This document shows positions 1 through 36,286 of a stretch of 36,286 nt of DNA, piece by piece. The position numbers and the translations under genes were made by a program. The notes beneath the pieces are model-generated. The model had not been told where the DNA came from. It made no database searches and saw nothing but the letters and a program-made list of their open reading frames with translations. This DNA is from Clostridiales bacterium (lineage in GTDB: Bacteria; Bacillota; Clostridia; Peptostreptococcales; Anaerovoracaceae): the NCBI GenBank assembly GCA_022773945.1, contig JALFNS010000034.1:1-36286 (forward strand), read 5' to 3'. Each line of letters starts with the position of its first letter. The stretch's first letter is position 1.

Positions 1-51
1 GTTTGCGTAATCAAGAAAGCGAGTATACCATAGCTGTTCTTTTTCTGTCAT
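1..51 (-). CDS. Partial hypothetical protein, N-terminus only
   Basis: A reading frame on the - strand begins with ATG at 51-49 and runs off the left edge after 17 codons (begins MTEKEQLWYTRF). A good ribosome site, GGAGG within TGAAGGAGGT, lies just upstream at 61-70. Too little is present to name a family. It lies next to phage-derived sequence on the + strand, so it may belong to the same decayed element. The evidence is the start signal only. Confidence 0.4.
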   Translation of the reverse strand, partial: MTEKEQLWYTRFLDYAN

Positions 52-82
52 TTGTGATTGACCTCCTTCATCTTTAATTGCT

Positions 83-223
83 ATGAAGGTATTCTCTCAC
101 AAAGCCATGCTAGATGCTATGTGCCACGGTTTGACGCTTACTGAGGGAGGTGAGCGATGTGACTTAGATCTAATCAGGAGCTATCACGCAGAGCAGATTG
201 GAGGAAGTTATGACAGAGCCTAG
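83..223 (+). CDS. Possible small ORF, 46 residues, unidentified
   Basis: An ATG at 83 opens a 46-codon frame (begins MKVFSHKAMLDAM) that ends at the TAG at 221-223, overlapping the start of the terminase fragment in another frame. Short proteins upstream of terminase genes are common in phage packaging regions, which makes this plausible. No clear ribosome site precedes it and I do not recognise the family. It may equally be a non-coding frame in phage debris. Confidence 0.2.
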   Translation: MKVFSHKAMLDAMCHGLTLTEGGERCDLDLIRSYHAEQIGGSYDRA

Positions 224-554
224 AAAAGGATGTCAGACACCGACCCAATCGGTAATATTACCCTACAATGAGACAAAAGGCGCTGAAGTCATAGAGCTGT
301 ACAGCAAGACAGGGAGAACCGCACAGCCGTGGCAGGAGCTTATCGTATATGAAATAGGAGCTGAAGGAGTCGATTTCCGAATCTTCCGGCTGGAATTTGC
401 CAAATATGAGGATTTTTTTCTATATGGCAAAATCCTGCCCAAAATTAGGTTATTGCCTCGATTATGGCAAAGTACAGATTATCCGGCAGAATCTTCTTGT
501 TCATTGGTAATTAAAGTGATAAACTTAAGAGGCAATCATAATAGGCGGATGTAG
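210..554 (+). pseudogene. Phage terminase large subunit, N-terminal fragment
   Basis: The ATG at 210 has a GGAGG ribosome site at 200-204. The first 40 or so residues (TPTQSVILPYNETKGAEVI, then ELYSKTGRTAQPWQELIVYEI) match the N-terminus expected of phage large terminases, just before the ATPase domain. After about residue 41 the similarity stops. No Walker A or nuclease motif follows, and the frame ends inside the tRNA gene at 552-554. A complete enzyme would be over 500 residues, so this is a truncated remnant, probably left by deletion of a prophage or phage-like element. The residues after the break are probably not biologically meaningful protein. Confidence 0.6.
497..525 (+). promoter_or_regulatory. 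Candidate promoter for tRNA-Gly
   Basis: TTGTTC at 497-502 and TAAACT at 520-525 are separated by 17 bases. They lie 20 bases upstream of the tRNA 5' end, a normal distance for a tRNA promoter. Both boxes deviate from consensus, so this is a moderate call. Confidence 0.45.
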
Positions 555-618
555 TTTAGTGGCAAAATATGAGCTTCCCAAGCTTAGGTTGCGAGTTCGA
601 TTCTCGTCATCCGCTCCA
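545..618 (+). tRNA. tRNA-Gly (anticodon CCC)
   Basis: The acceptor stem GCGGATG (545-551) pairs exactly with CATCCGC (608-614). The T arm contains the canonical GTTCGATTC, and the 3' CCA is encoded (616-618). The anticodon stem TGAGC/GCTTA encloses the loop TTCCCAA, giving anticodon CCC, which reads the glycine codon GGG. The gene stands alone and is followed by its own terminator. Phage debris immediately upstream is consistent with tRNA genes being common integration targets, but no second attachment-site copy was seen in the window. Confidence 0.93.
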
Positions 619-623
619 TACTT

Positions 624-657
624 AAACCCTTGAATTCTAAATGATTCAAGGGTTTTT
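624..657 (+). terminator. Rho-independent terminator after tRNA-Gly
   Basis: An 11-bp perfect stem (AACCCTTGAAT at 625-635, ATTCAAGGGTT at 644-654) with an 8-base loop is followed by a run of T. It begins a few bases after the tRNA CCA end. Confidence 0.9.
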
Positions 658-704
658 GATTGATTCGAGTCAAAATTATTTCTTAAATAAATTCCAAAAA
701 ACTG

Positions 705-733
705 TTGACACGGGAACAGAATAGTATTATTGT
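705..733 (+). promoter_or_regulatory. Promoter of the GntR/ABC operon
   Basis: A consensus TTGACA at 705-710 is followed after 17 bases by TATTGT at 728-733. The predicted start near 740 leaves a leader of about 120 bases before the GntR gene. The -10 box lies inside the left arm of the palindromic operator, as expected for repression by blocking polymerase. Confidence 0.7.
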
Positions 734-757
734 ATTAATCGAGCAGTACAATAATAC
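724..757 (+). promoter_or_regulatory. Palindromic operator, probable YtrA-type GntR site
   Basis: GTATTATTGTA (724-734) and TACAATAATAC (747-757) form a perfect 11-bp inverted repeat separated by 12 bases. The left arm covers the -10 box and the right arm lies just past the predicted transcription start. The first gene of the operon is a GntR regulator, so autorepression is the natural reading. The assignment to that protein is inference from position. Confidence 0.7.
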
Positions 758-861
758 AATCATACAGCGAGGGCGGCTGACAACTGCGAGGGGCAGATGA
801 GCCGGAGCTGAGAGAAAATGAGTATTGGGACTGGAGATTAGAAAGGGATAAAGGTAAAACG

Positions 862-1230
862 ATGAAGTGGACATTTGAGGATGGGCGACCGATCTATATT
901 CAGATCGTGGAGCAGATGAAGGTACTTATCGCCAGCGGGGCTTATGCACCTGGAGAGAAGATACCGGCGGTCAGGGAGCTGGCCGTGGAGGCGGGGGTGA
1001 ACCCCAACACCATGCAGAAGGCGATGTCGGAGCTTGAGAGAGACGGATTTCTCCATTCCGAGAGAACCAGCGGGAGATTTGTAACGGAGGATATTGAGGT
1101 GATTGATGAGATGAAGAAGACGCTTAGCAGGGAGTTTGTCAGGGACCTCTTCGAGAAACTTGACAGACTGGGTATGAGTAAGGAAGAGATAATAGCTGCC
1201 GTAGAGCAGTGGGCAGAGGAGGCGAAATAA
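862..1230 (+). CDS. GntR-family transcriptional regulator, YtrA subfamily
   Basis: This 122-residue protein has an N-terminal winged helix-turn-helix (about residues 8-75), with the typical GntR run PIYIQIVEQMK, then the recognition-helix region RELAVEAGVNPNTMQKAM and the wing RTSGRFV. Only a short helical tail follows, without a large effector domain, which is the hallmark of the YtrA subgroup that controls adjacent ABC transporters. Its stop codon overlaps the ATG of the ABC ATPase gene, so the two are translationally coupled. An 11-bp inverted repeat on the promoter is the likely autoregulatory site. The inducing signal is unknown; known relatives respond to cell-envelope stress or antibiotics. 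Confidence 0.88.
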   Translation: MKWTFEDGRPIYIQIVEQMKVLIASGAYAPGEKIPAVRELAVEAGVNPNTMQKAMSELERDGFLHSERTSGRFVTEDIEVIDEMKKTLSREFVRDLFEKLDRLGMSKEEIIAAVEQWAEEAK

Positions 1231-1925
1231 TGAGTATAGTAGAATGCAGAGGATTGAGCAAAAGCTACAGCAAAACTCCGGCGCTGGAGGATGTTAATCT
1301 GAAGCTGGAGGCAGGAAGGATAACCGGAATCTTAGGGCCTAACGGAAGCGGCAAGACCACGCTGATCAAGCTGGCGACAGGGCTTTTGCAGCCGACGGAG
1401 GGAGAAATCCTCATCGACGGACTGAGACCGGGAAGCCTGACGAAGAGCATGGTGGCTTACCTGCCGGACAGAGATTTCCTGCCGGATTACATGACGGTTG
1501 AGCAGCTGATGAAGTATTACAGCGATTTCTTCGACGACTTCAACGAGGCCAAGGCCATGAAGATGCTGGACAGCCTGAACATCGACTGCGGCGACAGACT
1601 GAAGAAACTGTCTAAGGGAAACAGAGAGAAGGTTCAGCTGATACTCACAATGAGCAGAGACGCCCGGGTATATTTCCTGGACGAGCCTATTGCGGGAGTG
1701 GATCCGGCGGCAAGAGATTACATCATCAAAACAATCATCACGAACTACAATCCGGAGGCGCTGGTGGTAATTTGCACCCATCTCATAGCAGATGTGGAAG
1801 CGGTGCTGGACGATGTGGTATTCATCAAAGAGGGTAGAGTGGTTATGCAGGAAAGCGCGGATGCTATAAGAGACGAGAAGGGCATGAGCATTGACGGGCT
1901 TTTCAGGGAGGTATTCAAATGTTAG
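1230..1925 (+). CDS. ABC transporter ATP-binding protein
   Basis: This 231-residue nucleotide-binding subunit starts at ATG 1230, which overlaps the GntR stop and has an AGAGGAGG ribosome site at 1215-1222; an upstream GTG at 1209 is in frame but less likely. It shows Walker A GPNGSGKTT, an ABC signature degenerated to LSKGNREKV, Walker B YFLDEPIAGVD, and the switch histidine in ICTHL. The LSKG-type signature is usual for YtrB/BcrA-like ATPases. It overlaps the permease gene by a few bases, so the pair should form one exporter of unknown substrate. Confidence 0.9.
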   Translation: MSIVECRGLSKSYSKTPALEDVNLKLEAGRITGILGPNGSGKTTLIKLATGLLQPTEGEILIDGLRPGSLTKSMVAYLPDRDFLPDYMTVEQLMKYYSDFFDDFNEAKAMKMLDSLNIDCGDRLKKLSKGNREKVQLILTMSRDARVYFLDEPIAGVDPAARDYIIKTIITNYNPEALVVICTHLIADVEAVLDDVVFIKEGRVVMQESADAIRDEKGMSIDGLFREVFKC

Positions 1926-2728
1926 GTTTCGGAAGATTATTCAGATATGAATTCAAGGCAGTCGGAAGAGTTATGTTTCCGCTGTACGGGGCGCTCATAG
2001 CCTCGAGCATTATATTCGGTTTCTCCAACCTTGTCATGTCAGATGGCGGAGCCGGTGAGATTGTATCGGTTACTTCGGCGATTCTCTACGGGCTGATGGT
2101 AATGGCGGTTGTGGCACTCACAGCGGTAATGCTGATACAGAGATTCTACAAGAATCTGATGGGTAACGAAGGTTATCTCGCATTCACACTGCCGGTGAGC
2201 ACAAATGCGCACATAGGAACTAAAACCCTGTCTGCAAGCGTGTGGATGCTCCTGGGATGCGCAGCGGGAATACTGTCGGTACTGGTGATAGTGCTCTTCA
2301 TGGTTACGCCGGCTGAGCTTGTCAGAGAGATGGGATTCCTGTGGGACGAGATAAGCCGTGTTAACGGTGTGAATGTGATGAAGGTCCTCGTGCTGATAGT
2401 TGAGGCGATTCTCATAGGTGCAGTGTGGTGCGGTGAAGTGGCCGTCAAGATTTATGCGGCAATATCCCTGGGACAGCAGTGGTCTAACCACAGAGTTATG
2501 GGCGCTGTGGGAGCCTATATCGGATTCAGCATAATAGAGAGTATAGTGGGCGGTATTCTTCAGGCCATCCTGCCGGATAATTTCCCTTACTCCATTTGCA
2601 GCGGTCTTAGCGACTACGCAGGGACTCAGGTGATGATGCTTATCGTATTCCTGGCGGAACTGGTGCTGGTTGCAATCTACTGGTTCGTCACCTACAGGCT
2701 TCTGGACAGACGTCTGAACCTCCAGTAG
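1919..2728 (+). CDS. ABC transporter permease (ABC-2-like)
   Basis: This 269-residue hydrophobic protein has about six predicted membrane segments: near residues 20-40, 55-77, 105-130, 155-180, 195-220 and 240-262. Its start lies inside the end of the ATPase gene, so the products are coupled. The N-terminal layout (GFGRLFRYEFKAVGR) is typical of ABC-2-type permeases paired with YtrB-like ATPases under GntR control. The substrate cannot be read from sequence; extrusion of a peptide or envelope-active compound is the family expectation. It ends 2 bases before the convergent TetR gene, with no clear terminator between them. Confidence 0.8.
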   Translation: MLGFGRLFRYEFKAVGRVMFPLYGALIASSIIFGFSNLVMSDGGAGEIVSVTSAILYGLMVMAVVALTAVMLIQRFYKNLMGNEGYLAFTLPVSTNAHIGTKTLSASVWMLLGCAAGILSVLVIVLFMVTPAELVREMGFLWDEISRVNGVNVMKVLVLIVEAILIGAVWCGEVAVKIYAAISLGQQWSNHRVMGAVGAYIGFSIIESIVGGILQAILPDNFPYSICSGLSDYAGTQVMMLIVFLAELVLVAIYWFVTYRLLDRRLNLQ

Positions 2729-2730
2729 GG

Positions 2731-3318
2731 TCAGTGTGATATGAAGCCGGACAGCATATGAGGCAGGTTTTCTTCGGAGTACTTCTTAAGGGAGTACTCC
2801 CCGTTGCAAAGGCACCAGTCATACATGAGAGCTCTCTCCGTGAGGGCATAGAGCTTGGTCAGGTCATTGACGGAGAGGTCGTCTCTGAACTCTCCCGATT
2901 CCTGGCCCTCGGTGCATATTTTGCGCAGAAGCCTGTAGTACTCACGGTCTCTGTCAAGCAGATGCTTCTCGCCCTTGGTCGTGAGCTGGGTTGAGAAGAG
3001 GCGGGCCACCAGGTCGAGAGAAATGCTGTTCTCAATCATGGCGAAGAGCTCTCTGTTGAGAAAGAGAAGCTTGTCCATATTGGTGTCGAAGGACTCCAGC
3101 TGAGGCTTGAGTTCTTCGTATTTTTTGTCGAACATGTAGGACAGGGTGCCCAGGAGAGCGTCCTTACCGTCGAAGTAGTGATAGAAGGAGCCTTTGCTGG
3201 TACCTGATGCCTCGACGATTTCCTCAACGGTTGTCTCCTCATAACCCTGCTCATAGAACAGATCCCATGCTGCTGAGATTATCTTTCCCTTGGTGTCTCT
3301 CTTGCTTTTTTTGCTCAT
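2731..3318 (-). CDS. TetR/AcrR-family transcriptional regulator
   Basis: This 195-residue protein starts at 3318 behind a GGAGG ribosome site. The N-terminal TetR DNA-binding domain is clear (about residues 8-55: IISAAWDLFYEQGYEETTV, then EEIVEASGTSKGSFYHYF). The C-terminal half is the usual helical ligand and dimerisation domain with no recognisable ligand signature. It is convergent with the ABC permease and divergent from the alarmone synthetase, with whose promoter it shares a 100-base spacer. Its target may be itself, the divergent gene, or a distant operon. No convincing palindromic operator was seen in that spacer. Confidence 0.9.
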   Translation of the reverse strand: MSKKSKRDTKGKIISAAWDLFYEQGYEETTVEEIVEASGTSKGSFYHYFDGKDALLGTLSYMFDKKYEELKPQLESFDTNMDKLLFLNRELFAMIENSISLDLVARLFSTQLTTKGEKHLLDRDREYYRLLRKICTEGQESGEFRDDLSVNDLTKLYALTERALMYDWCLCNGEYSLKKYSEENLPHMLSGFISH

Positions 3319-3336
3319 ATCTGACCTCCGGGAACA

Positions 3337-3365
3337 ATTATCTCACACAAACAAGTCGTGTACAA
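3337..3365 (-). promoter_or_regulatory. Promoter of the TetR gene
   Basis: On the - strand, TTGTAC (3365-3360) and GATAAT (3342-3337) are separated by exactly 17 bases, just upstream of the ribosome site at about 3326-3330. The position and spacing fit a housekeeping sigma promoter. Confidence 0.55.
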
Positions 3366-3382
3366 CAAAAATGAAAGAAATG

Positions 3383-3391
3383 TGTTATACT
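3383..3391 (+). promoter_or_regulatory. Extended -10 promoter of the alarmone synthetase gene
   Basis: TGTTATACT is an extended -10 element (TGn plus TATACT at 3386-3391) with only a weak -35. It predicts a start near 3398, which rules out the in-frame upstream start at 3358 and supports ATG 3418. A small inverted repeat (TTTCG/CGAAA, 3394-3405) sits at the predicted start. Confidence 0.6.
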
Positions 3392-3417
3392 GGTTTCGTA
3401 CCGAAAGGGGGAATAAC

Positions 3418-4131
3418 ATGGCAAACGCTAAAGGTAATATTCAGGAGTATATAGCTGCGAAGACACGAGAGATAATCAGAGGCAGACTGGCTTCTGACAA
3501 GATCAGAGGATTCATCAAGGACAACACCAGGAAGGTGGAGACCATGTTCACCTACTACAACTGTGCCATGATGGAGGTTGAAACCAAGTTCAAGGTGCTG
3601 AACGAAGAACTGACGCTTTCTCATGCTCACACGCCGATTGAAACTATCAAGACCAGACTTAAATCCATGGACAGTCTGATGGAGAAGGTGGACAGATACG
3701 GTATACCTCTCAGTGTGGAGTCTATAATGGAGAACATCAATGATATCGCGGGAATAAGAATTATCTGTTCCTTCAAGGATGATATCTATTCTCTTGTGGA
3801 CAGCTTCCTCAGTCAGGACGATGTGACCCTCGTTGAGAAGAAAGATTATATCGCAAATCCTAAGGAGAACGGATACAGAAGTCTGCACCTCATCGTGTCC
3901 GTGCCTATATTCCTGGAAAAGCAGAAGAGGGATATGAAGGTGGAGGTTCAGTTCAGGACGATTGCTATGGATTTCTGGGCGAGTCTTGAGCACAAGATCA
4001 AGTACAAGAAGGATCTGCCGGAAAGCATAAACGAGAAGCTTGTTTCGGAGCTGGCTATGTGTGCGGAAATCAGTGCGGATCTTGATGAAAAGATGCAGGA
4101 TATACGTCGCCAGCTGACAGAAGCCTCATAA
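3418..4131 (+). CDS. relQ: Small alarmone synthetase, RelQ/YjbM-like GTP pyrophosphokinase
   Basis: This 237-residue single-domain RelA/SpoT-type synthetase transfers pyrophosphate from ATP to GDP or GTP to make (p)ppGpp. Key stretches are NDIAGIRIICSFKDDIYSL (about 107-125), the GYRSLHLIV loop (about 151-159), and VEVQFRTIAMDFWASLEHK (about 180-198). It lacks the HD hydrolase, TGS and ACT domains of long Rel proteins, which places it with RelQ-like synthetases. The start at 3418 is chosen for its AAAGGGGG ribosome site and because the promoter lies downstream of the alternative start. It is transcribed alone and ends in a strong terminator. Confidence 0.88.
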   Translation: MANAKGNIQEYIAAKTREIIRGRLASDKIRGFIKDNTRKVETMFTYYNCAMMEVETKFKVLNEELTLSHAHTPIETIKTRLKSMDSLMEKVDRYGIPLSVESIMENINDIAGIRIICSFKDDIYSLVDSFLSQDDVTLVEKKDYIANPKENGYRSLHLIVSVPIFLEKQKRDMKVEVQFRTIAMDFWASLEHKIKYKKDLPESINEKLVSELAMCAEISADLDEKMQDIRRQLTEAS

Positions 4132-4177
4132 ATTTTAAAGTTTATTTTTAAGAACAGTTTTCGGTCTAGTTTTATTT

Positions 4178-4220
4178 AATCGCTAAAGCCCTTATAATAT
4201 AAGGGTTTTAGCGATTTTTT
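4178..4220 (+). terminator. Rho-independent terminator after relQ
   Basis: A long hairpin (AATCGCTAAA, then CCCTTAT, pairing with ATAAGGG, then TTTAGCGATT) is followed by T residues to 4220. It isolates the alarmone gene from the symporter operon. Confidence 0.9.
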
Positions 4221-4260
4221 AATAGCAAATTATTGATTTTAGTCTAAACTTCGTTCTGTA

Positions 4261-4289
4261 TTGCGGTCTATTTCGTCAGATGGTATACT
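4261..4289 (+). promoter_or_regulatory. Promoter of the symporter/cyclodeaminase operon
   Basis: TTGCGG (4261-4266), a 17-base spacer ending in TGG, and TATACT (4284-4289) give a -35 plus an extended -10. The predicted start near 4296 lies downstream of the in-frame codon at 4280, so translation must begin at ATG 4331. Confidence 0.75.
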
Positions 4290-4330
4290 TGTGGAGCAAG
4301 TTAAGAAAAAAAGACAGAGAGAAGGAAATT

Positions 4331-5845
4331 ATGAACGGAGAAATTTTAGCTTTTATACTTTATTTCATCATGTTGGTGGGCGTAGGTGTCTACTTCTTCA
4401 TGAAGAGCCGCAAGTCCGGCGGTGAGAAGGACTACTTCCTGGGCGACAGGCAGATGGGCCCGTGGGTAACGGCAATGTCTGCACAGGCATCGGACATGTC
4501 CGCGTGGCTTCTCATGGGGCTGCCGGGCAGCATACTGGCCTTCGGATTCGGCCAGATGTGGATCGGTATAGGACTGGCTCTGGGAACAGCGGCCAACTGG
4601 ATATTCAATGCAGCCAGATTGAGAAGATTCTCCAAGGCTGCAGGTGATGCCATAACCATACCTCAGTATCTGAGCAACAGATTTGCTTCGAAGAGCTACA
4701 CGCTGCAGATAATATGCGCCATAGTGTTCTTCGTATGCTTCACAATATACGTGGCATCCGGATTCGTAGCCGGAGCTACAGTGTTCACTACAATATTCCC
4801 TAAACTGAGCATGCAGACTGCCATGATAGTGTTCGCGCTGGCCATGCTGGCATGCACTTTCCTGGGAGGTTTCAAGGCGGTATGCTGGACTGACTTCTTC
4901 CAGGGACTCCTCATGCTGGCGGCGCTTCTGGCGGTACCTATCATAATAGTTGCCACACAGAATCTCGACACTTCCGCCCTTACGGAGGTATACTCCTATA
5001 AGGATGCGGTTTCGGGAGAGACTGTTGAATGTGCCTTCGGAGCAGGACTCTTCGATGCATCCTGGCAGGAAATAGTATCAGGACTGGCATGGGGACTGGG
5101 ATACTTCGGAATGCCGCATATACTCGTAAGATTCATGTCCATAGAGAAACCGTCAATGGTTAAGAAGAGTGCCACAGTGGCTATAATCTGGGTTGTGCTG
5201 GCACTTCTGGCAGCTACACTCATAGCATATCTGGGCAGAATGGTTCTCGCTGAGGATCTGCTGACTCAGGGAATGCAGAAGATGGTATTTGTGGAATTCG
5301 CGAGAAGACTCTTCCCGGCATTTATTTCGGGAATACTTCTGGCAGCGATAATGGCGGCCTCCATGTCTACTGCCGACTCGCAGCTTCTGGTGGCATCCAG
5401 CTCCTTCACATCGGACATATACAAGCCGATATTCAGGAAGAACGCCAGTGAGAAGGAGATTCTCTGGGTGGGAAGAATAGTGGTACTCGCGGTAGCGGTT
5501 ATCGCATTCTTCATAGCCTCCAGCAAAGGCTCCGGCGCGCAGGCCATCATGGATCTGGTTGAGAATGCATGGGCAGGTTTCGGAGCGTCATTCGGACCTG
5601 TAATAATACTGTCGCTCTACTGGAGAAGATTCACCTATAAGGGTGCCGTAGCCGGAGTTATCGGCGGCGGAGCAGTTGATATCCTCTGGTACAACTTCCT
5701 CAGCGGAACGGGAATCTATGAGTTGTTCCCGGGATTTATAGCAGGACTTATCTGTGCCGTAGTCGTAACGCTTATAGACAAGACACCGGAGAAGGAAGCT
5801 CTGGAGATATTCGACAAGGCTACGGATCCTTCATTTGATGAGTAA
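4331..5845 (+). CDS. putP: Sodium/solute symporter, PutP-like (sodium/proline)
   Basis: This 504-residue SSS-family transporter has about 13 hydrophobic segments. The N-terminal part DYFLGDRQMGPWVTAMSAQA, followed closely by SDMSAWLLMGLPGS, is the characteristic PutP sequence. The later STADSQLLVASSSF region (about residues 340-353) carries the Ser/Thr pair used for sodium binding in the family. It should import proline with sodium at the cytoplasmic membrane. The start is set by the GAAGGA ribosome site and by the promoter at 4261-4289. It is co-transcribed with a probable ornithine cyclodeaminase that makes proline, which strengthens the proline assignment. Other substrates of SSS transporters cannot be excluded. 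Confidence 0.85.
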   Translation: MNGEILAFILYFIMLVGVGVYFFMKSRKSGGEKDYFLGDRQMGPWVTAMSAQASDMSAWLLMGLPGSILAFGFGQMWIGIGLALGTAANWIFNAARLRRFSKAAGDAITIPQYLSNRFASKSYTLQIICAIVFFVCFTIYVASGFVAGATVFTTIFPKLSMQTAMIVFALAMLACTFLGGFKAVCWTDFFQGLLMLAALLAVPIIIVATQNLDTSALTEVYSYKDAVSGETVECAFGAGLFDASWQEIVSGLAWGLGYFGMPHILVRFMSIEKPSMVKKSATVAIIWVVLALLAATLIAYLGRMVLAEDLLTQGMQKMVFVEFARRLFPAFISGILLAAIMAASMSTADSQLLVASSSFTSDIYKPIFRKNASEKEILWVGRIVVLAVAVIAFFIASSKGSGAQAIMDLVENAWAGFGASFGPVIILSLYWRRFTYKGAVAGVIGGGAVDILWYNFLSGTGIYELFPGFIAGLICAVVVTLIDKTPEKEALEIFDKATDPSFDE

Positions 5846-5862
5846 AAGGAGATGAACTGATT

Positions 5863-6957
5863 ATGGCTTTTGAACTGGGCAGATATACGAAACCTGATTT
5901 CACGGAGAAGAAGTTTGTGGAGGCTCCCGATGCGGTGCTTGCACCGGCACCGAGAGACAAGGCAGCTCCCGAGAACTTCCACGCCATGTCCATCTTCCCT
6001 GAATACTTCAAGGTCAAAGGTGAGTGGATACTTCCGGAAGACTCGAGAATGGACTGCGTCGCCGTATATGAGGACGGCAGAATCTTCGTCAGGGAGTTCA
6101 GAAATCTGAAGAAGGGTGATTTGTGCTTCCTGGGAAGGACGGAGAACTGTGAGGAGGGAATCTATGTTCATGACAACGGATTCACCTTCCCGGGGGAGGA
6201 TGATGCACAGGCAAATTCCTTCGCCTTCAGACAGAGCAGGAGCAGAGAAACTGCATACTCCTATGATTACAGCAACATCTATGAGCTTCTCGAGTACGAG
6301 AGAGACCACGGATATATAACCTGGGTAATGGGACCGGCCTGCGCCTTCGATGCAGGCGCGCGCGAGGCTTTCTCCCAGCTGGTTGAGAGAGGCTATGTCA
6401 ACGCTCTTCTGGCGGGCAACGCCCTGGCGACGCATGACCTGGAGGGAGCGCTTCTGGGCTCGGCTCTGGGTGTGGACATAAACACGCAGAAGCCTTTCTT
6501 CAATGGACATTACAACCACCTGGAGACTATCAACAAGATAAACACATACGGATCCATACCCGCTTTCATCGAGGGAGAGGGAATAGACAACGGTATCATA
6601 TACAGCTGTGTCAAGAACAATGTGCCTTTCGTTCTCAACGGATCGATAAGAGACGACGGACCTCTGCCGGAGGTTTATGAGCATACGTATGTGGGACAGG
6701 ATGCCATAAGAAGTCATGTGCGCAAGTCCACCACGGTAATCGGTATGGCAACCGTGCTTCATACCATCGCCGCCGGAAATATGACTCCAAGCTACAGAGT
6801 TCTTGAGGACGGCACCGTGAGACCTGTATACTTCTACAATGTTGACACTTCCGAGTTCGCTGTGAACAAGCTGGGCGACAGAGGAAGTCTGGCAGCCAAG
6901 GGTATAGTGACGAATGTTCAGGATTTCGTCAGAAATCTGGCCAAGAATCTCAGATAG
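5863..6957 (+). CDS. Ornithine cyclodeaminase, archaeal type (TIGR00300/LOR-SDH-like)
   Basis: This 364-residue protein follows the symporter by 17 bases behind an AAGGAG site. The N-terminal third resembles the LOR/SDH-associated domain. The C-terminal part has the TIGR00300 hallmarks: GPACAFDAGAREAF (about 161-174), LLAGNALATHDLEGALLGSA (about 184-203), FVLNGSIRDDGPLPEV (about 261-276), and the final VNKLGDRGSLAAKGIVTNV. Characterised relatives (the C-terminal half of cyanobacterial AgrE/ArgZ and the Methanococcus enzyme) use bound NAD to convert ornithine into proline and ammonia. With a proline symporter in the same operon, a role in proline supply, perhaps for Stickland reduction, is inferred. 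Databases may label it only as a LOR/SDH bifunctional-domain protein. It is not the mu-crystallin type of cyclodeaminase. Confidence 0.72.
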   Translation: MAFELGRYTKPDFTEKKFVEAPDAVLAPAPRDKAAPENFHAMSIFPEYFKVKGEWILPEDSRMDCVAVYEDGRIFVREFRNLKKGDLCFLGRTENCEEGIYVHDNGFTFPGEDDAQANSFAFRQSRSRETAYSYDYSNIYELLEYERDHGYITWVMGPACAFDAGAREAFSQLVERGYVNALLAGNALATHDLEGALLGSALGVDINTQKPFFNGHYNHLETINKINTYGSIPAFIEGEGIDNGIIYSCVKNNVPFVLNGSIRDDGPLPEVYEHTYVGQDAIRSHVRKSTTVIGMATVLHTIAAGNMTPSYRVLEDGTVRPVYFYNVDTSEFAVNKLGDRGSLAAKGIVTNVQDFVRNLAKNLR

Positions 6958-6977
6958 GACCTGATTAAATTAAACTT

Positions 6978-7003
6978 GAGGGTGTGGAACAGCACCCTCT
7001 TTT
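6978..7003 (+). terminator. Rho-independent terminator after the cyclodeaminase gene
   Basis: GAGGGTG (6978-6984) pairs with CACCCTC (6993-6999) around an 8-base loop, followed by TTTT. The -10 box of the next operon begins only 4 bases downstream. Confidence 0.85.
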
Positions 7004-7007
7004 GTTG

Positions 7008-7013
7008 TATAAT
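7008..7013 (+). promoter_or_regulatory. -10 box for the folate/GTPase/holA operon
   Basis: A perfect TATAAT lies 44 bases upstream of the first ATG. The -35 position falls inside the terminator hairpin and is poor (TGGAAC), so the element is called mainly on the -10 box and its location. Confidence 0.5.
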
Positions 7014-7056
7014 ATTTTAGTGTAACTAAAAATGATAAAAGGGAGAAACCGTTGAC

Positions 7057-7608
7057 ATGATGACAAAAAAGGAAATAAGAAAACAGGTGCTGGATGAGAG
7101 AAGGGCTCTCGATGAAGAATCCGCAATACTCGCTTCACAGGTTATATGCAGGAAGGTAATGGGGCTTCCCGCATACGATGAAGCTGAGAATATATGCCTC
7201 TATGTGCCGGTAAACAATGAGGTTGATGTAATGCTTCTGGCAGATGAAGCTGAGAGCGCCGGCAAGAAGGTGTGGCTTCCCAAGGTTAATGGCGAGGATA
7301 TGGACTTCAGAGCCTATGAAGGCGAGGATCGCCTTGAGGAGGGCGCCTATCACATACCTGAACCGGTCTCGGATGAGATTCTTGAGGATTTTGCGAATGC
7401 ACTGGTAATAATGCCCGGGGCAGTGTTCACACCTGAGAGAGACCGTATCGGTTACGGAGGGGGATATTACGACAGATTCCTCGAGGGCGCGGAAGGCTGC
7501 ACCACGGTGGCGGTCTGCTATGATTTCCAGATTGCGGATGAGATTCCAGTTGAGGAACATGACATACGGCCGGATTTTCTTGTCAGCGACATAAGTATTT
7601 TCGGGTAG
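7057..7608 (+). CDS. 5-formyltetrahydrofolate cyclo-ligase
   Basis: This 183-residue protein of the MTHFS family converts 5-formyl-THF and ATP to 5,10-methenyl-THF in the cytoplasm. The N-terminal KKEIRKQVLDERRALDEE helix, the central LPKVNGEDMDFRAY segment, and the signature RIGYGGGYYDRFL (about 128-141) are all present, and the length is normal. Start codons at 7057 and 7060 are adjacent; a GGGAG ribosome site at 7041-7045 serves either. It is the first gene of an operon with a GTPase, DNA polymerase delta and a transporter, an arrangement that looks like convenience rather than a pathway. Confidence 0.92.
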   Translation: MMTKKEIRKQVLDERRALDEESAILASQVICRKVMGLPAYDEAENICLYVPVNNEVDVMLLADEAESAGKKVWLPKVNGEDMDFRAYEGEDRLEEGAYHIPEPVSDEILEDFANALVIMPGAVFTPERDRIGYGGGYYDRFLEGAEGCTTVAVCYDFQIADEIPVEEHDIRPDFLVSDISIFG

Positions 7609-7621
7609 AGGGGAGAAAGAG

Positions 7622-8878
7622 ATGAATATACTATACACAACTCTCAAGCTTCAGAAGCTCTTCGAGGAGTATGAGCTGTGCCGCCTTCAGGCGGAGCGTG
7701 TGGGACGCCTCGCGCAAAAGCTGCAGGAGAATGAAGTTACCATAGCTGTGATCGGCCAGTTCAAGAGAGGGAAGACGACACTGGTGAACAGCATGCTGGG
7801 CAGAGATATTCTGCCCGTGGGAATAGTTCCTGTCACGGCGGCAGTAACCAGGATAAAGTACGGGGAGGAAAGCGCCAGGGTGTATTTCACCAACGGACTC
7901 TCCGAGGAAGTGGAGCCGGGGGAGCTGCACGGATATATAAGTGAACAGGAGAACAGAAACAATGAGAGAGGCGTGGCTGAAGTGGAGATACACACGCCTT
8001 CGGATTTTCTTAAGGACGGAATGATACTTGTGGACACTCCCGGAGTGGGATCGGTTCATGAGAACAATTCCAGGTCCGCATACGATTTCGCCAGGGAGAG
8101 CGACGGAGTCATATTCATGCTTTCCGTGGACAGCCCGATCAACCGGATAGAAATAGATTTTCTCAGAAGCGTGGGGAAATATGCCGGGAAATTCTACTTC
8201 ACCGTTAACAAGATAGACACGATCGGCGGGGCGGATCTGAAGGAATACCTTAAATACTGCACTGCGCTGATTTCCGATATTATGGGATGCCCGGAGAAGG
8301 AGATAAGGATAATTCCTATCAGCGCCAGAGAAAATGAGAACATAGAGGTTTTGACCGATACTATAAGGAACGACCTTCTCACACAGACGCCTGAGATAAT
8401 GAAACAGTCCGTGAGCCTGAAAATTCTGGACATTCTCAGAAATACGCGGGTGCAGATTCGCTCCTACAGGGAGGTTCTGAACATGGCTCCCAACGTGTTC
8501 AACAGCAGGTTCAGGGAGTTTTACGCATTTCTGGATGAGGAACGGGACAGAATACATGAAGCGGTTTCGGGAGAAACCGTGCCGAGGGCACGCATCAATG
8601 AGGAGAAGGCCCTTCTGACCGCCAGAGTCAGGGAACTCTTCGGCATAGAGTACTTCTATTATGTTGACAGAGACGAGGCGGGAGAGATGATTTCCGCAGA
8701 GAAGTACAGAGAAGAGATGGATAAGGTTCTCGGTGAGATAAGAGACACACTGAAGGCGATATTCATGTACAAGGAAGAGAATGCCTACACGGTGGCCAGA
8801 AGAATCGAGGATCTCAATACTCTCATGCATGTTATGGAGAAGTACGAGAGAGAAATTACGAGAGATATGGAGAAATGA
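7622..8878 (+). CDS. Dynamin-family GTPase (short form)
   Basis: This 418-residue GTPase has a G1 P-loop GQFKRGKT at 45-52, a G2 threonine in VPVTAAVT, G3 DTPGVGS near 138, and G4 NKID near 196. The GQFxRGKT form of G1 is typical of bacterial dynamin-like proteins, which act on membranes. The region after the GTPase domain (about 250-418) is helical and charged, with no obvious membrane paddle. The chain is clearly shorter than usual bacterial dynamins (550 residues or more), so the stalk is reduced. Its ATG follows a GGGGAG site, and its end overlaps holA by an ATGA, implying coupling. Its cellular role is unknown. Confidence 0.8.
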   Translation: MNILYTTLKLQKLFEEYELCRLQAERVGRLAQKLQENEVTIAVIGQFKRGKTTLVNSMLGRDILPVGIVPVTAAVTRIKYGEESARVYFTNGLSEEVEPGELHGYISEQENRNNERGVAEVEIHTPSDFLKDGMILVDTPGVGSVHENNSRSAYDFARESDGVIFMLSVDSPINRIEIDFLRSVGKYAGKFYFTVNKIDTIGGADLKEYLKYCTALISDIMGCPEKEIRIIPISARENENIEVLTDTIRNDLLTQTPEIMKQSVSLKILDILRNTRVQIRSYREVLNMAPNVFNSRFREFYAFLDEERDRIHEAVSGETVPRARINEEKALLTARVRELFGIEYFYYVDRDEAGEMISAEKYREEMDKVLGEIRDTLKAIFMYKEENAYTVARRIEDLNTLMHVMEKYEREITRDMEK

Positions 8879-9969
8879 AAAATTCGCCGGATCATGCCTA
8901 CATAAGAATAGAAAAGGACATAAAAGGGGACAGAATCCCCTCTGTTGTCATGCTCATGGGCAGAGAGGACTACCTTGTGAACTTCTACTGCAGCAGGCTT
9001 ATCGACGTTTACGTTGAGGATGCGGTGAAGAGCCTTGATCTTGTCACACTCCACAGGGACGAGGTGGACCTTGCCGGTATCATAGACAATATGGAAACCG
9101 TCAGCCTCATGTCCCGCAGGAAGGTGGTATGCCTGCCGGATTTCTATGACAGCAGGGGAAAGCTTCCTGAGTACTTCGCCCGTCACAGGGGTGCAGACGA
9201 GGAACTGGCAGAATATATGAAGAGAGTTCCCGAGGGTTCACTGCTGATTATAACTGCAGGGGAGCCTAAAGATTACAGGGCGCGTCAGGCGCTGAGAAAA
9301 TCCCATGTGTGTCGCGGGGCGGCCGCAGCGGGGAAGGTTTATGATTTCAAGTCCCTGGACAGACCTCAGCTGAACGGATTCATAGAGAAGCGGCTGAACC
9401 GGTCGGGCAAAATCTACAGGCGCGGTATTCCGTCTCTCATAGGAGATGTGTGTCAGTACAGCAATGAGAAGACAGGCTACGGACTGTCGGAGCTTGAAAA
9501 CGACATCAGGAAGCTCATTGCCTATGTGGGTGAAGCTGAGGAAATTACTGCGGACGATGTTCGCGCCGTTATAACTTCAAATCCGGAGAACAATGTGTTC
9601 GCCATGGTGGAGGCTGCATGCAGAAACAGGAAGGATGAAGCCTTCAGACTGCTTCACAATCTTCTGGAGGCGGGAGTGAGTGAAATGATGGTGCTCAGTA
9701 TGCTGACAGGGCAGCTGGAACTCATGCTCATGTCATCGGAACTGAAGGAAAAAGGAATGGGACAGGATGAGGCTGCAGGGGCAGTTTCGAAGACAAGAAA
9801 GGGTGCAGTGAAGGGTTTTCAGATCAGGAAGGCCCTGGAGGCGGCCGGGAGAACAAGTTCCGGAAATCTGAAGAAGATGCTTGCCGAAGCATATGAAACA
9901 GAACACAGAATCAAGGACGGCTTGATGCCTGCCGACCTGGCGCTGGAATACTTCATAGGGAGGATATAG
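8875..9969 (+). CDS. holA: DNA polymerase III, delta subunit
   Basis: This 364-residue protein has HolA architecture. The N-terminal part resembles the RecA-like clamp-loader domain (VVMLMGREDYLVNFY; later SLLIITAGEPKDYRARQALRK). The middle and C-terminal helical domains contain the conserved ENNVFAMVEAACRNRKDEAF and LLEAGVSEMMVLSMLTGQLE stretches and end in LALEYFIGRI. Delta opens the sliding clamp as part of the clamp loader. As in the family, no functional Walker motif is needed. It overlaps the GTPase gene by 4 bases and is followed 7 bases later by an EamA transporter gene. Confidence 0.85.
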   Translation: MKNSPDHAYIRIEKDIKGDRIPSVVMLMGREDYLVNFYCSRLIDVYVEDAVKSLDLVTLHRDEVDLAGIIDNMETVSLMSRRKVVCLPDFYDSRGKLPEYFARHRGADEELAEYMKRVPEGSLLIITAGEPKDYRARQALRKSHVCRGAAAAGKVYDFKSLDRPQLNGFIEKRLNRSGKIYRRGIPSLIGDVCQYSNEKTGYGLSELENDIRKLIAYVGEAEEITADDVRAVITSNPENNVFAMVEAACRNRKDEAFRLLHNLLEAGVSEMMVLSMLTGQLELMLMSSELKEKGMGQDEAAGAVSKTRKGAVKGFQIRKALEAAGRTSSGNLKKMLAEAYETEHRIKDGLMPADLALEYFIGRI

Positions 9970-9976
9970 ACAGAAC

Positions 9977-10885
9977 ATGGGGAAGAAAAAGGTTAAAATA
10001 GGCCAGTTTGAAGCGGACATGATGCTGGTGCTGGTGACTCTGTGCTGGGGTGTGTCATATTTCATGATGTCCCTCTGTCTCGAAGAGATGGGACCTCTGA
10101 CTCTGAACGCATACAGATTTCTTGGGGCCTTTGCGGTGGCATTTCTCGTGGCGTTTCCCAAGGTCAGAAAGGTTAACAGGATTACAATTAAATACGCATT
10201 CCTGATTTCCATATCTCTGATATTCGTATATATAGGTGCGACCTACGGAGTAATGTACACTTCCCAGTCGAATGCGGGATTTTTCTGTGCAACATCGACA
10301 ATATTTACACCTATTATTGTATTTATATTCAGAAAGATTAAACCGGACAGGAAGCTGACCGTGGTAATAGTGATGTGCACCATAGGAATAGCTCTCATGA
10401 GTCTGGACAGCAATATGCACATAGCTCTGGGAGATCTCCTGTGTCTCATGTGCGGCCTGGCTTACGGCTTCGATCTGCTGATAACTGAGATTGCCGTGTC
10501 ACACGAGGATGTGAATGCCTTCCAGATAGGAGTGTACCAGCTCGGATTCACGGGAGTGTGGATGCTGATACTGTCGTTTCTGTTTGAGGACCCATGTCTT
10601 CCTCAGACGGCCGGATGCTGGGCCTCTGTGGCCTTCCTGGCAATCTTCTGCACGGGAGTTGCCTTCGTCGTTCAGGCTATAGCACAGCAGTACACATCGG
10701 CAACACACGTAGGTGTTATATTCGCGCTGGAGCCTGTGTTCGCAGGAATTGTGGCTTTCATTTTCGCAGGGGAGAGACTGCTTCCCAGGGCATATGTCGG
10801 GGCGGCAATTATGTTGTTAAGTCTTATCATTATGGAAGTTGACATCAAAGGCATATGGCAGAAAATACGTAATATTATTACATAA
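9977..10885 (+). CDS. EamA/DMT-superfamily transporter
   Basis: This 302-residue protein has two EamA repeats totalling about ten membrane segments. The opening MMLVLVTLCWGVSYFMMSLC and the repeat ends GVMYTSQSNAGFFCATSTIF and QQYTSATHVGVIFALEPVFA are typical of drug/metabolite transporters. It probably exports an amino acid or other metabolite; the substrate cannot be read. A GGGAGG ribosome site lies at the end of holA, so it is co-transcribed. No convincing terminator follows. Confidence 0.85.
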   Translation: MGKKKVKIGQFEADMMLVLVTLCWGVSYFMMSLCLEEMGPLTLNAYRFLGAFAVAFLVAFPKVRKVNRITIKYAFLISISLIFVYIGATYGVMYTSQSNAGFFCATSTIFTPIIVFIFRKIKPDRKLTVVIVMCTIGIALMSLDSNMHIALGDLLCLMCGLAYGFDLLITEIAVSHEDVNAFQIGVYQLGFTGVWMLILSFLFEDPCLPQTAGCWASVAFLAIFCTGVAFVVQAIAQQYTSATHVGVIFALEPVFAGIVAFIFAGERLLPRAYVGAAIMLLSLIIMEVDIKGIWQKIRNIIT

Positions 10886-10912
10886 TATAATGAGCGTTTG
10901 TTAATAGACTTT

Positions 10913-10942
10913 TTGTTCTTATGTTGATAGAATAAATATAAT
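10913..10942 (+). promoter_or_regulatory. Promoter of the NuoE/NuoF/GltD-NuoG operon
   Basis: TTGTTC (10913-10918), 18 bases, then a perfect TATAAT (10937-10942). An AGGAGG site at 10959-10964 precedes ATG 10973. A single TTGTTAA, resembling a half-site for the redox regulator Rex, lies just upstream near 10898, but no second half-site is visible. Confidence 0.6.
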
Positions 10943-10972
10943 TGGGTTATTTAATATTAGGAGGACTATTAA

Positions 10973-11485
10973 ATGAGTGAAAAAGTATGCGATTGCGGCT
11001 GTGATAGAGCTGCTCAGTTTACGGAACTGGCTCCTACACTGGAACAGTACGCGAAAGTGCCCGGCAGCCTGATCACGATTCTCCAGAAGACTCAGGAGAT
11101 TTACGGCTATCTTTCTGTAGATGCTATAAACTATATCTCCGAGTGTACGGGAATCATGCCCGCTAAGATTTATGGCGTTGCTACTTTCTACGCACAGTTC
11201 AGACTGAAGCCTATAGGCAAGTATCTGATAATGCTGTGCAAGGGAACAGCCTGCCATGTCAACGGGGCCGACATGATAGAGGAAGCTATTTGTGAACACC
11301 TGAATATTCAGGACGGAGAGACGACGGAGGACGGTCTCTTCACACTTAACAACGTTGCATGTCTGGGATGCTGTTCACTTGCTCCGGTAATGATGGTAAA
11401 GAGTGCCGACGGTGACGAAACCTACGGTAATCTTACTAAGGATTCCGTCAAGAAGGTCCTTGATGAAATCAGGGCTAAAGCGTAG
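10973..11485 (+). CDS. NuoE/HydC-like [2Fe-2S] subunit
   Basis: This 170-residue thioredoxin-fold ferredoxin has the cysteine pattern of complex I NuoE and bifurcating-hydrogenase HydC: CKGTAC (C-x4-C) followed by CLGCC (C-x3-C). The helical N-terminal domain (LITILQKTQEIYGYLSVDAI) is also typical. It begins with a short cysteine-rich extension, CDCGCD, of unknown meaning. It should pass electrons to or from the NuoF-like partner encoded 12 bases downstream. It has an excellent AGGAGG ribosome site and heads a three-gene redox operon. Confidence 0.88.
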   Translation: MSEKVCDCGCDRAAQFTELAPTLEQYAKVPGSLITILQKTQEIYGYLSVDAINYISECTGIMPAKIYGVATFYAQFRLKPIGKYLIMLCKGTACHVNGADMIEEAICEHLNIQDGETTEDGLFTLNNVACLGCCSLAPVMMVKSADGDETYGNLTKDSVKKVLDEIRAKA

Positions 11486-11497
11486 GAGGTGACGAAG

Positions 11498-13246
11498 ATG
11501 AGAGTAGTAGTTGGACAGGGCAGCTGCGGAGTTGCCACCGGCGCCAGAAAGACGGCGGCGGAATTTGAAAAACTCATAAAAGAGAAGAATCTTGATGTTC
11601 CCGTTTCCGTTACCGGATGCGTTGGAACCTGCTATCTCGAGCCTATTGTCGATGTTTACGAAGATAACGGTGATATGACGAGATACGTGAGAGTTCAGCC
11701 TGACAAGGTTGAGAAAATCGTTGATGAGCATCTGGCGGGGGGCAAACCTGTGGCCGACCAGGCAATCAGCACCGAAGATGAGGAATTTGTAAGCAAGCAG
11801 CAGAGAGTGGTTCTGAGAAACTGCGGAGTAATCAATCCGGAGGAAATAGACGAGTACCTGGCTGTTGACGGATACAAGGCTATAGAGAAGGTTCTCAAGT
11901 CCATGACACCGGATGAAGTAATCGAGGAGATTAAGGTTTCAGGACTGAGAGGAAGAGGCGGTGCAGGCTTCCCTACATGGTTCAAGTGGAATGCCGCCAA
12001 GCAGAACAAGGGTGACGAGAAGTATCTTGTCTGCAATGCCGACGAGGGAGACCCGGGCGCATTCATGGACAGATCCGTACTGGAGGGAGACCCTCATTCA
12101 CTTCTGGAAGGAATGATTATCGGCGGTTATGCCATGGGAGCTTCCGAAGGAATCATATACTGCCGTGCCGAGTATCCTCTGGCAATCAAGAGACTTGAGA
12201 TTGCCATGGAGCAGGCCAGAGAGAAGGGATTCCTGGGCAAGAACATATTTGACAGCGGCTTTGATTTCGATATCAGAATCAAGGCAGGAGCGGGAGCCTT
12301 CGTATGCGGAGAGGAAACTGCTCTCATAGCTTCCCTCGAAGGAGAGAGAGGAATGCCTAGACTGAAGCCTCCTTTCCCTGCTGAGAAGGGATACTGGCAG
12401 AAGCCTACGGACATTAACAACGTTGAGACGCTGGCCAATGTTCCGTGGATTATATACAACGGAGGAGCTGCCTTCGCCAAGTTCGGAACTGAGAAGTCCG
12501 CAGGAACCAAGGTGTTCGCACTTGCAGGTAAAATCAAGAAGGGCGGACTTGTGGAAGTTCCTATGGGAATGACACTGAGAGAGGTTCTCTACGGCATAGG
12601 CGGAGGAATCAAGAACGACAGAGAGTTCAAAGCCGTACAGATGGGCGGACCTTCAGGCGGATGTATTCCTGCCAGCCTTATAGATACTCCTGTAACTTAT
12701 GAGGATATAAACAAGACGGGAGCTATCGTAGGTTCCGGCGGTATGATTGTAATGGACGAGGATACATGTATGGTTGATATGGCCAGATACTTCCTCAACT
12801 TCACCAGAGACGAATCCTGCGGCAAGTGCAACTACTGCAGAATCGGCACCAAGAGAATGCTGGAGATTCTGGAGAGAATTACAGAAGGCAAGGGAGAGGA
12901 CGGAGACATCGAGAAGCTGGAGGAACTGGCTGTCAAGATCAAGGAAGGCTCTCTCTGCGGACTGGGACAGACTGCACCTAACCCTGTACTGACAACTCTG
13001 AAATACTTCAGAAACGAGTATGAGGATCATATCTACAAGAAGAAGTGTACTGCTCATTCATGCAAGGCCCTCATAGAATTCAATATCACTGATGCATGTA
13101 AGGGATGTACCCTCTGTGCTAAAAACTGTCCTGTGGATGCCATATCCGGAAGCGTCAAGGAGCTTCACGTAATCGATCACGACAAGTGCATCAAGTGCGG
13201 CAAGTGTATGGATCACTGCAAGTTTAACGCTATTGAGAAGAACTAG
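11498..13246 (+). CDS. NuoF/HydB-like NADH-binding flavoprotein
   Basis: This 582-residue protein carries an N-terminal thioredoxin-like [2Fe-2S] domain (about 1-85, cysteines in TGCVGTCY). It then has the NuoF core with the glycine-rich NADH/FMN motif GLRGRGGAGFPTW (about 150-162), the [4Fe-4S] motif CGKCNYC (about 445), and a C-terminal two-cluster ferredoxin domain (CKGCTLCAKNCP and CIKCGKCMDHC). This order is that of HydB in electron-bifurcating hydrogenases. ATG 11498 has AGGAGG 8 bases upstream and is preferred over the in-frame GTG at 11489. No H-cluster subunit is encoded nearby, so the complex is not a hydrogenase; a bifurcating NAD(P)H oxidoreductase fits better. Confidence 0.9.
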   Translation: MRVVVGQGSCGVATGARKTAAEFEKLIKEKNLDVPVSVTGCVGTCYLEPIVDVYEDNGDMTRYVRVQPDKVEKIVDEHLAGGKPVADQAISTEDEEFVSKQQRVVLRNCGVINPEEIDEYLAVDGYKAIEKVLKSMTPDEVIEEIKVSGLRGRGGAGFPTWFKWNAAKQNKGDEKYLVCNADEGDPGAFMDRSVLEGDPHSLLEGMIIGGYAMGASEGIIYCRAEYPLAIKRLEIAMEQAREKGFLGKNIFDSGFDFDIRIKAGAGAFVCGEETALIASLEGERGMPRLKPPFPAEKGYWQKPTDINNVETLANVPWIIYNGGAAFAKFGTEKSAGTKVFALAGKIKKGGLVEVPMGMTLREVLYGIGGGIKNDREFKAVQMGGPSGGCIPASLIDTPVTYEDINKTGAIVGSGGMIVMDEDTCMVDMARYFLNFTRDESCGKCNYCRIGTKRMLEILERITEGKGEDGDIEKLEELAVKIKEGSLCGLGQTAPNPVLTTLKYFRNEYEDHIYKKKCTAHSCKALIEFNITDACKGCTLCAKNCPVDAISGSVKELHVIDHDKCIKCGKCMDHCKFNAIEKN

Positions 13247-13261
13247 GGAGGATGAACAGCC

Positions 13262-16200
13262 ATGGATAAATACAGATTAAATATTAACGGCAAAGAAGTG
13301 ACAGGCCTTCCGGGTCAGACAATTCTCGAGGTTGCCAGAGAGAATGACATTTTCATTCCTACTCTGTGCTACGATGAGAGAACGAAGATATACGGATCAT
13401 GCGGAATATGCATGTGTGAGGTAGAGGGCAACCCTAAGCTCTGCAAGGCCTGCGCCACGGTTATCGCACCGGGAATGGTGGTAAACACCAATACCGAGAG
13501 AGTTATAGAGTCCAGAAAGACAAACCTGGAACTGCTCCTCTCCAACCATACGGGAGACTGCAGACCTCCGTGCGTGCTGGCATGTCCTGCACAGACAGAC
13601 TGCCAGGGTTATGTGGGACTCATAGCCAACGGAGAATATGAAGCTGCCAACGTGCTGATCAAGGACAAGATTCCTCTCCCTGCATCACTGGGAAGAGTAT
13701 GTCCTCATCCTTGTGAGACTGAATGCAGAAGAGGTCTCATAGACGAGCCGATTTCGATTCAGCAGCTGAAGAGATTCGCAGCAGATGAAGATCTCCTTCT
13801 CGGAGACGAAAGATTCCTGCCTGAGATCGATGAAGAGACAGGCAAGCGCGTTGCAATCATAGGCGGAGGCCCTATGGGACTGTCAGCCGCTTACTTCCTC
13901 AGACAGATGGGACATCAGGTTACCGTATTCGAGTCCATGCCTAAGGCAGGCGGAATGCTGAGATACGGAATTCCTGAATACAGACTGCCTAAGGCTGTTC
14001 TGGATGACGAGATACTTACCATCGAGATGATGGGAGTTGAAATCATCACTGACACCAAGATCGGAACGGATATTCCTTTCGAGACGGTAAGAGATGATTT
14101 CGATGCCGTACTGCTGGGTATAGGTGCATGGATTTCCACAGGCGTGGGATGTCCGGGCGAAGATGCCGAAGGAGTAATCGGAGGAATCGACTTCCTGAGA
14201 AAGGTTGTCAGAAACGAAGAGATTCAGCTGGGCAAGAAGGTTGCCATCGTCGGCGGAGGAAACACTGCCATGGACGCCTGCAGAACAGCTGTCAGACTGG
14301 GAGCCGAGGAAGTTTACAACATATACAGAAGAACCAAGGACGAAATGCCTGCCGACATGATTGAAATCGAAGAGGCAGAGGAGGAAGGCGTAATCTTCAA
14401 GAACCTGACAAATCCTCTGGAAATCATCAAGGACGAGAACGGTCATGTGAAGGAAGTGGTGCTCCAGTGCATGGAACTGGGAGAAGCTGACGAGTCCGGC
14501 AGAAGACGTCCTGTACCTATCGAAGGCAAGACCGAGACCATTGAGCTGGATACAGTGGTACTGGCAATAGGTCAGGCTGTAGACGCATCAATATTCGACT
14601 GTGACAAGACGAGAAAGGGTGCTATCGCATACGATAAGGAAACCTTCATGACATCAATTCCGGGCGTATTCGCAGGTGGAGACTGCGGTAACGACAAGAT
14701 CAGCATAGCTGTTGAAGCTATAGCAGACGCCAGGAAGGCCAGCGAGGTTATCGACGCATACCTCTGCGGAGAGACTATCAGATACAAGAAGCCTTACTTC
14801 GTAACGAGAGACGACATTACGGAGAAGACCTTCGAAGACAGAGAAAGACAGTGCAGACCGGAGCTTCCGCAGCTGTCGGCTGAGGAGAGAAAGGACAACT
14901 TCAGCGAGGTTATCCCTCAGGCATATTCTGCAGAAGATGCTGAGGCTGAAGCTTCCAGATGTCTCGAGTGCGGATGTCACGATTACTTCGAGTGCAAGCT
15001 CATCGATCTGGCACACAGATACGATGTTGATCCTGACAGATTTGCCGGTGACAAAAACGCTATAGATTTCGAGGACAATCATCCGTTTATCGTAAGAGAC
15101 CCTAACAAGTGCATACTCTGCGGACTTTGCGTGAGAGTCTGCGACGAGGTTATGGGAATCGGCGCACTCGGTCTGGTTAACAGAGGATTCGACACTGTTG
15201 TCAAGCCGAATCTGGAGAAGCCGCTGGCTGAGTCCGGATGCGTATCCTGCGGTCAGTGCGTAAGCGTATGTCCTGTAGGAGCTCTCCAGGAGAGAACGAC
15301 TATGGTCAAGGAAGTTCCGCTGCCGACAGTTGAGACGGAAACGACATGCTCATACTGCTCAGTGGGCTGCAGCATTATACTCGAAAGCTACGGAGACATG
15401 CTCATCAAGGCAAACCCTGACAGAGAAGGCGCTGTTAACAGAGGACTCCTCTGCGGCAAGGGCAAGTGGGGATTTGACTGCTCCATGCTGGAGGACAAGC
15501 TTGATACACCGCTCATCAGAGACGGCGGCTCTTTCAGAGAGGCGGATTATCACGAGGCTCTGACTCTGATTGCCAAGAAGATGCAGTCGGTGGCAGCCAA
15601 GTACTCCCACGATGAAATCGGAGTATCGATTTCCGACAGATATACCAACGAAGAGGCCTATGCTATCAAGACCATGGCCGAGGCTATGGGAGCCAAGGTG
15701 TTCTCCATGAACAATAGGAAGAGCGGACTCAAGGCCGTTATTGGACACGACGCTTCACCTAACACAATAGATGAGCTTCTCAGCACAAACCTGATTCTCG
15801 CAGTTGGTTTCAACACAGTTGACAACCCGATTATCAGTCTGAAGATGAAGGAAGCCGCAGAGGCCGGTGCACAGACGATTCTCGTAAATCCGTCGGATTA
15901 TCCGCAGCACATTAACGGACTCAGCAAGGCTGTATACAGAGACGACCTGGGATTCCTGAAGGAAATCGCAAAGGCCGTTCTGGACAGCGGCAAGGCCGTT
16001 AAGGCAGAGGGCTACGATGAATTCGCAGCGTCCCTAGCTGACGTGAAGGTAAGCGAGGAAGCCGCAGAAATCGCACAGGCATACATGAATGCCAAGAAGG
16101 CTATGATCGTGTTCAACCAGAACCTGGTAAGCACTGAGACGGCTGCTCTCATCGCAGACCTGGCACTTATCAGCGGACACATTGGTTCACCTCGTGACGG

Positions 16201-16768
16201 AATTCTCCAGGTTAAGGCCAAGAACAACTCACAGGGACTCGTTGATATGGGAATCACAGAAGGAGCCGAGGAGCTCGAAGGACTCAAGGCACTCTTCGTA
16301 TTCGGTGAAGAGTTCGAAATCGACAGAGACAGCCTGGAATTCCTGGCAGTATGCGATACTCACATGACTCCGCTCGCAGCCAAGGCTGATGTGGTTATTC
16401 CGGGAACGGGATTCGCATCCACAGACGGAACATACACCAACACTGAGAGAAGACTCCAGCTTGTTGAAGCAGCAATAGACGAGGATGTTGAGCTGAGCAA
16501 CTGGGAAGTTGCCGCTGAAATAGCAGCCATATTCGAGGTTGAACTGCCTTGGGAGGACACTGTTGATATCAGCAGAGAGATGGATGACTGTGTTCCGGCA
16601 TACAAGTACGGCGAAGTGGGAGAAATTCTGGGAGGAGTTCTCGTTCCTGTAGAGCCTAAGCTTGCAGTTGTCGAAGGCGATAAATTCGCTGATCCGATCA
16701 AGTGCACGGACAGTCTTATGAATGTTATTGCAGAGCGTCTGCCTAAGATGGTAAGTCCGACTAAATAA
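13262..16768 (+). CDS. Fused GltD-like/NuoG-like iron-sulfur flavoprotein subunit
   Basis: This 1168-residue fusion reads, in order: a [2Fe-2S] plant-type ferredoxin (C36, C47, C50, C64); the NuoG-type cysteine region (about 95-115); a GltD/NfnB-like FAD and NAD(P)H module, with VAIIGGGPMGLSAA near 197 and VAIVGGGNTAMDA near 326 followed by YRRTKDEMPA, typical of NADPH-linked members; a two-cluster ferredoxin (CILCGLC near 617, CVSCGQC near 660); and a truncated molybdopterin-oxidoreductase-like domain starting with CSYCSVGC near 695. That last domain has no Cys or selenocysteine at the expected metal-ligand position and lacks the C-terminal cofactor-binding domain, so it resembles complex I NuoG rather than formate dehydrogenase. 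The set resembles the Sporomusa-type Nfn (Stn) bifurcating transhydrogenase; that comparison is from memory. Confidence 0.85.
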   Translation: MDKYRLNINGKEVTGLPGQTILEVARENDIFIPTLCYDERTKIYGSCGICMCEVEGNPKLCKACATVIAPGMVVNTNTERVIESRKTNLELLLSNHTGDCRPPCVLACPAQTDCQGYVGLIANGEYEAANVLIKDKIPLPASLGRVCPHPCETECRRGLIDEPISIQQLKRFAADEDLLLGDERFLPEIDEETGKRVAIIGGGPMGLSAAYFLRQMGHQVTVFESMPKAGGMLRYGIPEYRLPKAVLDDEILTIEMMGVEIITDTKIGTDIPFETVRDDFDAVLLGIGAWISTGVGCPGEDAEGVIGGIDFLRKVVRNEEIQLGKKVAIVGGGNTAMDACRTAVRLGAEEVYNIYRRTKDEMPADMIEIEEAEEEGVIFKNLTNPLEIIKDENGHVKEVVLQCMELGEADESGRRRPVPIEGKTETIELDTVVLAIGQAVDASIFDCDKTRKGAIAYDKETFMTSIPGVFAGGDCGNDKISIAVEAIADARKASEVIDAYLCGETIRYKKPYFVTRDDITEKTFEDRERQCRPELPQLSAEERKDNFSEVIPQAYSAEDAEAEASRCLECGCHDYFECKLIDLAHRYDVDPDRFAGDKNAIDFEDNHPFIVRDPNKCILCGLCVRVCDEVMGIGALGLVNRGFDTVVKPNLEKPLAESGCVSCGQCVSVCPVGALQERTTMVKEVPLPTVETETTCSYCSVGCSIILESYGDMLIKANPDREGAVNRGLLCGKGKWGFDCSMLEDKLDTPLIRDGGSFREADYHEALTLIAKKMQSVAAKYSHDEIGVSISDRYTNEEAYAIKTMAEAMGAKVFSMNNRKSGLKAVIGHDASPNTIDELLSTNLILAVGFNTVDNPIISLKMKEAAEAGAQTILVNPSDYPQHINGLSKAVYRDDLGFLKEIAKAVLDSGKAVKAEGYDEFAASLADVKVSEEAAEIAQAYMNAKKAMIVFNQNLVSTETAALIADLALISGHIGSPRDGILQVKAKNNSQGLVDMGITEGAEELEGLKALFVFGEEFEIDRDSLEFLAVCDTHMTPLAAKADVVIPGTGFASTDGTYTNTERRLQLVEAAIDEDVELSNWEVAAEIAAIFEVELPWEDTVDISREMDDCVPAYKYGEVGEILGGVLVPVEPKLAVVEGDKFADPIKCTDSLMNVIAERLPKMVSPTK

Positions 16769-16785
16769 GACAAGTATTAGTAATG

Positions 16786-16822
16786 AGAGTGTGCCGGGAT
16801 TGAACCACGGCACACTCTTTTT
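16786..16822 (+). terminator. Rho-independent terminator after the redox operon
   Basis: AGAGTGTGCCG (16786-16796) pairs perfectly with CGGCACACTCT (16808-16818) and is followed by T residues. The next promoter's extended -10 begins 2 bases after the T run. Confidence 0.92.
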
Positions 16823-16823
16823 G

Positions 16824-16832
16824 TGATATAAT
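16824..16832 (+). promoter_or_regulatory. Extended -10 promoter of the LuxEC operon, apparently leaderless
   Basis: TGATATAAT combines a TGn element with a perfect TATAAT (16827-16832). Counting the last T as -7 puts +1 exactly at A16839, the first base of the MaoC-like gene's ATG. No ribosome site precedes that ATG; the upstream bases are terminator and promoter. Confidence 0.6.
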
Positions 16833-16838
16833 GAACAC

Positions 16839-17309
16839 ATGAAGGAAGATAAATTCGAGAAAAAAACAGTACATGTCGGAGACAGGGCTTCTCTGACAAA
16901 AAAATTCACGGAAGATGATATCCGGATTTTCACCGAGCTCACTCTGGATGACAACGGTATGCATACAGATGAGGAGCTTTCGGCTGCGGGACTGTTCAGG
17001 AGACCCGTGGTTCACGGAGTGCTTGTAGGAAGCCTGATATCCTCCGTAATGGGCAAATACCTGCCGGGAAACGGAACCGTTCTCCGGGAGGAGAATATCA
17101 GATTTATTAATCCGGTGTATCCGGGAGAGGAGATTACAGCGGCAGTGGAGCTGACCGGTATCCGTGAGGAACGGAGGTACTATATCGGAACCCTTCACGG
17201 CACATGCCACAATCAGGACGGTGTTCTGGTGGCGGAGGCTGAATGCAGCCAGCTCATGTTAAAGAGATTTTTTACAGCAGATTGTGAGAAAGGAAATGAA
17301 AATGACTAA
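16839..17309 (+). CDS. MaoC-like (R)-specific hydratase
   Basis: This 156-residue hot-dog-fold hydratase of the MaoC/PhaJ type adds or removes water at 2-enoyl/3-hydroxyacyl thioesters. The catalytic motif is present as D37-x4-H42 within LDDNGMHTD, followed by FRRPVVHGVLVGSL (about 53-66), the usual second active-site stretch. The length is right for a single-domain enzyme. It is the first gene of the LuxEC operon, its start coincides with the predicted transcript start, and it overlaps the acyl carrier protein gene by 8 bases. The substrate is therefore probably a carrier-protein-bound acyl chain rather than an acyl-CoA; that is inference. Confidence 0.82.
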   Translation: MKEDKFEKKTVHVGDRASLTKKFTEDDIRIFTELTLDDNGMHTDEELSAAGLFRRPVVHGVLVGSLISSVMGKYLPGNGTVLREENIRFINPVYPGEEITAAVELTGIREERRYYIGTLHGTCHNQDGVLVAEAECSQLMLKRFFTADCEKGNEND

Positions 17310-17538
17310 TCTTGAAAAGTATGATGACGCGTTTCTGTCGAACTTCAAAGTATCAAAGGATGATCTCCCTGAGCTTGAATATCAGGGCATATTCGAGTGG
17401 GATTCAGTAGGACACATGGATCTCATAGCGGATCTGGAGTCAGCCTTCGGAGTTCACTTCAACACCAAGGACGTTCTCAGACTGTCTTCATACGAGAAGG
17501 GCAAAGGCATACTCAAGGAATACGGAGTAGAAATCTAA
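17302..17538 (+). CDS. Acyl carrier protein
   Basis: This 78-residue acidic protein has the phosphopantetheine-attachment motif WDSVGHMDLI, with Ser35 as the expected modified residue. ATG 17302 is chosen for its AGGA ribosome site 7 bases upstream and a start (MTNLEKYDDAFLSNF) that fits carrier-protein helix I; in-frame starts at 17284 and 17296 add only a few residues. It differs from a housekeeping AcpP in having WDSVGHM in place of the common DSLDTVE, which is typical of dedicated pathway carrier proteins. It probably carries the acyl group between ligase, hydratase and reductase of this operon. No phosphopantetheinyl transferase gene is in the window. Confidence 0.85.
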   Translation: MTNLEKYDDAFLSNFKVSKDDLPELEYQGIFEWDSVGHMDLIADLESAFGVHFNTKDVLRLSSYEKGKGILKEYGVEI

Positions 17539-17540
17539 CT

Positions 17541-18188
17541 GTGATAACAAAAGTTACATCAGAAAAAATAGACGGTAACAGCTACATAATCCGCGAGGGC
17601 GGTTATGCGCTGGTGATAGATCCGGCGGACGGAGACAAAGTAACGAAGGAAATTGAGCGCCTGGGGGTTACACCTGAATATATAATCCTCACCCACGAGC
17701 ATTTCGATCACATAGGAGGGCTCGAGCAGGTGAGAGAGACCTGCGGGATTCCTGTTATAGCGAGCCGTGAGTGCAGTGACAATATACAGACTGTCAAGGG
17801 AAACCTGTCCAGCATATCCGGTATTCTCGAGTACTTCAAGACCGGTAAAATCCCGGATAAGACCATAGATCCCTTCGTGTGCGGTCCCGCGGATATCACC
17901 TTCGAGGAGAATTACTCCATGGAGTGGCGGGGACACAGTTTAAGCTTCAGAAGACTTCCCGGACATTCCCGGGGAAGCGTGCTGATTTATCTGGATGAGG
18001 GAATAATCTTCACTGGAGATTATCTTATAGCAGACAGGGAAGTCATAACACGTCTCAAGGGCGGAAGCCAGGAGGACTATGACAATATAGCACTGCCTGT
18101 GCTCGAGTCCATTCCTGAAGGCACGCACATATATCCGGGCCATGATGAGGATTATATTATGGGGAGGCAGGATAATGGACAGAGATGA
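17541..18188 (+). CDS. Metallo-beta-lactamase-fold hydrolase
   Basis: This 215-residue protein probably starts at GTG 17541, two bases after the carrier-protein stop; the preceding GGAG is somewhat distant. The metal-binding motif HEHFDH is at 52-57, with further ligands in LPGHSRGSV, FTGDYL and YPGHDEDY, so a two-metal glyoxalase II-like site is complete. Glyoxalase II-like members hydrolyse thioesters. Between a carrier protein and an acyl reductase, an editing or releasing thioesterase is a reasonable inference. Its last codons overlap the LuxEC start by 14 bases. Confidence 0.82.
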   Translation: MITKVTSEKIDGNSYIIREGGYALVIDPADGDKVTKEIERLGVTPEYIILTHEHFDHIGGLEQVRETCGIPVIASRECSDNIQTVKGNLSSISGILEYFKTGKIPDKTIDPFVCGPADITFEENYSMEWRGHSLSFRRLPGHSRGSVLIYLDEGIIFTGDYLIADREVITRLKGGSQEDYDNIALPVLESIPEGTHIYPGHDEDYIMGRQDNGQR

Positions 18189-20400
18189 ATTTCTGGATAG
18201 AAAGCCCTTTTCGGTTCCGCAGAAGGAGAAGGATGATTTCTACAGAGAAGAGCTTGCCCGCATGTCGCGCAGGCACAGAGAGGGCTGCCCGGAATACGAC
18301 AGAATATGCAGGGGGCTGGGAGAGGACAGTCCCTATATTCCCGTTACTCTTTTTAAGGATCTGGAGCTGAGAAGCGTGCCCGAGGATAAGATAATACGCA
18401 GAATAACATCTTCGGGAACCTCGGGACAGAAGGTCTCAAGGATACTTCTGGATGCGGAGACTTCAATGGCCCAGCAGAGCGCCCTGTGCATGATTACAGG
18501 CGACTTCATCGGGGAAAACCGCATACCTATGCTCATTATCGATTCTCCCGATGTGCTCAGGGACAGGAAGAAGTATTCCGCCAGGGGCGCGGGCATAATG
18601 GGCTTCGCCATGATGGCGTCGAAGCGTTTCTACGCACTGGATGAGAACATGAATCCGGACATGGAGGCCATAGAGGCATTCATGGAGGAGGCGGGTGACG
18701 GACCATCCTTCGCCTTCGGTTTCACATATATGATATGGGAGTACTTCTGCAGACCGTTTCTCGGTAAGACTGCAGGAGTCAGCCTTAAAAACTGCACGCT
18801 CATTCACGGAGGCGGATGGAAGAAGCTTGAGAATATCAGCGTGTCCGACGCCGATTTCAAAGAAGGCCTCAGGAAGGCCTGGGGGATAGAGAGAGTAAGT
18901 GATTATTACGGCATGGCGGAGCAGACGGGCAGCGTTTTCATGGAATGCCCGGAAGGCCGGCTCCATGCCAGCATATATTCCGATGTGAGGATACTCAATC
19001 CGGAGGACTTCTCGGAATGCGGCCCCGGAGAGTGGGGGCTGATAGGCCTGAAGTCACTTCTTCCTCAGTCGTACCCGGGACACATTCTCCTGACAGAGGA
19101 CAGAGGAATGCTTCTAGGCACCGATGACTGCCCATGCGGACGCAAAGGCAGATATTTCCGCATCGGCGGCAGGATAAAGAAGGCAGAGGTCAGAGGGTGC
19201 AGTGACACCTTCGATAAGGGTGAGACGGCACCGGAAGGTGAGTTCGTAACGGTTGCGGGAGAATATCCTCCTGAATCTGCAGGAGAGGACAGCTTTTCTC
19301 AGCAGGTTATGGATTTTCTCTCTGAGCTTTCGCGTATGCTGATGCGAGAGCCGGAATACAGGCGGTATCCGGAGGTGTACGCCTTCGGATTCTGGTGCAG
19401 ACCGGGACATATTGAAGAAATAAGAGGAAGATACGGTAATGACAGGAAGGGAAAGGGAACGGTCCTTCACATAGCGCCTTCCAACATGCCTGTTATGTTC
19501 GCCTATTCATGGGTGACGTCTCTCATGGCCGGAAACAGCAATGTGGTACGTATATCCGGCAGGAGCACGGAAGTGACCGATGTGCTGCTCAGAGGCATAG
19601 GGAGTCTTATGGAGCGTGAGGAGTTCGCGGACATCAGAAGAAGGAACGCCTTCGTGAAATTCCCCAGAGGTCACAGGGCACTAGAGGAGATTTCCCTCAA
19701 GGCTTCGGGACGCATTATATGGGGCGGTGACGATACAGTCAGAGAGATATCTGCCGTTCCTGCAGGGGACGGGTGTGTGGACATAGGATTCCCCGACAAG
19801 TACTCAATAGCACTTATGGATCCTGATTACATAGCAGGACTTGACGACGTGGAGCTGAAACAGCTCGCACACCTCTTCTATAACGACACATACGGGGCGG
19901 ACCAGAATGCATGCTCCAGTCCGAGAAGCATTTTCTGGCTGAAGGGCAGAGAATGTAACGGAGAAGAGATCAGAGAGAAGTGGTGGAATGCTCTGGCTGC
20001 GGAGGCTGAGAACTATGACCTCAGGCCGTGGGTAGCCACTGAAAAGTACAGAGTTCTCTGCAGAAACTACGCTTCCCGTGAAGATCTGGGAAGCGTGAAG
20101 AGATGGGGCAACAGACTCTATGTGGTCCCATGGGAGAAGGATGATGCGACAGAAGATATGCCGGAAGGTAAATTCGGCATATTCTATGAGAGAGAAATAG
20201 ATAATGTTGAGGAGATGTATCCTTATCTCAATGAGAGAATACAGACACTTGTGTGCTGCGGCCCCGAAGAAAAAGAAATCCTGTCAGGAATAAGAAGTGC
20301 AGGATGTGCCGGGGTTGACCGTGCGGTAAGTGTCGGTGAGGCTCTCGATTTTGATACGGTATGGGACAGGAAGGATATAATCGGACTTTTGTCGGAGTGA
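18175..20400 (+). CDS. LuxE-LuxC fusion: acyl-protein synthetase + acyl reductase
   Basis: This 741-residue protein starts at ATG 18175 behind GGGGAGG. Residues about 1-350 are a LuxE/PaaK-type adenylating domain: SSGTSGQK near 79-86, DYYGMAEQTGSVFMEC near 243, and CPCGRKGRYFRIGGRIKKAE near 318. A poorly conserved linker leads to a LuxC-type reductase (about 375-741): VLHIAPSNMPVMFAYSW, GNSNVVRISG, and the catalytic cysteine C580 in DQNACSSPR. In luminous bacteria LuxC and LuxE are separate subunits that turn activated fatty acid into aldehyde with NADPH. Here both sit on one chain in E-to-C order and there is no luciferase. The operon supplies a carrier protein and a second ligase, so the acyl donor may be carrier-bound. 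The chain-length preference is unknown. Confidence 0.85.
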   Translation: MDRDEFLDRKPFSVPQKEKDDFYREELARMSRRHREGCPEYDRICRGLGEDSPYIPVTLFKDLELRSVPEDKIIRRITSSGTSGQKVSRILLDAETSMAQQSALCMITGDFIGENRIPMLIIDSPDVLRDRKKYSARGAGIMGFAMMASKRFYALDENMNPDMEAIEAFMEEAGDGPSFAFGFTYMIWEYFCRPFLGKTAGVSLKNCTLIHGGGWKKLENISVSDADFKEGLRKAWGIERVSDYYGMAEQTGSVFMECPEGRLHASIYSDVRILNPEDFSECGPGEWGLIGLKSLLPQSYPGHILLTEDRGMLLGTDDCPCGRKGRYFRIGGRIKKAEVRGCSDTFDKGETAPEGEFVTVAGEYPPESAGEDSFSQQVMDFLSELSRMLMREPEYRRYPEVYAFGFWCRPGHIEEIRGRYGNDRKGKGTVLHIAPSNMPVMFAYSWVTSLMAGNSNVVRISGRSTEVTDVLLRGIGSLMEREEFADIRRRNAFVKFPRGHRALEEISLKASGRIIWGGDDTVREISAVPAGDGCVDIGFPDKYSIALMDPDYIAGLDDVELKQLAHLFYNDTYGADQNACSSPRSIFWLKGRECNGEEIREKWWNALAAEAENYDLRPWVATEKYRVLCRNYASREDLGSVKRWGNRLYVVPWEKDDATEDMPEGKFGIFYEREIDNVEEMYPYLNERIQTLVCCGPEEKEILSGIRSAGCAGVDRAVSVGEALDFDTVWDRKDIIGLLSE

Positions 20401-20404
20401 GAAT

Positions 20405-21736
20405 ATGTATTTTTTTGACAAGAAGGAAGAATTCAGAAACAGAATAATGTGCTTCGACGGTGAAGAAAATTCCTACACCTATGAAGATATATGGAACAGG
20501 GGAGACTCACTGACGGAGCATATTCCCGAGGGAAGCCTGGTGCTTCTTCTCTGCGGCAATGATGTCAACAGTCTGAGCACCTATCTGGCACTGTTGAGAA
20601 AGAGATGCCCGGTAATACTTCTGGGCAGGGATGTGGACGAGTCTCTCGTGTCTGATATGAGGGACACCTACAGGCCGGAATTTATTATTGGGGACGGTTA
20701 CTCCCGTGACAGAATTAACGGGAAGGAGCCTTTGCATGATGAACTGGCTCTGCTCCTGTCAACTTCAGGCAGCACGGGTGCGCGCAAGCTGGTAAGGCTG
20801 AGCCGCGACAATCTGCAGGTCAACTGCGATTCAATAGTGGAATATCTGGGAATTGACGGGAATGAGAGGCCGATAACAACACTCCCTATGGAATATACCT
20901 ACGGACTGTCTGTAATCCACAGCCATATAGCGGCAGGTGCATCCATAGTGCTCACGGATCTGACATTTTTCTCAGGGGAATTCTGGGAGCTCGTGGAGAA
21001 GCTCAAGGTGACGTCTATGGCCGGAGTTCCATACTCCTACGAGATCCTCTTCAGAAGGCTGGAGATGGACAAGATGGAGCTGCCTTACCTGAAGACAATG
21101 ACTCAGGCAGGGGGACACCTCAAGCCGGATCTTCAGGAGAGAGTGGGCAAATGGGCACTTGAGACGGGCAGAAGGTTCTTCGTCATGTACGGACAGACGG
21201 AGGCTACGGCACGCATGAGCTATCTGCCGCCTGACAAATGCCTGGAGAAGATAGGAAGCATAGGAATACCCGTTCCCGGCGGGAGGATAGAGATACAGGA
21301 CGGCGAGCTCGTTTACTACGGCAGAAACGTATCTCTGGGATATGCCACCTCACGAGAGGATCTGCAGCTGGGCGATGTTAATGAGGGCCGTCTGATGACG
21401 GGAGACATGGCCTTTGCGGATGAAGACGGATACTACTATATAAGCGGCAGGAAGAAGAGGTTTATCAAGCTTCAGGGCCGAAGAATAGGACTGGACAGGC
21501 TGCAGGAATATCTGCAGGAGATTCTTGATTCGGAGGATGTTGTCTGCACGGGAACCGATGACAGAGGTGTTATAATATGGATTGCTGACGACAGCCTTAT
21601 GGAGCGAAAGGATGAAATCGAGGAGCTCTTCGCCGGGAAATTCGGCATTCGAAGCAGGTTCCTGCATTTTAACCTGATAGATGAAATTCCGAGAAACTCT
21701 TCGGGAAAGACGGTATATGCCAAACTAGGAAGTTAA
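20405..21736 (+). CDS. AMP-forming acyl ligase (ANL superfamily)
   Basis: This 443-residue adenylating enzyme shows the core motifs STSGSTGARKLVRL (A3, about 119-132), MYGQTEATARM (A5, about 261-271), TGDMAFADEDGYYYISGRKK (A7/A8, about 331-350), and the C-terminal catalytic lysine in NSSGKT (A10, about 435). It is some 60-100 residues shorter than a standard fatty-acyl ligase, mostly in the N-terminal part. It starts 5 bases after the LuxEC stop behind GGAGTGAG. Its probable job is to activate a free acid and load it onto the operon's carrier protein; CoA as acceptor is the alternative. Confidence 0.85.
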   Translation: MYFFDKKEEFRNRIMCFDGEENSYTYEDIWNRGDSLTEHIPEGSLVLLLCGNDVNSLSTYLALLRKRCPVILLGRDVDESLVSDMRDTYRPEFIIGDGYSRDRINGKEPLHDELALLLSTSGSTGARKLVRLSRDNLQVNCDSIVEYLGIDGNERPITTLPMEYTYGLSVIHSHIAAGASIVLTDLTFFSGEFWELVEKLKVTSMAGVPYSYEILFRRLEMDKMELPYLKTMTQAGGHLKPDLQERVGKWALETGRRFFVMYGQTEATARMSYLPPDKCLEKIGSIGIPVPGGRIEIQDGELVYYGRNVSLGYATSREDLQLGDVNEGRLMTGDMAFADEDGYYYISGRKKRFIKLQGRRIGLDRLQEYLQEILDSEDVVCTGTDDRGVIIWIADDSLMERKDEIEELFAGKFGIRSRFLHFNLIDEIPRNSSGKTVYAKLGS

Positions 21737-21748
21737 GGAGATTATAAT

Positions 21749-22897
21749 ATGCAGTACAGGAAATTCAGAAGAATGGACAGAGAGAATTCTCTTCTCGGCA
21801 TGGGAGTTATGAGACTTCCTCAGGACGAAGAGGGCAGAGTTGACAGCGAAGAGGGTGTGAGACTCATACGCTACGCCATTGACAAAGGCATCAACTACAT
21901 CGATACCGGATTCACCTATCACGGAGGCAGGAGCGAGCGAATAATCGGAGAAGCACTCAAGGACGGATACAGAGACAAGGTTATTCTGGCTGACAAGATG
22001 CCTATATGGCTGGTGAAGTCAGAGGAGGATGTGGACAGATATTTCAACAAGCAGCTGAAGAGGCTGGATGTTGACTGTATCGACATGTACCTTGTTCACA
22101 ACATAATCCCCGCCAACTGGAAGAAGACGAAGAAATACAACGTGCTTCCTTATCTGGAGAAGCAGAAAGCGGAGGGACGCATCGGTCACATCGGATTCTC
22201 ATTCCACGGAGATCTGGATTTGTTCAAAGAGGTTATAGATGCATACGACTGGGAATTCTGTCAGATACAGCTGAATTATCTTGACAAGGACGAGCAGGCG
22301 ACTCTGGAGGGACTTGAATACGCACGGAGCAAAGGCATAGACGTTATAGTCATGGAGCCTCTCAAGGGCGGCCGTATAACGGACAAGGTTCCCGATTCCG
22401 TTCAGAAAATCTGGGACGACGCTGTGGCAGCGGGAACGGTATCCGGTGACAGGACGCCGGCCGAGTGGGCCTTCAGATGGGTCGCATCGCAGCCTGGAGT
22501 TTCGCTCATACTCAGCGGCATGAATTCCACGAGTCAGCTGGATGAGAATATCGCGATCTTCTCACGCGACGACCTGACAGAGATGAGCGAGGAGGAGCTG
22601 GCGGTTATCGACAGAGTTGCCGAGGAATACAACAGCAAAATCAAATATCAGTGCACCGGCTGCGGTTACTGCATGCCTTGCCCGAAGAAGCTGGATATTC
22701 CGGGAGTAATAAGATACCTGAATAACTGGTATGCCTTCGACAAGAACCCGAGCACCAGAATGGAGTATGACACGTGGCTGGGAGACGGCTTCCACGGTTC
22801 CGATTGCATTCAGTGCGGCGAGTGTGAGAAAAAATGTCCGCAGAGTCTGCCGATTCCTGCTATAATGAGAGAAGCGGCAGAAGAGTTTGGCAAATAA
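21749..22897 (+). CDS. Aldo/keto reductase with C-terminal iron-sulfur domain
   Basis: This 382-residue protein has the complete aldo/keto reductase tetrad D52, Y57, K83, H117 in an N-terminal barrel (about 1-290). A C-terminal ferredoxin-like tail follows, with two cysteine motifs, CTGCGYCMPCP (from about 302) and CIQCGECEKKCP (from about 351). Such proteins are frequent in anaerobes and reduce aldehydes or ketones with NAD(P)H or reduced ferredoxin. AAGGAG precedes the ATG, 12 bases after the ligase gene. As last gene of the LuxEC operon, it could reduce the aldehyde to an alcohol; that is inference. Confidence 0.85.
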   Translation: MQYRKFRRMDRENSLLGMGVMRLPQDEEGRVDSEEGVRLIRYAIDKGINYIDTGFTYHGGRSERIIGEALKDGYRDKVILADKMPIWLVKSEEDVDRYFNKQLKRLDVDCIDMYLVHNIIPANWKKTKKYNVLPYLEKQKAEGRIGHIGFSFHGDLDLFKEVIDAYDWEFCQIQLNYLDKDEQATLEGLEYARSKGIDVIVMEPLKGGRITDKVPDSVQKIWDDAVAAGTVSGDRTPAEWAFRWVASQPGVSLILSGMNSTSQLDENIAIFSRDDLTEMSEEELAVIDRVAEEYNSKIKYQCTGCGYCMPCPKKLDIPGVIRYLNNWYAFDKNPSTRMEYDTWLGDGFHGSDCIQCGECEKKCPQSLPIPAIMREAAEEFGK

Positions 22898-22914
22898 CAA
22901 TTCAATCATAATAT
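22887..22914 (+). promoter_or_regulatory. Candidate promoter of the crotonase gene
   Basis: TTGGCA (22887-22892) and TAATAT (22909-22914) are separated by 16 bases in the gap between the reductase and crotonase genes. The -35 overlaps the end of the reductase gene. This suggests crotonase can be expressed separately from the LuxEC operon. Confidence 0.45.
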
Positions 22915-22942
22915 CCATTGATTAATGAAAGGACAAATTACT

Positions 22943-23719
22943 ATGTACGAAACTGTTAAATACGAAGTGAGAGACGGTATTGCATATGTGACGGTCAACA
23001 GACCTGAGGCTCTTAATGCGCTGAATTCACAGGTTATCGGAGAGCTGCGCCAGGTTTTTGAAAACATCGCCGTTAATGATGATGCTAAAGTTGTCATCCT
23101 CACAGGCGAAGGCAGATCCTTCGTGGCGGGAGCTGACATCGCAGAGATGTCCAAGCTGAACGCGGTTGAGGCCAGAAACTTCGCCGCAGACGGACACGCT
23201 CTCATGAATTATATAGATAATATCGAGAAGCCGGTAATCGCGGCTGTTAACGGATTCGCTCTCGGCGGCGGATGTGAGCTGTCCATGGCATGCGACATCA
23301 GAATCGCATCATCCAAGGCCAAGTTCGGTCAGCCTGAGGTAGGCCTGGGACTCATCCCGGGATTCGGCGGTACTCAGAGACTTGCCAGACTGGTAGGCAA
23401 AGGCATGGCCAAGATGCTGATCTATTCGGCTGACACTATCGATGCGGAATACGCGTGTGAGATAGGCCTTGTGGAGAAGGTTGTGGCTCCCGAGAATCTC
23501 ATGAGCGAATGCGAGGCTCTGGCAGGAAGAATAATGGCCAAGGCCCCTATCGCTGTGGCTGTTTCCAAGCACTGCATCAACAACGGTTACGATATGGACA
23601 TGAAGTCCGCATCACAGTTTGAAATCAACTCCTTCGGAGTTCTCTTCGATTCAGAGGACATGAAGGAAGGAACAGCAGCGTTCCTCGAGAAGAGAAAGGC
23701 AGAGTTTAAGAACAAATAG
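22943..23719 (+). CDS. crt: Enoyl-CoA hydratase/3-hydroxybutyryl-CoA dehydratase
   Basis: This 258-residue crotonase has the oxyanion-hole stretches GRSFVAGADIAEMS (about 56-69) and NGFALGGGCELSMACD (about 101-116), and the second catalytic glutamate in PEVGLGLIPGFGGTQRL (about 130-146). It interconverts 3-hydroxyacyl-CoA and 2-enoyl-CoA, typically in butyrate formation. ATG 22943 is preferred because GAAAGGA lies about 10 bases upstream; the ATG at 22925 overlaps that site. The partner genes of a butyrate pathway are absent here, so this copy may serve another CoA pathway or the neighbouring acyl operon. A strong terminator follows. Confidence 0.88.
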   Translation: MYETVKYEVRDGIAYVTVNRPEALNALNSQVIGELRQVFENIAVNDDAKVVILTGEGRSFVAGADIAEMSKLNAVEARNFAADGHALMNYIDNIEKPVIAAVNGFALGGGCELSMACDIRIASSKAKFGQPEVGLGLIPGFGGTQRLARLVGKGMAKMLIYSADTIDAEYACEIGLVEKVVAPENLMSECEALAGRIMAKAPIAVAVSKHCINNGYDMDMKSASQFEINSFGVLFDSEDMKEGTAAFLEKRKAEFKNK

Positions 23720-23743
23720 AACGTGTATCTTATATCTTCATGG

Positions 23744-23773
23744 ACAGACCGGAGTGTACCCGGTCTGTTTTTT
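23744..23773 (+). terminator. Rho-independent terminator after crt
   Basis: ACAGACCGG (23744-23752) pairs perfectly with CCGGTCTGT (23760-23768) around a 7-base loop, followed by TTTTTT. Confidence 0.92.
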
Positions 23774-23807
23774 GAAGAACCCGCCGCACAGGCAGGGAGG
23801 CAGGCAG

Positions 23808-24509
23808 ATGAGTTTTGTTAGATTTGAAAATGTAAGCAAGGAATACGGCAGCGGCGAGGTCAGGGTTAAGGCCCTGCAGCAGGTATCCTTCGAAATAGAG
23901 AAGGGCGAAATATGCATCGTTCTGGGGCAGTCAGGAGCAGGTAAAACCACGCTGCTGAATTTGCTTGGCGGGATGGATACCCTCACCGAAGGCCATATAT
24001 ACCTGGACGGCAGGGATATTTCAGGATACGGAGACAGAGAACTGGCGGGATACAGAAGGCGTGACATCGGTTTCGTGTTCCAGTTCTATAATCTAATTCC
24101 CAACCTCACGGCTCTCGAGAACGTGGAGATTGCCTGTCAGCTTGTTGAGGATGCGGCGGACTGTGAGGAGATGCTCAGACTTGTAGGGCTGGGCGACAGG
24201 ATGGGAAACTTCCCGGCACAGCTCAGCGGCGGAGAGCAGCAGAGAGTTGCCATAGCCAGAGCCATGGCCAAGAACCCTAAGCTTTTGCTCTGCGATGAGC
24301 CGACGGGAGCCCTCGATTACGAAACGGGCAAGTCCATACTCAGGCTCATACAGAATTCCGTCAGGAGAGACGGGAGAACTGCGGTTATAATAACACATAA
24401 CCAGGCCCTGGCGCCTATGGCGGACAGGGTAATCAGAATCAGAAGCGGTATGATCGATTCCGTCAATGTGAACAGCCGGCCGGAATCGATAGATAACATA
24501 GAGTGGTAA
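23808..24509 (+). CDS. ABC transporter ATP-binding protein, MacB/LolD type
   Basis: This 233-residue ATPase shows Walker [10 protein letters not shown], the MacB-type Q-loop [16 protein letters not shown], signature [15 protein letters not shown], Walker [13 protein letters not shown] and the switch histidine in IITHN. ATG 23808 has AGGGAGG 8 bases upstream; a longer in-frame frame begins inside the preceding terminator and is rejected. It pairs with the FtsX-type permease 15 bases downstream. MacB-like ATPases drive conformational work across the membrane rather than classic import. No promoter was recognised between the terminator and the start. Confidence 0.9.
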
Positions 24510-24524
24510 GGTGCGGACAAGAGC

Positions 24525-27500
24525 ATGAAGAAGAATGTTTACGGCAAAAGCATATTGAGAACCATATTCGGCAGCATGGGGCGATACATATCCATTATGG
24601 CCATAATCGCTCTCGGTGTGGGATTTTTTGCCGGAATCAAGGTTACCAAATCCTCCATGGTTCAGACCTTTAACACCTATGTCCACGAATACAACATGTA
24701 CGACTTCCGGCTCGTGTCGACGCTGGGATTTACCGATGAGGAAATCAGTAGGCTGGCGGATACGGAGGGCATCAGTGACGCAGAGGGAAGCATTACCCGG
24801 GACATATACTCACTTGATGGTGAGGATAACAGAACCGTCTACAGGGTGCATTCCATAACGGATAAGGTTAACGACCTGAAGCTGTCGGATGGGCGCATGC
24901 CGGAGAAGGCGGGAGAGTGTGTAGGCGACAAGGACCACTTCTCTTCCGAAGATATCGGTAGCACTGTCCTGATTACCGATGAGAATGACAAGGATACGAG
25001 AGAAGGCTTCTCCTGCAGTGAAATGAAGCTTGTGGGGCTTGTATCATCTCCCGTTTACATTAACAGAACTGAGAGAGGAACTTCCTCTCTGGGGGACGGT
25101 AATATCGATGCTTATCTCTATGCGGATCCGGACACCTTCGACGGTGATTACTATACTGAAGCCTATCTCACCGTTGAAGATGATGAATATATCTACAGCA
25201 GCGAGTACGAGAAGAACATTAAGGATGTGAAACCTGCAGTTAAGGCGGCAGGGGAGGAATGCGGCGAGGACAGATACGATGAAATTCTCGCGGAAGCTCA
25301 GGAGAAGATAGATGATGCCCGGGAGGAGCTGGAATCGGGCAGGGCAGAGCTGGAATCAAAGAAGCAGGAAACCTATGCCGAGCTTGATAATGCTCTCGCT
25401 AAACTCAACAGCGAGAAGAAGAAACTCAATAAATCAGAGAAGCAGCTGAAGTCGGGTAAGAGCACGCTCCGTCAGAAGAAGGAGGAGCTTGAAGGCACCG
25501 TGAGCGATCTGGAGCTGAAGCTTTCATATGCCAATATGAATCTGGAAATGGCGGAAGAGAAGCTCCGGGAGGCGGAAGCTTCCGGGGATGAAGAGGCGAT
25601 TGGGCAGTGCAGTGCGGCGGTTGAAGAGGCGCGTGCCGGCGTAGAAGCCGTAAGTGCCGGTATGACCCAGGCGCAGGCCGGACTTGATCAGGTCAATGAG
25701 AAGCTGGCGGCTATTCCCGCATCAGAGAAGCAGCTGAAGGAAGGCCGTAAGGCCCTGAGCAAAGGCTACGAGGATTACGAGGCGGGCCGCGCGAAGGCAG
25801 AAAGTGAATTTGCCAAGGCTGAAGAAGAGCTGGCCGACGGCGAGGAGAAACTCGCACGTGAGGAACGTAAGCTGAAGGATATCGAAAAGCCGGAGCTTTA
25901 TGTGCAGACTCGTGATGACAACACGGGATACACTTCATATGACAGCAATTCGGATATAGTCGACAGCATAGCCAAGATATTCCCTGTGTTCTTCTTCCTG
26001 ATAGCAGCTCTCGTATGCTCAACAACCATGACGAGAATGGTGGAAGAGGAGAGGGGACAGATAGGAGTTCTCAGAGCGCTGGGATACAGCCGGGGCAGGA
26101 TAATGTGGAAATACATGGTCTATTCCGGTTCGGCGGCGGTAATCGGATGTATCGGAGGATTCCTGGCCGGATCGAAGTTCTTCCCGCTTGCCATATTTAC
26201 CGCCTACGGAATGCTCTTTGATTTCGCGCCTCTTGAATTCTACTTCAGTCTGCCTCTGGCTCTCATATCTCTGGGTGTCGCTCTGCTGTGCTCTGTGGGC
26301 ACCACATATCTCGCCTGCAGGAGTCAGCTTAAGGAAATGCCGGCCGAGATAATGCTGCCTAAGGCACCTAAGGCAGGCAAGAGGGTTCTCATGGAGAGAA
26401 TCACGCCTCTCTGGAAGCGTCTCAAGTTCACCTACAAGGTGTCCGTGAGAAACGTGTTCAGGTACAAGAAGCGCATGTTCATGATGATAGCGGGTATTGC
26501 AGGCTGTACGGCTCTGGTGCTGGCAGGCTTCGGTATATATGATTCCGTGGGAGGACTTACGAACCACCAGTACGATGAAATAGAGAAATATGATATTACT
26601 GTAGCCTTTGAGAAAGAACCTGATGATGAAACTCTGGATGATTTCACCGGGGAGTTTGCAGGCTGTCTCGAGGATTACGCTCTTCTGGAGCAGGTGACGG
26701 TAAATGCCAAGTCGGAGAAGAAAATCAGATCCTGCAATATGATTATCTCCGATGATGATAAGAGTCTGACGAAGCTGATAGACTTCAGAAATGATGAGGA
26801 TGAATCAAAGATCGGGTATCCCGGCTACGGTGAGTGCGTGATTAACAATAAGCTGGCGGAGCTTATGGGGGTTTCGGCGGGAGATATGCTTACAGTGGAA
26901 TATGACGACACGAAGACCGTCAGCCTTAAGGTATCGGGAGTATACAGAAATTATGTGGGTAATTTCATATTCATAACCCCTGACACATACGACAGTATAA
27001 TGAACAAGGAGTACAGCCCGTCTGTTCTGTATGTTGAAGTCAAGGATGGCGCAGACGTGAGGGAGGCTGCAGGTGAGATCGGCGGTTTCGACGGCGTTGC
27101 CGGCATGGTTCTGAATCTGGATACCAGGGAGCATGTGGAACAGATGATGAAGAGTCTGGACTACGTTGTGTGGCTTGTAATCGGATGTGCGGGTGCGCTG
27201 GCTTTCATCGTGCTCTTCAATCTGACAAACATAAACATTACCGAGCGTGTGCGTGAGATAGCTACAATCAAGGTGCTGGGATTCTATCCTCGTGAGACGG
27301 GAGCTTACGTGCTGCGTGAGAACCTCATGCTTGTGGCCATGGGAATAGGCGTGGGGCTGCCTCTGGGAATCCTCCTGCACAAATTCATAATGAGCAGGAT
27401 TGTGGTGGATGCCGTATCCTTCAACACGACACTGGAGCCGCTGAGCTATGTGTATACGGTTATTGCGGTGATCTGTTTCACACTGATTGTGGACATAATA

Positions 27501-27557
27501 ATGAGAAAAAAGCTCTCCCGCATCAATATGGCGGAGGCTCTGAAATCGGTAGATTAG
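24525..27557 (+). CDS. FtsX/MacB-like permease with extracytoplasmic coiled coil
   Basis: This 1010-residue permease has one N-terminal membrane helix (about 21-41), a large extracytoplasmic region, three helices near 483-600 with the FtsX-domain sequence TTMTRMVEEERGQIGVLRAL, another helix near 650-675, a second extracytoplasmic domain, and a final FtsX domain (about 880-1000, with ITERVREIATIKVLGFYPRE). Residues about 254-458 are almost continuous heptad-like Glu/Lys/Ala/Leu sequence, a long coiled coil. That layout is common in Firmicutes FtsX-family exporters and may reach into or through the cell wall. With the adjacent ATPase it forms a complete system; the substrate is unknown. Confidence 0.88.
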   Translation: MKKNVYGKSILRTIFGSMGRYISIMAIIALGVGFFAGIKVTKSSMVQTFNTYVHEYNMYDFRLVSTLGFTDEEISRLADTEGISDAEGSITRDIYSLDGEDNRTVYRVHSITDKVNDLKLSDGRMPEKAGECVGDKDHFSSEDIGSTVLITDENDKDTREGFSCSEMKLVGLVSSPVYINRTERGTSSLGDGNIDAYLYADPDTFDGDYYTEAYLTVEDDEYIYSSEYEKNIKDVKPAVKAAGEECGEDRYDEILAEAQEKIDDAREELESGRAELESKKQETYAELDNALAKLNSEKKKLNKSEKQLKSGKSTLRQKKEELEGTVSDLELKLSYANMNLEMAEEKLREAEASGDEEAIGQCSAAVEEARAGVEAVSAGMTQAQAGLDQVNEKLAAIPASEKQLKEGRKALSKGYEDYEAGRAKAESEFAKAEEELADGEEKLAREERKLKDIEKPELYVQTRDDNTGYTSYDSNSDIVDSIAKIFPVFFFLIAALVCSTTMTRMVEEERGQIGVLRALGYSRGRIMWKYMVYSGSAAVIGCIGGFLAGSKFFPLAIFTAYGMLFDFAPLEFYFSLPLALISLGVALLCSVGTTYLACRSQLKEMPAEIMLPKAPKAGKRVLMERITPLWKRLKFTYKVSVRNVFRYKKRMFMMIAGIAGCTALVLAGFGIYDSVGGLTNHQYDEIEKYDITVAFEKEPDDETLDDFTGEFAGCLEDYALLEQVTVNAKSEKKIRSCNMIISDDDKSLTKLIDFRNDEDESKIGYPGYGECVINNKLAELMGVSAGDMLTVEYDDTKTVSLKVSGVYRNYVGNFIFITPDTYDSIMNKEYSPSVLYVEVKDGADVREAAGEIGGFDGVAGMVLNLDTREHVEQMMKSLDYVVWLVIGCAGALAFIVLFNLTNINITERVREIATIKVLGFYPRETGAYVLRENLMLVAMGIGVGLPLGILLHKFIMSRIVVDAVSFNTTLEPLSYVYTVIAVICFTLIVDIIMRKKLSRINMAEALKSVD

Positions 27558-27578
27558 AGAAAGGAAGGAAGATAAGGG

Positions 27579-28274
27579 ATGTTACTTAAACGTGAAGACA
27601 GTTTTACAGTATCCGAGGGAGACCTGACACCGGCAGGCACGCTGCCGGCAGGGAGAATACTCCATGAATTTCAGGATATAGCAGGCGATCATGCCGAAGC
27701 ACTTGGAGAAGGCATGGATAAGCTTCGCAGCGAAGGGAAGGCCTGGATACTGTCCAAGGTCAGATTCGAAGTGCTGGGAAGCTTCTCGGCAGGTGAAACA
27801 TACAGGATAGAAACTTATCCCAGAGAGAAGAAGGGCGTCACCTTTTACAGAGATTACTACATATACGATGGCGACGATAACATGCTGGCCCGCGGCACAA
27901 GCCACTGGTGCATCATGAACTTCGATACCAGGCGCATACTCAGGCATGCACCGGATTTCGTAGGAGAATACATAGATCACAAAGCCTTCGAAGACGATAT
28001 TCCTAAGATCAGATCCGAGGAAGGCGAGCCTGCGGGAAGCCATCTTGTTACCCGTGAAGACATAGACAGAAACAATCACACCAACAACTGCCGCTACGGT
28101 GACATGGTCGAAACAGTCCTTAATCACCGGGCCTACAGCGAGATGATAATCAACTTCTCCCGTGAAACTGTAGAGGGAGATACCATTGAATTCTTCACCG
28201 GCGAGTCGCATGGATACACTCACGTTGAAGGCCGCAGGGGAGAAGAGGTTGTGTTTAAGGCGATGGTGCGGTAA
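27579..28274 (+). CDS. Acyl-[acyl-carrier-protein] thioesterase, FatA/FatB type
   Basis: This 231-residue double hot-dog thioesterase releases free fatty acids from acyl-ACP. The first hot-dog has ILHEFQDIAGDHAEALG (about 28-44) and WILSKVRFEVL; the second has the catalytic Asn/His region REDIDRNNHTNNCRYGD (about 158-174). It lies 21 bases after the exporter permease behind AAAGGAAGG and is probably in the same transcript. Its products could feed the ligase and LuxE domain of the operon about 5 kb upstream, or be exported; both ideas are inference. Confidence 0.85.
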   Translation: MLLKREDSFTVSEGDLTPAGTLPAGRILHEFQDIAGDHAEALGEGMDKLRSEGKAWILSKVRFEVLGSFSAGETYRIETYPREKKGVTFYRDYYIYDGDDNMLARGTSHWCIMNFDTRRILRHAPDFVGEYIDHKAFEDDIPKIRSEEGEPAGSHLVTREDIDRNNHTNNCRYGDMVETVLNHRAYSEMIINFSRETVEGDTIEFFTGESHGYTHVEGRRGEEVVFKAMVR

Positions 28275-28311
28275 GGCGGACATCGAAGGTGATTGCGGCT
28301 TAGTCCTCATC

Positions 28312-28330
28312 GCTGCAAGGGCAGTTTTTT
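28312..28330 (+). terminator. Weak candidate terminator between convergent genes
   Basis: A short stem CTGC/GCAG with a 4-base loop is followed by TTTTTT. It ends 12 bases before the stop of the convergent small gene. The stem is only 4-5 bp, so the call is tentative. Confidence 0.35.
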
Positions 28331-28341
28331 ACACCTATCAC

Positions 28342-28614
28342 CTACAGCCCATTCCTGTACATGTCATTGATTACCGCCTGAGCATGTTCAGATGTCTTCT
28401 TTCGAACAATCGCGTCCCTGTCGCTTAATATGGCCAGCATCTCATCCACGAGATCCTCGAGTCTGGGGTTCCCTGCGCGGTGCAGGTACCTCAGCATACG
28501 GGTCGCGGTATAGTCGGTATTCATGTTCCTGTAAGCTACTTCCGCACAGAATTCTTCGGGATAGCCTCTGCCCGTAAGTTCCTTATATAATTCGTCTGTT
28601 TGTTTTGATGCCAT
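28342..28614 (-). CDS. Small conserved hypothetical protein, 90 residues
   Basis: This - strand gene starts at ATG 28614 (MASKQTDELYKELTGRGYPE) with a GGGAGG site 8 bases upstream. A start nine bases further upstream would overlap that site. The protein is soluble, mostly helical, with a distinctive AYRNMNTDYTATRMLRYL centre. I believe similar short proteins occur in many Clostridia but cannot name a domain. A -10-like TATAAT lies on the - strand at 28643-28638. It is convergent with the thioesterase gene and divergent from the Fic gene. Function unknown. Confidence 0.75.
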   Translation of the reverse strand: MASKQTDELYKELTGRGYPEEFCAEVAYRNMNTDYTATRMLRYLHRAGNPRLEDLVDEMLAILSDRDAIVRKKTSEHAQAVINDMYRNGL

Positions 28615-28677
28615 AGGAAGCACCTCCCATCCACCTAATTATACACTTCCGGACCTAAAAGATAAATGGTCACAAAC

Positions 28678-28728
28678 ATCGGCAAGAAACAAGTAGTTTA
28701 AATGACGCGCAATTGAAATCTTGCCGAT
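28678..28728 (+). promoter_or_regulatory. Inverted repeat across the fic promoter, candidate operator
   Basis: ATCGGCAAGA (28678-28687) and its exact reverse complement TCTTGCCGAT (28719-28728) lie with centres 41 bases apart, close to four helical turns. The right arm occupies the spacer between the -35 and -10 boxes of the fic promoter. The Fic protein has its own N-terminal helix-turn-helix, so autoregulation by looping or paired dimers is plausible but unproven. Confidence 0.5.
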
Positions 28729-28741
28729 AATCTGATATACT
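28713..28741 (+). promoter_or_regulatory. Promoter of the fic gene
   Basis: TTGAAA (28713-28718), a 17-base spacer ending TGA, and TATACT (28736-28741) form a near-consensus promoter with an extended -10. The predicted start near 28748 leaves a leader of about 45 bases with a strong GGAGG site. Confidence 0.75.
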
Positions 28742-28792
28742 GAATTCCGATAAAGCATAAATTTCAACATGATTTGCAACGGAGGAGAGGAA

Positions 28793-29683
28793 GTGCGATA
28801 CCTTACGGTTATAGAAACAGCGAAAAAATGGAATGTGTCGGAGCGTAGTGTGAGAAATTACTGTGCACAGGGAAGAGTAGAGGGGGCGTTTCTTTCCGGC
28901 AAGACCTGGAATATTCCCGAAACCGCCGAGAAACCGGAACGTTCCAACAAGAAGAAGCGGCAGCCGGTTACTTTGCTTGACATTATGAGAGAAGAGAAAG
29001 CGAGCAAATACTCCGGCGGAATTTATCACAAGACGCAGATTGATCTGACATACAACTCCAATCATATGGAGGGCAGCCGCCTGACCCATGACCAGACCAG
29101 ATATATTTTTGAAACCAACACCATCGGCGTTGAGAAGGTTGCACTCAATGTTGATGACGTAATCGAAACTGCGAATCACTTCCGCTGTATTGATAAGGTA
29201 ATTGATAATGCAAAGGCCGCACTGACAGAAAAATTCATCAAAGACCTTCACCTTACCCTGAAAAACGGTACCCGGGATTCCGGGAAGGACTGGTTCGAAG
29301 CAGGTGAGTATAAGAAGATGCCGAATGAAGTCGGCGGCATTGAAACCGCTCTGCCGGAAGAAGTTGCCGATAAAATGAAAGCCCTGCTGACAGAGTATAA
29401 CGCCAAAGAAGAAAAAAGCCTTGATGATATTCTGGATTTTCATGTCAGGTTTGAACGGATTCATCCGTTTCAGGATGGCAATGGTCGCGTAGGCCGCCTG
29501 ATCATGTTTAAGGAATGCCTGAAATACAACATCGTTCCCTTCATCATTGATGAGGATTTGAAGATGTTCTATTACCGCGGACTCAAGGAATGGGATCATG
29601 AGAAAGGCTATCTGACAGATACCTGCCTGGCGGCGCAGGATAAGTATAAGGCGTATCTGGATTATTTCAGGATTAACGATTAG
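28793..29683 (+). CDS. Fic-family protein with N-terminal helix-turn-helix
   Basis: This 296-residue protein probably starts at GTG 28793, with GGAGGAGAGGAA just upstream; the in-frame ATG at 28769 would put that site inside the gene. Residues about 3-42 form a small helix-turn-helix (YLTVIETAKKWNVSERSVRN). The Fic core has the complete catalytic motif HPFQDGNGRVGR from H224, so it should transfer AMP (or another nucleotide) to target hydroxyls. An inhibitory-helix motif S-x3-E-G is present at S89-E93-G94 (SNHMEG), placing it with self-inhibited class II Fic proteins. No separate antitoxin gene is adjacent. It sits at the edge of a defence-like island, with an operator-like repeat on its promoter. 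Confidence 0.88.
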   Translation: MRYLTVIETAKKWNVSERSVRNYCAQGRVEGAFLSGKTWNIPETAEKPERSNKKKRQPVTLLDIMREEKASKYSGGIYHKTQIDLTYNSNHMEGSRLTHDQTRYIFETNTIGVEKVALNVDDVIETANHFRCIDKVIDNAKAALTEKFIKDLHLTLKNGTRDSGKDWFEAGEYKKMPNEVGGIETALPEEVADKMKALLTEYNAKEEKSLDDILDFHVRFERIHPFQDGNGRVGRLIMFKECLKYNIVPFIIDEDLKMFYYRGLKEWDHEKGYLTDTCLAAQDKYKAYLDYFRIND

Positions 29684-29768
29684 GATTAACGATATCGTTA
29701 ATTCTCGTAGTTTTACAGTTAATTCTCTCGGAAAATCGTTAATTCTCGCAGTTTTACTGTTAATTCTC
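29670..29768 (+). repeat. Phased repeat cluster and palindrome downstream of fic
   Basis: GGATTAACGAT occurs at 29670-29680 and again at 29683-29693. The second copy runs into a perfect 18-base palindrome, ATTAACGATATCGTTAAT (29685-29702). GTTAATTCTC then occurs four times, at 29697, 29718, 29738 and 29759, with offsets of 21, 20 and 21 bases. The copies group into two 41-base units, each with AGTTTTAC between its two 10-mers. The array straddles and follows the fic stop codon. It is not a CRISPR: the spacing is too short and the spacers are related. Confidence 0.8.
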
Positions 29769-29833
29769 AAAGGTCTGAAGTCAAGTCCACTTCTCAAAAC
29801 TGAAAATTTATTGATTTTGGGAAGTGAGACATA

Positions 29834-29880
29834 CCTGGCGGCACAGAATAAATAAAAGGCGCATCTGGACAATTTTAGAA
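29834..29880 (+). pseudogene. Decayed copy of the fic 3' end
   Basis: These 47 bases align without gaps to 29626-29672, inside the last codons of fic, with 38 identical positions counted by eye. In the corresponding frame it reads YLAAQNK, then a stop, then KAHLDNF, compared with CLAAQDKYKAYLDYF in the intact gene. It is therefore a non-coding remnant of a second fic-like 3' end 208 bases downstream. The whole 29684-30012 gap holds the repeat cluster, this remnant, a terminator and a promoter, and no intact gene. Confidence 0.72.
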
Positions 29881-29902
29881 ACAGTATGCTGCAAAAGCTA
29901 AC

Positions 29903-29926
29903 AAAGGGGCGTTTATCGCCTCTTTT
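29903..29926 (+). terminator. Rho-independent terminator before the helicase gene
   Basis: AAAGGGGCG (29903-29911) pairs with CGCCTCTTT (29917-29925) around TTTAT, with one G-T wobble, and is followed by T. It separates fic and its remnant from the downstream operon. Confidence 0.7.
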
Positions 29927-29941
29927 GAATTTAGGTTTAAA

Positions 29942-29970
29942 TTGAAGGTTTAACGAACGGGTGTTATAAT
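29942..29970 (+). promoter_or_regulatory. Promoter of the helicase/methyltransferase operon
   Basis: TTGAAG (29942-29947), a 17-base spacer ending in TGT, and a perfect TATAAT (29965-29970) give a strong -35/extended -10 promoter. The start is expected near 29977. A GAGAGGACGAAG ribosome site precedes ATG 30013. Confidence 0.8.
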
Positions 29971-30012
29971 GTAATTCAAGGATTCTAGCTAAAGCAGTGA
30001 GAGGACGAAGAA

Positions 30013-33000
30013 ATGATTCACAATGATATAAAGTTCTTTACAAACGAGCCTGAGAGAGATTTATACACTAGATTTTCTACAATTCTTAAAAGTAATACTC
30101 AGTTTTTTGATGCGTTAGTCGGATACTTCAGAACCAGCGGTTTTTTCAGATTGTATGAATCGCTTGAATCTGTTGAGAAGATACGAATACTGGTCGGACT
30201 GAACGTCGATAAGTTTACGATGAAGATTATAGATCAAGCAACAGAAGACATAAAATTCACTTCTGTTGCGACTAAAAGTGGTAAAGAGCACTTTTCTGAT
30301 GCAGTAGAAAATGAGTTTGCGGAAGCAAATACATCGGAAGAAATAGAAAAAGGTGTAAATGTCTTTATTGACTGGCTAAAGTCAGGAAAGCTCGAGATGA
30401 GGCTTTATACTGAAGCTCCTATTCATGCGAAGGTTTATGTTATGAGAAAGGATCCGGATAAGATTCCTGATACATTTGGAACAGTTATTACCGGATCAAG
30501 CAATTTCTCAGAGGCTGGCTTAGTGAACAACCTTGAGTTCAATGTAGAGTTAAAGGATTACGGCGATGTGAAGTTTGCACTCGACAAATTTGAAGAGTTA
30601 TGGGCAAAGGCTGTTGACATCAGAGAAACATACATTGATGTTGTCGAACAAAAAACTTGGATGCGTAATGATATAACTCCGTATCAGCTATACCTGAAGA
30701 CACTGTATGAGTTCTTTAAGGAAGAAATAAATTCTGACAAGGAAAACATCGAAACGCTTCTTCCGGAAGGATACATGAGGCTCCAATATCAGATAGACGC
30801 TGTCATGCAGGCAAGGAAGAAACTTGAGGCATATAATGGAGTGTTTATTTCCGATGTAGTCGGACTCGGGAAAACGTACATAAGCGCTATGCTGGCTAAC
30901 ACTTTTCCTCGGAACGCCTACAAGCTTGTAATCTGCCCACCGGTACTTGTTGATAACTGGAAACAGGTTCTTCAAGAATTTGATGTATCAAGATGGGATG
31001 TTGAATCATTAGGGAAGCTGGATAGAGTTTTAGAAAAGAACATCGATAAATACTCTTATATTTTCGTTGATGAAGCGCACCGTTTCAGAAATAGCGGAAC
31101 AGATGCATTTACAAAGCTTCATCAGATTTGTCGTGGGAAAAAAGTTATTCTTATTTCGGCAACTCCAATGAACAACTATACAAGCGATATAGAGAATCAA
31201 TTGTATCTATTCCAATCAAAGCAGAATGGAACGATAAATGGTATTAAAAATCTCGAAGGATTCTTCCGTTCTCTAAAATCAAAACTGAAGCAATATCCTA
31301 AGGGCACTGATGGATACATGCGACAGCTAAGGGAAAATGCGGAATTAATACGGGATAAACTTCTAAGAGAGGTAATGATTAGAAGAACCAGAAGTGAAAT
31401 AAAGAAATACTACTCAAGTGATTTGGAGAAACAGGGACTTACATTCCCTACCGTTGGAAAACCGGAGAAGATAATCTACACTTTCGATGAAGCTACTGAT
31501 GAGGCGTTCAATGAAACAATGAATGTTATCAGGCAGTTTAAGTATGCCAGATACACACCATTGTTGTATTTGAGGGATAAAAAGAAATATGCAACAATGC
31601 TGACGTCCCAGCATAATATGGGTGGATTTATGAAAGGCGTTCTTGTAAAGCGCCTAGAAAGCAGCTTTTATGCGTTCAAAAAGACATTGGATAGATTCAT
31701 TTCATCATATGAACGATTCATCGAGATGGTTGAGTCCGGCGATGTATACATTAGTAAAGATGTCGATGTATATGACCTTCTTGACGATGGTAATCTTGAA
31801 AAATTAATGTACTACGTTGAACAAAATGAGGTAATGAAGTTCAAGAGCACAGAGTTTGAGGCGCGTTTTATAAAAGATCTTCAAAACGACGTTGCTCAGT
31901 TGAAGTATCTCAAAACCATTTGGTCGCTTATTGATACTGATCCTAAACTTGATGAGTTCATCAATAATCTTAAGAGCAATACCTATATGAAGGACAAGAA
32001 GGTTATTGTTTTCACTGAATCAAAGGAAACTGCAGAGTACTTATGCGATAACCTGGAACCAATATATAATGATCGTGTCATATACTATAGCGGTCAGAGC
32101 AGTGCAGCGCTGAAAGTAGAAATTGAGGACAGCTTCAATCCAAGGTTCAAAGATAGAGGAAGTGATAAGTATGATTTGCTTATTACAACTGATGTTCTGG
32201 CAGAAGGTATTAACCTTCACCGGGCAAATGTTTTAGTAAACTACGATCTTCCATGGAATCCAACAAGAATAATGCAGAGAGTTGGGCGTATCAATAGAGT
32301 TGGAACGGAATTCGATGAAATACATGTATTTAATTTCTTTCCTACTGCTCAAAGCAATGCACAGCTTCCGATGGAAGATAGAATACTGGAAAAGATACAA
32401 TCCTTCCATGACACGCTTGGAGAAGATATAAAGTACCTGTCTGATAAAGAAGAAGTTTCTGCCAAGAACCTGTTTGATGATTTGAACAATGACTTAGATG
32501 GCGAAGAAGAAGGGGAGGCAAACCCGGAACTTGCTTATTTAGCAATAATAAGGCAAATTAGAGATGATAATCCGGAGTTGTTTGAAGATATAAAGAAACT
32601 CCCTAGAAAAGCTAAAACAGGAAAGGAATCGAATCAAATCGAAGATGAAGCGACACTAAGCTTCATTCGAAAAGGTGCACTTAAGACCTTCTTTATTTCT
32701 GATAACGCTTCATCAAAGCAACTGTCATTCATCGAAGCAATCAAGCTACTTGAGGCAGATGAAAATCAAGCAAAGCAGGGTATTGGCAGAAAATACTATA
32801 GCCAGTTTGAAAAAAACGACAACGCATTTGATGTGATGCTTTTAGAGGACAAAGAAGTAACAGTAAGCAAAATTGCAGTTGCGGGAAACGATGCAAAAAT
32901 TATAAAAACTCTTAAGGCAATGAAAAAGGAACCGACCCTTACAGATATTCAGGAAACAAATATCGATAAAATGATTGGATTATGGAGTAATGGCGAGATT

Positions 33001-33201
33001 CCGGCAAAGATTTCAAAGGATGTAGTGAAGAAAATTCCTCTTGCAAAAGATGTGCAGTCTTTGTATTTTGATATACTGAACATTATTCCTGACACGTATT
33101 TTGAAGAGAAGAAGGCAAGTAAATCTCCTGTTGATGGAGAAAAACAGGTGATACTTTCTTGTTATATGGTTCCGGGAGGCAATGATGAATACAGTAATTA
33201 A
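30013..33201 (+). CDS. PLD-domain SNF2/DEAD-type helicase, restriction/defence
   Basis: This 1062-residue protein has an N-terminal phospholipase D-like domain (about 1-220) with HAKVYVMRKD near 138 and GSSNFSEAGL near 157. A superfamily 2 helicase follows: Walker A VVGLGKT near 283, the DEAH box near 352, SATPMNN near 382, and the C-terminal lobe ending in MQRVGRINRVGTE near 754. About 270 further residues have no motif I recognise. PLD domains of this kind can be nucleases; the motor probably translocates on DNA. It shares an operon with a large DNA methyltransferase, so it is likely the motor/nuclease part of a restriction-like phage defence. DISARM and type I-like systems are the closest known ideas, but the gene set here does not match them exactly. 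The codons are AT-rich compared with the region before 28 kb. Confidence 0.82.
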   Translation: MIHNDIKFFTNEPERDLYTRFSTILKSNTQFFDALVGYFRTSGFFRLYESLESVEKIRILVGLNVDKFTMKIIDQATEDIKFTSVATKSGKEHFSDAVENEFAEANTSEEIEKGVNVFIDWLKSGKLEMRLYTEAPIHAKVYVMRKDPDKIPDTFGTVITGSSNFSEAGLVNNLEFNVELKDYGDVKFALDKFEELWAKAVDIRETYIDVVEQKTWMRNDITPYQLYLKTLYEFFKEEINSDKENIETLLPEGYMRLQYQIDAVMQARKKLEAYNGVFISDVVGLGKTYISAMLANTFPRNAYKLVICPPVLVDNWKQVLQEFDVSRWDVESLGKLDRVLEKNIDKYSYIFVDEAHRFRNSGTDAFTKLHQICRGKKVILISATPMNNYTSDIENQLYLFQSKQNGTINGIKNLEGFFRSLKSKLKQYPKGTDGYMRQLRENAELIRDKLLREVMIRRTRSEIKKYYSSDLEKQGLTFPTVGKPEKIIYTFDEATDEAFNETMNVIRQFKYARYTPLLYLRDKKKYATMLTSQHNMGGFMKGVLVKRLESSFYAFKKTLDRFISSYERFIEMVESGDVYISKDVDVYDLLDDGNLEKLMYYVEQNEVMKFKSTEFEARFIKDLQNDVAQLKYLKTIWSLIDTDPKLDEFINNLKSNTYMKDKKVIVFTESKETAEYLCDNLEPIYNDRVIYYSGQSSAALKVEIEDSFNPRFKDRGSDKYDLLITTDVLAEGINLHRANVLVNYDLPWNPTRIMQRVGRINRVGTEFDEIHVFNFFPTAQSNAQLPMEDRILEKIQSFHDTLGEDIKYLSDKEEVSAKNLFDDLNNDLDGEEEGEANPELAYLAIIRQIRDDNPELFEDIKKLPRKAKTGKESNQIEDEATLSFIRKGALKTFFISDNASSKQLSFIEAIKLLEADENQAKQGIGRKYYSQFEKNDNAFDVMLLEDKEVTVSKIAVAGNDAKIIKTLKAMKKEPTLTDIQETNIDKMIGLWSNGEIPAKISKDVVKKIPLAKDVQSLYFDILNIIPDTYFEEKKASKSPVDGEKQVILSCYMVPGGNDEYSN

Positions 33202-36200
33202 TAAAGTCGAAAATATATTAACATCTGAGTACACGACATCAAATTTTGTTGAATTTGTGCAAGAAGTCTTCTCGAGTATAGAGTTTGTTGCCCCTGATAA
33301 GTTTAATAAGGAATTCTCGAATTTCTCATCGCATATCGAAGGATCAACTCATGTTGGTAATTATACTGATCCGGAAGGGAACAGTATAATCATTGCAGCC
33401 GTTCAACTGAAAAGTCGTGCATATGTTGAAAATTCAAGAAGTATTCAAAGAAACTATGCAAAGAAACTCATCGAAAATGCTGCAAGTGAGGCTGCGTTCA
33501 TAGCGTTTTATACAGAGGGAGAATCAAAGTGGAGAATTTCTTTTGTAAGACTTGATTACGAAATGAAGTTTGAAAACGGCAAAATGAAGACTTCTGAGAA
33601 CCTCACACCTGCGAAGAGGTATTCATACCTTGTAGGTAGAGATGAACCGTGCCACACCGCGATAGATAGATTTAAGATTTTTATCGAAGATAATGATTCT
33701 ATGCCAACACTTGACCAGATGGAAGATGTGTTTAGTGTTGAAGCTGTAACAAACGAGTTTTTCAAGCTATACTGTGAGAAGTATCATCAGGTTAGGGAGC
33801 ACCTTGAGTCTAATGAGGACTTCGTAGAAGAAGCGAAGCAGCATAATTATACGGCTGCTCAGTTTACTAAGAAACTGATGGGACAAATAGTATTCCTCTA
33901 TTTCCTTCAGAAAAAAGGGTGGCTTGGTGTAAACGCTCTACCTAAAACAATGACAGAGAAGGAATACAAAAATGCGTTTTTTGCAAGAGGATCAAAATCC
34001 AGATCAATACTTCCGGTCGCGTATAGTCAAAACCCTGAAGATGGCCTTTATTACTTAATGCCGAAAGGTCTTGCAACTCTAAACGATGATGATGAAACAA
34101 TCCTGGCTCAGTGTGTGAAAGGACAGCCTTGGGGTACCGGACCTAAGAACTTTATGAGGAAACTGTTTGAAACAGCGCAGAAGAAAGGCGCAAATTTCTT
34201 CGATGAATATCTGGAGCCTCTGTTTTATAATGCGCTGAATGTAAACCGTGGCGAGCAAGGTTATGATCCTATACTACACTGCAGAATCCCGTTTCTGTCG
34301 GGAGGTTTATTTGAGCCTATAGACGGTTATGAATGGGAATACAATGATTTTGGCATACCAAATGAACTGTTTTCAAATAGAGTAAACAATAATCCGAGAA
34401 CCGGAGACGGAATACTGGATATTTTTGATAGATACAATTTCACTATGAGTGAAGATGAGCCTCTTGAGAGAGAAGTTGCTATCGACCCGGAGATGCTGGG
34501 AAAGGTATTTGAAAATCTTCTTGATGTAAATGATAGAAAATCAAAGGGCGCGTTCTACACACCTAGAGAAATTGTTCACTACATGTGTCAGGAAAGCCTA
34601 ATTAATTATTTAACAAGAGAAATCAATGTTTCTGAAGCAGCGGTACGAGACTTCATCCTTTATGGGGATTTTATGAAAGGAGAAGATACTGTTAAGGACA
34701 AGAAGCAAGGAAATGGTTCGTTATATATTTCTGAAGAGTTATTCAAACTTGATAATAATGGGAATGTAGTTACCAATAAACTTAAAGACATGGATAGGGC
34801 CCTGGCAGATGTCAGAGTAGCTGATCCTGCAGTTGGTTCAGGAGCATTCCCTCTAGGAATGCTCAATGAAATTGTAAGAGCAAGGCAGAATATTTCTGCA
34901 TATTATTCCATTACAATGAATCCGAATCAGACTCGGTTGATGTATTCAACGGAACGTTCTCCGTATGCTCTGAAGTATGAGACGATAAAGAATTGTATTT
35001 ATGCTGCGGATATTGAACCATCAGCAGTAGATATAGCGCAGCTTCGTCTGTGGCTTTCTCTTGTAATTGATGATGAAATAAATCCAAATGCAAATCCAGA
35101 TAATCCTTTGGAAGGACACAGGAATCCGATGCCTTTGCCAAATCTGGAATGGAATATTTTGTGTGGAGACAGTCTTATTGATGAGATTGAAGGAGTGCAA
35201 CTGATTAACCAAGACAAGCTTCTTGGAACAGCTGCTACGGGGGATCAAACTAATATTTGGGGTGACAGCTTTTCTAAGATCCTTCCGCGATTGATAGATG
35301 CGCAGGACAGACTTTTCCGTTGCGATGATACAAATAAGAAACATGAGCTGATGAACGAGATTTCCGCAATCAAAGACATGATTATTCTTTCACAGCTGGA
35401 AGGCATGAGTCCGGAGATTGCGGAGAAATATAAAGAAAGCAAGAAGTTGGTATCAAAGCCTTATGTGTTATGGCAACTGGATTTCGCCCGTGTATTCAAA
35501 GAAAAAGGCGGGTTTGATATTGTTATTGGGAACCCACCATATATTCAATTACAGAAATCCATTTCTGAAGAGTCAGGAGTGAAACTTGGGGACTTATACA
35601 TTAATCAAGGATTTAAAACATTTGCAAAGACTGGTGATATTTACGGACTCTTCTATGAAAAAGGATGGATGTTACTGAAAAACGATGGAGTGTTGACGTT
35701 TATTACCAGTAATAAGTGGATGCGTGCTGGATACGGTAAAGCATTAAGGGGTTTTTTTGCCAAGGAGACAAACCCAAAACAGTTGATAGACTTTGCAGGT
35801 CAAAAAATATTTGAATCAGCTACTGTCGATGTTAATATTCTTATTTTTGAGAAAAGGGAAAATGAGGGGAACACATTAGCATGTTCGGCAAATGAAAAGT
35901 GTAAAGATAATTTGAGCGTTTTTGTTCAGCAAAACTGCTCAAAAATAAACTTTTCGGATTCAGATAGTTGGACTGTTTTGAGCCCAATAGAAGCAAGCAT
36001 AAAAGCCAAAATAGAAAATATCGGAGTGCCATTAAAAAAATGGGATATTGATATTTTCAGAGGAATTCTTACTGGACTTAACGAAGCTTTCATCATTTCT
36101 GGCGAAAAGAAAAACGAGCTTATCGCTGCTGACCCAAAATCAGCTGAATTAATACGACCGATTTTAAGAGGCCGTGATATTAAGCGTTATTGTTTTACAG

Positions 36201-36286
36201 ATAATGATCTTTGGATTATTAATACACATAATGGAATCAAAAATAGAGATATCCCTCCGATAGATGTTAATGATTACCCAGCCATC
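33185..36286 (+). CDS. Eco57I/TaqI-type DNA methyltransferase, 3' end outside window
   Basis: At least 1034 residues are encoded, open at the window end. The start overlaps the helicase stop; a GGGAGG site at 33174-33179 favours the second of two adjacent ATGs. The N-terminal part (about 1-120) has IIIAAVQLKSR and SRSIQRNYAKKL and may be a nuclease-like fold with QLK replacing the usual ExK. The methyltransferase core has motif I DPAVGSGAFPLG near 546 and the catalytic NPPYIQLQ near 783, giving N6-adenine methylation. The last residues, RPILRGRDIKRYC then WIINTHNG, mark the start of a TaqI-like target-recognition domain. It resembles type IIG or BREX PglX-type enzymes. Together with the helicase it probably distinguishes self from foreign DNA. 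Confidence 0.88.
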   Translation, partial: MNTVINKVENILTSEYTTSNFVEFVQEVFSSIEFVAPDKFNKEFSNFSSHIEGSTHVGNYTDPEGNSIIIAAVQLKSRAYVENSRSIQRNYAKKLIENAASEAAFIAFYTEGESKWRISFVRLDYEMKFENGKMKTSENLTPAKRYSYLVGRDEPCHTAIDRFKIFIEDNDSMPTLDQMEDVFSVEAVTNEFFKLYCEKYHQVREHLESNEDFVEEAKQHNYTAAQFTKKLMGQIVFLYFLQKKGWLGVNALPKTMTEKEYKNAFFARGSKSRSILPVAYSQNPEDGLYYLMPKGLATLNDDDETILAQCVKGQPWGTGPKNFMRKLFETAQKKGANFFDEYLEPLFYNALNVNRGEQGYDPILHCRIPFLSGGLFEPIDGYEWEYNDFGIPNELFSNRVNNNPRTGDGILDIFDRYNFTMSEDEPLEREVAIDPEMLGKVFENLLDVNDRKSKGAFYTPREIVHYMCQESLINYLTREINVSEAAVRDFILYGDFMKGEDTVKDKKQGNGSLYISEELFKLDNNGNVVTNKLKDMDRALADVRVADPAVGSGAFPLGMLNEIVRARQNISAYYSITMNPNQTRLMYSTERSPYALKYETIKNCIYAADIEPSAVDIAQLRLWLSLVIDDEINPNANPDNPLEGHRNPMPLPNLEWNILCGDSLIDEIEGVQLINQDKLLGTAATGDQTNIWGDSFSKILPRLIDAQDRLFRCDDTNKKHELMNEISAIKDMIILSQLEGMSPEIAEKYKESKKLVSKPYVLWQLDFARVFKEKGGFDIVIGNPPYIQLQKSISEESGVKLGDLYINQGFKTFAKTGDIYGLFYEKGWMLLKNDGVLTFITSNKWMRAGYGKALRGFFAKETNPKQLIDFAGQKIFESATVDVNILIFEKRENEGNTLACSANEKCKDNLSVFVQQNCSKINFSDSDSWTVLSPIEASIKAKIENIGVPLKKWDIDIFRGILTGLNEAFIISGEKKNELIAADPKSAELIRPILRGRDIKRYCFTDNDLWIINTHNGIKNRDIPPIDVNDYPAI

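Follow-up and report, generated by a model that had tools for sequence, protein, structure and literature searches.

Why would a bacterium encode a LuxE/LuxC reductase without luciferase, and beside an acyl carrier protein (ACP) of its own? This question is raised by a stretch of 36,286 nucleotides, referred to here as the window. It comes from an uncultured Bacillota bacterium. A compact operon in it probably charges a dedicated carrier with an acid, modifies the acid and then makes an aldehyde with the two enzymes that supply light production in luminous bacteria. Six genes lie head to tail on the plus strand at positions 16839-22897, encoding a MaoC-type hydratase, the ACP, a metallo-beta-lactamase-fold (MBL) hydrolase, a LuxE-LuxC fusion, an AMP-forming ligase and an aldo/keto reductase (AKR). 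This is the set described in the initial annotation, and each product except the ACP has a Pfam match. The annotation had also reported the absence of luciferase and ketosynthase. Both absences hold: the luciferase family PF00296 was found in 0 of 12 genomes checked (10 of 14 control genomes contain it), and no ketosynthase was recognised by Pfam among the six genes.

The genes are tightly packed. MaoC and ACP overlap by 8 nt and MBL and LuxE by 14 nt, and gaps of 2, 4 and 12 nt separate ACP from MBL, LuxC from the ligase and the ligase from the AKR. A crotonase-type enoyl-CoA hydratase (22943-23719, plus strand; PF00378, 1e-69) follows after 45 nt; it is treated as a neighbour outside the module because such genes also occur near fdh in genus-mates without LuxE. 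A by-eye reading of positions 16805-16841 (plus strand) suggests a putative terminator arm 3' of fdh followed by an extended -10 element, with TATAAT at 16827-16832, 6 nt 5' of the MaoC ATG. Locus L026 is arranged alike, and a consensus promoter scanner did not list the element.

The reading preferred here, to which a probability of about 0.5 is assigned, is that the operon constitutes an ACP-dependent carboxylate-to-aldehyde pathway, in which an acid would be loaded onto the ACP, (de)hydrated, released and then converted by LuxE and LuxC into an aldehyde. The proposed carrier (17302-17538, plus strand) is a dedicated protein of 78 aa with no Pfam match at E 1e-3, scoring 13 bits against PF00550 (cut-off 20.8). 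Despite this weak score, it is an ACP as judged from its predicted fold and the conservation of its W-D-S-x-x-H motif, which is kept in 32 of 32 module ACPs. The AlphaFold model (pLDDT 97.4) has a helical ACP fold with the serine at the start of helix II. Among the PDB matches listed for it, all are ACPs, alone or in complexes, with a best TM of about 0.8; the best Foldseek E-value is 0.016, and none is 0.001 or lower. Numbering of the motif serine as Ser35, proposed earlier, is correct if translation starts at ATG 17302. In the window's genus, an ACP-specific profile (at least 80 bits) recognises 10 of 11 LuxE/LuxC carriers, as against 1 of 13 genomes without these genes. An AcpS-family phosphopantetheinyl transferase gene was seen in the genome, and AcpS would place phosphopantetheine on Ser35.

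Loading of the carrier is attributed to the AMP-forming acyl ligase (20405-21736, plus strand; PF00501, 2.2e-32), which may activate a supplied acid. Its P-loop and C-terminal Lys435 are conserved, and it weakly resembles the 2-oxoglutaryl-ACP ligase AmcH (82 bits, cut-off 370). The MaoC protein, an (R)-specific enoyl-thioester hydratase/3-hydroxyacyl-thioester dehydratase of 156 aa (16839-17309, plus strand; PF01575, 1.3e-18), has a PhaJ-like active site that suggests interconversion of 3-hydroxyacyl-ACP and trans-2-enoyl-ACP. Its closest solved structures are PhaJ 1iq6 (1.6e-23) and 3ir3 (6.9e-20). The catalytic Asp-x4-His (D37, H42) is present and aligned with 1iq6, and the Gly and Pro that flank it in the usual motif differ here. 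Among the module MaoCs, D37 is kept in 14 of 15 and H42 in 15 of 15; in L141 the catalytic Asp is replaced by Asn. This relationship bears on chain length. PhaJ is a short-chain enzyme, and the closeness of MaoC to it argues against a long-chain fatty aldehyde of the kind known from luminous bacteria, here destined for ether lipids or wax-type products. Such a product would fit both the homology with the fatty acid reductase LuxC-LuxE and an acyl-ACP thioesterase gene downstream (27579-28274), but that gene is part of a neighbourhood kept without LuxE (L113), and the long-chain alternative is considered improbable.

The MBL-fold hydrolase (17541-18188, plus strand, GTG start; PF00753, 1.3e-21) is glyoxalase-II-like and represents a candidate acyl-ACP thioesterase. 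Its matches include hydroxyacylglutathione hydrolases, its HxHxDH motif is kept, and the metal ligands are present in 14 of 14 module MBLs. In the preferred pathway, it would free the modified acyl group from the ACP, the job of LuxD in luminous bacteria; no LuxD-family match occurs among the operon's proteins. Editing and release had both been proposed for this enzyme, and release, as the counterpart of LuxD, is the better reading.

The freed acid would be re-activated with ATP by the LuxE half on Cys342 and passed to Cys580 of the LuxC half, where the acyl group would be reduced with NAD(P)H to the aldehyde. The LuxE domain (18175-19266, plus strand; PF04443, 1.6e-40) is assigned adenylation and acyl transfer to Cys342, and the LuxC domain (19267-20400, plus strand; PF05893, 2.5e-27) is assigned reduction of the group carried on Cys580; their border was placed by hand, the Pfam LuxE match ending at about residue 348 and that of LuxC starting at about 425. 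The top PDB match of the LuxEC model is 7xc6_A, from the LuxC-LuxE complex (3.6e-15). LuxE matches chain E of 7xc6 at 3.2e-11 with the C-terminal Cys aligned, and the model is poor around Cys342 (residues 334-354 below pLDDT 50). The adenylation loop and acyl-carrying Cys of LuxE are present in complete aligned rows. This Cys is kept in 32 of 33 rows, the exception being truncated by a contig end, and the LuxC Cys in 32 of 32. Judged by these conserved residues and by homology with the LuxC-LuxE pair of luminous bacteria, a fatty acid reductase, LuxE/LuxC reduction is the strongest step of the proposal. A change made on the ACP between both activations would explain the presence of two acid-activating enzymes. 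A single clade of the 13 fused LuxE-LuxC rows was rejected (AU p 0.008), which excludes one origin of the fusion. The two proteins were thus fused twice, and it follows that the halves act together. A single LuxE clade of the rows with MaoC and MBL is absent from the tree, yet was not rejected (AU p 0.105).

The survey of related loci indicates that the grouping is conserved. The order MaoC-ACP-MBL-LuxE-LuxC-ligase occurs in 12 of 52 LuxE rows: nine in the window's genus, one in a Roseburia-labelled MAG and two from the phylum-level search, whose genomes are known only to belong to the same phylum. Because this order is kept in 12 loci, the grouping is beyond chance, the opposite of the rare adjacency that the initial annotation had named as evidence against it. 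The claim that the LuxE/LuxC operon includes a dedicated ACP is likewise borne out by strong co-occurrence, ACP and ligase flanking LuxE in 31 of 34 module-group rows and in none of the 17 others, with groups (standalone, glycan, pair) that we named partly by gene content and in which L140, L035, L129 and L143 are uncertain. A split by the deepest tree fork alone, independent of group names, separates 35 rows (the 34 and the long branch L144) from 16, with ACP and ligase beside LuxE in 31/35 and 0/16. Profile iteration (ACP, MBL, MaoC, LuxE, LuxC) used the same ORFs as the counts, which favours weak members. L025 (G373, a 3.3-kb contig) is counted among the 52 rows and was excluded from the tree and groups, and L037 (a fragment of G402) is without LuxE. 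The three misses among the 34 are the second pair of L128, L160 and L127. The first two are second LuxE-LuxC copies in places where the first copy adjoins ACP and ligase, and in L127 the ACP lies more than 6 kb from LuxE.

Matching genomes, the window's own included, number 3 of 148 in the family sample, 16 of 393 in the order, 25 of 391 in the class and 6 of 398 in the phylum, in samples that overlap and were searched at thresholds that are not the same. Scanning genome contigs with a one-protein query, rather than by alignment, recovered 2 loci only; an alignment would reach further. The plasmid search returned 34 records, 12 of which cover at least 80% of the query.

The composition of the module varies. 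In ten glycan-labelled rows ACP, ligase, LuxE and LuxC are present but neither MaoC nor MBL was matched, so the module does not always include the MaoC and MBL steps. In G402, a carrier, the ACP lies directly 3' of fdh with no MaoC between, and in G343 the ACP, ligase and MBL genes are grouped in the absence of LuxE/LuxC. L133, with no MaoC match, encodes a FabZ-type 3-hydroxyacyl-ACP dehydratase (111.7 bits, cut-off 113); its gene precedes that of the ACP by about 2 kb, with a DUF1097 and a CoA-transferase gene in between. L127, with no MBL match, has a PF00975 thioesterase between ligase and LuxEC. The annotated families suggest that parts may be exchanged by function, FabZ for MaoC and PF00975 for MBL, at one locus each.

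These loci also bear on a simpler reading, in which the ligase would load the ACP and MaoC would modify the acyl group, LuxE-LuxC would take this group directly from ACP or acyl-CoA with no free acid in between, and the MBL hydrolase would clear misloaded ACP as a proofreading enzyme. The glycan-labelled rows that lack an MBL match agree with it, as does the Pfam name of LuxC, acyl-CoA reductase, and MBL-fold proteins commonly hydrolyse thioesters of many kinds. On the other hand, pure transfer would need neither the adenylation loop nor the acyl Cys that LuxE keeps, and the thioesterase of L127, from another family, also argues for release. Direct reduction is regarded as unlikely.

Another possible destination of the aldehyde, or of an acid or alcohol derived from it, is a surface glycan or lipid. 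Such decoration is proposed for RfbN (PMC4772473) and presumed for flagellin islands (PMC4875605, PMC7874193) in the portions of these papers that were covered. Among module rows, 13 of 34 are glycan-labelled; in 10 of these the locus includes a match to a glycosyltransferase, LicD, Wzy or transketolase. Glycosyltransferases also lie close by in plasmid relatives from Deinococcus and Rhizobium. However, the labels of L035, L129 and L143 are thinly supported, the window's LuxE clade is separate from the glycan rows, and neither an SDR (FabG) partner nor a glycosyltransferase or sugar gene was recognised in the operon and its annotated neighbours. For the window, decoration is a doubtful explanation.

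The AKR (21749-22897, plus strand; PF00248, 4.2e-45), which has a C-terminal 4Fe-4S domain (Fer4_9, 3.8e-9), may turn the aldehyde into an alcohol. It stands at 8 of the 12 loci of conserved order and at 0 of the 3 outside the window's genus, and all 13 genus-mates that lack LuxE have relatives with 40-71% identity. It is an accessory, genus-level neighbour and is ruled out as a core enzyme, which makes the alcohol step the weakest. The first interpretation as a whole is partly supported.

This lack of AKR conservation also weighs against a fermentative or detoxifying role, in which a short acid (butyrate, crotonate, 3- or 4-hydroxybutyrate) would be reduced to aldehyde and alcohol to dispose of electrons or relieve acid stress. 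Low-flux biosynthesis is a better match for a dedicated ACP and two activations that use ATP. Regulation elsewhere favours this role: acp-caiC-luxEC belongs to the XanR regulon under butyrate/butanol synthesis (PMC6615313, covered in part). Of the 12 standalone rows that do not belong to the window's genus, 8 have a PAS-sigma54 activator at a distance of no more than 6 kb, and L134 and L138 carry strong -24/-12 sites 39-40 bp 5' of acp. L033 and L042 have high-scoring sigma54 sites, L042 also with a divergent activator. The window operon, however, has no comparable site; its best upstream site was matched or exceeded in 25% of 200 shuffles, and no activator ORF lies within 6 kb of its LuxE, so sigma54 control received no support. 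Fermentation is an outside candidate, of about the same standing as direct reduction.

For the ACP-dependent pathway, the best present guess for the substrate, tentative and somewhat short of even odds, is a small C4 acid with a hydroxy group or a 2-enoic structure. Hints come from neighbouring genes at several loci. In L132 the module is followed by genes for thiolase, crotonase, hydroxybutyryl-CoA dehydrogenase and a LarA-type protein, and in L135 by those for thiolase, acyl-CoA dehydrogenase and Etf subunits; in L035 malic enzyme adjoins LuxE, and in L036 a lactate/malate dehydrogenase adjoins the ACP. The tetronic acid served by RfbN is also a C4 acid. The estimate was raised because of RfbN, a LuxE-domain protein proposed for an O-antigen acid, and a Riemerella luxE deletion with effects on virulence and gene expression, as the part of PMC4772473 covered describes. 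In PMC6615313, the XanR regulon unites abfD and acp-caiC-luxEC under the heading 'Butyrate/Butanol synthesis'. Within the window's genus, the crotonase (22943-23719) and neighbours of LarA type were rejected as C4 evidence, since they are found near fdh without the operon (crotonase in L107, L113 and L117, LarA-type in L107). A bolder and rather speculative possibility is a lux pathway without light, where the acid, 3-hydroxy or 2-enoic, would be hydrated or dehydrated on a private ACP, released by the MBL hydrolase and converted by the fused LuxE-LuxC into a hydroxyaldehyde or enal. This would be a signal, cross-linker or diol precursor, and a conserved, undescribed product of Bacillota.

Many non-glowing bacteria have homologues of the fatty acid reductase known from light organs, and the papers, in the parts covered, call them 'liposugar', 'butanol' or O-antigen genes; enzyme activity tests of such sets were not found in that literature. 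The survey divides LuxE-LuxC pairs into those accompanied by a dedicated ACP and ligase and those that are not, and the six-part form with dehydratase and hydrolase holds the same order across distant Bacillota. Each part is given a testable job, and the proteins are small. The bare ACP-ligase-LuxE-LuxC module is already in print, as acp-caiC-luxEC, flagellin islands and RfbN in the text covered. New are the conserved dehydratase-plus-hydrolase form, the two independent LuxE-LuxC fusions and the single-locus FabZ and PF00975 stand-ins.

Compared with acp-caiC-luxEC of Clostridium, an operon of the XanR/sigma54 regulon as far as PMC6615313 was covered, the window shares adjacent ACP, AMP-forming ligase, LuxE and LuxC on one strand. 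It differs in adding MaoC and MBL, in the LuxE-LuxC fusion, in gene order and in showing no sigma54 signal; the Clostridium-type loci L134 and L138 also have MaoC, after LuxC. The covered text on flagellin-glycosylation islands (PMC4875605, PMC7874193) describes an ACP/FabG/AMP-synthetase/LuxE/LuxC set. The ACP-ligase-LuxE-LuxC core is common to both, but the islands have an SDR (FabG) as fifth partner and a glycan context, and the window has MaoC and MBL instead.

RfbN, as partially described, is likewise a LuxE-type protein for a small-acid product rather than light, although its context is O-antigen. Its route to 3-deoxy-tetronic acid may be likened by description to the window's, which adds dehydratase and hydrolase. 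We take the RfbN cluster to contain an ACP, a ligase and an alcohol dehydrogenase, comparable to the window's AKR, and no MaoC or MBL. With luxCDABE (LuxC-LuxE, PDB 7xc6), the operon shares the LuxE adenylation loop and Cys and the LuxC Cys and fold; in contrast, it has no luciferase, its own ACP and ligase, and fused LuxE-LuxC halves. Finally, carboxylic acid reductase (CAR) combines adenylation, carrier protein and reduction to aldehyde in one A-PCP-R enzyme with an SDR-type R domain. The window operon would work alike, but with its parts as separate proteins and with LuxC (PF05893), of the ALDH fold, as the reductase.

The operon is real and conserved, and it is a variant of a gene module that is already in print. 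On the plus strand of the window, six genes lie head to tail between positions 16839 and 22897, as the initial annotation had described. Family searches name a MaoC-type hydratase, a metallo-beta-lactamase-fold (MBL) hydrolase, a polypeptide of 741 residues containing both LuxE and LuxC domains (LuxEC), an AMP-forming ligase and an aldo/keto reductase (AKR) with a 4Fe-4S tail, the exception being the small second gene, for which a Pfam search gave no match. Despite this blank, its product is, as judged from an AlphaFold model and PDB matches, an acyl carrier protein (ACP). The model (pLDDT 97.4) places Ser35, residue 36 of the 79 modelled, where a long helix begins; the PDB matches listed by Foldseek are ACPs, alone or in complexes, with a best TM-score of about 0.8 and no E-value below 0.016. 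The motif W-D-S-x-x-H occurs in all 32 aligned ACPs of the module (ACP, ligase, LuxE and LuxC), and the position claimed for Ser35 is correct if translation starts at 17302. The genome also encodes two clear ACPs, a third barely above the cut-off, and an AcpS-family gene.

LuxEC is likely to form an aldehyde (estimated probability about 0.7). The window's LuxE aligns with chain E of 7xc6, a Photobacterium LuxC-LuxE structure, C-terminal cysteine included. Chain A of the same entry is the best PDB match of the LuxEC model, which is of middling quality (mean pLDDT 81.5) and poor at residues 334-354, the stretch holding Cys342. The C-terminal cysteine is found in 32 of 33 LuxE rows (a row being one LuxE locus from the genome searches), the remaining row ending at a contig edge, and the LuxC cysteine in 32 of 32. 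The structure nearest to MaoC is that of PhaJ (1iq6), and the Asp and His residues of the two line up; 14 of 15 sequences retain D37, L141 having Asn, and all 15 retain H42. The HxHxDH set of the MBL protein is present in 14 of 14, and the P-loop and C-terminal lysine of the ligase in 31 or 32 of 32. The full order of steps could equally well be right or wrong. As substrate, a small C4 acid is tentatively favoured, though still somewhat less likely than not, a reading made slightly more probable by PMC4772473 on the LuxE-domain protein RfbN, proposed for an O-antigen acid.

A LuxEC match was obtained for 3 of 148 genomes of the family, for 16 of 393 of the order, and for 11 of the 24 members of the window's genus that the order search lists, the window's own genome being counted each time. 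Nine of the 11 genus carriers have MaoC-ACP-MBL-LuxEC-ligase in full order. In G402, the operon is split across contig ends, with ACP directly 3' of fdh, the gene upstream of the operon, without an intervening MaoC; G373 has LuxE and LuxC unfused on a 3.3-kb contig. An operon-type ACP (at least 80 bits) is present in 10 of the 11 carriers versus 1 of the 13 other genus genomes; 13 may be one too many, as G415 was scored LuxE-free yet its contig ends (L115, L118) fall at the operon's expected place. The sole non-carrier with such an ACP, G343, has no LuxE match; the ACP adjoins a ligase and an MBL protein, with polysaccharide-type genes (WcbI, glycerophosphotransferase-like) close by. Two of its loci, L165 and L166, hold ACP, ligase and MBL without LuxE or LuxC near WcbI-type genes, L166 also having GNAT and glycerophosphotransferase-like genes. 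Here, the loading portion of the module appears to serve other acceptors.

More widely, a LuxE profile search matched 25 of 391 class genomes and 6 of 398 phylum genomes. Neighbours were examined for 52 LuxE rows, and 51 of these entered a tree whose deepest split leaves 35 rows on one side and 16 on the other. With L144 (a long branch with no ACP or ligase match) moved to the smaller side, the module group comprises 34 rows and the others 17. Of the 34 module rows, 31 have ACP and ligase genes on the LuxE strand no more than 6 kb away, versus none of the 17, supporting the co-occurrence of ACP, LuxE, LuxC and ligase expected for the neighbourhood. The second group (L038-L040, L139, L148-L159 and L144) has LuxC, with no ACP or ligase match within 6 kb. 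Twelve of the 52 rows show the order MaoC-ACP-MBL-LuxE-LuxC-ligase: nine from the genus, L042 (a MAG named Roseburia), and L141 and L142, whose genomes are placed only to the same phylum and whose LuxE and LuxC are separate genes. Fusion of the two genes happened twice, the 13 fused rows needing two changes on the tree. A single clade of these rows was rejected (AU p 0.008). Clusters L126/L160 (G484) and L128 (G558) each combine a fused with a split LuxE-LuxC set, the LuxE halves of which fall in different clades.

The AKR is accessory and does not define the operon: it follows in 8 of the 12 full-order rows, all 8 in the genus, and relatives occur in 13 of 13 genus-mates without LuxE (best match 40-71%). 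The best matches in G302 and G366 reach about 40-43%, and the 71% copy of G415 lies at a contig end amid the operon's usual surroundings. In nine carriers checked at E 1e-60, the matches are the operon copy plus no more than one other near 40%; G383 has only this other match. In G407, an IS110-family transposase (L032:6404-7396) lies between ligase and AKR. A crotonase and a LarA-type gene also occur near fdh in the absence of the operon. Upstream, window positions 13262-16768 encode a protein of 1168 aa in which a GltD-like flavoprotein is combined with a part resembling NuoG/formate dehydrogenase; it lies after genes, including one with a 2Fe-2S thioredoxin-like match, that we take to be hndA/hndC-like.

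Some loci carry apparent stand-ins for the dehydratase and hydrolase, each resting on a single locus. L133 has the order ACP-MBL-LuxE-LuxC-ligase and no MaoC match; a FabZ-type dehydratase gene (111.7 bits against a cut-off of 113) lies about 2 kb upstream of ACP, separated from it by DUF1097 and CoA-transferase genes. L127, a glycan-type cluster where LuxEC is fused and MBL gives no match, has a PF00975 thioesterase between ligase and LuxEC, and a gene annotated as fabZ lies close to a plasmid cluster of Rhizobium. Taken together, these suggest that ACP-bound dehydration and hydrolysis are functions that the module calls for. LuxD of luminous bacteria frees fatty acid from acyl-ACP, and it is chiefly because of the stand-ins that the MBL protein is read as LuxD-like. 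Additionally, a domain rich in cysteine, with the motif GIKYCGGCNPRYDR followed by GC...C, forms the N-terminal ~90 aa of MaoC in four loci (L042:5888-6667, L141:10833-11537, L142:10301-11038, L132:10068-10826), is fused to FabZ in one (L133:12699-13451), and stands alone as a ~90-aa ORF about 6 kb or less from the module in three Clostridium-type loci (L134:2600-2872, L136:5589-5861, L138:15057-15329). By eye it looks SelW/thioredoxin-like; its SelT/W/H matches are very weak, the L141 N-terminus has no Pfam match, that of L142 no PDB match, and the window's ORFs hold no match to the domain.

Regulation differs among loci. Among the 12 standalone rows outside the genus, 8 (L134-L138, L042, L141, L142) have a PAS-sigma54 activator no more than 6 kb from LuxE. 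High-scoring -24/-12 sites precede acp by 39-40 bp in L134 and L138, a score reached in none and in 1 of 200 shuffles, respectively; L135 and L137 have borderline sites, those of L141, L142 and L042 are some 350 bp away from the starts assigned to the ORFs, and L136 has none. Within the genus, L033 combines a high-scoring site at 393 bp upstream with an activator ORF no more than 6 kb away; for the window operon no -24/-12 site was found, 25% of shuffles scoring as well. In the window (16805-16841) and L026 (7075-7150), TATAAT ends 6 nt 5' of the MaoC ATG, directly after a terminator-like hairpin, a placement that suggests a leaderless mRNA.

Relatives of the module have been published. PMC6615313 (2019) lists acp-caiC-luxEC with abfD-nifU-hyp-ach-golB under XanR as 'Butyrate/Butanol synthesis', and PMC4875605 and PMC7874193 describe flagellin-glycosylation islands containing ACP, ligase, FabG, LuxE and LuxC, a liposugar being guessed. 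In PMC4772473, deletion of a luxE gene of Riemerella affected virulence and gene expression. Among the openly licensed PMC papers searched, no description of the MaoC/MBL form was recognised. Among plasmid records, one from Deinococcus shows the set ACP-SDR-ligase-LuxE-LuxC, and Ponticoccus and Rhizobium have comparable ones. A split transketolase pair accompanies 6 of 13 glycan-labelled module rows (L006, L034, L127, L130, L131, L160) and Rhizobium L161, with SDRs alongside and sometimes LicD; the LuxC aldehyde could possibly serve as transketolase acceptor, giving an unusual polyol or ketose. The RfbN cluster probably also contains ACP, ligase and alcohol dehydrogenase genes and, if so, would come nearest to a described route for the module.
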